DNA of 55,989 nucleotides from Nitrospirota bacterium (GTDB taxonomy: Bacteria > Nitrospirota > Thermodesulfovibrionia > SZUA-242): NCBI GenBank assembly GCA_016212095.1, contig JACRHH010000023.1:1-55989 (forward strand). The letters run 5' to 3'. Under the pieces are notes generated by a model. The model did no database searches. It was not told where the DNA came from and saw only the letters and a list, made by a program, of their open reading frames with translations. Below are positions 1-55,989 of the stretch, in pieces (within the stretch, counting starts at the first letter, position 1; each line of letters opens with the position of its first letter). Position numbers and translations under genes: made by a program.

Positions 1-508
1 GCAGGTCTTCCTCGTCGCGGACAAAATCCATCATGTCGGTGTCCGTTGACTGGAGGCTGTCCATCACCGTCTGAAGGGCGTCGGTCTGCTCGTAGTGCTT
101 GCTCATGGCTGTGCGAACCGCGGTTTCAGCGGCAACAACCGGCTCGACGTTATAGCCGGTCATGAACTTGATGTCGTCAATCGCAAAGACGTTCGATGGA
201 TCGACCATGGCAATTGTGAGCGTGGCTCCAACGCGGGCCACCGGCATCACCTGATACTTCTGAGCCACCTCCGCCGGAATGAGGCGGGCAACGGCGGCGT
301 CGATCTGATAGTCGGTGAGGTTGATTGCCGGGATGCCGTACTGCTTGCTGAGGAATGCGACAAGGCGATCTTCGGTCAGCGATCCCATTTTGACAAGAAT
401 AGAGCCAAGACGGCCCCCGTCCTTTTTCTGGTGATCGAGAGCCTTCATCAACTGGTCTTCGGAGATGAGGTTGGCGTTGACCAGCATCTGTCCTATTCGG
501 CTAGCCAT
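1..508 (-). CDS. PilB/GspE-type assembly ATPase, N-terminal part (partial)
   Basis: The minus strand is open from ATG at 508 to the window edge (169 codons). The product begins MASRIGQMLVNANLISEDQL and continues with the GSPII_E N-terminal fold seen at the start of PilB/GspE ATPases: a helical repeat with GRLGSILVKMGSLTEDRL, then FLSKQYGIPAINL, then the segment around VMPVARVGATLTIAMVDPSN. These ATPases power type IV pilus extension or type II secretion at the inner membrane. The Walker motifs would lie beyond the window, so pilus and secretion versions cannot be told apart. There is no Shine-Dalgarno; a good promoter lies only a few bases before the ATG, so the mRNA is probably leaderless. 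Confidence 0.85.
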   Translation of the reverse strand, partial: MASRIGQMLVNANLISEDQLMKALDHQKKDGGRLGSILVKMGSLTEDRLVAFLSKQYGIPAINLTDYQIDAAVARLIPAEVAQKYQVMPVARVGATLTIAMVDPSNVFAIDDIKFMTGYNVEPVVAAETAVRTAMSKHYEQTDALQTVMDSLQSTDTDMMDFVRDEEDL

Positions 509-517
509 ATGGGACTG

Positions 518-546
518 ATGTTACTTTAGGGCAGACTAAAAGTCAA
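518..546 (-). promoter_or_regulatory. Sigma70-like promoter of the pilB-type gene
   Basis: On the minus strand TTGACT (546-541), a 17-nt spacer and TAACAT (523-518). The expected start point is about 511, only some 3 nt before the ATG at 508. Confidence 0.6.
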
Positions 547-618
547 GGCGATAACCCCCTTGAAATACAAGCAAATTTGACTTCCGGACACGTCCGCGCG
601 CGCTCCTTTCCACGGGCT

Positions 619-647
619 TTGACCGTCATCGCCCGAAGAGCTATGAT
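619..647 (+). promoter_or_regulatory. Promoter of the NagA-like gene
   Basis: TTGACC (619-624), a 17-nt spacer and TATGAT (642-647). Transcription should start near 654, which is itself an ATG in the deacetylase frame. The upstream in-frame ATG at 648 would lie outside this transcript. Confidence 0.55.
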
Positions 648-653
648 ATGCCG

Positions 654-1502
654 ATGGAATCGATGTCATGCAAACTTATCGACATTCATACCCACGGACT
701 TGACGGCGTCTCCGCGCGAAGCTTTTCACCTGATGATTTCCGCGCCATGGCGATTCTGCATGGCACAGCCGGAACCGGCACAATCCTGCCGACGCTTTAT
801 CCGGCGCCGCTTGCCGACATGCGCCGCTCCATGGCAGCCTGCGCCGAAGCGATGAGAAATCCGGTTCCGGACGGCGCGGAGATCATCGGCATGAACATCG
901 AAGGCCCGTTTCTGAATACGAAACTCGCCGGCGCGCTCGATCCGGCATGTTTCCTGACGCCGTCAGCCGAAAGCCTGGCGCGTCTGCTGGATGGCTTTGA
1001 GGATTTGGTAAAGATTATCACCATCGCGCCTGAACGGTCGGGAGCGCTTGCTGTAATAGAACGATGCGCCGAACTTGGCATCCGGGCAAGCATGGGGCAT
1101 TCGGGAGCCACGCTTGCGGAGGCGGCGGAAGGCAAACGGGCCGGGGCATCCGGAATAACGCATCTTTTCAATGCGATGCGCGGCATTCACCACCGCGAGC
1201 CCGGACTTGCCGGTTTCGGGCTGACCGATCCTGATGTTTATGTGGAGATCATCGCCGACGGAGTGCATGTCTCGCCGTGGATGCTCGATCTTGTTTTCAG
1301 GCTAAAACCGCCGGACAGGATAATCGCGGTTTCGGATTCGGTTGAACAGGGAGGAAACGCCGGTTCCGGCCTGCCGCCGAAGGATTTATCCGGCAGGCTG
1401 ATGGGAGGAGCCGGGCCGCTTGGAGAATCGCTTGGCGGAATGGGCAAGAATATGGCGCGGGCCATCGCTTGCGACAACCCGCGCCGTTATCTCGGAATTT
1501 AA
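654..1502 (+). CDS. NagA-like N-acetylglucosamine-6-phosphate deacetylase, short form
   Basis: A 282-aa member of the amidohydrolase superfamily closest to NagA, which removes acetate from N-acetylglucosamine-6-phosphate in cell-wall amino-sugar recycling. Family motifs are visible in order: DIHTHG (metal site), NIEGPFLN (metal-binding Glu), MGHS, THLFNAM with HHREPG, IADGVHV, and VSDS with the catalytic Asp. NagA is normally about 380 aa. Here the roughly 45 N-terminal residues and the C-terminal tail, which together form the small beta domain, are both absent; the protein starts at the HTH strand and stops at NPRRYLGI. Start chosen at 654 because the promoter places transcription there; 648 and 663 are alternatives. 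Activity on the usual substrate is likely but unproven. Confidence 0.75.
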   Translation: MESMSCKLIDIHTHGLDGVSARSFSPDDFRAMAILHGTAGTGTILPTLYPAPLADMRRSMAACAEAMRNPVPDGAEIIGMNIEGPFLNTKLAGALDPACFLTPSAESLARLLDGFEDLVKIITIAPERSGALAVIERCAELGIRASMGHSGATLAEAAEGKRAGASGITHLFNAMRGIHHREPGLAGFGLTDPDVYVEIIADGVHVSPWMLDLVFRLKPPDRIIAVSDSVEQGGNAGSGLPPKDLSGRLMGGAGPLGESLGGMGKNMARAIACDNPRRYLGI

Positions 1503-1511
1503 GAAATAGAG

Positions 1512-2216
1512 CTACTTCTCAATCGAGACCAGTTCAACCTCGAATATCAGCGCCGCGTTCGGGCCGATCTGCCGCCCGGCTCCGCGCTCCGCGTAGGCAA
1601 GTTTCGCAGGAATGAACAGGCGGTATTTGCCGCCGGGCTTCATGAGCTGAAGGGCTTCCGTCCAGCCCGGAATAACGCCGTTTACCGGGAAGGTTGCGGC
1701 CTGCCCGCGCTTGTACGAACTGTCGAATTCGGTTCCGTCCAGAAGCGTGCCGCGATAGTTGACGCTAACCTTGTCTGTTGCCTTGGGCGACGCGCCCTTG
1801 CCCTCGGTTACTATCGTGTACTGAAGGCCGCTGGCTGTTGTTACAACGCCGGTCTTTTTCTTGTTCTCGGCAAAGAATGCTTCCTCGTCCTTAATGTTCT
1901 TTTCGGCAATCGATTTCATCTTCCCTGCCTGATCGGCCTGCACCTTCATCATGAACTGCTTCTTGAGCTCAACCATCTCCTCGGCTGTGAGAACAGGCTT
2001 GAGCCCGTTAAGACCGTCCTCTATTCCCTTGTTCAAAACAGCCGGATCAATATCTGCCTTGAAATCCCTGAGCGATGTGCCGACTTCGTGGCCGAGCGCG
2101 TAGCTCAGCTTCGCGGACTTGCTTTCCATGTTGACCTTCTTGTCTCCCTTCGCGCCGCAGGCTGCCAGCGACAGCGTTAATGCTGCGACGGTAATTGCTG
2201 TGAAATATCTGTTCAT
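1512..2216 (-). CDS. FKBP-type peptidyl-prolyl cis-trans isomerase, lipoprotein
   Basis: A 234-aa periplasmic folding helper of the FkpA/Mip type. Residues 1-20 form a lipoprotein signal peptide ending in LSLAAC, so Cys20 should be lipidated. Residues 30-130 resemble the helical FKBP_N dimerisation domain (KLSYALGHEVGTSL). Residues 140-232 form the FKBP domain with VSVNYRGTLLDGTEFDSS and the closing IFEVELVSI. AAGGAG lies 8 nt before the ATG. The gene is convergent with the NagA-like gene (9-bp gap) and monocistronic. A TATAAT at 2290-2285 gives a leader of about 60 nt, in contrast to the leaderless genes nearby. Confidence 0.9.
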   Translation of the reverse strand: MNRYFTAITVAALTLSLAACGAKGDKKVNMESKSAKLSYALGHEVGTSLRDFKADIDPAVLNKGIEDGLNGLKPVLTAEEMVELKKQFMMKVQADQAGKMKSIAEKNIKDEEAFFAENKKKTGVVTTASGLQYTIVTEGKGASPKATDKVSVNYRGTLLDGTEFDSSYKRGQAATFPVNGVIPGWTEALQLMKPGGKYRLFIPAKLAYAERGAGRQIGPNAALIFEVELVSIEK

Positions 2217-2284
2217 CCGTAATTCTCCTTAAAGTATCCGGCGCCATGTTCATCCGGCTGTTTTATGTGCTTCAGGCAGTCAGT

Positions 2285-2290
2285 ATTATA
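2285..2290 (-). promoter_or_regulatory. -10 element of the FKBP lipoprotein gene
   Basis: A perfect TATAAT on the minus strand about 70 bp before the start codon. No convincing -35 was seen at 16-18 nt. Confidence 0.4.
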
Positions 2291-2374
2291 GGCCGGAAGC
2301 ATCTTTTTTTCCTCAAAGAAGAACAGTTTCAAAAAAACTAAAGTTTTTTTTTCAATTTCCGATATAATAAAGCA

Positions 2375-2450
2375 CCGGGAGGACGCGGCAACGCCTCCCT
2401 TCCGGCGAGGGCCTGAACTCCCCCCTCCGTTCAGGCCCTCTCATTTTTTT
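2375..2450 (+). ncRNA. Candidate small RNA with C-rich terminator loop
   Basis: A perfect TATAAT at 2363-2368 is followed 7 nt later by a compact unit of about 76 nt. It has a first hairpin, GGGAGG pairing with CCTCCC (2377-2398), and then a strong intrinsic terminator: arms 2407-2418 and 2429-2440, T-run 2444-2450. The terminator loop is TCCCCCCTCC, complementary to Shine-Dalgarno sequences, a feature of several known regulatory RNAs. No open frame fits the unit, and no plus-strand gene lies upstream for the terminator to serve. No clear -35 is present. Expression and targets are inference. Confidence 0.45.
2407..2450 (+). terminator. Rho-independent terminator
   Basis: Twelve-bp arms GAGGGCCTGAAC / GTTCAGGCCCTC with a 10-nt C-rich loop, then TCATTTTTTT. 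It forms the 3' end of the candidate small RNA. Confidence 0.75.
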
Positions 2451-2476
2451 AATCCCGGAAATCTTTAAATATTAAC

Positions 2477-2562
2477 CATGCCTTCTCTCTTCGGTCGAAG
2501 GTGGCTCATGCCTTCTCTCTTCGGTCGAAGGTGGCCCCTCCGTTCAGGCACTCTCATTTTTT
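2477..2562 (+). repeat. Two 29-bp tandem copies followed by a partial copy of the terminator arm
   Basis: Positions 2477-2505 and 2507-2535 are identical (period 30); each contains the small palindrome CTTCGGTCGAAG. They are followed at 2536-2562 by a near-copy (one mismatch) of 2423-2449, the right terminator arm plus T-run. This looks like local slippage or duplication downstream of the small RNA. The rest of the 2217-2700 gap holds no gene that I can support. Confidence 0.85.
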
Positions 2563-2669
2563 GCACATGCTGCCGCCCCAGCTCGAACACCGGAATTGTT
2601 GCCCGTCTGCAGATTGCCCCTTTTTTAGGCATTCGGACGGAAGCGAACGCAACAACAATATTTTTTCTG

Positions 2670-2700
2670 TTGAGAACTCGTATATAGTTATTTTTATACT
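2670..2700 (+). promoter_or_regulatory. Promoter of the transglycosylase lipoprotein gene
   Basis: TTGAGA (2670-2675), a 19-nt spacer and TATACT (2695-2700), in an AT-rich stretch. Expected start point about 2707, directly before ATG 2710. Confidence 0.4.
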
Positions 2701-2709
2701 ATGGCGGTC

Positions 2710-3390
2710 ATGCACAAGCATAAAACGGTGTTTATCAGGCGGCCTGAAAGGCCCTGTTATACGTGCCGGGGAATTCGCATCTTAACCTTCTGCATGTTTC
2801 TGGCGTTGCTGTTTTTTTCCGGTTGCGCCACAACCGCAACCAAACGTCCGCAAAATATCGCGGATGCCTGCTCGATATTCCAGGAACGCGACAGTTGGTA
2901 TGAAAGCGCAAGGAAATCGGCGGACAGATGGGGTGTGCCTGTTCATGTGCAGCTTGCGATCATCCGTCAGGAATCCGGGTTCAATTACGATGCCCGGCCT
3001 CCGAGAGGCAAGTTCCTGTGGGTTATTCCGTGGTTCCGGAAATCTTCGGCCTACGGATTCGCACAGGCAAAAGACCCAACCTGGGAATGGTATGTCAGTA
3101 AAACCGGCAGATGGTGGGCCGATCGCGACGACTTCGACGATGCCATCGACTTCGTGGGGTGGTATTGCAAACAGAGCCACGACCGGTTGAAGGTATCCAA
3201 ATGGGACGCATATAACCAATATCTCGCCTATCACGAGGGGCATGGCGGTTACGAGCGCAAAACTTTCAACGACAAAAAATGGTTGATCGAAACCGCCCGG
3301 CGCGTTGAAAGAAACGCCGCCGAATACCGCTCACAGCTTGCCAAATGCCGGGAGAAGTTCGACAGGGGGCTTCGACTCTGGCCGTTTTAA
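2710..3390 (+). CDS. Lytic transglycosylase (SLT-like) lipoprotein
   Basis: A 226-aa predicted murein lytic transglycosylase, which would cleave the glycan strand of peptidoglycan to a 1,6-anhydro product. The N-terminus is basic, followed by a hydrophobic stretch ending LLFFSGC (Cys39, lipidation site). The SLT core has IIRQESGF with catalytic Glu88, then SAYGFAQAKDPTWEWY and an AYHEGHGGY segment typical of the fold. The tail is rich in basic and aromatic residues. I chose ATG 2710 over 2701 because the -10 element ends at 2700. No Shine-Dalgarno. The gene stands alone; its substrate preference cannot be read from sequence. Confidence 0.7.
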   Translation: MHKHKTVFIRRPERPCYTCRGIRILTFCMFLALLFFSGCATTATKRPQNIADACSIFQERDSWYESARKSADRWGVPVHVQLAIIRQESGFNYDARPPRGKFLWVIPWFRKSSAYGFAQAKDPTWEWYVSKTGRWWADRDDFDDAIDFVGWYCKQSHDRLKVSKWDAYNQYLAYHEGHGGYERKTFNDKKWLIETARRVERNAAEYRSQLAKCREKFDRGLRLWPF

Positions 3391-3414
3391 GAGTTTCCCC
3401 CGCTCAACCCCGTA

Positions 3415-3576
3415 TTTACGCGGTTTCGCGTTTTGTGGTATCATTCGCAACTTTAGCTTCTTTGCTGCGGGGCATCGAGGTATCCGGCTTCCCTTTCGGG
3501 CAGCCTCTGTGAAAGAGCCTGTAAGGGCCGTATCAGAAATGACCGTCTGTTTTTTTAAGGAGGAGAAGATTCAGCC
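3415..3576 (+). promoter_or_regulatory. Promoter and structured leader of the acs operon
   Basis: TTTACG (3415-3420), an 18-nt spacer and TATCAT (3439-3444) give a leader of about 125 nt. The leader contains a hairpin near 3486-3506 (GGCT..CCC/GGG..AGCC), a smaller one on CTCT/AGAG, a run of seven T at 3550-3556, and then AAGGAGG before the acsE start. No cobalamin or tetrahydrofolate riboswitch consensus was recognised. The T-run lacks a strong hairpin directly before it, so attenuation is only a possibility. Confidence 0.35.
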
Positions 3577-4434
3577 ATGATCATCATTGGTGAGAAGTTA
3601 AGCGTTATCGCAAAGCGCGTGCGCCTTGCGATGGAAGCGCGCGACAAGGGGCCCATTCAGGAGATCGCCGAGCGGCAGTTCCGGGAGGGCGCGGCCATAA
3701 TCGACGCCAACATCGGCCCGGCGGAAGACGGAGGCGAAGACCTCATGCAGTGGATGGTGACAACCATCCAGGAAAAGGTTCACGCTCCGGTATGTCTCGA
3801 CACAACAAACGTGTCGGCCCTCGAAGCCGGACTCAAGGTTCACAACAACCAGTGGGGCAAGGCGCTTCTCAATTCAACCTCGAATGATCCGGAACGCTTT
3901 CCGGTTCTGGAGCTTGCGGCGAAATACAACTGCGACGTGATCGGCCTTACCGTCGGCAAGGGCGGCCTTCCGGCGGACGCCGAGGAGCGCGCGGGAATTG
4001 CAGCCGAGATCATGGCGCGGGCCATGGAATATGGCGTGCCGCTTGAGAATATCTACCTCGATCCGCTTGTGCTTCAGATAGCCACAACGCAGGATCAGGC
4101 TGTGAAGGTTATCGAAACCATACGCATGTTTCAGGACTTGAACGATCCTCCGATGAAAACCGTCGTGGGCCTGTCGAACATCTCAAACGGCTGCCCCAAG
4201 GCGCTTCGCCCTATCCTGAACAAGTACTATTTCCTGATGCTGGCCGAGGCCGGACTTACCGCAGCCATTGCCGATGCGGCCGAGATGGCAGAGGCGATGC
4301 ACGAGAAGGCGCTCATCGCCGAAGTGATGGCGGGCAAGACGCTTGATGATCCGAAGAAAATGGCGGAGATCGTTAAAACGGTTGACGTGATAATGAACAA
4401 GACGCTTTACGCGCATTCCTACCTCGAAATGTAA
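3577..4434 (+). CDS. acsE: Methyltetrahydrofolate:corrinoid/iron-sulfur protein methyltransferase
   Basis: A 285-aa pterin-binding TIM-barrel protein, full length for the family. It transfers the methyl group of methyl-tetrahydrofolate to Co(I) of the corrinoid/Fe-S protein in the methyl branch of the Wood-Ljungdahl pathway. Visible family features: MIIIGEKLSVIAKRV at the N-terminus, GAAIIDANIGPAEDGG, PVCLDTTN, LLNSTSND and VVGLSNISNGCPK. It opens a three-gene operon, with AAGGAGG before the ATG and a 14-bp gap to acsD. A general dihydropteroate-synthase-like methyltransferase is the fallback call, but the two downstream corrinoid subunits make acsE by far the better reading. Confidence 0.92.
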   Translation: MIIIGEKLSVIAKRVRLAMEARDKGPIQEIAERQFREGAAIIDANIGPAEDGGEDLMQWMVTTIQEKVHAPVCLDTTNVSALEAGLKVHNNQWGKALLNSTSNDPERFPVLELAAKYNCDVIGLTVGKGGLPADAEERAGIAAEIMARAMEYGVPLENIYLDPLVLQIATTQDQAVKVIETIRMFQDLNDPPMKTVVGLSNISNGCPKALRPILNKYYFLMLAEAGLTAAIADAAEMAEAMHEKALIAEVMAGKTLDDPKKMAEIVKTVDVIMNKTLYAHSYLEM

Positions 4435-4448
4435 GGAGGGCATGAAAA

Positions 4449-5390
4449 ATGGCCTACACGATACCAGTAGAAAATTTAAGCGGCAAGGTTCAGGAAATGA
4501 CTCTCGGAACCGCCGGCCGCACCGTTGCCGTCGGCGGCGGCACAACGCTTCCCTTTCACACGTTCGAGGGAGTGAAGTCGAACCGCCCGGTAATCGCGAT
4601 AGAGATTCAGGACGTTCCCCCGGCAGACTGGCCCGACGAAGTTCGCGCGCAGTACGACGCGGTTTCGGGCGACACAGTTACATGGGCGAAATACTGCCAG
4701 GACACGCTCAAGGCCGACGCCATCGCGCTTCGCCTCACGGGCACGCATCCCGACCGCGAAAACCGCAGCGTCGAGGACGCCGTGGCCACGATAAAGTCGG
4801 TTCTCGATGCAATCGAAGTTCCGCTCATTATCCTAGGCTCGAACCACGTTGAGAAAGACTCCAAGGTTCTTGTTGCAGCCGCCGAGGCCGCATCCGGCAG
4901 GAACTGCGTGATAGGAAAGGCTCAGGAGGCCAACTACAAAACGATAGTTGCCGCCGCGCTTGCCCACAACCACAAGCTGATAGCAATGAGCGAGCTGGAC
5001 ATCAATCTGGCCAAGCAGTTAAACATTCTTATCACCCAGATGGGCTTCGACGCCGCCCGTATCCTGACCGACCCGATGTGCTCGGCGCTTGGCTATGGCC
5101 TTGAATACACATATTCCGTGATGGAGCGCATCCGTCTTGCCGCGCTTGCCCAGAACGACGCAACGATGCAGCCGCCGATCATCGGCGACGTCGGCATGTA
5201 CGTCTGGAAGATAAAGGAAGTGACCGCCGCCGAGGCCGACGTTCCTGCGTGGGGCGCTCTTGCCGAGCGCGGTGTTGCATGGGAATCGGTAACCGCGACC
5301 GCCCTTTCGATTGCCGGCGCGAACATGCTGATCATGCGCCACCCGAAAGCGGTTGACGCAGTCAGAAAAACGCTCGATGAGCTTTGCTAG
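4449..5390 (+). CDS. acsD: Corrinoid/iron-sulfur protein small subunit (CODH/ACS delta)
   Basis: A 313-aa member of the CdhD/AcsD family, the small subunit of the corrinoid Fe-S protein that carries the methyl group from AcsE to acetyl-CoA synthase. Diagnostic stretches are GGGTTLPFHTFEG, NRPVIAIEIQDVPP, DAIALRLTGTHPD, ILGSNHVEKD and DPMCSALGYGLEYTYSVMER. It is cytoplasmic and binds the cobamide at the interface with the large subunit. An AAGGAGG lies before the start. It is followed after 12 bp by acsC, as usual for this pair. Confidence 0.93.
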   Translation: MAYTIPVENLSGKVQEMTLGTAGRTVAVGGGTTLPFHTFEGVKSNRPVIAIEIQDVPPADWPDEVRAQYDAVSGDTVTWAKYCQDTLKADAIALRLTGTHPDRENRSVEDAVATIKSVLDAIEVPLIILGSNHVEKDSKVLVAAAEAASGRNCVIGKAQEANYKTIVAAALAHNHKLIAMSELDINLAKQLNILITQMGFDAARILTDPMCSALGYGLEYTYSVMERIRLAALAQNDATMQPPIIGDVGMYVWKIKEVTAAEADVPAWGALAERGVAWESVTATALSIAGANMLIMRHPKAVDAVRKTLDELC

Positions 5391-5402
5391 GAGGATGACC
5401 AC

Positions 5403-6737
5403 ATGGCAATGTCCGGTGTAGAAATATTCAAGCTGCTCCCCAAAACCAACTGCAAGAAGTGCGGTTTTCCAACCTGTCTGGCGTTTGCGATGAAGCTTGC
5501 CCAGCGTCAGGCAGACATCAGCGCCTGCCCCGACGTGTCGGAAGCGGCGAAGGCAACGCTTGGCGAGGCTTCGGCCCCGCCGATTCGCGGCATCAAGCTC
5601 GGTCTTGGCGACAGGGCCGCCAAGATGGGCGAGGAAAACGTGATGTTCCGTCACGAGAAGAAGTTCGTAAACCCATGCGTCATCGCGCTTAACGTTGCCG
5701 ACACCGACGACGTTGCGGCCAGGGCGAAGAATGTCGCATCGTCAGAGATCGACCGCGTGGGTCAGAAGCTGCGCGTTGACGCGATTTCAATAGAGTTCAA
5801 GTCCGGCGACGCGGCCAAGTACGAGGCCGCTGTCAAGGCCGCGGCGGAAAACGCTCCGGAATCGGCGGTTATTCTAAATTGCTCGGACGCCACTGTTGTC
5901 GATGCGGCTGTGAAAGCAGTTGCAGCCCGCAAGCCGATGATCTACGGCGTAAATGATTCAAACATTGACGCAATGGCAGCGATTGCGAAGGCTCATGGCC
6001 TTATTCTGGGCCTCAAGGCCGACGGGATCGAGGCAGTAATGGCGCTTGTGGCCAAGGCCAAAGCCGCCGGCGTTGAAGACCTCGTGCTCGATCCGTGCGC
6101 GAAAAACGCGCGCGAAATCATCGAGATGAACACGCAGATCAGGCGTTCGGCCCTGAAGAAGGGCGAAAAGTCGCTCGGCTATCCGGTGCTCAGCAACTGC
6201 GTGCGCGAAGACTCGATGGTGGAGGCGAATATCGCGGCGGTTGCCGTTGCCAAATATGCTTCCATCGTGCTGGTAAGCGCGGTTGAGCGATGGAAAAACC
6301 TTGCGCTGTTCACGCTTCGCCAGAACATCTACACCGATCCTCAGGTTCCGATGCAGGTTCCGCAGAAGGTGTACAAGATCGGCGAGCCGTCTGCAGAAGC
6401 GCCGCTCATGATAACCACCAACTTCTCGCTCACCTACTTCATCGTGGCCGGCGAGGTCGAAAACTCGAAGGTTCCAAGCCGCCTTGCGGTCATGGACTGC
6501 GAGGGGCTTTCGGTGCTTACGGCATGGGCCGCCGGAAAGTTCACGGCGAACAAGATCGCCCAGTTCGTAACCGAGTGGGAAGAGTTCAAGGAAGTTGCCA
6601 ACAAGGAACTGATCATTCCGGGTCAGGTTGCGATTCTTTCCGGCGCGCTGGAAGACAAGCTTCCGGGCTGGAAGATCACCGTCGGCCCGCGCGAGGCCAA
6701 CGGACTGCCGGTGTTCCTGAAGAGCCGCGCGGCCTAG
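5403..6737 (+). CDS. acsC: Corrinoid/iron-sulfur protein large subunit (CODH/ACS gamma)
   Basis: A 444-aa CdhE/AcsC subunit of full length. The N-terminal [4Fe-4S] domain has Cys17, Cys20, Cys25 and Cys42 in LLPKTNCKKCGFPTCLAF..ACP; this cluster reactivates the cobalt. The TIM barrel follows, and the C-terminal cobalamin-binding domain includes TNFSLTYFIVAGEVE and the closing VGPREANGLPVFLK. It works with AcsD in methyl transfer. The catalytic acsB/cdhC and cooS/cdhA genes are not in this window, so the operon carries only the methyl-carrier arm. Transcription ends at a strong hairpin 34 bp downstream. Confidence 0.93.
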   Translation: MAMSGVEIFKLLPKTNCKKCGFPTCLAFAMKLAQRQADISACPDVSEAAKATLGEASAPPIRGIKLGLGDRAAKMGEENVMFRHEKKFVNPCVIALNVADTDDVAARAKNVASSEIDRVGQKLRVDAISIEFKSGDAAKYEAAVKAAAENAPESAVILNCSDATVVDAAVKAVAARKPMIYGVNDSNIDAMAAIAKAHGLILGLKADGIEAVMALVAKAKAAGVEDLVLDPCAKNAREIIEMNTQIRRSALKKGEKSLGYPVLSNCVREDSMVEANIAAVAVAKYASIVLVSAVERWKNLALFTLRQNIYTDPQVPMQVPQKVYKIGEPSAEAPLMITTNFSLTYFIVAGEVENSKVPSRLAVMDCEGLSVLTAWAAGKFTANKIAQFVTEWEEFKEVANKELIIPGQVAILSGALEDKLPGWKITVGPREANGLPVFLKSRAA

Positions 6738-6770
6738 AACAGCCGCCATTCATCGCATTTCACTAGGAAA

Positions 6771-6795
6771 GGGCGCGGCGCAAGCCGCGCCCTTT
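6771..6795 (+). terminator. Terminator hairpin after the acs operon
   Basis: GGGCGCGGC (6771-6779) pairs perfectly with GCCGCGCCC (6784-6792) around a GCAA tetraloop. The T-run is short (TTT). Confidence 0.6.
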
Positions 6796-6846
6796 GCGCG
6801 TTTCCGGGGGGGGGGTAATTGCCGGCGACAAATCCGAGAACGCGGC

Positions 6847-6866
6847 GGTAGTGGGTCAGTTTGAAT
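6847..6866 (+). repeat. Left terminal inverted repeat of the IS1-family element
   Basis: Twenty bases identical to the complement of 9004-9023. The transposase stop codon lies inside it. Confidence 0.9.
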
Positions 6867-7686
6867 CCGCAAGTGCCGCAATCTCTTCCAGTTCCCAAAC
6901 GTGATCGGAAATACCTGCTTCCATCGCAGGGGTAACTCGAAGCGTCTTATGAATACGCGCAAAATTGTAATACATGAAATGCAATGAAACTGCGTGCGCC
7001 AAGTTTTCCACCTTCTTTGAGAAAGCATTTGTAAGCCGTGTAAAGCGCCTCATTGACATCCGCATGGTAAGGTTCTGGCGTTCAACGTAAGACGTTGAAA
7101 CATGCTTCTCGTCGGGTTTGCCCTGAACCGTAACTTTCGTAGCCGACACAAATTGAGACGGACTGTAACGCTTTTCAGCCTTCGAGTCTTCGCCGTACAT
7201 CTTGACCAGCATCGCGTAACCAATATCCGCACCGAACGATTCCTCAACCGCCTCAAGATACGCCTTGTGGCCGTCAGTGGTAAGCTGAACACGATTTTTG
7301 AGCCTACTGGCAAGGCTATGAATGAACTCAGCGGCTGTCTCAGAGTCACGCTTTCCGACCTGCCAGCATGGTACGATCTTCGTATCAGCGCAAATAGCCG
7401 TCCATGTCCAAACGTCACCAAAGCCGAATTGCCCTTGCTTCTCTTCTGGAACATTCTTTTGCTTCGAGTAGCAGAATGACCAAATCTCATCACACTGGAT
7501 ACGCTTGCATGGAAGGTTCACAAGTGTCTTGTCCTGATAGTCGAGGCAAGCCGATCCGACATCAGCCAACAGCTTCACGACCGTGTTTTTGGCCGCGCCT
7601 GTCATGCGGACGGTTGAGCGGATCGAATTGCCCTCAACCAGACAGGCGAGTATCTGAGCGCGTTGCCGGATGTTTTTCCTATTCAT
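6856..7686 (-). CDS. IS1-family transposase
   Basis: A 276-aa DDE transposase in a single frame, without the programmed frameshift used by classical IS1. It has an N-terminal helix-turn-helix (ILACLVEGNSIRSTVRMTGA), then the catalytic Asp in QCDEIWSF, a second Asp in LTTDGHKAYL, and the Glu in SYVERQNLTMRMSMRRF. The tail contains MYYNFARIHKTLRVTPAM, typical of IS1-like transposases of environmental bacteria. I used ATG 7686 (MNRKNIRQ) over upstream 7722 because the recognisable domain begins there. The stop codon sits in the left inverted repeat. No frameshift or missing catalytic residue is seen, so the enzyme may be active. Confidence 0.88.
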   Translation of the reverse strand: MNRKNIRQRAQILACLVEGNSIRSTVRMTGAAKNTVVKLLADVGSACLDYQDKTLVNLPCKRIQCDEIWSFCYSKQKNVPEEKQGQFGFGDVWTWTAICADTKIVPCWQVGKRDSETAAEFIHSLASRLKNRVQLTTDGHKAYLEAVEESFGADIGYAMLVKMYGEDSKAEKRYSPSQFVSATKVTVQGKPDEKHVSTSYVERQNLTMRMSMRRFTRLTNAFSKKVENLAHAVSLHFMYYNFARIHKTLRVTPAMEAGISDHVWELEEIAALADSN

Positions 7687-7751
7687 ACTGACCATTATGC
7701 TTGAGCGTGAAGGCAATGTCAAGCATTCATTGCACCCTTTAGGTGGATTAT

Positions 7752-7786
7752 GTGAGGGGCGGGATGCTACCGCCCCTCACATTTTT
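7752..7786 (+). terminator. Strong hairpin with T-run inside the IS element
   Basis: GTGAGGGGCGG (7752-7762) pairs perfectly with CCGCCCCTCAC (7770-7780), followed by ATTTTT. The T-run is on the plus strand, so it would stop incoming transcription from the acs side. On the minus strand it lies directly after the 39-aa gene. Confidence 0.65.
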
Positions 7787-7787
7787 G

Positions 7788-7907
7788 CTAGGCCTTTACC
7801 TGTATAGCCCAACACCGCTTACCAAACTGTGCAGCATACAAACGCTTGCCGGTTCGGGTGGTGATGAACGCTACATAGATATACCTATAACCTTCTTTGG
7901 CTATCAT
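7788..7907 (-). CDS. Small hypothetical passenger protein (39 aa)
   Basis: A short minus-strand gene with a very good ribosome site: GGAGAGG lies 7 nt before ATG 7907. The product, MIAKEGYRYIYVAFITTRTG at the start and ending KRCWAIQVKA, is basic and beta-rich. It resembles the tiny hypothetical proteins with a TGKRLYAAQFGK core found on mobile elements, but I cannot name a function. It lies between the unknown coiled-coil gene and the transposase on the same strand, and a strong hairpin starts just beyond its stop codon. Confidence 0.55.
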   Translation of the reverse strand: MIAKEGYRYIYVAFITTRTGKRLYAAQFGKRCWAIQVKA

Positions 7908-7963
7908 GGCGCACCTCTCCTGTTGAAGTTATTGGCCTTGACAACTTAGGGGGGGGAGCGGTA

Positions 7964-8073
7964 GAATATGCAAGTTTATCCTGCATATTCTTGGCTTATT
8001 CCGTAAGCCAAGGCCCACTATCCAAGATAGTGGTTAGGTTGAAAGAGCTTTGCGTTCGAGCGCAAAGCTCTTT
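7964..8073. other. Cluster of four consecutive inverted repeats
   Basis: Four near-adjacent hairpins: 7964-7972/7982-7990 (GAATATGCA), 7990-7998/8004-8012 (CTTGGCTTA), 8015-8022/8026-8033 (CCACTATC) and 8042-8054/8061-8073 (AAAGAGCTTTGCG). All arms are perfect. The last begins at the stop codon of the minus-strand gene at 8072 and may end its transcript. The others have no assigned role. A promoter-like TTGACA (7938) with an 18-nt spacer and TAGAAT (7962) reads into the cluster on the plus strand. Confidence 0.7.
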
Positions 8074-8581
8074 AACTTTCCGGTAACGTCATTCCTGCAA
8101 TCGTATTCTGGTAGAGCGACCAATATTTCTTGGTTTGCCCTAATCCATCCTCTCTCACTTTGATCTGTCCTTCTGATCCCATCCTTGACATTGTATTCCG
8201 AACCACATTCTTAAAATCCGCAGATTTTGTTGGATAGCCTTGTTTAATCAAAGTCTCTGCAACATCGGCCACTGTGAATTCCTTGCTTGGGCTTGAATCT
8301 AATATCTTTTGGATCGCTTCAGGCAGGTTCAAACGCTGGCTCGTGTTTTCAACCCGTGCCTCACCCACACCCTTAACATCTGATTCTGCTTCGCCCAAAA
8401 GATATTTTTTAAATATCACAATGACGTTGCGTAACTCCGACGCTTTGGCCTCAGACTGTGCGATGGTTTGCTGGTATTTTTCAATTCTAAATTGCGCACT
8501 AGAGATTGTTTCGTTGAGGCCCAACAATTCACTTTCAATCTCTTGGATGCGTCCTCGGACATCAACCATTCCGTTGTCCAT
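8072..8581 (-). CDS. Coiled-coil / winged-helix protein of unknown function (IS passenger)
   Basis: A 169-aa protein that I cannot assign to a named family. Residues 5-65 form a predicted coiled coil (RGRIQEIESELLGLNETISS and onward). The C-terminal 75 residues look like a winged helix-turn-helix: LPEAIQKILDSSPSKEFTVA, then DVAETLIKQGYP and NTMSRMGSEGQIKVRE. That layout suggests DNA binding, possibly element regulation. AGGAAGG lies about 11 nt before ATG 8581; a GTG at 8593 is an alternative start. The first gene of the passenger set is 131 bp upstream on the same strand. Confidence 0.6.
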   Translation of the reverse strand: MDNGMVDVRGRIQEIESELLGLNETISSAQFRIEKYQQTIAQSEAKASELRNVIVIFKKYLLGEAESDVKGVGEARVENTSQRLNLPEAIQKILDSSPSKEFTVADVAETLIKQGYPTKSADFKNVVRNTMSRMGSEGQIKVREDGLGQTKKYWSLYQNTIAGMTLPES

Positions 8582-8712
8582 GCGAAACACCACCTTCCTA
8601 AATATTTGCGCAATTGCAGGAGCGCAATATCAATATACCGCAAATATGTGTGGGTGTCAAATAAGTGAGTGTGGCGGGGTGATCGAGGCGAATTACTGCG
8701 AAGTAAAGGCGA

Positions 8713-8958
8713 TTAGCCTGCTTTAGACCCCCATCGTGTTTGTGCGGCTTTTCTTGCTATTTCTTTCCGTTGTTCGGGTGTGAGCTTCTCCGCCCGTGCC
8801 TTGCCGCCCTTCATCCCTCCCAAACGTCCAAGCTCTTGAGCGTGGATGTTCTTGGTGGACTCCGGTTCCGGCTCTTTTTCGCCAATAGCCTCAGAAACGA
8901 TACTTGCGGCAAGCCGGTTTAAATCGCGGGGCTGTTTTTTGCTTGAGCGTGTAGGCAT
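8713..8958 (-). CDS. Small basic KGG-motif protein (IS passenger)
   Basis: An 81-aa lysine/arginine-rich protein with an N-terminal region MPTRSSKKQPRDLNRLAASI, a Glu/Pro linker, and a C-terminal block LGRLGGMKGGKARAEKLTPE followed by QRKEIARKAAQTRW. This block occurs in many small uncharacterised proteins on plasmids and mobile elements and is presumably nucleic-acid binding; a precise role is not known to me. It lies 46 bp inside the right end of the IS, so it is part of the mobile unit. Confidence 0.6.
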   Translation of the reverse strand: MPTRSSKKQPRDLNRLAASIVSEAIGEKEPEPESTKNIHAQELGRLGGMKGGKARAEKLTPEQRKEIARKAAQTRWGSKAG

Positions 8959-9003
8959 GAATAATTATGACATATCACACCCCAACAGTAAATCACCGGA
9001 GAA

Positions 9004-9023
9004 ATTCAAACTGACCCACTACC
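9004..9023 (-). repeat. Right terminal inverted repeat of the IS1-family element
   Basis: Perfect inverted match to 6847-6866, followed by the second copy of the AACGCGGC target duplication. Confidence 0.9.
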
Positions 9024-9183
9024 AACGCGGCGATTTTGTTGACTTTTTCCCGTGGGCGTTGTAGCTTAACCGCATTCGACCATAACACCGGGGGGGCGCA
9101 GCCTCCTTCTTCTCATCCAATCAGGAATTTACAATCAAGAGTCAGCCGAAACGTTATAAAATTGGTCATGAAAGGAGCAATCA

Positions 9184-9435
9184 ATGAGCCTACGGCAAGT
9201 TACCATCGAAATTCCTGAAAAGGTCTTACTGGCTGAAAAGACAGACAGCGTGACTTTTGGGCGTGAACTACGGGTTCTGGCTGAGGTAAAACTATTTGAG
9301 ATGGGCAGGCTTTCGTCCGGGCGCGCCGCTGAACTCGCCGGGATGCCCAGAGTAGAATTTCTGCTTAGCCTGAATCGTTACAAGGTATTTCCTCTTGCTT
9401 CCGAACTGGATGATCTGGAACGTAACCATGGCTAA
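9184..9435 (+). CDS. UPF0175 family antitoxin-like protein
   Basis: An 83-aa protein with the UPF0175 pattern: a beta strand RQVTIEIPEKVL, then VLAEVKLFEMGRLSSGRAAE and LAGMPRVEFLLSLNRYKVFP, a helix-turn-helix-like core. UPF0175 proteins usually precede a PIN-domain (DUF3368) toxin and act as its antitoxin. Here no such partner follows, so the gene is an orphan or its toxin was lost. AAAGGAGC precedes the ATG with good spacing. It is the first gene after the IS element in a toxin-antitoxin island. Confidence 0.75.
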   Translation: MSLRQVTIEIPEKVLLAEKTDSVTFGRELRVLAEVKLFEMGRLSSGRAAELAGMPRVEFLLSLNRYKVFPLASELDDLERNHG

Positions 9436-9440
9436 CTTTT

Positions 9441-9557
9441 GGCTAACGAGTGAACGAAACGTGGTAAAAGCAGGCTGACAACCAGACGGCGGGGAGCAGC
9501 GTTTGCGCTAATCGCGGCAAACGCATTGGCGCGGCCGGTTATTTGGAGCGTTATCCC
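9441..9557 (+). repeat. attC-like imperfect inverted repeat 1
   Basis: The left end GGCTAACG (9441-9448) is complementary to CGTTA in GGAGCGTTATCC (9546-9557). Inside are GCCGGTTAT, the partner box, and a strong hairpin GCGTTTG/CAAACGC (9500-9526). The right end coincides with the vapC stop codon. The layout resembles an integron attC site between a UPF0175 cassette and the vapBC cassette, but the boxes deviate from the RYYYAAC/GTTRRRY consensus. Confidence 0.35.
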
Positions 9558-9946
9558 GCAGTCAGCGCAATTGTGCGAGTCGGAAATGAACGTAATAGCT
9601 TCTTGTCTGCCGTTACCAGCTTTGTGTTGAGCTTGGTTGCCAACGCAATGAATTCGCAGTCGTACGCCGAGCAGTCGCTGTCACGCACAAGCTCAAGGAC
9701 AGTGCGCGAATCGACTTCAAACTCCGCCCCAGAAAGCAAGCTTTCGGCCTCAGCTTGCAGGCTGCACGCTTGGTCAAAAGTGAGAGCCTTCCGCCTCGTA
9801 TAGCCGGCCAAAATGTTACGAAACTCACTACGCCAAAGAACAGGTGCCGCCCACTCCGGGTCGCGTTCAAGTAACGCTTCAGCATCAGCGGTGCGGTCGC
9901 CTGGCAAGTATAGGTATGCCAAAATGTTAGTATCCACCACAATCAT
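9551..9946 (-). CDS. vapC: VapC-type PIN-domain ribonuclease toxin
   Basis: A 131-aa PIN-domain protein. Acidic metal ligands are visible: Asp5 in IVVDTNILAYLY, Glu41 in LWRSEFRNIL, Asp in DCSAYDCEFIALA, and Asp in LVTADKKLLRSFP. VapC toxins cut specific RNAs, often initiator tRNA or rRNA, when their antitoxin is degraded. The ATG overlaps the antitoxin stop by 4 bp, so the two are translationally coupled. All catalytic positions are intact. The stop codon lies in an attC-like repeat. Confidence 0.9.
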   Translation of the reverse strand: MIVVDTNILAYLYLPGDRTADAEALLERDPEWAAPVLWRSEFRNILAGYTRRKALTFDQACSLQAEAESLLSGAEFEVDSRTVLELVRDSDCSAYDCEFIALATKLNTKLVTADKKLLRSFPTRTIALTAG

Positions 9947-10188
9947 GGCCGTCCCTCGCGCTTCAGTTCATCAATGTCACGCGCTCGGAACTTTCCATTT
10001 GGCAATCCCTCACGTAGTTCCCGAGCACGAGCCAACCTCTCGGTGGGCGTTACCTTGGTCGGTAGCAGTACCGACTCAAGGCACACTAGGGCTTCGCTAT
10101 TCATGCTGCGGCGGTGTGCTTCGGCTGAATGCTTCAGCCGGTCATATACAACGTCCGGAATGTTCTTTAGTGTCAGTGTCGTGGGCAT
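9943..10188 (-). CDS. vapB: FitA/VapB-like ribbon-helix-helix antitoxin
   Basis: An 81-aa antitoxin. MPTTLTLKNIPDVVYDRLKH is the Arc/MetJ-type ribbon-helix-helix DNA-binding part, followed by AEAHRRSMNSEALVCLESVL. The C-terminal segment with GLPNGKFRARDIDELKREG should wrap around and inhibit the VapC active site. Start at 10188 is set by GGAGG 5 nt before the ATG; upstream in-frame starts lack this. The promoter region around 10200-10240 contains the palindrome CATAATGGAACCATTATG (10202-10219), a likely operator for autoregulation. Confidence 0.85.
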   Translation of the reverse strand: MPTTLTLKNIPDVVYDRLKHSAEAHRRSMNSEALVCLESVLLPTKVTPTERLARARELREGLPNGKFRARDIDELKREGRP

Positions 10189-10201
10189 ATCAACCTCCAT
10201 C

Positions 10202-10219
10202 CATAATGGAACCATTATG
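10202..10219 (-). promoter_or_regulatory. Palindrome upstream of vapBC, likely autoregulatory operator
   Basis: CATAATGG / CCATTATG inverted halves separated by AA, a few bases before the vapB Shine-Dalgarno. Ribbon-helix-helix antitoxins typically bind such sites with their toxin. Confidence 0.55.
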
Positions 10220-10271
10220 GTGTTAATTTGGTCATCAGTCAAGTTGAGAGTATTCGCTCGTGCCAAAATGT

Positions 10272-10340
10272 GGGCTACCCATCCATCAACACGGACTGGC
10301 GCGATAAGGCCGCGCCAGCCGGTTATGCGTCCCGTTAGCT
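10272..10340 (+). repeat. attC-like imperfect inverted repeat 2
   Basis: GGGCTAC at the left pairs with GTTAGCT at the right; inside, CATCAACACGGACTGGCGCG folds onto CGCGCCAGCCGGTTATG with a few extra bases on one side, as in attC sites. The right half (GCCGGTTAT, then CGTTA) matches that of repeat 1. It separates vapBC from the phd-parE pair. Confidence 0.4.
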
Positions 10341-10419
10341 GCGAGGATCTCGGCGAAATAAACCCTGTTGCTGATAACCAGTCTGAATATGGTACTGTAT
10401 TTGGTCAGGAGGTGACGCC

Positions 10420-10701
10420 ATGAAAGTATCAACCGATATTAAACCAATTTCTTATCTAAAATCTCACGCCGCAGATATTTTGAAACAAATCAACGACACT
10501 CACCGCCCAATTGTCATAACGCAAAATGGAGAACCGAGAGCCGTTGTTCAAGACCCGGATAGTTACGACAATATGCGAAATGCAATTGGCATTCTTAAGC
10601 TAATTTCACAAGGCGAGGAAGAGGTAAGGCAGGGAAGATCAAGAGAGCAAGAGGAGGTATTTCAAGACATTGAATTATTGCTGGCAAATAATGACAAATG
10701 A
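10420..10701 (+). CDS. Phd/YefM family antitoxin
   Basis: A 93-aa Phd/YefM-type antitoxin: MKVSTDIKPISYLKSHAADI, then RPIVITQNGEPRAVVQDPDS, the standard dimerisation and DNA-binding fold, and an acidic C-terminal tail that would neutralise the toxin. AGGAGGTG precedes the ATG. The stop overlaps the toxin start by 4 bp. The pair is visibly AT-richer than the surrounding core genes and than vapBC, which supports separate acquisition. Confidence 0.88.
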   Translation: MKVSTDIKPISYLKSHAADILKQINDTHRPIVITQNGEPRAVVQDPDSYDNMRNAIGILKLISQGEEEVRQGRSREQEEVFQDIELLLANNDK

Positions 10702-11036
10702 GCACAATCATTAATGTTAAATGGTCAAGTGTTGCCGAAAATGATTTACGAAGAATAATTGAATACATTGCAAGAGACAATATTGCCAATGCCAGAAAAG
10801 TCTTCGAACGTATAAAGGAGAAAACTGCCGACCTTGACCAACTTCCAGACAGGGGACGGATTGTTCCAGAATTACAAGATTATGGGATAACGCTGTATCG
10901 TGAAATAATTGTCTCCCCGTGGAGGATAATTTACAGGCCAACTGACAAGGCTGTACACGTTTTATCTGTTATCGACTCGCGACAAAACATTGAAGACATT
11001 TTACTTAACCGTTTGATCTTCGGCGCAGCCAACTAA
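10698..11036 (+). CDS. RelE/ParE superfamily toxin
   Basis: A 112-aa toxin of the RelE/ParE fold. Family features are VKWSSVAENDLRRIIEYIAR, LDQLPDRGRIVPEL, and the strand YREIIVSPWRIIYRPTDKAV followed by VLSVIDSRQN. The RPT/SPWRIIYR signature is closer to ParE (gyrase inhibitor) and YoeB-like members than to classical RelE, so the cellular target is uncertain. It is translationally coupled to the Phd-type antitoxin. It ends at a CTAACCC that could be the remnant of another cassette boundary. Confidence 0.85.
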   Translation: MSTIINVKWSSVAENDLRRIIEYIARDNIANARKVFERIKEKTADLDQLPDRGRIVPELQDYGITLYREIIVSPWRIIYRPTDKAVHVLSVIDSRQNIEDILLNRLIFGAAN

Positions 11037-11104
11037 CCCGCCCCCTTTTATTGCATCGACAGCCGCAACTGCAAAACCCCGCCAAGCTATGCTATCGTTA
11101 TGGC

Positions 11105-12064
11105 ATGAATAATGCTCTCAATATAATTGGAATAGACCTTGGCGGCACGCACATGCGGGCGTCGCTTGTGAACTCAGCCGGTGAAATACTGGCGTCCGAA
11201 AAGGATAAAACGCCCAAAACGCCGGATGCGCTTCTTGCGCTGCTGCAGAATATGACCGAGGCGGTGTCGAAGGAAAAACCGGCGGCCATCGGCCTGGCAA
11301 CCGCCGGGCTTGTTGACGGCAAAAACGGCGTCATACTTGTATCCCCCAACATGGAAGCTGCTGTCGGGCAGCCGATATGCTCAATGCTTGCGGAACGCTT
11401 TTCGGTTCCGGTAGCCATCTGCAACGATGCCTCGGCGGCAGCCGTGGGCGAGAAATGGATGGGCGCGGGACGCGAGTTCGACAACTTCATCCTGCTCACG
11501 CTTGGAACCGGCATAGGCGGCGGCGTAGTTCATAACGGCAGGGTGCTGGACATCGCTGCGGAGCTTGGACACATGACGATAGACCTGAACGGACGCCGCT
11601 GTTCGTGCGGCATGTACGGATGCCTGGAGGCATACGCCTCGGCGTCGGCCATAGTGCAGCGCGCAACACAAGAGATGAGCGCGGGCCGTGAAAGCATGAT
11701 AAAGGAACGTTGCGACGGAAATTTCTACAAGGCCACGGCGTCGGTAATCTACGATCTGGCGCTTGAGGGCGACATCCTGAGCCGCGAGGTGCTGAAAGAC
11801 GCCGGCTCGTATCTCGGCATCGGCATCGCCTCTCTGGTGAACATTTTCAGCCCGCAGGCGGTGATCATAGGCGGCGGCGTGCGCGGCGCGTGGAATTTCA
11901 TCTACCCCGAAATCAAGGCGCGCGTTTCCAAGATATCGTTTGCTCCGCTTGTGGCCGATCTTAAAATCCTGCCGTCGGAGCTATCCGACACCGCCGGAGT
12001 TCTTGGCGCGGCGCGCATTGCGCTCGATCTTCTTTCAGAAAGGCGTGCCGGAGAGTTCGCGTAA
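11105..12064 (+). CDS. ROK-family glucokinase
   Basis: A 319-aa cytoplasmic sugar kinase of the ROK family that would phosphorylate glucose (or a related hexose) with ATP. It has the phosphate-binding IIGIDLGGTHMRASLV, the sugar/ATP motif LTLGTGIGGGVV, the ROK signature with catalytic region AAELGHMTID, and the zinc loop CSCGMYGCLEAYAS. A C-terminal SLVNIFSPQAVIIGGGV closes the fold. ATG 11105 is chosen because the domain begins two residues later. There is no Shine-Dalgarno; a weak TATCGT 6 nt upstream suggests another leaderless start. lepA follows after 24 bp. Confidence 0.85.
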   Translation: MNNALNIIGIDLGGTHMRASLVNSAGEILASEKDKTPKTPDALLALLQNMTEAVSKEKPAAIGLATAGLVDGKNGVILVSPNMEAAVGQPICSMLAERFSVPVAICNDASAAAVGEKWMGAGREFDNFILLTLGTGIGGGVVHNGRVLDIAAELGHMTIDLNGRRCSCGMYGCLEAYASASAIVQRATQEMSAGRESMIKERCDGNFYKATASVIYDLALEGDILSREVLKDAGSYLGIGIASLVNIFSPQAVIIGGGVRGAWNFIYPEIKARVSKISFAPLVADLKILPSELSDTAGVLGAARIALDLLSERRAGEFA

Positions 12065-12088
12065 CGCTGGCTTCGGTTTCGGTTCAAC

Positions 12089-13882
12089 ATGCCGTCCAAT
12101 ATCAGGAATTTCTCGATTATCGCCCATATAGATCACGGGAAGACAACCCTTTCCGACAGGCTGCTTGAGGCTACCGGCGCGCTCACCAAGCGCGAGATGT
12201 CGGAGCAGGTGCTCGACTCAATGGACTTGGAGCGCGAACGCGGCATCACGATCAAGTCGCACGCCGTGCGCCTCGACTACATCGCGTCCGACGGCAAGCC
12301 CTACATCCTTAACCTTATCGATACGCCGGGCCATGTGGACTTCAACTACGAAGTTTCGCGCAGCCTTGCCGCCTGTGAAGGCGCGCTGCTGATTGTTGAC
12401 GCCACTCAGGGCGTCGAGGCGCAGACGCTTGCAAACGCCTATCTGGCAATCGACAACAATCTTGAAATTATTCCTGTTATCAACAAGATAGACCTTCCTG
12501 CCGCCGACCCCGAAGGGGCCGCCGAGCAGATCGAGGAAGTTGTGGGTCTGGACGCGTCGGGCGCGATAAACGCGTCGGCCAAGCAGGGCGTAGGCATAGC
12601 CGAAATCCTCGAAGCGATAGTAAAAAGAGTGCCTCCTGCCGCAAATTCCGTTAACGAGCCGCTTGCCGCGCTAATCTTCGACTCGTGGTTCGACAACTAT
12701 CAGGGCGTGATAATGCTTGCGCGGCTCTTCAGCGGCACGGTCAAGCCCGGCGAACGGATCAGGATGATGGCAACCGGCGGCGAGTATGAGGTGCTTGAGC
12801 TTGGCGTGCTTACGCCAAAGCGCGAGAAGGTGTCAAGCCTTTCCGCAGGCGAAGTGGGCTACATCGTGGCCGGAATCAAGCGGATTCAGGACACGCGCAT
12901 AGGCGACACGATAACGCACGTCAACAGGCAGGCCGCAGCCGCCCTTCCGGGCTACAAGGAAGTGAAGGCGATGGTCTTCTGCGGCATCTACCCCACAGAA
13001 ACCGAGCAGTACGAGGAACTGCGCGACGCCATGGAAAAGCTCCGCCTGAACGATTCGTCGTTCAGCTACGAGCCGGAAACGTCGGTTGCGCTCGGATTTG
13101 GCTTCCGTTGCGGATTTCTGGGTCTGCTGCACATGGAGATCATCCGCGAGCGGCTTGAGCGGGAGTTCAATCTATCGCTTTTAAGCACCGCGCCCACTGT
13201 GATTTACCGGGTCATTCTGACCGACGGATCGGTAATCATGATCGACAGCCCGTCGAAGATGCCGCCGCAACAAAACATCGAAACGGTTGAAGAGCCATAC
13301 GTGAAGGCGACGATTTTCCTGCCTTCCGAATACGCGGGCGGAGTGCTGGAACTTTGCCAGTCGAAGCGCGGAACGCAGGTGGAGCTTGGCTACATCGGCC
13401 CCGGACGCATGAAGCTGGTCTACGATTTCCCCCTGAACGAAATACTCTGGGACTTCTTCGACCGCCTGAAATCGGCCTCGCGCGGCTATGCGTCGCTCGA
13501 CTACGAGCCGATCGGCTACAAGCCCGGCAATCTGGTGAAGCTCGACATTCTTCTAAACGGCGAGCAGGTTGACGCGCTTTCGATGATCGTTCACCGCGAC
13601 AACTCCTACCCGCGCGGCAGGCAGGCGGCTGAAAAGCTTCGCGCGGTCATCCCGAAGCAGATGTTCGAGGTGGTGATTCAGGCGGCAATCGGCGGAAAGA
13701 TCGTCGCCCGCGAATCCATCTCGGCCATGCGAAAGAACGTCACGGCCAAATGCTACGGCGGCGACATCACCCGAAAGCGCAAGCTCCTGGAAAAGCAGAA
13801 AGAGGGCAAGAAGCGGATGAAGCAGGTGGGCCGGGTGGAGGTTCCGCAGGAGGCGTTTCTGTCGGTGCTGAAGGTGGATTAG
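12089..13882 (+). CDS. lepA: Elongation factor 4 (LepA)
   Basis: A 597-aa translational GTPase of normal length. It has the G1 motif [10 protein letters not shown], the switch region [15 protein letters not shown] (G3), NKIDLP (G4), domain II, EF-G-like domains III and V ([20 protein letters not shown]), and the LepA-specific C-terminal domain ending in AFLSVLKVD. LepA acts on stalled or mispositioned ribosomes. It lies 24 bp after the glucokinase and is probably co-transcribed. No Shine-Dalgarno is seen before the ATG. Confidence 0.96.
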
Positions 13883-14013
13883 GGGGGCTATCGTTTGCCT
13901 GCCGGAAGTTGCGTTCCTGCTTGTTGAAAAACATCCGCTGCCGGACTGCATCCGGTGCGTTCGCGGCGGGCAGTGAACAGGTTATTTAACCATCGCGAGT
14001 TTTTTTCGGACGC

Positions 14014-14043
14014 TTGACTGCAACCACCCAAACAGCCGACAAT
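14014..14043 (+). promoter_or_regulatory. Promoter of xseB-ispA-dxs
   Basis: TTGACT (14014-14019), an 18-nt spacer and GACAAT (14038-14043). The expected start point (14050) is the A of the xseB ATG. The 131-bp gap between lepA and here contains no gene I can support. Confidence 0.5.
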
Positions 14044-14049
14044 AACCGC

Positions 14050-14298
14050 ATGAAATTCGAAGACGCGTTCAAGCGGCTGGAAGAAGTTGTCGGCAAAATG
14101 GAAAAGGGCGACATGTCGCTGGATGCCTCGCTGAAGTCTTTCGAAGAGGGAATAAAGCTGTCGCGTTTTCTCACATCCAGGCTCGAAGAAGCCGAAGGGC
14201 GCGTCATGCTTCTGCTCAAGGACGAAAAAGGCGTGCTTTCAGAAACGCCGTTCGATGCCGAACCTGAAATGGAATCATCCGAAGACAGTGGAACTTAA
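14050..14298 (+). CDS. xseB: Exodeoxyribonuclease VII small subunit
   Basis: An 82-aa XseB: MKFEDAFKRLEEVVGKMEKG, then LDASLKSFEEGIKLSRF and the acidic tail. XseB binds XseA to form exonuclease VII, which degrades single-stranded DNA ends to oligonucleotides. The large subunit gene is not in the window. ATG 14050 is preferred to the in-frame TTG at 14014, which is part of the -35 element. It overlaps ispA by 44 bp if that gene starts at 14255. The order xseB-ispA-dxs is common in bacteria. Confidence 0.9.
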   Translation: MKFEDAFKRLEEVVGKMEKGDMSLDASLKSFEEGIKLSRFLTSRLEEAEGRVMLLLKDEKGVLSETPFDAEPEMESSEDSGT

Positions 14299-15172
14299 AG
14301 AATATTTACTGACCGGCAGAACCAGAACCGAGGCGTTTCTTGAGCGCTACATGGCCGCGCTAAACATTCCCGACCGCCTTGCCGAGGCGATGCGTTATTC
14401 GCTTTTCGCAGGCGGAAAGCGCGTGCGTCCGGCGCTGGCGATTGCCGGTTTCGAGGCCTGCGGCGGAGTTGGCGACGCCGTCTTGCCGCTCTGCGCCGCG
14501 CTTGAGATGATCCACACCTATTCGCTCATCCACGACGATCTTCCGGCCATGGACAACGACGATTTCCGGCGCGGAAAGCCGACCAGTCACAAGGTTTTCG
14601 GCGAGGCCGTGGCGATTCTGGCGGGTGATGCTCTATTGACGCAGGCGTTCGAGATACTCTCCGACGGGCGCGAAATGGCGGGCGTAGATCCGGCGCGCGT
14701 TACTGCTGTAATCGCAGAAGTTGCTCGCGGCGCGGGTTCGGCGGGGATGGTTGGAGGCCAGACCATAGACATAATGTCGGAGGGCATGGAAATCGAGGCC
14801 GCGCTTCTTGAGGAACTGCACTCCCGCAAGACAGGCGCGCTTATACGGGCGTCGGTTGTTTCCGGCGCGCTTCTGGCCGGCGGAACGCCGGAGCAGATCG
14901 CAGCGCTCAGGCGATACGGATCGAACGTGGGGCTTGCCTTTCAGATAGCCGACGATATACTGGATGTTACGGCGACCGCCGAGGAGCTCGGCAAATCGAC
15001 CTCCGACGAGGCGCGCGGCAAGAAAACCTGGCCCGCAATGCACGGTCTGGAGACTGCCCGTACAATGGCGGCAAAGCTTTCAGCCGATGCCGTGACCGTG
15101 CTTGAGCCGTTTGGAAACGCGGCATGGCCGCTTCGGGCGATTGCCGAATATATCGTTGCCCGCAAAAACTGA
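14255..15172 (+). CDS. ispA: Polyprenyl (farnesyl/geranyl) diphosphate synthase
   Basis: A 305-aa all-helical prenyltransferase that condenses isopentenyl and dimethylallyl diphosphates to farnesyl diphosphate. It shows GGKRVRPAL, the first Asp-rich motif HDDLPAMDNDDFRRGKPTSH, GDALLTQAFEIL, GGQTIDIMSEG, the KTGAL motif and the second Asp-rich motif QIADDILDVT. Length and motifs fit IspA; product chain length is inferred from the class. Start is ambiguous: ATG 14255 lies inside xseB, GTG 14288 would shorten it by 11 residues. dxs follows 35 bp downstream, linking precursor synthesis and condensation. Confidence 0.92.
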   Translation: MPNLKWNHPKTVELKEYLLTGRTRTEAFLERYMAALNIPDRLAEAMRYSLFAGGKRVRPALAIAGFEACGGVGDAVLPLCAALEMIHTYSLIHDDLPAMDNDDFRRGKPTSHKVFGEAVAILAGDALLTQAFEILSDGREMAGVDPARVTAVIAEVARGAGSAGMVGGQTIDIMSEGMEIEAALLEELHSRKTGALIRASVVSGALLAGGTPEQIAALRRYGSNVGLAFQIADDILDVTATAEELGKSTSDEARGKKTWPAMHGLETARTMAAKLSADAVTVLEPFGNAAWPLRAIAEYIVARKN

Positions 15173-15207
15173 GATGAGTAATCCCGGCGATCTGGCCGGA
15201 AGGAAAA

Positions 15208-17085
15208 ATGGCATTGCTCGAATCCATCAACTGCCCCGATGACCTGAAAAAGCTGACCATCGCCGAGATGGAGGCGCTTGCTGAGGAAATTCGCGATCTA
15301 TTAATCGAGCGCGTTTCGATAAACGGCGGGCATCTGGCGTCGAACCTGGGATCGGTTGAGCTTACCATCGCGCTTCATCACGTGTTCGATTCGCCGCGCG
15401 ACCGCATAATCTGGGACGTGGGGCATCAGGCGTATGTCCACAAGATTCTTACCGGGCGGCGGGATCTGTTTCACACGATCAGGCGCGAGGGCGGAATTTC
15501 AGGTTTCCCAAAACGCTCCGAAAGCGTTCACGACGCGTTCGACACCGGCCACAGCTCGACATCCATCTCCGCCGCGCTTGGCATGGCCGAGGGCAAGCGC
15601 AACGCGGGCGCTGCCGGCGACGTTATCGCCGTGATCGGCGACGGCGCGATGACTTCCGGCCTCGCGTTCGAGGGGCTGAACCATGCCGGACATCTGGGGC
15701 GCAAGCTTATCGTTATCCTGAACGACAACGACATGTCGATTTCGCCGAACGTGGGCGCGCTGTCGGGGTATCTGCACCGGCTGATGACCGGCGTTTTCTA
15801 CAATCGCGTCAAGAAGGAAACCAAGCAGATTCTTGAGGGAATTCCGCGGGTTGGCGAATCGATGCTGAAGATGGCCCGTCGCGCCGAGGACACTTTTAAA
15901 GGCCTGTTCGCGCCGGGAATGCTGTTTGAGGAGTTGGGCTTCGAATACGTCGGCCCGGTTGACGGCCACCGCGTCGAGGCGCTTGTCGAGACATTGCACA
16001 AGGTTCGCGAGTTCGACTGGCCCACGCTGGTTCATGTGATTACAAAGAAGGGCAAGGGCTACGAACCGGCGGAGAAAAATCCGAGCCGTTTTCACGGAAT
16101 CGGGCCGTTCGACATCGAAACCGGCGAGCCGCAAGCATCCGCCAGCGCCGTAACAACTCCTGCGCTCAGCAAGGTTTTCGGCGACGCGCTGACAGCGCTT
16201 GCCGCGCAGGACGCGCGCATCGTGGCGGTTACCGCCGCCATGACAGCCGGCACAGGGTTGGAAAGCTTCGCCAAGGCGTTTCCGCGCCGGTTCTACGACG
16301 TCGGCATCGCCGAGCCGCACGCCGCAACCTTTGCCGCCGGTCTTGCCGCCGAGGGAATGCGCCCGGTTGTGGCGGTCTATTCCACTTTCCTTCAGCGCTC
16401 TTATGACGAAATCATCCACGACGTCTGCCTGCAAAACCTGCCGGTGGTCTTCGCGCTCGACCGCGCCGGAATAGTTGGCGAAGACGGCCCCACGCATCAC
16501 GGGGTTTTCGACCTGTCGTATCTGCGCCATATCCCGAACCTCATGCTGATGGCTCCGAGGGACGAAAACGAGCTTCGCCGCATGCTCAAAACCGCGCTCG
16601 ACCATATCGGCCCGTCGGCAATACGCTTTCCGCGCGGAAAGGCGCTTGGCCCGGTGGCCGATGCTGCTATCGAGCCGATTCCGGGTGCCCGCGCCGAGGT
16701 GTTGCGCGAGGGCGGCGATGTCGTGATCTGCGCCCTTGGAGCCGTGGTGAAGGACGCAGTTGCCGCAGCCGGAATTCTTCATGGCAATGGCGTGGAGGCA
16801 ACGGTTATCAACGCCAGGTTTGTGAAGCCGATGGACGAGGAACTGATTTCAGGGTATGTCTCGCGCATCGGGCGCATCGTTACGGTTGAGGAAAACGCCG
16901 CGCAGGGCGGATTCGGAAGCGCGGTTGCCGAGATGCTGATCCGGCGGAATATTTTTAACACGAAAACGGCAATGGTAGGCATCCCGGACAGGTTCATCGA
17001 ACACGGCTCGCGGCGGTCGCTTCTGGACAAGCTGGGCGTCAGCGCGTCGGGGATTGCGGCGGAGGCGGAGAGGATTTTGATGTAA
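15208..17085 (+). CDS. dxs: 1-deoxy-D-xylulose-5-phosphate synthase
   Basis: A 625-aa thiamine-diphosphate enzyme of full length. It joins pyruvate and glyceraldehyde-3-phosphate in the first step of the MEP isoprenoid pathway. Visible are IWDVGHQAYVHKILTGR, GHSSTSISAALGMA, the ThDP motif GDGAMTSGLAFEGLNHAG with the downstream NDN, DVGIAEPHAATFAAGLA containing the catalytic Glu, and the transketolase C-domain with VTVEENAAQGGFGSAV. A GGAAGG-type ribosome site precedes the ATG. It is the last gene of xseB-ispA-dxs, before a terminator. Confidence 0.96.
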   Translation: MALLESINCPDDLKKLTIAEMEALAEEIRDLLIERVSINGGHLASNLGSVELTIALHHVFDSPRDRIIWDVGHQAYVHKILTGRRDLFHTIRREGGISGFPKRSESVHDAFDTGHSSTSISAALGMAEGKRNAGAAGDVIAVIGDGAMTSGLAFEGLNHAGHLGRKLIVILNDNDMSISPNVGALSGYLHRLMTGVFYNRVKKETKQILEGIPRVGESMLKMARRAEDTFKGLFAPGMLFEELGFEYVGPVDGHRVEALVETLHKVREFDWPTLVHVITKKGKGYEPAEKNPSRFHGIGPFDIETGEPQASASAVTTPALSKVFGDALTALAAQDARIVAVTAAMTAGTGLESFAKAFPRRFYDVGIAEPHAATFAAGLAAEGMRPVVAVYSTFLQRSYDEIIHDVCLQNLPVVFALDRAGIVGEDGPTHHGVFDLSYLRHIPNLMLMAPRDENELRRMLKTALDHIGPSAIRFPRGKALGPVADAAIEPIPGARAEVLREGGDVVICALGAVVKDAVAAAGILHGNGVEATVINARFVKPMDEELISGYVSRIGRIVTVEENAAQGGFGSAVAEMLIRRNIFNTKTAMVGIPDRFIEHGSRRSLLDKLGVSASGIAAEAERILM

Positions 17086-17130
17086 TCGCCTGAATTTGCC
17101 TTTTCCCGTCCATTACAGCCATAATATGCG

Positions 17131-17158
17131 GCTTCACATGAGGTTGCTTCACATGAGG
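17131..17158 (+). repeat. Short tandem repeat, two 13-bp copies
   Basis: GCTTCACATGAGG occurs at 17131-17143 and 17146-17158, just before the dxs terminator. Confidence 0.8.
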
Positions 17159-17180
17159 CGGGCAAAATGCCCGTCTTTTT
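17158..17180 (+). terminator. Rho-independent terminator after dxs
   Basis: GCGGGCA / TGCCCGT stem with an A-rich loop, then CTTTTTATTT. It lies between dxs and typA. Confidence 0.7.
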
Positions 17181-17205
17181 ATTTGTGTTCAAGGAGTTAT
17201 TCAAA

Positions 17206-19011
17206 ATGCAGGAACGAATCAGAAACATCGCGATTATCGCTCACGTAGATCACGGAAAGACCACGCTGGTTGACGCGATGCTTCGGCACGCGGGCGTGTT
17301 CCGCGAAAACGAGGCGATAACCGAGCGCGTCATGGACTCGAACGATCTCGAAAAGGAACGCGGCATCACCATTCTGGCCAAGAACCTTTCGGTTCACCAT
17401 GGCCGTTACAAGATAAACATTGTAGACACGCCGGGACACGCCGATTTCGGCGGCGAAGTGGAGCGCATCCTGAAAATGGTGGATTCCGTGCTTCTGCTGG
17501 TTGACGCGCTCGACGGCCCGATGCCGCAGACACGCTTCGTGCTGAAAAAATCGCTCGATCTGGGCCTGAAGCCGATTGTCGTCATCAATAAAATAGACCG
17601 TCCGGGCGCAAGGCCCTCGGAAGTGCTCGACATGGTGTTCGACCTGTTCGTCGAGCTTCAGGCAGCGGACGATCAGCTCGATTTCGCCGTCATTTACACA
17701 AGCGCCAAGCTTGGGTTTGCCAAGCTCGACCTGAACGTGGAGTCGAACAGCATGGAGCCGCTGTTTGCCGTGATAGAAAGCAACGTGCGTCCGCCAACCG
17801 GCGATCCGGAAGCTCCGTTGCAGATTCTGGTTGCCAACATCGACTACAACGATTACATCGGGCGCATCGCAACCGGCAAGATTTTTAACGGCAGGATTCG
17901 CACCGGCGAGACAATCGCACTCGTGAAACGCGACGGCAGCATCGTGAAAAGCCGCGTCACAAAACTGCTTGGCTATGAAGGACTTAAACAGGTTGAGCTT
18001 ACGGAATCATGCACAGGCGACATCGTTACCGTTGCCGGATTCGACGAAGTCAGCATCGGCGAGACGCTTGCTTCAGCCGAAAATCCGATTGGCGTGCCGT
18101 ATGTCTCGATCGACGAGCCGACCATCGCGATGAATTTCATGGTCAACACATCGCCGTTTGCCGGACGCGAGGGCAAGTTCGTAACTTCCCGCAACATCCG
18201 CGAGCGCCTCACAAGGGAAATCCGCACAAACGTGTCGCTTCGCGTGGAAGACACTGACAGCGCCGACACGTTCAAGGTTTCGGGCCGGGGCGAGCTTCAT
18301 CTGTCGATCCTGATCGAAAACATGCGGCGGGAAGGCTACGAGCTTGCGGTGTCGAAGCCGGAGGTTATTTTCCGCGAGATCGACGGCGTGAAAAACGAGC
18401 CGATGGAGTATCTCGTGGTCGATCTGCCGACAGAGCATCAGGGCGTTATCATCGAAAAAATGGGGCCGCGCAAGGGCGAAATGGTTGCCATGCACCCCAT
18501 GGGCGACGCCGTTCGCCTGGAATTCATCGTTCCGGCGCGCGGCCTGATCGGGCTGCGCGGCGAGCTTCTCACCGAAACACGCGGAACCGCCGTGATGACT
18601 CACACTTTTCACGGCTACTCGCCGGAGCGCGGAGAAATTCCGGGACGCACCAGAGGCGTCTTGATCTCGATGGAGCTCGGCACAACCACCGCCTACACGC
18701 TGAACGCGCTTGAGCCGCGCGGAGTTCTTTTCATCGGCGCGGGCGTTGATGTCTACGGCGGCATGATCATAGGCGAACACGCCAAGGACAACGATCTGGA
18801 CGTAAACCCGTGCAAGGGCAAGAAGATGACCAACATTCGCGCTTCCGGCACAGACGACGCCATCAGGCTCACCCCGCCCCGCACGCTCACCCTTGAGCAG
18901 GCGATGGAGTTCATCGACGACGACGAGCTTGTGGAGGTGACGCCGTCATCCATCCGCTTGCGCAAGAGGTATCTCGATCCGAACGAACGAAAGCGAAACG
19001 CCAAACACTGA
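17206..19011 (+). CDS. typA: Translational GTPase TypA/BipA
   Basis: A 601-aa ribosome-binding GTPase. It has [16 protein letters not shown] (G1), [12 protein letters not shown] (G2), [14 protein letters not shown] (G3), NKIDRP (G4), the BipA-specific domains with [29 protein letters not shown]-type sequence, and the C-terminal [20 protein letters not shown]. TypA assists 50S maturation, mainly under cold or other stress. ATG 17206 is set by AAGGAG 9 nt upstream; an ATG at 17167 overlaps the terminator and is unlikely. Monocistronic. Confidence 0.96.
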
Positions 19012-19094
19012 GGCGGACAGCTTATGTCGATTGTTTTTTCGTTTCGGACGTGCTATCTTGTATCAATGTTTATTGATGTGATGGAGGTCTGACA

Positions 19095-19295
19095 ATGCCG
19101 ATATACGAGTATGAATGCGAGGACTGCCACAAGCAGTTTTCGGCTTTGAAAAGTGTGTTGAACGCCGAAACCGAAACAGCCTGCACAGAGTGCGGAAGCG
19201 TAAGGGTAAAGAAACTGGTGTCGTCTTTTGCCTGTTGCTCGCCATTCGGCGGCGGCTCGCACGCATCCGGGGGCGGCTTTTCCGGCGGCGGCTGA
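19095..19295 (+). CDS. FmdB-type zinc-ribbon protein
   Basis: A 66-aa protein with the FmdB/CxxC_CxxC_SSSS fold: PIYEYECEDCHKQF and TACTECGSVRVKKL give the four zinc-binding cysteines. Further CC and Gly/Ser repeats (GGGSHASGGGFSGGG) form the usual disordered tail. First described near formamidase genes as a putative regulator, its role is not settled. GGAGG precedes the ATG. It is followed by small palindromes and a terminator. Confidence 0.88.
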   Translation: MPIYEYECEDCHKQFSALKSVLNAETETACTECGSVRVKKLVSSFACCSPFGGGSHASGGGFSGGG

Positions 19296-19380
19296 GGCAT
19301 TTCGTCGTGCTGAGCGGTCGCTCAGCGTAGATAAAATTGCCGGTCGCTCGGCATAGAATGCAATAGAAACAAAATGGTAG

Positions 19381-19407
19381 GGGCGAACCCGTGTGTTCGC
19401 CCTTTTT
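19381..19407 (+). terminator. Rho-independent terminator after the FmdB gene
   Basis: GGGCGAA (19381-19387) pairs with TTCGCCC (19396-19402), then TTTTT. Upstream are two further small hairpins, CTGAGC/GCTCAG and TGCCG/CGGCA. Confidence 0.7.
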
Positions 19408-19422
19408 ACATGTTCCCCCCTT

Positions 19423-19451
19423 TTTCCACCGTTCCGGATAAGTGATACAAT
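19423..19451 (+). promoter_or_regulatory. Promoter of the hybrid kinase gene
   Basis: TTTCCA (19423-19428), a 17-nt spacer and TACAAT (19446-19451); start point expected about 19458, 4 nt before the ATG. Confidence 0.45.
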
Positions 19452-19461
19452 AAGCACCATC

Positions 19462-22065
19462 ATGCTGACAAGCCACACATTGACGAACGTTGAGATTGCC
19501 GCAGTGCTGCTGGCGCTCATCGTCATCGTGGTTATTGTCAGAAACTTCCGACTGAAACATACCGTGAACATATGCAGCCGCGACCTTGCACGGATGCATG
19601 AATGGAACAGGCTGATACTGGATTCCGCCGGAGAGGGTATTTACGGCACAAACACGGAAGGAACTGCCGTATTTGTCAATCCGGCAGCGGCCGGAATGCT
19701 CGGATGGGACGCGGACGAACTGCTCGGCAGGAACATGCACGATGTCATTCACCACACAAAGCATGACGGAACATCATACCCGGCAGAAGCCTGCGCCATT
19801 TACGCCGCTTTCCGTGAGGGGATCGCCTATCGCTCCGAGGACGAAATATTGTGGCGTAAAGACGGCTCAAGCTTCAGGGTTGGCCTTATCAGTACACCGC
19901 TACGCGACAAAAATGGAGCAATAATTGGATCCGTGGTTGCATTTAACGACATTTCAGCGCGCATTACGTCGGAACGTATAATCCAGGAACAGATTTCGTT
20001 CTCACAGGCATTGAACAGCCTTGCCGAGGCGATAATCATGAATGACGAGCAGAACGTCATTCTTGATGAAATGGCCCGGATTGTCGGTGAAACCCTGCAT
20101 GTTGACCGAACACTGATTTACGACATGTCATTCAAAAGACGCCGGGCAATCGGTCTGAGCGAATGGATGAATCCGGACTGCACGGACATCGTCGCGACCA
20201 AGTCTACGTACCCGCTCAAGTTTTTCATCGGCGGCGCAACCGAGATGATGCGTACACGACACTGGATTGAAAGCCACGTTGACGCCGTGAATCCGGTTGC
20301 CGTCGAGGACGGCTCCGGCGTTTTGCTGCACAAAAAAATGAATATTCAGAGCGGGTTGTGGTATCCGTTTGCTTTCCATGATTGCGGATATTACCTGATC
20401 GCGTTAAACCAGGTACATTCGCGCCGGGTTTGGCAGAAGGAAGAGATCGCTTTTCTCGACTCCGTCGTCAGGTTGGTCAGCATAGCTTTTGAGAAAATAC
20501 GCTTGCTCAACGAACGAAGATTGAGCCAGGACAATATCCTGCAGGCCAGGAACGAATGGGTGGAGACCTTCGACACCATCAACGATGCGATCACCATCCA
20601 TGACAAGGACTTCAATATCATTCGGTCAAATCGGGCCGCGGAACAATTGCTTGGCATTCCCGGTCAGGACATCATAAAGCGGAAGTGCCATGAATCCTTC
20701 CACTGTTCAGATTGTCCGGCGGAGGGATGCCCAGGAATGCAATCCATGGAAACCGGACTACCCGCGTTCATGGAGAGATTTGAGCCTACCTTAGGCAAAT
20801 ACATCGAGGTCAGGACGGTTCCCAGGTTCAACGCCGAGAACCGGATTATCGGCTTTCTTCATGTCGTCAGGGACATCACCGAGCGCAAACAGCTTGAGGA
20901 ACAGCTTCGCCAGTCGCAGAAGATGGAGGCCGTTGGCAGGCTTGCAGGCGGAATCGCCCACGATTTCAACAATATCCTGACCGCTATAATCGGATATGGA
21001 AGCATCATGCAGATGAATATGACGACAGCGCATCCGCTCCGGATGCATGCCGATCAGATCATCGAGGCGGCCAACAGGGCTGCCGAGTTAACACACAGCC
21101 TTCTGGCATTCAGCAGAAAGCAGATTCTTAACCCAAAACCCGTAGACCTGAACGATATCGTTCGCGGGCTGGTCAAGTTCCTGACAAGGATCATGGGCGA
21201 GGATGTCGAGATCATCACATCGGCGAAACATGAGGGAATTATTGCCAATGCCGACCGCGGCCAGATCGAACAGGTGCTGATGAACTGCGCGACCAATGCG
21301 CGTGATGCGATGCCAAATGGCGGTATCTTTACCATCGAGACGGATACCGTCAGTCTTGATGCCGAATACGTGCGGATGCATGGAGTGGGAAAGGCTGGAG
21401 CATACGCTGTGATGTCCGTGTCCGACAACGGCACCGGCATGGGCGAGGAAATCAGAAAGCATCTTTTCGAGCCATTTTTCACAACAAAGGAGATCGGCAA
21501 GGGAACCGGCCTGGGCCTGTCGATCATCTACGGCATCATCCGGCAGCACAATGGTTTCATCAATGTCCACAGCGAGCCTGGGCGAGGAACCACATTCAAG
21601 ATATATTTGCCGATAGAGCAATCGGTTATCGAGAGAACAACAGCTTCAGCGGTTCCCGCTTCTCCGCCCGGCGGGACTGAGACGATACTGCTTGCAGAGG
21701 ACGACGATACCGTGCGCGAGCTATCCAGAACAGTTCTGACGGCATCGGGCTACACTGTCATAACCGCCATGGACGGAGAGGATGCCATCAGCAAGTTCAC
21801 CGAACATAAGGGGGACATCAAACTCGTTATTCTGGATATGATCATGCCGAAGAAAACCGGCAAACAGGCATATGATGAACTACGCAGCATGAAACCCGGT
21901 ATTCGTGTGCTGTTTGTAAGCGGGTACACAGCGGATATGATCCACAGGGACGGAATGCTGATTCAAGACATCGATCTGATCTCAAAGCCCGTCTCGCCAA
22001 CGGAGCTTTTAAAGAAAGTCAGGAATGTGCTGGATAAAGGCGACGACGTGAAACCCGGCAATTAA
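19462..22065 (+). CDS. Hybrid sensor histidine kinase with PAS domains and receiver
   Basis: An 867-aa membrane-anchored hybrid kinase. One N-terminal transmembrane helix (about 11-28) is followed by PAS 1 (about 45-175), a GAF-like region (about 180-345), and PAS 2 (about 360-475), which contains a cysteine cluster [13 protein letters not shown] of possible metal- or redox-sensing type. HisKA has [12 protein letters not shown] with phospho-acceptor His500. HATPase_c shows [14 protein letters not shown] and [14 protein letters not shown]. The C-terminal REC domain has ILLAEDDD, phospho-acceptor Asp792 in [12 protein letters not shown], and a final Lys in ISKPVSP. No DNA-binding output is present, so a partner must be elsewhere. 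The ATG has no Shine-Dalgarno and lies just after the promoter. Confidence 0.9.
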
Positions 22066-22069
22066 TCAT

Positions 22070-22993
22070 TCAGGACGAAAGCATCATCTGTAGGGTTCTT
22101 CCCACGCCGTCGGCAAGTCCCGGCAGATCGTATCCGCCTTCGAGGCTGAATATCCACGGCCTGTCCGGCGCGGCCCCGATCATCGATTTAACCATCGTTC
22201 CAATGGTTTCGCTGCTCACCCTGATTCCTGCAAGCGGATCCCGGATATGGATGTCGTATCCGGCGGAAACAAGCAGTATGGATGGATTGAATTCCCGGAT
22301 CAGCGGCGGCAGAATGTTTTTATACGCGTCCAGATACTCCTCGTCGCCATCGCCGTGAACCATCGGCAGATTGCGCGTGAAGCCGATGCCCGCCCCCTTG
22401 CCCATGTCATCCGCTGCGCCAGTGCCGGGATAATGCGGATACTGATGAGTGCTGAAGTAGAAAACGGTCGGATCGGAGTCGAATATATGCTGGGTTCCGT
22501 TCCCATGATGAACGTCAAAATCAATGATGAAAACCCGCTCGTAGCCGTTTGCCTGAGCGTAACGGGCCGCAACCGCAATGTTATTGAAAATACAGAAACC
22601 CATGGCGCGCGAGCGTTCGGCGTGATGTCCCGGCGGACGGACGGCGCAAAAAGCGCGGTCTATCGTGCCGGCGCGAATTGCATCCATTGCGGCAAGCGGC
22701 GCTCCGGCTGCAAGCACGGCTGCGTGGAGCGAGCCTTTCGAGAAGTATGTATCGCCATCCAGGTATCCGGGCTCGGTTCGCCCCAGAATCCGGTCTACAT
22801 ACGCCGGGTCGTGTGCCGCGGCAAGCTCTTCGCGCGTGGCCGGGCGCGGCGAAAGCAGTGTCAGTGACTCGCTCAATCCGGATTTTTCGAGATACCTGTT
22901 TATTCCTTCCAGCCGCTCCTTTCTCTCCGGATGCCCTGGAGGGGTTTCATGTTCAAGGTAAACAGGGCTGAAGATGTATCCGACGCGGGCCAT
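22070..22993 (-). CDS. Histone deacetylase family / AcuC-like amidohydrolase
   Basis: A 307-aa zinc-dependent deacetylase-fold protein. Zinc and charge-relay residues are visible in RPPGHHAERSRAMGFCIFNN, IIDFDVHHGNGTQHIF and SAGYDIHIRDPLAG; the N-terminal HPERKERLEGI is also characteristic. Bacterial members act on acetyl-lysine, acetylpolyamines or acetoin-related substrates, so the substrate is open. Acetyl-lysine control of an acetyl-CoA pathway enzyme would be a reasonable guess given the acs genes, but nothing here proves it. It follows the DUF1573 gene by 25 bp on the same strand and is convergent with the hybrid kinase (4-bp gap). Confidence 0.88.
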   Translation of the reverse strand: MARVGYIFSPVYLEHETPPGHPERKERLEGINRYLEKSGLSESLTLLSPRPATREELAAAHDPAYVDRILGRTEPGYLDGDTYFSKGSLHAAVLAAGAPLAAMDAIRAGTIDRAFCAVRPPGHHAERSRAMGFCIFNNIAVAARYAQANGYERVFIIDFDVHHGNGTQHIFDSDPTVFYFSTHQYPHYPGTGAADDMGKGAGIGFTRNLPMVHGDGDEEYLDAYKNILPPLIREFNPSILLVSAGYDIHIRDPLAGIRVSSETIGTMVKSMIGAAPDRPWIFSLEGGYDLPGLADGVGRTLQMMLSS

Positions 22994-23018
22994 ATTGCTC
23001 GTTTTTCGTGATTCGGCG

Positions 23019-23459
23019 TTACTTGTTTTCCACTATTTTGACTGTGAAAACTACCGATTTGACCGGTTCGAGCGGATCGTTTGAGCGCAAGATGACTGTC
23101 TCCGAGATCTCGCCGGTTCTGCCGTTTGTGTCGATGCGGAAGTCCAGGTTGGCCGCGCCGGACGGATGAACGACAAGCGTGGCAGGCGCAACAGCGATGC
23201 AGGCGCAAGATGTCTCGATTTTGACTATGCGAAGAGTGCTTGCACCCACATTCTTGACCACAAGCGTTGTCCTTGCCGATTCCCCTTGTCTTACGCTTCC
23301 AAGACGCACCAGATCACCGGTTACGAATATCCTTGCAGGAGCGCCGCGATCAGCATCGGGGGGGCGGTTGAGTGTAACGCCGCATGATGCCGGCATGGAA
23401 AGCAACATCGCGGCAACTATAACGCGTTGAATTGCGGGTAAAAGGCTGACTGGTTTCAT
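23019..23459 (-). CDS. DUF1573 lipoprotein
   Basis: A 146-aa exported protein. The N-terminal signal peptide ends in SMPASC, a probable lipobox. The DUF1573 domain (Ig-like) has LGSVRQGESARTTLVVKNVG, the family CxC in VKIETSCACIAVAP, and ILRSNDPLEPVKSVVFTVKI. The function is unknown; such domains are common in periplasmic proteins of anaerobes and Bacteroidota. There is no Shine-Dalgarno: a good promoter ends 6 nt before the ATG, so the mRNA should be leaderless. The deacetylase gene is probably co-transcribed downstream. Confidence 0.82.
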   Translation of the reverse strand: MKPVSLLPAIQRVIVAAMLLSMPASCGVTLNRPPDADRGAPARIFVTGDLVRLGSVRQGESARTTLVVKNVGASTLRIVKIETSCACIAVAPATLVVHPSGAANLDFRIDTNGRTGEISETVILRSNDPLEPVKSVVFTVKIVENK

Positions 23460-23465
23460 GGAAAT

Positions 23466-23494
23466 ACGGTATCACCGCCTGACGGGTTGGTCAA
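23466..23494 (-). promoter_or_regulatory. Promoter of DUF1573-deacetylase operon
   Basis: On the minus strand TTGACC (23494-23489), a 17-nt spacer, TACCGT (23471-23466), then six bases and the ATG. Confidence 0.65.
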
Positions 23495-23500
23495 TCAAAA

Positions 23501-23523
23501 ACCCCGCCGAAGCGGGGTTTTTT
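23501..23523 (-). terminator. Terminator after the HesB selenoprotein gene
   Basis: ACCCCGC (23501-23507) pairs with GCGGGGT (23512-23518) around a tetraloop; A/T runs on both sides make it work in both directions. Its main service is the minus-strand gene ending at 23560. Confidence 0.8.
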
Positions 23524-23559
23524 GCAAATCAAGGCTGTTAAGCGGGCGTCTTTTTCGCC

Positions 23560-23886
23560 TCAGCACTTGCACGAGCCGCCGCAGCCGCTCTTGCCGCCGC
23601 CTGCAATAGGCTTCTCCGACGTAATCATAAGGCCGCTTCTGAATCCGTCGTCCATGAAATCGACCTTAAGCTTGCCCAAAGACTCGATAAGTCCCTTTTC
23701 AACCACGAACTTCTGGCTTTCAAACTCGTAAATGCTGTCATTATCTTTCGGCTCATCCAGAGCCAAGCCCAGTGCGGGCCCGGATCAACCGCCCGCCGAC
23801 AGATATACGCGAAGCGGTGAGGTGAGCTTCTGCTCTCTCATGTAGCCGCCGATCATGTCGAGCGCGGCTTTAGTAACTTCCAACAT
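23560..23886 (-). CDS. HesB/IscA-like selenoprotein with in-frame UGA
   Basis: One 108-codon gene interrupted by TGA at 23787-23785 (codon 34). Before it: MLEVTKAALDMIGGYMREQK and SPLRVYLSAGG; after it: SGPALGLALDEPKDNDSIYE, with the HesB/IscA fold continuing to a C-terminal GGGKSGCGGSCKC. In IscA relatives the residue at this place is the first metal-ligand Cys, so the UGA stands where Cys is expected. A HesB-related selenoprotein family of just this design is known. Frame, length and conservation are uninterrupted on both sides, which argues against a pseudogene. AAGGAG lies 7 nt before ATG 23886. Likely role: Fe-S cluster or redox chemistry. It needs selA/B/C/D elsewhere in the genome. Confidence 0.88.
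23755..23785 (-). promoter_or_regulatory. Putative bacterial SECIS stem-loop
   Basis: Directly after the UGA, ATCCGGGCCC (23785-23776) pairs with GGCTCTGGAT (23764-23755), nine of ten positions counting two G-U pairs. It closes an 11-nt loop with several G. Position and form fit the SelB-binding element that bacterial selenoproteins carry within the coding region. Confidence 0.55.
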
Positions 23887-23991
23887 ACCATTTCTCCTTG
23901 TTAAACTGCGTATAGCGGCTCCGGATAACCAAAACTTGCATTCTTTATCGGTAACCGCAACGGAAACCTTATAAAAGGCCCGCTGTTTCGT

Positions 23992-24021
23992 ATTATTCGT
24001 CATGCGCCGCGCGGATGTCAA
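23992..24021 (-). promoter_or_regulatory. Promoter of the HesB selenoprotein gene
   Basis: On the minus strand TTGACA (24021-24016), an 18-nt spacer and AATAAT (23997-23992). It gives a leader of about 100 nt, so the gene is separate from the response-regulator gene upstream. Confidence 0.55.
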
Positions 24022-24081
24022 ACATCCTGATAAAAGACGCCAAAACCGTTCATATAATCAAAATGTTTTGATACGACAGGC

Positions 24082-24459
24082 TCAGGCGACAGAGTCTTTA
24101 TTGAGGGCGCGGCGAACGACATCACTCAACTGATGCGGCGTAAACGGCTTGTTCACATAATCGTATGCGCCGAGCTTTATTGAAAGCACTGCGGTGTCGA
24201 TCGTCTGATAGCCCGTAATGATCACAACCTGAGTTTCAGGCCAGCGAGACTTGATATTCCGCAGGAATTCGATTCCGTCCATTCCCGGCATCTTCAGATC
24301 TGTAAGCACCAAATCAAATCTGTCCGCCGCCAGCAGTTCAAGACCGGCATTGGCGTTCTCGGCTTGGGCCACCTCATATCCTTCGGGCTCCAATGCGCGA
24401 CGACAACTTATTCGCACAATCGGCTCATCGTCAACCACCAGTATTCTGGGCTTACTCAC
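24082..24459 (-). CDS. Single-domain response regulator
   Basis: A 125-aa CheY-like receiver: ILVVDDEPIVRISCRRALEP, phospho-acceptor Asp54 in LVLTDLKMPGMDG, Thr in VVIITGY, and Lys in YVNKPFTP. There is no output domain, so it works by protein contact or as a phospho-relay. GTG 24459 is chosen because the kinase gene ends 8 bp inside it and GGAGG lies upstream; an ATG at 24519 would overlap the kinase far more. It forms a coupled pair with the kinase next door, at the 3' end of the nuo operon. Confidence 0.88.
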   Translation of the reverse strand: MSKPRILVVDDEPIVRISCRRALEPEGYEVAQAENANAGLELLAADRFDLVLTDLKMPGMDGIEFLRNIKSRWPETQVVIITGYQTIDTAVLSIKLGAYDYVNKPFTPHQLSDVVRRALNKDSVA

Positions 24460-25606
24460 AGCACGACCCGCCTCCCGGCTCAAGCGGGAAATCGATGTAA
24501 AAACTCGTTCCCTCGCCAATCTTGCTTCGTATCCTTATGCAGCCGCCGTGATCCTTCACAAGCCCGTGGCTTACAGCAAGACCAAGCCCGGTTCCCTTGC
24601 CGACCGGTTTAGTGGTAAAAAACGGCTCGAATATCTTCTCGATGTTTTCCGGAGATATGCCTGAACCAGTATCGCGGAACTCAACCTCAACATGATCCTT
24701 CCCGTTAATGTCGGCAAGCCGCGTGGCTATCGTAAGGGTTCCACGCCCCTCCATCGCGTCGGCGGCGTTCACAATCATGTTTAGAAACACCTGCTGTATC
24801 TGCGGCGCATTCATATAGGTGTGAGGGAGAGTGTCATCCAGTTCAAGATCAACCTTAACATTAAAGAAATCGGCCTTGTTGCTGACTATCCGGAGAGACG
24901 CCCGCACAACATCGTTCAGGCTGGCAGGAGCCTTTTCCTCCGAGCTTGCGCGCGAAAACCCGAGAAGCCCCCGAATGATGTTGGCGCAACGGTTTGCCTG
25001 CTCGATTATCACATCAACATCCTCACGGTCGGCGCTTCCCTCCGGAAAACGGTCACGCATGAGATGGCCAAATGTCACTATCCCGGTAAGAGGACTGTTC
25101 AGTTCATGTGCAACACCAGCCGCCATGCGCCCCAGAGATGCAAGCTTCTCCGAGTGAATAAGCTGATCCTGCGCGCGTCTGATCGCCTCGGTCTTCTCCT
25201 CAACCTTTTTTTCGAGCGTTGTACCCCATTCCATAAGCTCGCTCTTTGCCGTTGACAGCTCCTTCGTCATTGCATTGAAGGAGGCAGCAAGCTCACCCAT
25301 CTCGTCCTTCGACTTGACCGGTATCACATAATCCAGATTGCCGCCCGCAACCGTGTTTATTCCCTTGAGAAGCTCGGCCAGCGGACGCTTTACAACAAGC
25401 ATCAGCGCAAGACAGAGAGAAAAAGCAAAGATAAATCCAAACGCGATGAAATACGTGATTATGTTCTGGGAAACCATGCCCGCGCCGGCGTCGAGCAACA
25501 GTTTCCAAAGAACTATTGTGCCGACAAGCAGCAAAGCGCCAACCGAAAGAATGAGTTTACCGCTGAAGGTATGGAAGAACTTGTTCTTTATCCAGGTTAA
25601 CAGCAC
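24452..25606 (-). CDS. Membrane sensor histidine kinase (HAMP)
   Basis: A 384-aa kinase if started at GTG 25606. It has two transmembrane helices (about 16-34 and 50-71) with almost no periplasmic loop, a HAMP domain ([16 protein letters not shown]), a coiled coil, HisKA with phospho-acceptor His167 in [15 protein letters not shown], and HATPase_c with [14 protein letters not shown] and [13 protein letters not shown]. It ends in an odd GGGSCCE. An in-frame ATG at 25687 lies inside nuoN and is less likely. With only 16 bp after the nuoN stop it is probably co-transcribed with nuo and may sense membrane energy state; that link is inference. Confidence 0.85.
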
Positions 25607-25622
25607 GGCGTGAGAAATTGCG

Positions 25623-27062
25623 TCATCCCCGGAAAACCGACGCAGAGCCGCGCGCAAGCGACACGAGCGCATCAGGGAACAGACCAATCAGCACCACCGC
25701 AGCAGCAGTTACTGCAAGCACAATTTTAACCCTGACAGGTTCGCAAGCGCACATTATTTCGCTGTCGGGTGCTTCCATGTACATGAGCCTGACAACACGA
25801 AGGTAGAAATATGCCGAGATTGCGCTGAAAATGGCTGCCGCAATGACTATGTAAACATGTCCGCTGTTGACTGCGGCGGTAAACAGATAAAACTTGCCTA
25901 TAAATCCGGCTGTCGGCGGTATTCCGGCCAGCGAAAACATGAACAGCAGCATAATAAACGCAATACCCGGACGCGTTTTCGACAAACCTCTAAAATCGTC
26001 CAGCCCGTCAAAGCCCGTGCCATTTCGATCAAGAAGTATGATCACGGCAAACGCGCCAAAGTTCATGAACGCATAAATCATCATGTAGTTCATCATTGCC
26101 GCCACGCCTTGCGCTGTTCCGGCGATCACGCCGATAAGCGCGTAACCGGCATGGGCTATCGATGAGTACGCAAGCATTCGCTTGATGTTTGTCTGGCCAA
26201 GCGCCATGATGTTTCCAACCGCCATCGTAAGCACCGCAAGCATGGCAAGCAACGCGCTCCAGCCGGCAAGCTCCGACGCAAACGCCGCAACAAATACCCG
26301 CGCCATGACCGCAAACCCGGCTGCCTTCGGCCCAACCGACATGAACGCGGTGACAGGAGTGGGCGCGCCCTCGTAAACATCTGGTGCCCACATATGAAAC
26401 GGAGCCGCCGCCACCTTGAACCCGAAGGCGACAACGAACATCACAATCGCGGCCAGAAGTACCGGATTGCCGGTAATTGTTCCCTCGCCGAGCATTTTCG
26501 CGATTCCGGCAAGCTGTGTCGTGCCGGTAAGCCCGTAGATCAACGATATTCCATATAGCAGAAACGCCGACGAGAACGCGCCCAGCATGAAGTATTTCAC
26601 GGACGCTTCGTTCGACTTTATGTCACGCCTCAGAAATCCGGCCAGAACATATGTCGAAAGCGCCATCAATTCAAGCCCAAGATAGAGGCTCATGAGGTCG
26701 CCGGACGACGCCATCATCATCATGCCGAGCGTTGCGAAAAGCATAAGGATATAGTATTCGCCGTGCTCTTCCTTACGCGCGCTGAAATATGCGCCGGAAA
26801 CAAGAATGGTCAGAGCGGCGTTAATGAGAAACACCATCTTGAAAAACGTCGCATAACGGTCGGAAACAACCATGCCGCTGAAAGCGGTTCCAACGGGAAC
26901 CGACATCGTGAATGCCATCGTCGCGCCGACAATAGCCAGCGAAAGCCACGCGGTAACCTTCTTGTCATGAATTACGAGATCGGCAACAAGAAGAAGCATG
27001 GCGCAAACGGCCATAATTGTTTCAGGAAGGATATACGCCATGTCGGACATCTGGAAGTTCAT
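25623..27062 (-). CDS. nuoN: NADH-quinone oxidoreductase subunit N
   Basis: A 479-aa antiporter-like membrane subunit of complex I with 13-14 predicted transmembrane helices. Conserved are LELMALSTYVLAGFLRRD, SVKYFMLGAFSSAFLLYGIS, FKVAAAPFHMWAPDVYEGAP and KRMLAYSSIAHAGYALIG. The Lys/Glu in these helices belong to the proton channel. It is the last nuo gene, 2 bp after nuoM, and the two-component pair follows. Confidence 0.95.
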   Translation of the reverse strand: MNFQMSDMAYILPETIMAVCAMLLLVADLVIHDKKVTAWLSLAIVGATMAFTMSVPVGTAFSGMVVSDRYATFFKMVFLINAALTILVSGAYFSARKEEHGEYYILMLFATLGMMMMASSGDLMSLYLGLELMALSTYVLAGFLRRDIKSNEASVKYFMLGAFSSAFLLYGISLIYGLTGTTQLAGIAKMLGEGTITGNPVLLAAIVMFVVAFGFKVAAAPFHMWAPDVYEGAPTPVTAFMSVGPKAAGFAVMARVFVAAFASELAGWSALLAMLAVLTMAVGNIMALGQTNIKRMLAYSSIAHAGYALIGVIAGTAQGVAAMMNYMMIYAFMNFGAFAVIILLDRNGTGFDGLDDFRGLSKTRPGIAFIMLLFMFSLAGIPPTAGFIGKFYLFTAAVNSGHVYIVIAAAIFSAISAYFYLRVVRLMYMEAPDSEIMCACEPVRVKIVLAVTAAAVVLIGLFPDALVSLARGSASVFRG

Positions 27063-27064
27063 CC

Positions 27065-28624
27065 TTACCTGCCCCCCCCAATCGGCTCAATTATTTGCGA
27101 AATTTGAGCAAGTTGGGCCGCGCCGCCTGACGCGTTTACATGCGCCACAAGATGCTCGACCGTCGCATGCATGAAGCCGAGATATGCGTCGGGGTTCAGC
27201 CCGATCCAGAACACCAGAAACAGCATCGGGAGCACAGCAGCCATTTCGCGCCCGTTAATATCGGCAAGCGCCGCCACATTGTCGGAAACATCCTGAAAGA
27301 ATACCCGTCTGTACAGCCAGAGCATGTAACCCGCGCCCAGGATCACGCCGGTCGAAGCGAAAAGCCCGATCATGCGGTTTTTCGTAAATCCTCCAAGCAG
27401 AATCATGAACTCGCCAACAAAGCCGTTCGTGCCGGGGAATCCTATCGATGACAGCGTCAGTATCAGAAACATTGTCGCATAAACAGGCAGCGGCTTGGCC
27501 ATTCCACCGTAGAATGCGATCTCACGGCTATGGGTTCGCTCGTACACCGCGCCCACCATAAGGAACAACCCGCCCGTAACCACGCCGTGGTTTATCATCT
27601 GGATTATTCCGCCCTCAAGTCCCTGCGTGTTCATGGCGAAAATGCCCAAGGTGACAAACCCCATGTGGCTGACCGAACTGTAGGCGATAAGCCTTTTCAG
27701 ATCTGTCTGGGCAAAACATATCACCGCGCCATAGATTATTCCAACAACCGATAGAACCATCATCGGCATTGCCATGGCCTTCGTGGCTTCCGGAAAAAAC
27801 GGAATCGAAAAGCGAAGAAATCCGTAAGCGCCCATCTTGATAAGCACAGCCGCCAATATCACTGAACCGGCGGTCGGAGCCTCGGTATGCGCGTCCGGCA
27901 GCCATGTGTGAACCGGAAACATCGGGACTTTTACCGCAAAAGCGGCAAAGAACGCCAGCCAAAGAGTTGTCTGCAACCCGATCGGCAGGCTTCCGGCCTT
28001 TGCCGCAAGCTCCGGGATGAAGAACGTGCCGCCCAGTTTCAGGTAAAGCGTGATGATTCCGATCAGCATCAGCAGACTTCCGACAAGCGTGAACAGGAAG
28101 AACTTTATCGTCGCGTAAAGCCGTCCGGGGCCGCCCCATATGCCGATCAACAGAAACATCGGAATCAGCATGGCTTCCCAGAAAATGTAGAAGAGAAACA
28201 TGTCGAGCGAGCAGAAGACGCCGATCATCGCGCCCTCCACAATGAGAATAGCGACATGAAACTCCTTCACCTTCTCCTTTACCGCAGTCCACGAAATCAG
28301 CACACAGAGTATGCCGACCAGCGTGGACAGCAGAACAAACAGCACGCTTATGCCGTCAACGCCCATCGCATAGTTAATGTTCCAGTCCGGAATCCACGGG
28401 CTCATCTCCGCAAACTGCATCTTCCATGTGGAGCGGTCGAACGCCGTAAACAGCGGAAGCGATAACAGGAACGTAACAACGGTAACTGCAAGCGCGCCAA
28501 ACCGGGCCAGATTGTCGTTTCCGCGCGGCATGAGCATCAGCAATATTCCGCCGGCAATCGGCAGGAACGTGACTACGCTCAGTATCGGATACGACAGGGA
28601 GTTCATGACGAGAGATTCCATCAT
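27065..28624 (-). CDS. nuoM: NADH-quinone oxidoreductase subunit M
   Basis: A 519-aa Mrp-antiporter-like subunit of the complex I membrane arm. Typical sequences: WEAMLIPMFLLIGIWGGPGR, AFAVKVPMFPVHTWLPDAHT, GAYGFLRFSIPFFPEA and LKRLIAYSSVSHMGFVTLGI. Channel residues (Glu in WEAM, Lys in VKVP) are present. The ATG overlaps the nuoL stop by 4 bp (ATGA), giving translational coupling; an internal ATG at 28606 is an alternative. Confidence 0.95.
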   Translation of the reverse strand: MMESLVMNSLSYPILSVVTFLPIAGGILLMLMPRGNDNLARFGALAVTVVTFLLSLPLFTAFDRSTWKMQFAEMSPWIPDWNINYAMGVDGISVLFVLLSTLVGILCVLISWTAVKEKVKEFHVAILIVEGAMIGVFCSLDMFLFYIFWEAMLIPMFLLIGIWGGPGRLYATIKFFLFTLVGSLLMLIGIITLYLKLGGTFFIPELAAKAGSLPIGLQTTLWLAFFAAFAVKVPMFPVHTWLPDAHTEAPTAGSVILAAVLIKMGAYGFLRFSIPFFPEATKAMAMPMMVLSVVGIIYGAVICFAQTDLKRLIAYSSVSHMGFVTLGIFAMNTQGLEGGIIQMINHGVVTGGLFLMVGAVYERTHSREIAFYGGMAKPLPVYATMFLILTLSSIGFPGTNGFVGEFMILLGGFTKNRMIGLFASTGVILGAGYMLWLYRRVFFQDVSDNVAALADINGREMAAVLPMLFLVFWIGLNPDAYLGFMHATVEHLVAHVNASGGAAQLAQISQIIEPIGGGR

Positions 28625-30561
28625 CTGCCTCCCATCAGCGCAAGCGCCAGAACCACCAGCGCGAACGCTCCGGTTGCCATGATCGTGGCGTAATGATGAA
28701 CCACTCCGGTTTGAAGCGATCTCAATTTTTCTCCAAACCAGCCTATTGATTTCGGCACGCCGTTTACTATGCCCTCAATGATTGCGCCGTCAGTTACCGG
28801 TAGCAGCACGTTTTTTGCCACCCATATCACCGGACGAACGATGACGGCGTCGTAAAATTCATCCACGTAGTATTTGTTCTGTAGCCAGCGATACGGAACT
28901 CCGTTCAACGCCGCAGCCATCCTGTCCGGAATGTCGCTCTTCTTGCCGTACAACATCCAGGCAGCGCCAATTCCGGCAAGCCCCACAGCAATCGAAAGCA
29001 GCATAACCATAAGCTCCTCGCCGTGGCTTCCGTGCGCCTCCGGATGTCCGACCACCGGCATGAGGAAATGCGCGAAATGGTTTTCAAACCCAAGCGCGGG
29101 CGGCAGCCCAACCCATCCGGCGGCAACCGATCCGACGCATAGAATTATCAGCGGAATAGTCATAACCGACGGCGATTCGTGCAGGTGGTGCTCCTTTTCA
29201 TGTCCGCCCCTGAACTGGCCATGGAACGTGAGGAATATCAGCCGGAACGAGTAGAACGCCGTCAACAGCGCAACCAGCGTGCCGACCATCCAGAGCACCT
29301 TTCCGAGAGAGCCGTGAGAGGCGTATGTCAGCCACAGTATTTCATCCTTGCTGAAAAATCCGGCAAGAAGCGGAAAGCCCGATATGCTGAGCGACGCGAT
29401 CCAGAAGGTTATGGCGGTTGTCTTCATGTGGCGATATAGCCCGCCCATGTTTCGGATATCCTGATCGTGAACCGCATGGATCACGCTTCCAGCGCCAAGG
29501 AATAGAAGCGCCTTGAAAAAAGCGTGAGTGTACAGGTGAAAAATCCCAGCAGAATACGCTCCAACTCCGCAGGCCAGCACCATGTATCCAAGCTGGCTGA
29601 TGGTGGAATAGGCGATAACCCGCTTGATGTCTGTCTGCACCAGAGCTATCGTCGCCGCGAAAAGCGCGGTGAACGCTCCGGTTATCGCAACAACCATCAT
29701 CGCCGAATGCGACATATTGAAAATGGGATTGCATCGGGCAAGCAGAAACACTCCAGCCGTAACCATTGTGGCGGCATGGATGAGCGCGCTAACCGGAGTT
29801 GGGCCTTCCATGGCGTCGGGCAGCCACACATGAAGCGGAAACTGGGCCGATTTGCCGACCGCGCCGCAGAAAAGCAGAAGCGCGATAAGCGTGATCCGGT
29901 CAATGTCAAATCCCGCGATATGAAGCACCGGCGACTGCCAGTTCTGGAGCGCGGCGAAAACCGTCCGGTAGTCGAGGCTGCCAAAATTGATGAACACCAG
30001 GAACAGCCCAAGCGCGAATCCGAAATCGCCGAACCGGTTGACTATAAACGCCTTCTTGCCCGCGATGGCCGCCGACTCTTTGTTGTAGTAGAAACCGATC
30101 AGCAGATAAGAGCATACGCCAACAGCCTCCCAGCCGAAGTAAAGCTGGAGGAAGTTGTTCGACATTACCAGCATCAGCATCGAAAAGGTAAACAGGCTCA
30201 GGTATGAATAGAACCGCCAGTATCCGCTTTCGCCGTGCATGTAGCCGATGGAGTAGATGTGAACGAGAGTGGATACCGTTGTGACGACAACCAACATCAC
30301 AACCGTAAGCTGGTCGATGCAGAATCCTACCGCCAATTGCAACGAGCCGGAAGTGAGGAACCTGTAAACGTCGCCGTAATAGGTCTTGCCGCCAAGCACG
30401 TCCATCACGGTAAGCACCGACAGCAGCCACGACCCGGCGACTGCCAGCGTGGCTATCCAGTGCGCCTTTTCCTTGATAACCCTCGCTCCGAAGAGACCGT
30501 TGATCAGGAACGCCAGCAGCGGAAGGCCAGGAATCAGCATATGTGTTGCCGTAATGCCCAC
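28621..30561 (-). CDS. nuoL: NADH-quinone oxidoreductase subunit L
   Basis: A 646-aa antiporter-like subunit with the long lateral helix at the C-terminus. It shows FGWEAVGVCSYLLIGFYYNK, AVGKSAQFPLHVWLPDAMEG, PTPVSALIHAATMVTAGVFL and RVIAYSTISQLGYMVLACGV. GTG 30561 is chosen as start because GGGGGG lies 8 nt upstream within the end of nuoK; ATG 30540 is a possible shorter form. It drives one of the proton pathways of complex I. Confidence 0.94.
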   Translation of the reverse strand: MGITATHMLIPGLPLLAFLINGLFGARVIKEKAHWIATLAVAGSWLLSVLTVMDVLGGKTYYGDVYRFLTSGSLQLAVGFCIDQLTVVMLVVVTTVSTLVHIYSIGYMHGESGYWRFYSYLSLFTFSMLMLVMSNNFLQLYFGWEAVGVCSYLLIGFYYNKESAAIAGKKAFIVNRFGDFGFALGLFLVFINFGSLDYRTVFAALQNWQSPVLHIAGFDIDRITLIALLLFCGAVGKSAQFPLHVWLPDAMEGPTPVSALIHAATMVTAGVFLLARCNPIFNMSHSAMMVVAITGAFTALFAATIALVQTDIKRVIAYSTISQLGYMVLACGVGAYSAGIFHLYTHAFFKALLFLGAGSVIHAVHDQDIRNMGGLYRHMKTTAITFWIASLSISGFPLLAGFFSKDEILWLTYASHGSLGKVLWMVGTLVALLTAFYSFRLIFLTFHGQFRGGHEKEHHLHESPSVMTIPLIILCVGSVAAGWVGLPPALGFENHFAHFLMPVVGHPEAHGSHGEELMVMLLSIAVGLAGIGAAWMLYGKKSDIPDRMAAALNGVPYRWLQNKYYVDEFYDAVIVRPVIWVAKNVLLPVTDGAIIEGIVNGVPKSIGWFGEKLRSLQTGVVHHYATIMATGAFALVVLALALMGGR

Positions 30562-30565
30562 GTTG

Positions 30566-30868
30566 TCAGCCCCCCATTTCCTTGATCTCGTCGATATGCG
30601 CGGTCGGCTTGTTCCTGAACAGTGCAATGATTATCGCCAGTCCAATAGCCGCCTCCGCCGCCGCCACCGCTTTGATGAAGAACACCATTATCTGGCCGCG
30701 TATGTCTTCGAGGTAATGGCTCATCGCAACCAGATTGATATTCACGGCGTTCAGCATAAGCTCAACCGACATGAACATTATGATCACATTGCGCCGCGTG
30801 ACAAATCCAAATACGCCTATCGCGAAAACCGCCGCGGAAAGCGCCATATACCACGTAACCGGAACCAT
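30566..30868 (-). CDS. nuoK: NADH-quinone oxidoreductase subunit K
   Basis: A 100-aa subunit with three transmembrane helices. Two buried Glu needed for proton transfer are visible in [18 protein letters not shown] and in [20 protein letters not shown]. Full length. The start lies 2 bp after nuoJ, and nuoL begins 4 bp after its stop. Confidence 0.96.
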
Positions 30869-30870
30869 GC

Positions 30871-31383
30871 CTATTCCTTGATCCTTTTCTTGGCCAGAAT
30901 GATCGCGCCGATCACCGCGACAAGCAAAACCAGCGACGCAACCTCAAACGGGAACAGATATTCTGTGAACATCGCCCTGCCTACCACTCCCGGATGAGAA
31001 AGCTCCCTGACACGTTCTATCGTGATATTCCCATGCGGCCCTGCAACAAACGAGCGTGTCATTATCAGAAGAAGCGTGAATAGCGCCACGGCCACGGCCA
31101 CGCCGGTGGGCCAGACGCCCACATACTGCTCCTCGCCAATCTCCTTCTTGAGATCAAGCAGGAGCACCACAAACAGAAACAGAACCAGTATCGCCCCCGC
31201 ATAAACAATAAGCTGTATCGCCGCCATCATTTCGGCGTTCAGCATCAGATACAGCCCGGCAATATGGAAAAAGAGGAGTAGCATCCAGAGCACGCTGTGA
31301 ACCGGATTCTTGCGGGTTATCACCATCAGCGACAACCCGATTACCGCAGCCGCGAAGTAGAAGAAGAACAGTTCAACCAACAT
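30871..31383 (-). CDS. nuoJ: NADH-quinone oxidoreductase subunit J
   Basis: A 170-aa membrane subunit with five predicted helices: [40 protein letters not shown], and the pi-bulge helix [20 protein letters not shown] characteristic of NuoJ. ATG 31383 overlaps the end of nuoI by 11 bp, with GGAGGTG just upstream. A longer in-frame reading into nuoI is not plausible. Confidence 0.94.
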
Positions 31384-31957
31384 TTTTCCCCACCTCCGCG
31401 TTTTTTGAAACCGGCTTGTGGCCCGTGAAAAACCATTTCTTCGGCGTCCAGAACTTCTCGAAGTAGTTTTTCCCCTTGTCACCGGCCATATATTTATCCC
31501 AGTTCTCCAGAAGCCGGATCATGTTGTAATCGAACTCGGCCCTTGTGTATCCCGAATATTCGTAATGTTCGGTCAGCACAATCGCTCCATACGGACAGGC
31601 CTCGACGCAGAGCCCGCAAAACACGCACCGCAGAACCTCTATCCTGTAACCTGTCACGTATTTCTTGAAATCCGGCCCTTCCGCAGTATGAATGTCGATG
31701 CAACGCGACGGGCATATCGCCGAGCACATGCCGCAGCCGACACACTTCATCCTGCCTTTTTCGTCCTTGGCAAGCGCGTGAAGGCCGCGAAATCCGGGCT
31801 CTGCCGGACGCTTCACCTTCGGATACCGCCTGGTAACAATCACGCGGTCTTCCTGCTTGCGGAACGGATCGAACAGGCCCTTTACCCAGACCTTCAGCGT
31901 CAGCGCCATGCCCTGACAGATCTCATACGGAATTATTTTTTTAACAATGCCGCTCAT
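31373..31957 (-). CDS. nuoI: NADH-quinone oxidoreductase subunit I
   Basis: A 194-aa ferredoxin-like subunit carrying clusters N6a and N6b: CVGCGMCSAICP and CVFCGLCVEACPYGAI. It passes electrons from NuoG to the N2 cluster in NuoB. ATG 31957 overlaps the nuoH stop by 4 bp. The C-terminal extension, with FEKFWTPKKWFFTG and KPVSKNAEVG, is family-like. Confidence 0.95.
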   Translation of the reverse strand: MSGIVKKIIPYEICQGMALTLKVWVKGLFDPFRKQEDRVIVTRRYPKVKRPAEPGFRGLHALAKDEKGRMKCVGCGMCSAICPSRCIDIHTAEGPDFKKYVTGYRIEVLRCVFCGLCVEACPYGAIVLTEHYEYSGYTRAEFDYNMIRLLENWDKYMAGDKGKNYFEKFWTPKKWFFTGHKPVSKNAEVGKNVG

Positions 31958-32976
31958 GCGAAATATACCTTCCAAAGGCCGGTAAGAAAGATGTTGGCAA
32001 GCGCAATCGGTATCATCACCTTCCATCCAAGCGACATAAGCTGGTCGTAACGGTAACGGGGAAGCGTCGTCCGCACCCAGTAATACATGAAGAAAAGCGT
32101 GTAAACCTTCACCAAAAACCACCAGACGCCGCCTGGGATTATCTTCTCCAGGCCCGGAATCGGGTTCCAGCCGCCAAGGAAGCAGACAGTGCCGAGCGCC
32201 GCCATTATGAGCATTCCCATATATTCCGCAAGAAAGAACAGCGCGAATCTGAACCCGGTGTACTCGGTGAAATATCCGGCTACCAGCTCGCTTTCGGCCT
32301 CCGGCAGGTCAAACGGCGTGCGGTTCGTCTCGGCAAGCGCCGCGATGCAGAAGATAGAGAAACCAAGAAACTGCGGTATGAAATTCCACATTCCGGCCCT
32401 CTCCTGCGCGTGGACGATGTCGGTCAGATTAAGCGATCCGGCCAGCATCATCACGCCAACAAGCGAAAGCCCAAGCGAAATCTCATAGCTTATAACCTGC
32501 GCCGATGAGCGAAGCCCGCCCAGAAACGCGTATTTCGAGTTCGACGCCCAGCCGGCCATCACCACGCCGTATGCGCCAAGCGACGACATCGCAAGCACGA
32601 ACAGAAGCCCGATATTGATATTGGCAAGCGCGCCGCCAACATGGTACGGCCCAAGATTGAAACCCTCGAAGAACGGAAACACCACAAGCGAACTTGTCGC
32701 GGCGAAAAAGCAGATCATCGGCGCGATCATGAACACGTAACGATCTGCCTTCGCGGGAATTACGTCTTCCTTGAAAAGCAGCTTGACGCCGTCGGCAATC
32801 GGCTGAAGCAGTCCGTGCCAGCCCACTTCCATCGGCCCAAGCCTGATCTGCATATGCGCGATAACCTTGCGCTCGAAGTATGTCGCGTATGCCACATGCA
32901 GCATCGCAACGGCAAACACGACAACAAGCTTGATCACCACGCCGACAATTAATAATAATGTGTCGATAGCCCCCAT
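31954..32976 (-). CDS. nuoH: NADH-quinone oxidoreductase subunit H
   Basis: A 340-aa eight-helix subunit that forms most of the quinone chamber. Visible: ATYFERKVIAHMQIRLGPME, GWHGLLQPIADGVKLLFKED, AETNRTPFDLPEAESELVAG and ITEYTGF-like GYFTEYTGFRFALFFLAEYM. ATG 32976 overlaps the last base of the nuoG stop (TGATG). All signature acidic residues are present. Confidence 0.95.
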   Translation of the reverse strand: MGAIDTLLLIVGVVIKLVVVFAVAMLHVAYATYFERKVIAHMQIRLGPMEVGWHGLLQPIADGVKLLFKEDVIPAKADRYVFMIAPMICFFAATSSLVVFPFFEGFNLGPYHVGGALANINIGLLFVLAMSSLGAYGVVMAGWASNSKYAFLGGLRSSAQVISYEISLGLSLVGVMMLAGSLNLTDIVHAQERAGMWNFIPQFLGFSIFCIAALAETNRTPFDLPEAESELVAGYFTEYTGFRFALFFLAEYMGMLIMAALGTVCFLGGWNPIPGLEKIIPGGVWWFLVKVYTLFFMYYWVRTTLPRYRYDQLMSLGWKVMIPIALANIFLTGLWKVYFA

Positions 32977-35579
32977 CAGCTCTTTGCATCCCCCTTCAGA
33001 GGTTCGACAGCCACGAGGCATCCTTCAAACGCCGGAGCCTTCGTAACCGGATCGACCGGCGGCTTCGTCATAAGCCCGAACACGCCCGCGCCTTCGAAAT
33101 GGTTGGATATTTTCACCGCGCCCATTTGAACCGAAGAATCGATAACCGCCTCAAGCTCAACCGAACCGGCATCCGATGACACCCTGACGATACCGCCGCT
33201 TATGCCGAGCGATGCCGCATCCAACGGGTTCATCTTCACAGTGGCCTTCGGAATAAGCTTGAGCAAAGCCTTCGACCTTCGGGTGAGAGTTCCGGACTGA
33301 AACAGCGGCCTGTCAACAAGCAGGGCAAATCGCCCGCTCCCAACCGTTGGCCGCGCACTTGCGGTTACAAGACTCACGGTTGACGCCTCGCCCCTGAGCG
33401 GCTCGCCATGATAAGGCCATTGCATCGCACCCGCTTCAATGTCGCTGTAATGAAGATCGCGGTGAACCGGCGACACCCGCGCAATCTCGCTCATCACCGC
33501 CTCCGACGACGCATACTCCATCGCCGCGCCCATGCGGCCCGCAAGATCGCAGAGGATGCGCCAGTCTTCACGCCCTTCCCTGTTCACTCCGCGCCTCACG
33601 CGCTGGATGCGCCGTTCGAGGTTGGTAAACGTTCCGTCCTTTTCGGCCCACGAAAGCGCGGGCAGAACAATATCGGCCATCTTCGCCGTCTCGGTAAGGA
33701 AAATATCCTGAACAACCAGCAGATCGAGTTTTTCGAGCGCTGATTTGATCGAATTGCCGCCGGGAAGATTAAACGCCGGATTTTCGCCAATCACATAGAG
33801 CGCCTTTATCCGTCCGTCGGCCATCGCAGGAAACATCTCCATCAACGAAAGCCCTTCGCGCGCCGGAACAGACATGCCGCAGGCGTCTTCATGACGCTTC
33901 CGGAAACCGTCGATGGCAAGCGGTCTTCCGCCCGGAAGCGTATCGGGCAGGCAGCCCATGTCAACCGCGCCCTGCTCGTTCGCCTTGCCGGAAAGCAGGA
34001 ATATGCGCCCGCCGGTCACATACGAAAGCGCGGCCAGCAGGAAAAGGTTTCGATTGCCGTCGGCCCGCTGCACGATGTCCGGGCCGATCACAAACGCGGG
34101 CGACTGCGAGCCTGAAATAGTAGCCGACGCCTTTTCGATTTCGGCGTCTGGCACACCAGACTGGGCGGCAACGCCTGCGCACTCCGCGGAAACAGCCGCG
34201 CGTATCGCTTCTTCCAGATGCGGCAATTCGCCGGTCATGCCGCGAGCCGAAACAGCCCGGCAGAGCAACGATTCAAGAACCGCGCCTTCGGCAAAGAGCG
34301 ACGGCACGATTTTGTGCGGGTTGAAGAACTCAAGCCCCGGAGCCGGATCGAGCGAAATGATCTTGGCGCCCTTTTTGGCCGCGCCCCTGATCTCAAGCCC
34401 AAGTATCGGCGTCACCATCGTCGGGTCGCCGCCGGCCACAAATATCACGTCCGATTTCGCAAGTCCGGCGATCACGTTGGCACTAACGCCCTGCCCACGA
34501 AGGCTTTCCAGATATGCCTGCGCGCCCGAAAATCCCATGCGAGCCGCCGAATCTATGTTGTTCGTGCCGACAACTCCGCGCATGAACTTCTGAAAAACGT
34601 AATTGTCTTCATTGGTGCATCGAACCGACGCTATACCGGCAACCGCCTCGCCGCCATGCGTTTTGATAACCTCAGACAGCTTCGCCGCGATGAATCCAAG
34701 CGCCTCGTCCCACGTGGTTTCCACAAGATTGCCGTCGCGCCTCACAAGCGGTTTTTTAAGCCGGTCTTTCGCGCCCACGAATTCGTAACCGAACCGGCCC
34801 CTGGCGCAGAGCAATCCGCGATTCAGTCCTTCGCCTATGCGCGGGATTACACGTTTTATCGCCTCGTCGCGCACCTGAAGGTCGTACGAGCAGCCAACGC
34901 CGCAGTGCCCGCAGACCGTGCGAACCGTCCGCTCAACCTGCCACGGCCTGTAAGTTTCCTTGTAAAGCCTCGAAAGAATCGATCCGACCGGGCAGACAGT
35001 GAGGCAGTTGCCACAGTACTCGCAATCGAACTTGCCGCCCGAAAACGGCTCCATAACCGTATGCCTGCCGCGATTTATCATCGAGATGGCCGACGCGCCC
35101 ACAACTCCGTCGCACATCCGCACGCAGCGGGTACAGGATATGCACCTCTCGATGTTGCGGGCAAGAATCGGGTCAACGTTGCTTTCCGGGTGCTTCGCCT
35201 TAGGCTCTGTAAACCGGCCCTCGGTTCCGCCGTATAGATAGACCAAATCCTGCAACTCGCATTCGCCCGCCTTGTCGCAGAACGGGCAATCAAGCGGATG
35301 GTTGGTGAGTATGAATTCGAGCATTCCCCGCCGCGCCGCCGCAATCTGCTCACTTTCGGTCGTGATAACCATGCCGTCCGTCACCATCAGCGTGCATGAC
35401 GTCTGGAGACGCGGCATTTTTTCCACCTCGACAAGGCAGAGGCGGCAACCGCCATACATCTCAAGTCCTTCGAAATGGCAGAGTGTGGGGATTTTTATGC
35501 CCGCTCTCCGTGCTGCCTCCAAGATGGTCACCTGCTTGTCGAGTTGAACTTCCCTGCCGTTGATGGTGACCTTTATCAT
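32976..35579 (-). CDS. nuoG: NADH-quinone oxidoreductase subunit G
   Basis: An 867-aa Fe-S subunit of the peripheral arm. The N-terminal [2Fe-2S] ferredoxin domain has CHFEGLEMYGGCRLCLVE; the His-Cys 4Fe-4S segment has HPLDCPFCDKAGECELQD; then CISCTRCVRMCD and CEYCGNCLTVCPVG. A fourth motif CGHCGVGCSYDL binds the extra cluster of molybdopterin-type NuoG, followed by the vestigial molybdopterin-oxidoreductase domain (LLCARGRFGYEFV and onward). The ATG overlaps the nuoF stop by 4 bp. Confidence 0.94.
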   Translation of the reverse strand: MIKVTINGREVQLDKQVTILEAARRAGIKIPTLCHFEGLEMYGGCRLCLVEVEKMPRLQTSCTLMVTDGMVITTESEQIAAARRGMLEFILTNHPLDCPFCDKAGECELQDLVYLYGGTEGRFTEPKAKHPESNVDPILARNIERCISCTRCVRMCDGVVGASAISMINRGRHTVMEPFSGGKFDCEYCGNCLTVCPVGSILSRLYKETYRPWQVERTVRTVCGHCGVGCSYDLQVRDEAIKRVIPRIGEGLNRGLLCARGRFGYEFVGAKDRLKKPLVRRDGNLVETTWDEALGFIAAKLSEVIKTHGGEAVAGIASVRCTNEDNYVFQKFMRGVVGTNNIDSAARMGFSGAQAYLESLRGQGVSANVIAGLAKSDVIFVAGGDPTMVTPILGLEIRGAAKKGAKIISLDPAPGLEFFNPHKIVPSLFAEGAVLESLLCRAVSARGMTGELPHLEEAIRAAVSAECAGVAAQSGVPDAEIEKASATISGSQSPAFVIGPDIVQRADGNRNLFLLAALSYVTGGRIFLLSGKANEQGAVDMGCLPDTLPGGRPLAIDGFRKRHEDACGMSVPAREGLSLMEMFPAMADGRIKALYVIGENPAFNLPGGNSIKSALEKLDLLVVQDIFLTETAKMADIVLPALSWAEKDGTFTNLERRIQRVRRGVNREGREDWRILCDLAGRMGAAMEYASSEAVMSEIARVSPVHRDLHYSDIEAGAMQWPYHGEPLRGEASTVSLVTASARPTVGSGRFALLVDRPLFQSGTLTRRSKALLKLIPKATVKMNPLDAASLGISGGIVRVSSDAGSVELEAVIDSSVQMGAVKISNHFEGAGVFGLMTKPPVDPVTKAPAFEGCLVAVEPLKGDAKS

Positions 35580-36835
35580 TTAATGGGACATCCCTTCCGG
35601 GCAATGTGCATGTCGAATTCGTCCCTGAAATGCTTTATGAAGTTGAGCACCACCGAGGCCGCGCCGTCGCCGAGCGGACAGAATGTTTTGCCTGTTATGT
35701 TGCCCGCAACCTCCGAAAGAAGCTCAATATCGCCGGGCCTGCCCTCGCCGCCCTCGATTCGCGCCAGAACCTGGCGAAGCCAGCTCACGCCGTCGCGGCA
35801 TGGCGTGCATTTTCCGCACGATTCATGCTCGAAAAATTTCAGCGCGCGCAGGCATACCTTCACAAGGCAGACCGACTCGTCCATCACGATCACCGCGCCC
35901 GATCCCAGCATGCTTCCGTGCTTGGGCATGTTCACGAAGTCCATCGGGCAGTCGATCTTGTCCGGCGGAAGCACCGGCGTCGAGATTCCACCCGGAATCA
36001 CCGCCTTGAGCGTCTTTCCGTTTTTTATGCCGCCGCAATGGTCGTAGATTATCTCGCGAAGCGTAACTCCCATCGGAAGTTCATACACTCCGGGCTTGTT
36101 CACATGCCCGCTCACGCAGAATAGCTTCGGCCCCGGGCATTCCTTCGAACCGATCGCCGCGTATGCCTCCGGCCCAACGCGCATCAGAAACGGCATGTTC
36201 GAAAGCGTCTCCACGTTGTTCACGATGGTCGGCATTCCCCACGCGCCCACGTTCACCGGAAACGGCGGCTTGATGCGCGGATGGCCTTTCTTGCCTTCAA
36301 GCGATTCAATCAGCGCCGTCTCCTCGCCGCAGATATACGCGCCCGCGCCCTGATGCACGGCAAGCTTGAAGTTTCTGCCGCTTCCCATCATGTTGTCGCC
36401 AATATATCCCTTTGCCTCCGCCTGCCGGATCGCCTCTTCCAGAATGCCTTTCGCCGCCGGATACTCGCCGCGCAGATATATGTAGCCAAATTCGGCCTTG
36501 AGCGCATGGCCGGAAATCGCCATGCCCTCGATCAGAATGTGCGGGTTTTTCTCCAGAATCGGCCTGTCTTTAAAAGTTCCCGGCTCCCCCTCGTCGGCGT
36601 TGCAGACAAGATATTTCGGGAACTTCGGGTCTTTCGAGGCGAACATCCATTTCATGCCCGTGGGGAATCCGGCTCCGCCCCTGCCTCGAAGATTCGCCTT
36701 CTTCACCGTTTCGATAATGTCGTCCGGCGCAAGCTCAAGCGATTTTCGCAGGCTATCATATCCTCCGGAAGCCTCGTAAACGCCGATCTCCGCTGATTTC
36801 GGATTATCTATGTTGGCAAGCAGAACCTTTTCCAC
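35576..36835 (-). CDS. nuoF: NADH-quinone oxidoreductase subunit F
   Basis: A 419-aa flavoprotein subunit where NADH is oxidised. NADH and FMN sites lie in GRGGAGFPTGMKWMF and CNADEGEPGTFKDR; further YICGEETALIESLEGKKGHP, and the N3 cluster motif ESCGKCTPCRDG with the distal Cys in TFCPLGD. Full length. It sits 6 bp after nuoE. Its presence with nuoE and nuoG shows that this complex I takes electrons from NADH, unlike the 11-subunit forms. Confidence 0.96.
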   Translation of the reverse strand: MEKVLLANIDNPKSAEIGVYEASGGYDSLRKSLELAPDDIIETVKKANLRGRGGAGFPTGMKWMFASKDPKFPKYLVCNADEGEPGTFKDRPILEKNPHILIEGMAISGHALKAEFGYIYLRGEYPAAKGILEEAIRQAEAKGYIGDNMMGSGRNFKLAVHQGAGAYICGEETALIESLEGKKGHPRIKPPFPVNVGAWGMPTIVNNVETLSNMPFLMRVGPEAYAAIGSKECPGPKLFCVSGHVNKPGVYELPMGVTLREIIYDHCGGIKNGKTLKAVIPGGISTPVLPPDKIDCPMDFVNMPKHGSMLGSGAVIVMDESVCLVKVCLRALKFFEHESCGKCTPCRDGVSWLRQVLARIEGGEGRPGDIELLSEVAGNITGKTFCPLGDGAASVVLNFIKHFRDEFDMHIARKGCPIK

Positions 36836-36841
36836 CCGCGC

Positions 36842-37315
36842 CTACCTGTACCCTTCCAGAATCGTGACGATGTTCTCCTGCGTGAGGCTTTCGTGAAAGT
36901 CGGTATTCACCAGCATGGCCGGAGCCGTGCCGCACGCGCCGATGCACTCCATGATCACCAGCGAAAACCTGCCGTCGGCGCTCGTGCCGCCCGGCTCGAC
37001 GCCGTATTTTTCGCGGATAATGTCAACCAGACGCTCCGCGCCCAAAATCATGCAGGAAACATTCGTGCAGAGCTGTATCACGTTTCTGCCGACCTGCTTG
37101 TGGCGATACATCGCATAGAACGTAGCCACGCCGCGAACCGTCGCCTTCGGAACGCGAAGCTCGCGCGACACCTCGTCCATGGCCTCGGCGCTTAGCCAGC
37201 CGTATTTCCGCTGCGCCAGATATAGCGCCGGAAGAAGCGCGGCGCGTTCAGCCGGATATTTGGCCTTGACGCACTCAAGTTCGTCCGCGATCTGGCTTTT
37301 CATGGCTGTTTCCAT
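36842..37315 (-). CDS. nuoE: NADH-quinone oxidoreductase subunit E
   Basis: A 157-aa thioredoxin-like [2Fe-2S] subunit (cluster N1a). Ligands are visible as CTNVSCMI and ECIGACGTAPAM. Residues 20-75 form the helical N-domain (LPALYLAQRKYGWLSAEAMD). ATG 37315 gives full length; an in-frame ATG at 37303 is possible. It follows nuoD by 29 bp, the widest gap in the operon. Confidence 0.95.
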   Translation of the reverse strand: METAMKSQIADELECVKAKYPAERAALLPALYLAQRKYGWLSAEAMDEVSRELRVPKATVRGVATFYAMYRHKQVGRNVIQLCTNVSCMILGAERLVDIIREKYGVEPGGTSADGRFSLVIMECIGACGTAPAMLVNTDFHESLTQENIVTILEGYR

Positions 37316-37344
37316 ATATTAAATAGAAGCCCCCTCGAACCCGC

Positions 37345-38547
37345 TTACCTGTCGCATTCGCCAAGCACGATGTCTATCGTGCCTATGTTGGCGATAACGT
37401 CGGCCACCATATGCCCCACGCTCAGACGCCCAAGCACCGAAGCATGAACGAAGGACGGAGCGCGCACATGCATTCTGTAAGGCTTGCCGGTTCCGTCGCT
37501 CACTATATAGAAACCAAGCTCGCCCTTCGGAACCTCGGTCGAAACATAAAGCTCACCAACCGGCGTCTTCGGCCCCTTGGCAACAAGCACAAAGTGGTGG
37601 ATAAGATGCTCCATGTCGCCAAGCACCTCGTCCTTCGCCGGAAGCACGAACTTGCGCTCGTCGGCCAGAATCGGCCCTTCGGGCAGCTTCTCGATGCACT
37701 GGCGGATGATTTGGTTTGCCTGAAGAAGCTCGATCATGCGGCATCGGTAGCGGTCGTAAACGTCGCACTCTTTGCCGACCGGAACTTCGAATTCAACCTG
37801 ATCGTAGGCGTCATACGGCATGTATTTGCGAATATCGTAATCAGTGCCTGAGCCCCGAAGCGTCGCGCCCGAAAGCCCCCAGTTGATAGCCTCTTCCACG
37901 CCGATAACGCCGATGCCCTTTGTGCGCTTCAGCCAGATGCGGTTCTGGTCGATAAGCGTCTCGTACTCCTTCATCCTGTCGGGGAACTCGTCGGTGAATT
38001 TTTTCAACACATCGAGCCATTCCTGATCGGGAATATCGTTCCGAACTCCGCCGATGCGCGGATAGCTCACCGTAAGGCGCGCGCCGCATAGCCGTTCGAA
38101 CAGGTCGAGAAGAACCTCGCGCTCGCGGAAGGCGTACAGAAACACAGTCATCGCGCCGATGTCGAGCGCATGCGTTGCCAGCCAGAGCAGGTGGCTCGAT
38201 ATGCGCGACATCTCGCCAACCATCGTCCGGATGAATTTCGCTCGCGGCGGCGCTTCTATGCCGACCAGCTTTTCAACCGCCACACAGTAGCCGATGTTGT
38301 TCGACATCGACGATATGTAATCGAGGCGGTCGGTGAGCGGAATTATCTGGAGATATGTCCGGTTTTCGGAAAGCTTTTCGATGCCGCGATGCAGGTAGCC
38401 CACATACGGCGTGCATTTGACGACGGTTTCGCCGTCAAGCTCAAGCACCAGCCGAAGTACTCCATGCGTGGCCGGATGCTGAGGCCCCATGCTGACGGTG
38501 ATCGTTTTGGTTTCGAGCGGCTTGAAATCTATTTCAGCGGCTTCCAT
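37345..38547 (-). CDS. nuoD: NADH-quinone oxidoreductase subunit D
   Basis: A 400-aa subunit related to the large subunit of NiFe hydrogenases but without the NiFe Cys pairs. It has [30 protein letters not shown], and the quinone-site His and Tyr region, and ends with IVLGECDR as usual for NuoD. It overlaps nuoC by 19 bp, so NuoC and NuoD are separate polypeptides here and not the fused NuoCD of enterics. Confidence 0.96.
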
Positions 38548-39065
38548 TCAAACTCCGCAAATTTTCGTTTTCTGTCGCGCACTTCCTCGTATCCCTTCCA
38601 TTCCCTGGCCGGGCCTGTCACCGGGTAATCCTTCCGGAGCGGATGACCTTCCCAGTCTTCAGGCATAAGAATGCGCCTCATGTCGGGATGTCCGTTGAAA
38701 TTGATGCCGTACATGTCGAACGTCTCGCGCTCATGCCAGTTCACGCCCGTCCAGATGCCGGTCACGGTGTCGATGTTCGGATCGCTTTCCGGCACGTCTG
38801 CCTTCAGAACAATGCGGTGACGGTGCTTTATCGAATAGAGATTGTAAACCACTTCGAAGCGCGGCTCTCTGGGCATGTAATCAACGCCGCAGAGGCTTGC
38901 CGGATAGTCGAAGCCCATTTCGGCGTCATCGTGCAGATACCGGCAGATGCCGACGATGTTGTCCCTTTTCACAGAAACCGTGACCTGATCGCGGAACTCG
39001 GTGTATCCGAGCACGTCGTCAGGAAACTGTTCCTTTATACGTTCGGCTATCTGAAGAGGCCCCAT
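38529..39065 (-). CDS. nuoC: NADH-quinone oxidoreductase subunit C
   Basis: A 178-aa 30-kDa-type subunit. Conserved are [40 protein letters not shown], and the signature [20 protein letters not shown] with [20 protein letters not shown]. It binds NuoD in the connecting module. Its start overlaps the nuoB 3' end by 19 bp. Confidence 0.95.
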
Positions 39066-39580
39066 CTATGCTCTTCCGCCCTTATCTTGTCCTGAAGTTT
39101 TACTAGCCCCTCGATGAAGGCTTCGGGCCGCGGAGGACAGCCCGGAATATAAACGTCAACCGGCACGAACTCGTCGCATCCCTGAACAACCGCATAGGTG
39201 TTGAATATGCCGCCGGAACATGCGCAGGAGCCGACCGAGATAACGTAGCGCGGCTCAGGCATCTGATCGTAAACGCGCCGCACGATAGATGACATTTTTT
39301 TCGTGACCGTTCCGGCAACCATCATGAAGTCGGCCTGACGCGGCGAGCCCCTGAATATCACGCCCAACCGGTCGAGATCGTAATGGGCCGAACCCGTGGT
39401 CATCATCTCTATGGCGCAACAGGCCAATCCGAACGTCACCGGCCACATTGAATTGAGGCGCGCAGTGTTTGCTCCCCAGTTTATAAGCTTTTCGATGGAG
39501 GCAACCACGACGTTCGGCGAATATATCTGAACGCCTTCCGGTGTTACGACAGGCTTTGCAGGCTCAACGATCACTCCCAC
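39047..39580 (-). CDS. nuoB: NADH-quinone oxidoreductase subunit B
   Basis: A 177-aa subunit that holds cluster N2, the electron donor to quinone. Ligands are the tandem Cys in [11 protein letters not shown], Cys in [10 protein letters not shown], and Cys in [14 protein letters not shown] 39580 is favoured by GGGGAG 7 nt upstream, within the end of nuoA; GTG 39574 overlaps the nuoA stop by 4 bp and is equally conventional. A longer in-frame reading into nuoA is not supported. Confidence 0.94.
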
Positions 39581-39942
39581 TCGAACGCTCCCCTTTTCCA
39601 GGCGTAAACATATCCCACAAGCAGGATGGCGATGAAAAGAAACATCTCGACAACCGCGTAAAGTCCAAGCTTGCCGTACACGACCGCCCACGGATAGAGA
39701 AACACCGCTTCAACGTCGAACACCACAAACAGCATTGCAATAATGTAGAACTTCACATCGAAGCGCTGGCGCGGCTCGCCGACCGGCGCCATGCCGGACT
39801 CATATGGCAACAGTTTTTCCGGATACGGTCTTCTCAGGCGGAATATCGTACCAACTGTCAGCATCACCAAACCGAAGCACGAGGCAACGATGAACATGAT
39901 GAGAACCGGTAGATAGTCGGCTGGGATATAGGTTCCGGGCAT
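39571..39942 (-). CDS. nuoA: NADH-quinone oxidoreductase subunit A
   Basis: A 123-aa three-helix subunit with the typical [20 protein letters not shown] loop, [20 protein letters not shown] and the third helix around [20 protein letters not shown]. It is the first gene of the 14-gene operon on this strand, order A-B-C-D-E-F-G-H-I-J-K-L-M-N. There is no Shine-Dalgarno, and the promoter lies so close that the message should start about 5 nt before ATG 39942. Confidence 0.95.
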
Positions 39943-39953
39943 AATTGAGGAAT

Positions 39954-39982
39954 GTTATACTCCGGCAAAACGAAAGTGTCAA
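39954..39982 (-). promoter_or_regulatory. Promoter of the nuo operon
   Basis: On the minus strand a consensus TTGACA (39982-39977), a 17-nt spacer and TATAAC (39959-39954). The expected start point is about 39947, giving a leader of about 5 nt. An AT-rich stretch lies just upstream of the -35. Confidence 0.75.
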
Positions 39983-40068
39983 TATAAAATTTTAGGGTAC
40001 TTTTTACACGCGGGGGAAATTACGAAAGGTTACGCAAGAAACCGGCTAAAATGGCTTGAATGCTGGAT

Positions 40069-40777
40069 TCAGGAAAGAAGCGCCGAAATCGGAACAGCCC
40101 ACAATCGGTCGCCAAGCCTCACAGCAGTTGTCCCGTTGTACGCCAGAATTCCAGCGATGCAGTGAGGAGTGCCGGCCAGAAATGCCTTAAGGCTCGCCAG
40201 ATCGCCGGATTCCCATCGCGCCGCGGCCTTGACCTCGATCGCGATGCAGCGCCCTGCCGCTTCGATAACGAAATCAACCTCGTGCCGGCCCTGAATATTC
40301 CAGAAAAATATCTCGGCGCGCGGCCATGCGAAATCGAGAATGGAGACAAGATTCTGCGCAACCCATGTTTCCAGCATCGCACCCTTGAGCGAATTGTCCG
40401 GCGCAAGCTCCTCCATTCCGGCCAGAAAACAGGCAAGCCCGGAATCGGCCAGATAGAACTTTGGCGACTTGATCAGCCTCGCGCCTGGTGAACGGATGCA
40501 TGGTGAAATAAACCGCTCTTCCGGCAAGACTGTCCGACATATTCTTCATCAGCAAAAAATTGGCCGAGCCCGAAAGAATGAATCCGTCCGGGTTCTCGCG
40601 CGCGGCGGCAAGTTGCGCAAAGTCATCGAGCGTAACATACCTGTACCTTCCAAATTCCTCCTGCCGCTGCAGAAACGTGCTCTTGCCGGTCTGCCTCATG
40701 CCGGTAACGACAACCACGGGCATGTCGTCAAGGGCATCAAGCACCCTGCCGGTTATTTCTCTTGGCAAATATGTCAT
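40069..40777 (-). pseudogene. Degraded AAA-type ATPase (DUF4143 family)
   Basis: Two frames together make a damaged member of the AAA_14/DUF4143 family. Frame one (from ATG 40777) has VVVVTGMRQTGKSTFLQ (Walker A), YVTLDDFAQLAAARENPDGF, then jumps straight to ILSGSANFLLMKNMSDSLAG and MHPFTRRE; the Walker B stretch normally between these is missing. Near 40480 the family sequence continues in another frame: SPKFYLADSGLACFLAG, LETWVAQNLVS, FFWNIQGRHEVDFVIEAAGR and AIEVKAAARWESGDLASLKA. A large middle part is also gone. At least two deletions and a frame change make it a pseudogene; intact relatives are about 400 aa. Confidence 0.8.
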
Positions 40778-40787
40778 AGATGCACCA

Positions 40788-40815
40788 ACTATACTGTCAG
40801 ATTGACAGCATGCAA
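40788..40815 (-). promoter_or_regulatory. Promoter with overlapping palindrome before the DUF4143 remnant
   Basis: On the minus strand TTGCAT (40815-40810), a 16-nt spacer and TATAGT (40793-40788). The spacer holds the palindrome CTGTCA-GAT-TGACAG (40794-40808), placed like an operator. The start point would be about 4 nt before ATG 40777. Confidence 0.5.
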
Positions 40816-40872
40816 ACGCAAATTATGACAGCGGCAGGCGCGGCGAAGGGGCGAGCCTCCGCCGCGCTACCG

Positions 40873-40937
40873 AAACGCCTCGCCCCGCAGCAACCCCATA
40901 AGCTCGTCCGCCGAAACGCGCCCGGCGGTTTCGGTTC
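40873..40937 (+). repeat. 65-bp direct repeat, copy of the SNF2 gene 3' end
   Basis: Identical base for base to 42438-42502, which is part of the SNF2 helicase coding end. In the minus-strand sense it would encode RVSADELMGLLRGEAF, detached from the gene. The two copies bracket about 1.5 kb (40938-42437). Confidence 0.95.
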
Positions 40938-40943
40938 TCCCTG

Positions 40944-41282
40944 TTACTCGTCTGCCTTCGCGTCCTTACCGAACGGCTCCCGCGCTCCTTGTTTGCCTTA
41001 CGGATTCAGGTTGCCCTTGCTTCCAAAATTGTCGAGCTTCTTTTTATTGGGTTTTGTTCTTCGGGGCGGGCTAACCATTTTCCCATTTTTGCTGACATGC
41101 CTGCAGACATGCCCCTCGATCTTGGCCGAACCGGGTGACAGATTGATGCCCGCATTTCGCGCCACGGCCTGTGCCGCTGAAAGTCCGAGCATGAAAAGCA
41201 CGCCAAGCAGCGCCGCCCAAAACCTGAACGGCTTCAGATGTGAAGTCCTGCACCTTGTACTCGCCGCCGTACTCTGCGACAA
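40944..41282 (-). pseudogene. Small secreted protein gene, broken near its 3' end
   Basis: The minus-strand frame encodes a hydrophobic signal (FRFWAALLGVLFMLGLSAAQ, then AVA) and a basic mature part, EGHVCRHVSKNGKMVSPPRR, ending DNFGSKGNLNP before TAA at 41000-40998. The same frame then continues GKQGAREPFGKDAKADE to a second stop at 40946. Many small secreted proteins share the pattern KDGTYV..PHxRT..DNWxxKGNxNPYTGKxG, so the TAA lies where Tyr is expected. No ATG with a ribosome site is found; only TTG 41282 or weaker codons are available. I read it as a decayed gene, though a slightly shortened product is possible. Confidence 0.4.
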
Positions 41283-41739
41283 GTTGATGAAATATTTGAA
41301 AAACGTGCAACCGGCGTCACTGCAGCGGAGCGACTGGTTCTATCGGCAAATTTGGGGGAGTGATTAGTCTGTTGACATCGGCCATGCCGATCTGTTTTAC
41401 TTTTGAAGTCACGGGGGATCATTCCGGTTTTCAGCCGCATTTACATCAGTTGACGTTTGGGGAGCACGCTGTTTCGCCAGTGCTAAGGCATTGTCGGATA
41501 TACGTACTTATGAAGATTCGTGAATGGCAAGGAAGGCGTTTTGTGGCGATGTTAACACGTTCACGTTACTGTACGGGTAAAGTGAGTCTAATAAGAAAAA
41601 CAGACGCGACATTGGCGATGGCGAAAAGACGTGGGGTGAGTTTTTTGAGATGACTTATATCGCCACAGTATTCTTCTTATTTCGCATTTGGCGAAATGCA
41701 TGGCTAGAATAGCCAAAATCTTGATCAGGAGGAAAGATA
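41283..41739. other. Gene-free stretch with small palindromes
   Basis: No frame here looks like a protein. The 3' part is AT-rich and contains ATTTCGC/GCGAAAT (41680-41698) and TGGCTA/TAGCCA (41700-41715) hairpins shortly before the secreted-protein gene; they could be operator or leader structures. A TTGACA occurs at 41375 with only a weak -10. Confidence 0.4.
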
Positions 41740-42186
41740 ATGAGAAAATTTGTTCCGGTTGTTTGTAGCGCATTGTTGCTTATGTTGGTGTCCGGTTTTG
41801 GGACGATGGCATATGCAGCAAGAAGCTGGGAATTCGTTTACCAACACGACGAGAATGGGAATCCGGTTAGCGGAAGTCTGTCGGACTTAATTGGTGCCAT
41901 TGACGATGGTGCGGAAGTCAGGGTCGTGCATTGCAATCAGCAAAGCAATGGAAACTACTTCGAAAGTCTAAGCTTCACCTATGTCGCCGTTAATCATATT
42001 CCAGGGCATGTTACTGCAGTTCAATTCCGGAATAACACATATTTGGATCCGTCTACCAAAATATGGAATGTTGTCAATGTGCGGCGAGCCTACAGAACGG
42101 ATGGCATAGCTGCCTCACAGATTGACGGACAGCCAGAAGCATCGGAATCCACAAGAATATGTATGAAATGGTACGTAAACAGGTGA
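41740..42186 (+). CDS. Secreted protein of unknown family
   Basis: A 148-aa protein that I do not recognise. Residues 1-27 form a clear Sec signal peptide (MRKFVPVVCSALLLMLVSGF, cut after AYAA). The mature part has SGSLSDLIGAIDDGAEVRVV, one Cys in VVHCNQQ and another in TRICMKWYVN, which may form a disulfide, and a beta-rich pattern. AGGAGG lies 7 nt before the ATG, stronger than most native starts here. Base composition is lower in GC than the core genes. It lies inside a segment bounded by 65-bp direct repeats. Function cannot be inferred. Confidence 0.7.
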   Translation: MRKFVPVVCSALLLMLVSGFGTMAYAARSWEFVYQHDENGNPVSGSLSDLIGAIDDGAEVRVVHCNQQSNGNYFESLSFTYVAVNHIPGHVTAVQFRNNTYLDPSTKIWNVVNVRRAYRTDGIAASQIDGQPEASESTRICMKWYVNR

Positions 42187-42228
42187 TTCTGAAAGTTGGT
42201 CACTTGTTGATGTAACTTTAATCTCACT

Positions 42229-42277
42229 CAGTCGGTGAGGGTAATAGTATTCGTAATATTACGCCCCTCACTGACTG
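42229..42277 (+). terminator. Long hairpin after the secreted-protein gene
   Basis: CAGTCGGTGAGGG (42229-42241) pairs with CCCTCACTGACTG (42265-42277) with one mismatch, and the loop folds further on GTAATA/TATTAC. No T-run follows, so it may stabilise the 3' end instead of terminating. Confidence 0.4.
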
Positions 42278-42431
42278 TTGTGATCTTGTGGTACGCTGAT
42301 GCTTTTTGATGATTTATTGAAACTTGACAGAATATTAGCAGGTTGCGCCAGCCGCATTCAATTCAAATCGGATGAACATCGACGGGGTGGCGCATGACCA
42401 TAATCGCCGGGGCCTGCGCCCGCTCCACCCC

Positions 42432-45400
42432 TCAAACAAACGCCTCGCCCCGCAGCAACCCCATAAGCTCGTCCGCCGAAACGCGCCCGGCGGTTTCGGT
42501 TCCTTCCAGAAGCGAATCGGCCAGATCGCGCTTTTTACTATGAAGCGCAACGATCTTTTCCTCGATCGTGTTTGCGGCAACCAGCCGGTAAACCGTCACC
42601 GGACGCAGTTGTCCTATGCGGTGGGCGCGGTCTGACGCCTGATCCTCAACCGCCGGATTCCACCACGGATCCATGTGTATGACGTAATCTGCCGCCGTCA
42701 GGTTCAGCCCCACGCCGCCGGCCTTCAGGCTTATCAGAAACAGGTCGCCCTTGCCGGCCTGAAAGTCGGCCACGCTCTGCTGCCGCTCCTTCGGCGGCGT
42801 TGAGCCGTCCAGATACTGGTACGCTATTTTTGCGCCGTCAAGCTCAGCGCGCAGTATGGACAGATGCCCCACGAACTGGCTGAAAACCAGCGCCCGGTGG
42901 CCGTTGTCGCGCAGTTCGTCCACTATTTCGCGGAAGGCGGCAAGCTTCGAGCCGGGAATGCCGCAATCCGGCATCACAAGCGCCGGGTTGCAGCAGGCGC
43001 GGCGCAGGCGCATGATCTCGGCCAGAATGCGTATCTGCCGCTCGCCGGGGGGCTGACCTTCCGAACCCTCCAGATTTTCGATCGCTTTCCGTCGAAGCGC
43101 CTCGTAGAAGGTCATCTCCTCGCCCGAAAGCTCCACGCGCTGAACAATGTCGGTGCGCGGCGGAAGCTCCTCCAAAACCTGGCTTTTTACCCGGCGCAGA
43201 ATGAACGGGCGGATCAAACGTTTGAGCGTGTTGCGGGCAGCCTTGTCGCCCCTCTTTTCTATCGGCATGGCAAAACGTTCCGAGAACGCTTTTTGCGAGC
43301 CGAGCAGGCCGGGATTGAGGAAGTTGAACAGGTTCCATAGCTCGTCCAGCCGGTTTTCCACCGGCGTTCCGGTTGTTGCAATGCGGAAACCTGCGTTGAT
43401 CTGCATGGCGGCCTGCGAGCGCTTGGTGGCGGTGTTTTTAATCGCCTGCGCCTCGTCAAGAACCACGGTTTCCCATTCCACCGACGTTAGCAGCTCCGCC
43501 TCCTGCTGAAAGAGCGTGTAGCTGCATATGACCAGATCGAACGGCTTCAGGTCGGCCACGAACTTCGCCCTGTCGCCCTGGCCGAATATGCGCGGATTCA
43601 GCGTTGGGGCAAACCGGATCGTCTCGCTTTCCCAGTTCAGGCAGACAGACGTTGGCGCAAGCACCAGCGCCGGGCCGTCCGCCGCGCGCGTGAGCAGAAG
43701 CGCAAGCGCCTGCACGGTTTTGCCAAGCCCCATGTCGTCGGCCAGACAAGCGCCCGCGCCCCATTGGGCCAGACGCGAAAGCCAGTCGAAGCCGTCGCGC
43801 TGATAGTCGCGCAGGCCGGCCTGAAGCGTGGGCGGAAGCGCCGGCTGAAACGCCTCGGCGCTTCGCAATTTTTCAACATTCAGCATCCATGCCTTGTCGC
43901 CTTTCAGCGACGCGGCTCCGCTTGCGGCGTCTTCAACAAGCGGCGCCACAAGCGGATGAAATCGCTGGTCTTTGCCGTGCCGCGCAAGAACCCGCCGCAG
44001 ATCGTCGAGCTTGCGCCGGAACTCGTCGGTCAGGGCCACGAACTCGCCCTCGCCAAGCTGCATGAACCGGCCCGGCGTTGTCTCGGCAAGCTCCATCAGG
44101 CGTTGCAACGTAAGAACCTCGGTTTCCGAAACAGCAACCTCGCCCTCAAGCGAAAACCAGTCTTTGCCGGAACGAACCGACAGTTTCATTGCCTGCCACG
44201 ACGCGCTGCCTCGCAGCTTCAGGCGTTCGCCTTCGGGCCAGTGAATCACCATCGCGCCGGACGAAGCAGAGACGGCCCGCTGAATATCCTCAAGCAGTTC
44301 GAGGCACGATTCCGGATCTTCCACGCGCCACGCGCCGTCGCGCACGGCGCTCGGTTCAAGCGCATTGCAGGCGTCTGTCAGCATTGCAAGATGCCTTCTT
44401 TCGGCCTCGTGATCGCGTTCGGTCTGGAGCTTCTTCCCGCCGACGTCGGCGATAACCGCCAGGCCGCCGCGCCCCGGATGAAACGACGGGCCGCCGTCGC
44501 CAAGCGGGCGCACAAGCGTCTCCATCGCCAGGCCCGCGCCCGATGGCCGGAGAATTACATGCAGCCTTCCGTCGGCCTCAACCCGTTCGGCGGCGGCGTT
44601 TTCGCCCGCGACGTCGGAATGTATGACGACGTGCGGCGACACGGCGGTTATAGCCGCCATCACCTGAGCCTCGCCGCTTGCCGGAACAGCAAGCCCCTTG
44701 CCGATGATCGAGGAGATGCGCCGCTGCTCGGCTGTGGGCTCGAACAGAAGAAGGCGCGAACTGCCGTCCCATTGCATGAACGCCGCGCTGTCGTCGGCCG
44801 GCTGAGGAACGAAACTGATGAACAGTCCGCCTTCCTTCCTTGCAACCTTAAGGGTGAACTCACCCCTGGCCACGCCGACCGGCTCGCCCGGATGTTTCGC
44901 GCTGAACGCAAGCGGGTGGCCGATCATCGCCCTGACCGCCCGAATGATGTCGAACGCGTGAATTTCCCTGGTGTAGTAGCCGTACCCGCTGCGCATCTTT
45001 CGTATGCAGGAGGCGATCCGCCTGTCCTGCGCGGCAAGAAGGTCGGGCTTGGCGGCATCTTCCATGAGCCGCTTGAGCGCAACCGCGCGTCCTGGCGACC
45101 AGCCGCCGCCGGTCTGCTTCTGCTCTATCGGCTGGATCGAAACATGATCGCCCTCCCCGTCCAGCAGCCAGATCATGCGGGTGGGTTTCGCCGCGGCTGT
45201 TGCGTCCGCTAACGTCTTTCCGGCGGACGCGCCGAGCGCAAGAAGCGCCTTTATTGATCGCTCCCATTCATCGCCGCCGCCCACGGTTCCGGCAAGGCCC
45301 GCCAGTCCTTCCCTCTCGAAAACCGCCTTCGTGACAGCCGTGTGATGCTCACGTTTCGGATCGATCACCTTCATCATGGCGGCGGCCTCGGCGGCTATCC

Positions 45401-46637
45401 AGAGGTATCCCGCCGCCTCGGCCCTGTTCCGGATATTGGTCAGAATGCCGAAGTGCAACGCCTTAGCCGTTGGAGCCGACTGAACGGCAACCGCGGAATG
45501 AACGAGCTGCGACACGGGGCCAAGATGCTGATCGCCTGCGCAGGCCCAGTCGAAGTCGTTTCGATAGCTGCTGTTTCCCTGCATTACCTCCGCGAACAGA
45601 TAGAGAATCCTGATAATCGTCTTGTGCGCATCGGCTCGCTGCCTGATGATGCTTTTAGCGAGATTGGCCGCCGATTTCAGATGTTGAGGAAGTCCGGTTC
45701 GCACAAGCGTAAAGAGATGAAAAACGCCGGGAAGGCCGGGAAGGAATACGTTGCGCTTGCCGGCCTCTTTCCTGAACAGCGCAAGCCCTTCGCCGAACAG
45801 TTCGACGGCTCGGTCGTCGTCGCCATGAAGCGCGGCAAGCCAGCCCCGGAACGCGACCTGCCACGAAGCATTGCCGTCGGCAAGAAGCGTTCCGGCATCG
45901 CGCAGCCGCCCGCGCAGAAGGAGTTGAACCAAATAGAGCACACGGCAATCTTCCGATACATTCACGCCCGTCTGAATCCGGTTTTCGAGCAGCGTAAACA
46001 ACTCCTCGGACGGCTTGAGTTCAAGGATCGAATCGCTGAGAAGCACGAAAAGAACAAGTTCCAACATGCTGCCCGGCATTGAAGAAAGCCACTCGACATC
46101 GACCGGATCGGGGCAGATGAGCGAAACCGGATGATTGCGCGCGAAATCGTCCGGAAATGATTCCCGGCATTGTTCGAGCAGTTGCGTAACCTCGTCAGCG
46201 CTCCCGCGATAAAGGGCGATGCGGATGTCCTGCACGCAGAGATCGAACGAACGATATGCCGGGCCGTCCCATCGCCGGGTTGGACAGATCAAGCCCTGCA
46301 CCACCATTGCATACTCCTTGAGCCAGCCGTCAGCCGGAGCCTGAGCCATCAACTTGTGGCCAAGCCGCCTGTTGCAGCAATAACCGCCGATAATCTTCTC
46401 CACCACAAGCCCGTTGGATTTCAGCTTGTCCAGCAGCGGCGCCACGTTGTTCGGCCCCATGATTCTCCCGGTCGCCTCGTTATGCACGCCAAGTTTCTGA
46501 AGACATTGGGCAAGCGTGCTTCTATACAGGGGGGCGTAACAGACGGCGAGAACCCGAAGCGCCGCAAGTTCGTCCGGGCGCAGGGCATCGATAGCGGCGT
46601 TCAGTTCCGTGGTTGTCCTGCTCTTCTGTTTGGGCAT
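42432..46637 (-). CDS. SNF2-family helicase-like ATPase
   Basis: A protein of about 1400 aa. The C-terminal 450 residues are a complete Swi2/Snf2 motor: ADDMGLGKTVQALALLL (Walker A, near residue 970), VVLDEAQAIKN (DEAQ box, near 1060), TGTPVENRLDELWNLFNFLN, SQFVGHLSILR and AADYVIHMDPWWNPAVEDQA followed by SDRAHRIGQ (motif VI). The N-terminal 950 residues are poorly conserved, with a possible winged-helix start (LAALRVLAVCYAPLYRSTLA) and a region of helical repeats; I cannot assign domains. Such bacterial proteins are thought to remodel protein-DNA or RNA polymerase complexes. ATG 46637 is favoured by the -10 position, 46646 is the alternative. No Shine-Dalgarno. Confidence 0.88.
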   Translation of the reverse strand: MPKQKSRTTTELNAAIDALRPDELAALRVLAVCYAPLYRSTLAQCLQKLGVHNEATGRIMGPNNVAPLLDKLKSNGLVVEKIIGGYCCNRRLGHKLMAQAPADGWLKEYAMVVQGLICPTRRWDGPAYRSFDLCVQDIRIALYRGSADEVTQLLEQCRESFPDDFARNHPVSLICPDPVDVEWLSSMPGSMLELVLFVLLSDSILELKPSEELFTLLENRIQTGVNVSEDCRVLYLVQLLLRGRLRDAGTLLADGNASWQVAFRGWLAALHGDDDRAVELFGEGLALFRKEAGKRNVFLPGLPGVFHLFTLVRTGLPQHLKSAANLAKSIIRQRADAHKTIIRILYLFAEVMQGNSSYRNDFDWACAGDQHLGPVSQLVHSAVAVQSAPTAKALHFGILTNIRNRAEAAGYLWIAAEAAAMMKVIDPKREHHTAVTKAVFEREGLAGLAGTVGGGDEWERSIKALLALGASAGKTLADATAAAKPTRMIWLLDGEGDHVSIQPIEQKQTGGGWSPGRAVALKRLMEDAAKPDLLAAQDRRIASCIRKMRSGYGYYTREIHAFDIIRAVRAMIGHPLAFSAKHPGEPVGVARGEFTLKVARKEGGLFISFVPQPADDSAAFMQWDGSSRLLLFEPTAEQRRISSIIGKGLAVPASGEAQVMAAITAVSPHVVIHSDVAGENAAAERVEADGRLHVILRPSGAGLAMETLVRPLGDGGPSFHPGRGGLAVIADVGGKKLQTERDHEAERRHLAMLTDACNALEPSAVRDGAWRVEDPESCLELLEDIQRAVSASSGAMVIHWPEGERLKLRGSASWQAMKLSVRSGKDWFSLEGEVAVSETEVLTLQRLMELAETTPGRFMQLGEGEFVALTDEFRRKLDDLRRVLARHGKDQRFHPLVAPLVEDAASGAASLKGDKAWMLNVEKLRSAEAFQPALPPTLQAGLRDYQRDGFDWLSRLAQWGAGACLADDMGLGKTVQALALLLTRAADGPALVLAPTSVCLNWESETIRFAPTLNPRIFGQGDRAKFVADLKPFDLVICSYTLFQQEAELLTSVEWETVVLDEAQAIKNTATKRSQAAMQINAGFRIATTGTPVENRLDELWNLFNFLNPGLLGSQKAFSERFAMPIEKRGDKAARNTLKRLIRPFILRRVKSQVLEELPPRTDIVQRVELSGEEMTFYEALRRKAIENLEGSEGQPPGERQIRILAEIMRLRRACCNPALVMPDCGIPGSKLAAFREIVDELRDNGHRALVFSQFVGHLSILRAELDGAKIAYQYLDGSTPPKERQQSVADFQAGKGDLFLISLKAGGVGLNLTAADYVIHMDPWWNPAVEDQASDRAHRIGQLRPVTVYRLVAANTIEEKIVALHSKKRDLADSLLEGTETAGRVSADELMGLLRGEAFV
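42438..42502 (+). repeat. 65-bp direct repeat inside the SNF2 gene end
   Basis: Second copy of 40873-40937. This is the copy in its coding context. Confidence 0.95.
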
Positions 46638-46649
46638 TTTCTGCATATC

Positions 46650-46655
46650 ATTATA
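46650..46655 (-). promoter_or_regulatory. -10 element of the SNF2 gene
   Basis: Perfect TATAAT on the minus strand; the start point expected near 46643 would be 6 nt before ATG 46637. No clear -35 is present. Confidence 0.45.
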
Positions 46656-46671
46656 CTGTAGGGCATTATGC

Positions 46672-46719
46672 TAACCCTTGAAACAGCCGCATAGTTTAAA
46701 ATATTCTTCAAATCAATTC
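46672..46719 (+). repeat. 48-bp direct repeat, left of fic
   Basis: Matches 48210-48257 in 44 of 48 positions; the first 33 bases are identical and the only differences are in one 4-nt block. Confidence 0.92.
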
Positions 46720-46870
46720 CCGGACAGGACTTGCAACCCATAAGTTCACGCCCATGCCGGGCGTACACAAGCAGGTAAAGCGGTCAGGCCGTTTAACTGC
46801 GCGTTACGGGATTTCGCCCCGGTGTTACAATAAAACTGGTTGGCAATCAAAAAACTCGCAAAACAAGGGC

Positions 46871-48010
46871 ATGAAATTCGAAGAGTTTACATCGGGCAGC
46901 CTCAAACAGCAGTACCAATATAAGAGCTTCCAGCCGACCACTATTAATCACGGCTGGTCTTGGGAAGATCCGCGCATCAATGTCCTGCTGGAAAGAGCGA
47001 CCAAAGCTTTGGGTGAACTCAATGCCTTTACGCTGATCGTCCCGGATGTGGAGCTATTCATCAGTATGCACATCATCAAGGAGGCGAATACCTCCAGCAG
47101 GATCGAGGGCACCAGAACGGAGATGGACGAGGCCGTGCTGGATGAGGATGCCATTCTGCCGGAACGGCGGGATGATTGGCTGGAGGTGCGGAATTATGTT
47201 CGGGCCATGAATACGGCGATTGAGACATTGAAAACCCTGCCCCTCTCCTTGCGGCTCCTGCGTCATACCCATGAAATTCTTTTGGCCGGGGTGCGTGGGG
47301 AACGGAAAACTCCGGGCGAATTCAGGCGCAGCCAGAACTGGATCGGCGGGTCAAGCCTGACCGATGCCGCCTTTATACCGCCCCACCAAGAGGATATGCC
47401 GGACTTGCTCTCGGATCTGGAGGCATTCTGGCACAATGAAACCATCGAAGTCCCCCATCTTGTGCGGTGTGCGTTGAGTCATTACCAGTTTGAGACCATT
47501 CATCCCTTTTTGGATGGGAACGGTCGGATTGGCCGCTTGCTGATCACCCTGTATCTGGTCAGTCATGGCTTGCTCAGCAAGCCGTCCCTCTATCTGTCGG
47601 CCCATTTGGAGAAGCATCGCGGCGCCTACTACGATGCCTTGACCCGTGTCCGAGAGTCCAACGATATCGGACACTGGGTGCGCTTTTTCCTGCAAGCTGT
47701 TGTCGCCACAGCGGAAAATGGCAAGCAGACCTTTATGAAGATTCTTGCCCTCCGACAAGAATTGGATCATGAGGTGGTCAAACTTGGGCGACGAGCGGAA
47801 AATGCCCGGCGGCTGATTATGTATCTCTATGGGACACCGACGATTACCGTGAACAAGGCAATGGAGTTACTGGGGATCAAGTATGTCCCAGCAAATAGCC
47901 TGATTGCGACCTTGGCCGACATCGGTGTTCTGGAAGAGATCACTGGCTTCCAGCGAAACCGGATTTTTATTTTCCGCCGGTATGTGGATATGTTCCGGGA
48001 TGGAAAATAA
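46871..48010 (+). CDS. Fic/DOC family protein (AMPylase, class II)
   Basis: A 379-aa Fic protein. The core motif HPFLDGNGRIGRLL begins at His211 and matches HxFx(D/E)GNGRxxR completely, so transfer of AMP from ATP to a hydroxyl side chain is expected. An N-terminal inhibitory helix with SSRIEG (Ser75..Glu79) places it in class II, self-inhibited. A flap region is around WIGGSSLTDAAFIPPHQEDM. The C-terminus has a winged helix (MELLGIKYVPANSLIATLAD). ATG 46871 starts the recognised domain; no strong Shine-Dalgarno. The gene lies between 48-bp direct repeats, a sign of insertion between the SNF2 and ppnP genes. Confidence 0.9.
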   Translation: MKFEEFTSGSLKQQYQYKSFQPTTINHGWSWEDPRINVLLERATKALGELNAFTLIVPDVELFISMHIIKEANTSSRIEGTRTEMDEAVLDEDAILPERRDDWLEVRNYVRAMNTAIETLKTLPLSLRLLRHTHEILLAGVRGERKTPGEFRRSQNWIGGSSLTDAAFIPPHQEDMPDLLSDLEAFWHNETIEVPHLVRCALSHYQFETIHPFLDGNGRIGRLLITLYLVSHGLLSKPSLYLSAHLEKHRGAYYDALTRVRESNDIGHWVRFFLQAVVATAENGKQTFMKILALRQELDHEVVKLGRRAENARRLIMYLYGTPTITVNKAMELLGIKYVPANSLIATLADIGVLEEITGFQRNRIFIFRRYVDMFRDGK

Positions 48011-48037
48011 AATAAAAATTTCCATATTATTTTTTTT
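48002..48037 (+). terminator. Weak terminator after fic
   Basis: GGAAA/TTTCC hairpin overlapping the stop codon, followed by eight T. AT-rich. Confidence 0.4.
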
Positions 48038-48209
48038 CTACCATAAAATATAATATGTAAGCATGTATTCCATTTTCCCACATTTGGAAAAACAATGAGC
48101 ACCGAACACGCCGAACACCGGGAGGAGAGCTAAAGTCCGATTGATTGATGCTGCCTTCGCCCCAGCATCAGGCTGCAAAACGTTTCCAATGCGCCAAACC
48201 GGCGTAATT

Positions 48210-48257
48210 TAACCCTTGAAACAGCCGCATAGTTTAAAATATCCGGCAAATCAATTC
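48210..48257 (+). repeat. 48-bp direct repeat, right of fic (leader of ppnP)
   Basis: Second copy of 46672-46719. It ends 15 bp before the ppnP start and includes CTTGAAA and TTTAAAATAT, a possible promoter. The AT-rich 48038-48209 stretch before it shows no gene. Confidence 0.92.
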
Positions 48258-48272
48258 TGGAAAGGAATCATC

Positions 48273-48590
48273 ATGTCTGAATTCAAAAACGTTACGGTCG
48301 TGAAAAAGGCGAATGTTTACTTTAACGGCGGCGTTACAAGCCGCACTGTCATCTTTCCGGACGGCTCGAAGAAGACGCTTGGCGTCATGATGCCGGGCGA
48401 ATACGAGTTCAATACCGGCAGCAAGGAAATCATGGAGATCATGTCCGGCGAGCTCGATGTCATGCTGCCCGGATCGTCCGCATGGAAGGCGGTGACGGGC
48501 GGAGAATCGTTCGAGGTTCCGGCCAATTCGAAATTTACTATGAAGGTGAAAACACTTTCGGATTATTGCTGCTCGTTTATCGAGGGCTGA
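48273..48590 (+). CDS. ppnP: Pyrimidine/purine nucleoside phosphorylase
   Basis: A 105-aa cupin-type protein of the PpnP (DUF1255) family, which phosphorolyses many nucleosides to base and ribose-1-phosphate. Typical sequences are [54 protein letters not shown] and [24 protein letters not shown] lies 5-10 nt before ATG 48273. Full length. Its probable promoter region is one copy of the repeats that flank fic. Confidence 0.93.
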
Positions 48591-48636
48591 CGGATCAATC
48601 TTCACGGAATCCAGGTTTCTGTGCGAATATAGCTTC

Positions 48637-49047
48637 ATGGCACTGGAGAAAAGGACAAGACGCGGGCGGGCAAAGGAGCCGAACTGCGACGGATGCGGCG
48701 AGTGCTGCCTGTATGTTGCGCTCGAAATCGACAGGCCGACATGCAAGCGCGACTATTCCGACATCATCTGGCATCTGCTGCACGAAGGCGTGTCGGTCTA
48801 TATCGACCACGACAACAAATGGCACGTGGAATTTGCCTCGCGATGCGCGAACCTTTCCGCCGACGGGCGGTGCGGCGATTACGAAGGCCGCCCGATGATA
48901 TGCAGGAAATACAGCCTGGAGAACTGCACGCGCCATTCGAAGTCGAAATATTACGCGCACAGGTTCGCAACGCCGGACGAGCTGAAGAAATATCTTGGGC
49001 GGATGAAGATAGATTTCGAGTTCAGACGCATCCCTAAGGATGGCTGA
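48637..49047 (+). CDS. YkgJ-type cysteine-cluster protein
   Basis: A 136-aa protein with the CxxCCxxC-type zinc/iron-chelating fold: PNCDGCGECCLYVALEI, then CANLSADGRCGDYEGRPMIC and a further Cys in NCTRHS. The spacing fits the YkgJ/DUF6110-like cysteine-cluster family, proposed to bind metal; no reaction is established. It overlaps the next gene by 8 bp, so the two are coupled. No Shine-Dalgarno is apparent before the ATG. Confidence 0.78.
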   Translation: MALEKRTRRGRAKEPNCDGCGECCLYVALEIDRPTCKRDYSDIIWHLLHEGVSVYIDHDNKWHVEFASRCANLSADGRCGDYEGRPMICRKYSLENCTRHSKSKYYAHRFATPDELKKYLGRMKIDFEFRRIPKDG

Positions 49048-49486
49048 CCGCATCTGCCCAGTGGACGCAGGCGCGAAAAAATTCCCGGTTCGGCCTGAGA
49101 CTGCGGCGGAGCTTTATGAGAGAATGTCGCAAGCCGGGCTGTTCGAGGCCGACATTGAGGAGAGCTTCATCCGGTGCGGCGGACACGGCGGCCAGAAGGT
49201 GAACAAAACCTCGTCGGGCGTTTATCTTGTTCACAGGCCGACAGGAACAGAGGTCAAGTGTACGAAAGAGCGCTCTCAGGGGCTGAACAGGTTTTTCGCG
49301 CGCCGAATGCTGGTTGCAAAGCTGGTGGAATTGTCCGGCGGCGAAAAGACACCGGCAACGAGCATTGCCGATAAGATACGAAAGCAGAAGAGACGACGCA
49401 TGGCAAGAAGCAGATCAGGCGGAAACGCCGGGCAGGATTTAACATCGCCGGCCAAGGGCCGCGAGAGAACAGATGAAAAAAACTGA
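49040..49486 (+). CDS. Peptide chain release factor-like (GGQ domain) protein
   Basis: A 148-aa RF-1 domain protein without the codon-recognition domain. IRCGGHGGQKVNKTSSGVYL contains the GGQ that triggers peptidyl-tRNA hydrolysis, and HRPTGTEVKCTKERSQGLNR follows as in release factors. The basic C-terminus (KIRKQKRRRMARSRSG) resembles the ArfB/YaeJ tail that enters the empty mRNA channel. A rescue role on stalled ribosomes is likely, though a distinct RF-like group is possible. It overlaps the preceding gene by 8 bp and the following gene by 14 bp. Confidence 0.82.
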   Translation: MADRICPVDAGAKKFPVRPETAAELYERMSQAGLFEADIEESFIRCGGHGGQKVNKTSSGVYLVHRPTGTEVKCTKERSQGLNRFFARRMLVAKLVELSGGEKTPATSIADKIRKQKRRRMARSRSGGNAGQDLTSPAKGRERTDEKN

Positions 49487-50699
49487 CACCTCCGAGACGC
49501 AAAATCCGGATGCGGGACGCGCCAGGGCCGGGCGGATTCTGGCCATCGGCGGCGGCAAGGGCGGCGTGGGAAAAAGCGTCGCATCCATTGTGCTGGCCTC
49601 GGCGCTGTCACGCCGCGGCATGAAGGTTGTGCTTGCCGATCTGGACTTGGGCGCGGCCAATCTGCACACATATCTCGGCCTCCACGGCGACACGCCGGGC
49701 ATCGCCGATTTCCTGATAAAGCGGGCGGCAACGCTCGATGAACTCCTTATAGACACGCCCCTTCCGGATGTGAGGCTGTTAAGCGGCGCGCGATACTACT
49801 CCGGCATGGCAAACCTGACGTATCAGGCGAAGCAGAAGATCATCCGTCACCTGAAAAACCTCGACGCCGACGTTGTTATACTCGATCTCGGCGCGGGCGT
49901 TCATTTCGACACGATAGATTTTTTCGCCATCAGCCATCCAAGCCTGCTTGTGCTTGCGCCTGAGCCCGGTTCGGTGCTGAATGCCTATTCGTTCCTGAAG
50001 GAGTGCGTATTCCGCCATCTGACCGGCATCTTCGGCAAGCATCCGGACATCGGCCCCGAAATACGGCGCGCCCAGCTTGAGGGAGGCGATGAGACATCGT
50101 TCAGCCTCGAATCCTTCAGGGCAACCATTCGGGAGATCGACGAATCGGTAATGCCGATAGTTGACGAAGCCGTCCGGGTGCTGCGCCCCGCGATCATCAT
50201 GAACCGCGTGACAGACCTCGTTTCAGCGGTCTATGCCGACAATCTTCAGAAGCTAGTGCTGCACCGGATTGCGCTAAGGGTGCATTATCTTGGGAATCTT
50301 CCCGGAGTCCAGGGGCTTTCCGAGCAGCTTGTGGGGCTGCCAGCTTTTCTTGCGTCGCCCGGCGGCGCAAAAATAATGGCCGCAGCCGACGAACTGCTTG
50401 CCGATCTGGAAAAGCACTTCCCGCTGGAATGGCCCACGGAGACGGAGCCGGAGACGGCGGCGGGCATAGATGCGAGAATGCCACGCGAGGATTTCAGCGA
50501 GGACGAGCTTCAGACGCTTTCCCTGCTGCTCGACTCCCTTGGCGACAGCGCGTTCGGAAAGACCGCCAAAAAAGCCGGACGGAAAAGCGGCCCCGTCATC
50601 GGCAGAAACGCATGGAAGCTTCGCCTGTACTATCGCCCGGTTGAGGTTGTCCGTTTCCTGATCGGAAACGGCCTGAGCCATCCGGTCTTTTACGCGTGA
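49473..50699 (+). CDS. MinD/FlhG-like ParA-type ATPase
   Basis: A 408-aa P-loop ATPase: GGGKGGVGKSVASIVLASAL is the deviant Walker A, VVLADLDLGAANLHTYLGL the Asp-rich motif, and DADVVILDLGAGVHFDTIDF the Walker B. This order matches MinD relatives such as FlhG/FleN. About 130 C-terminal residues beyond the ATPase (EDFSEDELQTLSLLLDSLGD and onward, ending SHPVFYA) have no recognised domain. No flagellar or min genes are near, so its target is unknown. Its start overlaps the RF-like gene by 14 bp. Confidence 0.8.
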   Translation: MKKTDTSETQNPDAGRARAGRILAIGGGKGGVGKSVASIVLASALSRRGMKVVLADLDLGAANLHTYLGLHGDTPGIADFLIKRAATLDELLIDTPLPDVRLLSGARYYSGMANLTYQAKQKIIRHLKNLDADVVILDLGAGVHFDTIDFFAISHPSLLVLAPEPGSVLNAYSFLKECVFRHLTGIFGKHPDIGPEIRRAQLEGGDETSFSLESFRATIREIDESVMPIVDEAVRVLRPAIIMNRVTDLVSAVYADNLQKLVLHRIALRVHYLGNLPGVQGLSEQLVGLPAFLASPGGAKIMAAADELLADLEKHFPLEWPTETEPETAAGIDARMPREDFSEDELQTLSLLLDSLGDSAFGKTAKKAGRKSGPVIGRNAWKLRLYYRPVEVVRFLIGNGLSHPVFYA

Positions 50700-50768
50700 G
50701 CAGGGATAAAATATCGCTATTTGACAATATATTAGAGCGGCAAGATGCTGCCGGAGGGGTGTGATATA

Positions 50769-51656
50769 ATGAATGCCATGTCGAAAAAAACCGTCACGAA
50801 GGCCGTGTTTCCCGCCGCCGGGCTGGGCACGCGTTTTCTTCCAGCCACAAAAGCGTCTCCGAAGGAGATGCTGCCGATTGTTGACAAGCCGCAGATAGAG
50901 TACGCCGTCGAGGAGGCCGTGCGCTGCGGCATCCGCGACTACATAATAATAACCGGCAAGAACAAGCGGGCCATAGAGGATCATTTCGATTTCGTGCATG
51001 AACTGGAAGACAACCTGAAAAGCAAGGGCAAGCAGTCGCTTCTTGAGCAGGTGAACAGGTTCAGCCACCACAGCTTCGCATATATTCGTCAGGGCCGACC
51101 GCTTGGGCTTGGCCACGCGATACTCTGCGCCAAGCCATGCGTGAACGACGAGACCTTCGCCGTGCTTTTAAGCGACGACGTGATCGATCCGGCTTACAAC
51201 CTGCTTCGAGAGATGATCGAACATTATGAACGGCTGCAATCGCCGATACTCGCGCTGATGGAGGTTTCCCCGGAGGATACCGACAAGTACGGCATAGTAA
51301 AGGCCGAACCCGCCGGAGACGGCCTGTACCGCATTGTCGATCTGGTGGAGAAGCCGAAGGCCGGAACAGCTCCTTCGAATCTGGCGATAATAGGCCGCTA
51401 CATCCTCACGTCCGACATTTTCGAGCATCTTGAAGGGCTGACGCCAAGTTCCGGCGGTGAAATACAGCTTACAGACGGAATCCGCAGTCTGCTTTCAACC
51501 CGACAGGTTTACGGATGCATCGTCAGGGGAACCCGTTACGACGCGGGCGACAAGCTCGGATTTCTAAAAGCAACTGTTGAACTCGCGCTGAAAGACAGCG
51601 CTTTGAAGAAACCTTTTCGAAAGTATCTGATAGAATTGACGGAGAGAATACGATGA
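50769..51656 (+). CDS. galU: UTP-glucose-1-phosphate uridylyltransferase
   Basis: A 295-aa nucleotidyltransferase making UDP-glucose from UTP and glucose-1-phosphate for surface polysaccharides. It has VFPAAGLGTRFLPATKASPK with the nucleotide-binding loop, EMLPIVDKPQIEYAVEEAVR, GLGHAILCAKP, LLSDDVIDP, LVEKPKAGTAPSNLAIIGRY and VRGTRYDAGDKLGFLKA. ATG 50769 is supported by GGAGGGG about 10 nt upstream; ATG 50778 is possible, and a TATAAT at 50765-50770 could give a leaderless form from it. It overlaps hsp20 by 4 bp. Confidence 0.94.
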   Translation: MNAMSKKTVTKAVFPAAGLGTRFLPATKASPKEMLPIVDKPQIEYAVEEAVRCGIRDYIIITGKNKRAIEDHFDFVHELEDNLKSKGKQSLLEQVNRFSHHSFAYIRQGRPLGLGHAILCAKPCVNDETFAVLLSDDVIDPAYNLLREMIEHYERLQSPILALMEVSPEDTDKYGIVKAEPAGDGLYRIVDLVEKPKAGTAPSNLAIIGRYILTSDIFEHLEGLTPSSGGEIQLTDGIRSLLSTRQVYGCIVRGTRYDAGDKLGFLKATVELALKDSALKKPFRKYLIELTERIR

Positions 51657-52036
51657 GCAGGCTTGAACTCGACATGATAGGGCTGGGAGAGCACGACAGC
51701 GAGGAGCAGGGGTATCCTCCGCTCGATCTTTTCGAAACATCGTCCGAAATCATTATTGAAATCGATCTGCCTGGCATTTCAGCCGACGACATATCGGTTC
51801 AGTTCATAGAAGGCACATTGATACTTGAAGGGCGAAAGCGCAAGGAAATGTCCGAAAACCGTGTGCGCTTCCTGTGCATGGAGCGGGTGTTCGACCGCTT
51901 CAGGCGAGTGCTGCGCGTTCCGGTTCCGGTTGACGCGGGAAGCGCGAACGCTTCGCTCGAAAACGGCGTGTTGACCGTCACCTTTACAAAGGTAAGCGAG
52001 AAGCGGGGCAGGCCGATTACCATCCGTGTGCGATAG
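51653..52036 (+). CDS. Small heat-shock protein (Hsp20/alpha-crystallin)
   Basis: A 127-aa Hsp20. The alpha-crystallin domain runs from PPLDLFETSSEIIIEIDLPG through ISVQFIEGTLILEGRKRKEM and FDRFRRVLRVPVPVDAGSAN to the family signature SLENGVLTVTFTK. The C-terminal ITIRVR supplies the IxI-type anchoring motif for oligomers. It holds unfolding proteins for refolding or disposal. Its start overlaps galU by 4 bp, and Lon protease follows, a sensible quality-control grouping. Confidence 0.93.
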   Translation: MSRLELDMIGLGEHDSEEQGYPPLDLFETSSEIIIEIDLPGISADDISVQFIEGTLILEGRKRKEMSENRVRFLCMERVFDRFRRVLRVPVPVDAGSANASLENGVLTVTFTKVSEKRGRPITIRVR

Positions 52037-52147
52037 CACGCGGTTGGCAAAATCTCCCGTGTGCGGTAGCGCGGGAAAGCGGAAACGGGTATAATGCCGG
52101 TTTTGATGCGTTCAAGACGAAAATAAGAGGAAAAAAGGATATAAACG

Positions 52148-54558
<2,411 letters not shown>

Positions 54559-54562
<4 letters not shown>

Positions 54563-55554
54563 CGGTCGAGGCCGCCGGAGAGTCCGCGCTTGTCGGACTC
54601 ATCCGGCGCGTTCAGGGCGAATCCGGCCCGACTGTAATCAAGGGCATTGGCGATGACGCCGCAGTTTACGCGCCGCCGGAAGGCGTCTCGCTCGCAAGCG
54701 CCGACATGCTGATCGAAGGCGTTCATTTCGATCCCGCAACCACAACCCCGTTTCAACTCGGCTATAAATGCGTCACGGTTAACCTCAGCGACATCCGCGC
54801 CATGGCCGGAGTGCCGCGTTACATTCTGGTGTCGTCCGCCATTCCCGGCGGCATGGACGTTGCCGATCTGGAGGAAATATTCACCGGCATGAAGGCGGCA
54901 TGTTCGAAATACGGCGTTGACATCATAGGCGGCGACACATGCCGCTCGCCGCATGGCCTGACGATTTCAGTCACGGTTATCGGCGACGCACACGCGCCTG
55001 TGTATAGAAGCGGGGCGCGGCCCGGCGACGCCCTTTTTCTAAGCGGCCCGACAGGGGATTCTGCGCTCGGCCTCGAAATCCTCAAACGCGTCGGAAAGCG
55101 CATGAACCTGGATTGTCCTGAATCGCTCGGCCTGCCGCCTGAAATATCCGGTTCGGAGCTTAGCATCGAAGCGGCACGAGCACTTCGACGTCATCTCATG
55201 CCGGAGCCGGTGATGCGCGATTTTCACGGCGCAACCGCGATGATCGACATCAGCGACGGCCTTCTGCTCGACCTTTCGCGCCTCTGCGCCGAAAGCGGCG
55301 TCGGAGCGGTTGTGAATATGGAATCGATTCGGCTTTCCCCGCAGCTCAATAAACTCGCGCCGCTTCTCGGCCTCGACGCGCTGACACTCGCGCTTTCGGG
55401 CGGCGAAGACTATGAGTTGCTGTTTGCCGCACCGGCTGACGCCGAATTCAACGGAGCGGTCAGAATCGGCAGGATTGTTGAAAAACCGGGAATATTCTCC
55501 GACGATGAATGCAGGCAGATGGTGCAACCCGCCGGATACGACCATTTCGCATGA
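54559..55554 (+). CDS. thiL: Thiamine-monophosphate kinase
   Basis: A 331-aa ATP-dependent kinase that makes thiamine diphosphate. Family features: GIGDDAAVY (metal/ATP), [82 protein letters not shown] and [14 protein letters not shown]. Full length. The ATG overlaps the lon stop by 4 bp. The product is the cofactor of Dxs, coded elsewhere in this window, though there is no sign of linked control. Confidence 0.94.
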
Positions 55555-55989
55555 TTCGCCTACGCAGCCAGTGATCAAACTCCACGGCGTCGTTGTATTT
55601 CATTCCGACGCCAAAGCAGTTCATCCATCCGCGATTGTCACTCGCCGCTTGTCGACGAGTATTGATGATTTACAGGCGGATAGACAGATACCGGTATTGC
55701 ATGGAAACTCCCCAACTGCGTCCGGTAAGGCGGCGCAGCCGGGTTTTGAATCCATTGACGGGCTTGGCCGGTGGCGGTCAGCCGGTTTCATCATGAGTTG
55801 CCGCCTGTTTCGTGTCTTCCTTTCAGACTCGTATCCGCCGGCAGCCAGCAAATACGCCGGGTTCTTGTTAATCCGGGCGAACCCCTTCCGGTTTCCTCTC
55901 ATGAATAGCCAGCCGCAAGGCGGACAGACCTCCCCGGATAAGAACGTGAACTTTCCGTGCGCAAACGCCGCATTTACCCTGTCTCCCGA
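55555..55989. other. Unassigned tail after thiL
   Basis: A plus-strand frame from GTG 55571 stays open to the window edge (139 codons), and a minus-strand frame is open over 55621-55902. Neither product resembles a known protein, and the inferred peptides are of low complexity in composition (rich in Pro, Ser, Arg). The minus-strand text near 55930-55965 recalls conserved parts of group II intron RNAs, but I cannot identify domain V or a maturase. No tRNA is seen. Confidence 0.3.

Follow-up and report, generated by a model that had tools for sequence, protein, structure and literature searches.

The window, here the whole 55,989-nucleotide stretch of Nitrospirota DNA that was analysed, carries a hesB-like gene on its minus strand (23560..23886) which, read as a selenoprotein gene, encodes 108 residues followed by a UGA stop (MLEVTK...GGUSGPALGLALDEP...CGGSCKC). 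Its read-through translation, from 23886 to 23560 on that strand, is MLEVTKAALDMIGGYMREQKLTSPLRVYLSAGG-U-SGPALGLALDEPKDNDSIYEFESQKFVVEKGLIESLGKLKVDFMDDGFRSGLMITSEKPIAGGGKSGCGGSCKC-stop. The U marks the sole internal TGA of the open reading frame, codon 34 (23785..23787, minus strand), located in a UxGP motif (GGU-SGP); elsewhere the gene is intact, with no other stop. In the alignment, this codon coincides with a Cys of the homologues, which serves as a metal ligand in those Cys proteins. An initial annotation of this DNA had described the same open reading frame, its unshifted course and the TGA at 23787-23785, and had claimed Cys in relatives at this point; the sequence and our alignment agree with it on each of these.

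The gene is framed by expression signals. A ribosome-binding site (AAGGAG, 23894..23899, minus strand) was read directly 7 nt before the ATG, and an intrinsic terminator (CCCCGC-TTCG-GCGGGG-TTTTT, 23497..23517, minus strand), also read directly, is unlisted by the terminator scanner. The sigma-70-like promoter at 23992..24021 (minus strand; TTGACA-18-AATAAT) is a consensus match only, one promoter-like match being found where 0.5 was expected. Ribosome site, promoter-like match and the hairpin with its run of five T are all present around the gene, as had been noted before.

Directly upstream, on the minus strand as well, lie a histidine kinase and a response regulator gene (24082..25687), and further upstream nuoN, nuoM and nuoL, which encode complex I subunits (25623..30627, minus strand); these identities are what we take them to be from the sequences and from knowledge of the families. 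The kinase and regulator pair precedes hesB in the same order in one sister genus (G001) and is absent in another (G002). Each of the family's three genomes has nuo genes upstream of hesB, nuoL-M-N in the window genome and in G002, and nuoM-N in the stretch read of G001. No nuo gene was seen within about 1.5 kb of hesB in the Desulfobacteria loci, and the linkage to complex I is therefore shown only inside the window's family.

The read-through protein is predicted to form one IscA-like domain

The NCBIfam profile NF038090 (IscA_HesB_Se) matched the read-through protein with 118 bits (cut-off 85) in one continuous stretch covering residues 1-100. The related profile TIGR01911 (HesB_rel_seleno) gave 35.2 bits, under its cut-off of 66.35, which assigns the protein to the NF038090 branch. 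A Pfam search of the same protein returned no match. An AlphaFold model of the full-length protein, computed from an alignment of 25 relatives, had a mean pLDDT of 83 and resembled E. coli IscA (1r94, TM 0.70-0.77; 1s98 was also similar), with a C-terminal tail of low confidence. Profile match and model both support the earlier view that a single HesB fold extends across the TGA. The IscA fold with its three metal-ligand positions is present according to the model and to U34, C102, C106 and C108 in the alignment, the last three forming a C-terminal cluster (C102-GGS-C106-K-C108, 23563..23583, minus strand). By analogy with IscA, these three Cys residues and Sec34 are presumed to be ligands of a metal or a cluster.

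The in-frame TGA is conserved among relatives

An ordinary Cys-type hesB gene that had suffered a nonsense mutation, or a sequencing error, could look much the same: one base change converts TGC or TGT to TGA, and Cys homologues do exist. Comparison with relatives argues against this. TGA occupies the same codon in the two other genera of the family (G001 and G002; 59-62% identical) and in the Candidatus Desulfaltia orthologue (44% identity), and the orthologues that share it are 43-62% identical overall. In a class-wide sample around Desulfaltia, an NF038090-type member over the cut-off was found in 175 of 192 genomes, and most of the Desulfobacteria matches listed contained exactly one TGA. 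Codon 34 was TGA in 28 of the 30 Desulfobacteria loci fetched and TGC in two; the window gene shares its TGA with all 31 further distinct TGA-type relatives in the comparison. When the phylum of the window was sampled, scores over the cut-off came only from the family's three genomes; other genomes in that sample carry ordinary IscA relatives. An alignment with HesB-like selenoproteins and Cys homologues, which the initial annotation had suggested, places the TGA opposite Cys in the latter and shows it shared with the orthologues. Because relatives carry TGA at the same codon, a sequencing error is very unlikely. Given this conservation, in the first four genomes examined and in nearly all fetched loci, and a remainder of the gene that is free of further stops, we consider the pseudogene or error explanation already refuted by sequence comparison, with next to no probability left to it.

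Further relatives were also noted. Sister genus G001 encodes, besides its HesB-like selenoprotein, a paralogue of the Cys type (C204, L075:1934-2287, minus strand; NF038090, 89.7 bits), which is absent from the window genome. Several distant IscA/HesB relatives in the class have one TGA inside the match (G013:C28:9823-10436, G037:C31, G047:C2 and G018:C24).

A conserved hairpin downstream of the UGA

Downstream of the UGA, folding and synonymous-site conservation identified the hairpin UUGGCUC-UGGAU-GAGCCGA (23748..23766, minus strand; loop 23759-23755). Its loop starts 25 nt past the UGA and has a G at position 2, followed by another G, and the hairpin folds with -9.8 kcal/mol (z -3.65). Published limits for bacterial SECIS elements are a loop of 3-9 nt, a stem of 4-16 bp, a G in the first two loop positions, a spacing of 16-37 nt and an energy of at most -7.5 kcal/mol (PMC13188914); the hairpin at 23766-23748 lies within them in loop size, stem length, loop G, spacing and energy (PMC13188914).

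The 12-nt tract GCUCUGGAUGAG was kept in 32 of 32 distinct TGA genes and was nearly invariant at synonymous sites. Codons 42-45 read GCTCTGGATGAG in 30 of these genes and GCTCTGGACGAG in the remaining two, and synonymous codon identity reached 97% there, versus 27% at codons 36-40. The 32 genes are kin, so that the counts are not independent events, yet neighbouring codons in the same genes have diverged. The stretch that follows the UGA codes for the conserved residues ALDE as well; amino-acid constraint on these cannot account for the frozen third positions. Cys homologues do not keep the tract at codons 42-45, where their codons vary and mostly encode other residues. Base-pair covariation in the stem is weak, with one compensatory change (G-C to U-A, in the relative L111), since the core stem hardly varies; the outermost two stem pairs are often open in relatives, and U29 and U33 in the loop leave unformed the closing pair that the SECIS pattern often includes. 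The test that carries information here is that of the synonymous sites. From these sequence comparisons, we conclude that the tract GCUCUGGAUGAG forms the apical hairpin in a SECIS of the bacterial type. The initial annotation had placed a stem-loop at the UGA itself. A hairpin does exist there, and in the window sequence it folds as well, but relatives do not conserve it, and it was rejected as the SECIS; the conserved element is the next one downstream.

The frozen synonymous sites also speak against a pseudogene, and they bear on whether the UGA might be a true stop, so that a 33-residue peptide would be made together with a separate C-terminal product from a restart. Some termination does occur at Sec-UGA codons, and such partial termination is usual. 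Nevertheless, a frozen SECIS would be purposeless without read-through, the two halves are parts of one domain, and no restart site was noticed in an unsystematic look. We therefore give termination with restart hardly any credence and favour read-through as Sec.

The genome encodes a complete selenocysteine machinery

The window genome, estimated by the tool to be 100% complete, contains selA (620.9 bits), selB (362.8 bits) and selD (362 bits) in profile searches, as well as a tRNA-Sec (73.8 bits) whose anticodon is UCA. Their absence had been named in the initial annotation as grounds for abandoning a selenoprotein; all four were found. With SelA, SelB, SelD and a UCA-anticodon tRNA-Sec present, UGA should be readable as Sec in this genome, and this machinery counts against a pseudogene. 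The selD gene (C31:24107-25033, minus strand) has an in-frame TGA of its own in TCGUAAK, a position which we take to be the known catalytic Cys/Sec site of SelD. By its sequence, SelD is itself a selenoprotein, and at least two genes thus need UGA read-through. Both sister genomes (G001 and G002) also have selA. A selD-profile match below the cut-off (72.6 bits) was seen within the window at 54628-55359 (plus strand), inside a 516-residue open frame that is perhaps another AIR-synthase-fold protein.

The UGA could instead be read as Cys or another residue, one candidate reader being a tRNA-Sec-like tRNA-Cys whose anticodon is UCA, as known in some Desulfobacterales (PMC7609411). A tRNA-Sec-like tRNA-Cys is indeed present in the window genome; it carries GCA rather than UCA. 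Among the tRNA genes found there, the canonical tRNA-Sec is the sole one with UCA, no suppressor tRNA was seen and tRNA-Trp has the anticodon CCA only. SelA and SelD are present as well, and insertion of a residue other than Sec is accordingly rated very improbable, though slightly less so than a stop or a pseudogene. The tRNA-Sec-like GCA tRNA (C5:13412-13509, plus strand) sits between a rhodanese-like gene and serC, scores over the Rfam tRNA-Sec cut-off, is uncalled by ARAGORN and looks like the selC* tRNA-Cys of Nitrospirae and others (PMC7609411). An ordinary tRNA-Cys (GCA) is encoded too, at C37:89796.

All testable defining features of the NF038090 branch were found for the window gene, namely the profile match, the UGA at the Cys of the UxGP motif, the Sec machinery and the SECIS. 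Judged from sequence, it is very probably a genuine bacterial selenoprotein gene of the HesB-like (IscA_HesB_Se) family.

Proposed mechanism and role

In the mechanism that we propose, the ribosome would reach the UGA at codon 34 while SelB, bound to Sec-tRNA, docks 25 nt further on at the SECIS hairpin, and Sec would be inserted rather than translation terminated, as the anatomy of the gene and the complete machinery suggest. Of the three Cys ligands found in IscA, Sec34 would take over the position of the first; acting jointly with the C-terminal Cys cluster, it may coordinate iron or an Fe-S cluster, or carry out redox chemistry on it. By family and predicted fold, the protein would be an A-type Fe-S carrier, which may pass clusters from IscU/NifU scaffolds to client enzymes; three NifU_N/IscU scaffolds are encoded in the window genome.

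A search for A-type carriers (TIGR00049) detected no second one in the window genome and no further one in G002 or Desulfaltia; G001 has one further carrier, its Cys-type paralogue. Since no other A-type carrier was detected in the window genome, the selenoprotein probably performs the general IscA/ErpA job, an assignment less certain than the selenoprotein call. One could go further and regard it as the lineage's sole A-type Fe-S carrier, with its gene placed immediately downstream from the complex I operon; complex I, and perhaps every Fe-S enzyme, would then need selenium in order to mature. We regard this extension as rather unlikely.

Comparison with known systems

The gene is a clean case of an Fe-S assembly protein with a residue specified by UGA, and its SECIS signal is unusually clear, with synonymous sites frozen in 32 genes and free in Cys homologues. 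A genome with a selenoprotein as its only detected A-type carrier, near complex I genes, offers a good setting for studying what selenium contributes to cluster transfer. Apart from the sole-carrier and complex I points, which are mildly interesting, the finding is ordinary: the family of HesB-like selenoproteins with the UxGP motif is long known, and the window gene adds one member.

Compared with E. coli IscA, SufA and ErpA, the protein is alike in its predicted fold (TM 0.70-0.77 to 1r94) and in Sec34 and C-terminal Cys residues that match the three-Cys ligand set of IscA. It differs in that Sec would take the place of the first Cys and in that it scores below the cut-offs of all three equivalog profiles. 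In Methanococcus maripaludis, a HesB-like selenoprotein (MMJJ_08070) was identified by mutagenesis and 75Se labelling; disruption of its gene proved possible there, and its role is described as unclear (PMC11097638). This protein belongs to the same named family, the likeness resting on the family name, and is made there with an archaeal SECIS and Sec machinery. Eleven HesB-like members and Sec/Cys conversions were reported in a 2006 survey (PMC1794560), and a 2026 review lists the family with its UxGP motif (PMC13188914). Its carriers are anaerobes with Sec machinery (PMC1794560, PMC13188914), and the window gene is alike in this respect. Its protein ends in CGGSCKC, unlike the forms common in Desulfobacteria, and otherwise resembles the HesB-like selenoproteins in its full-length NF038090 match, its UxGP motif and a predicted Sec at the conserved HesB Cys.
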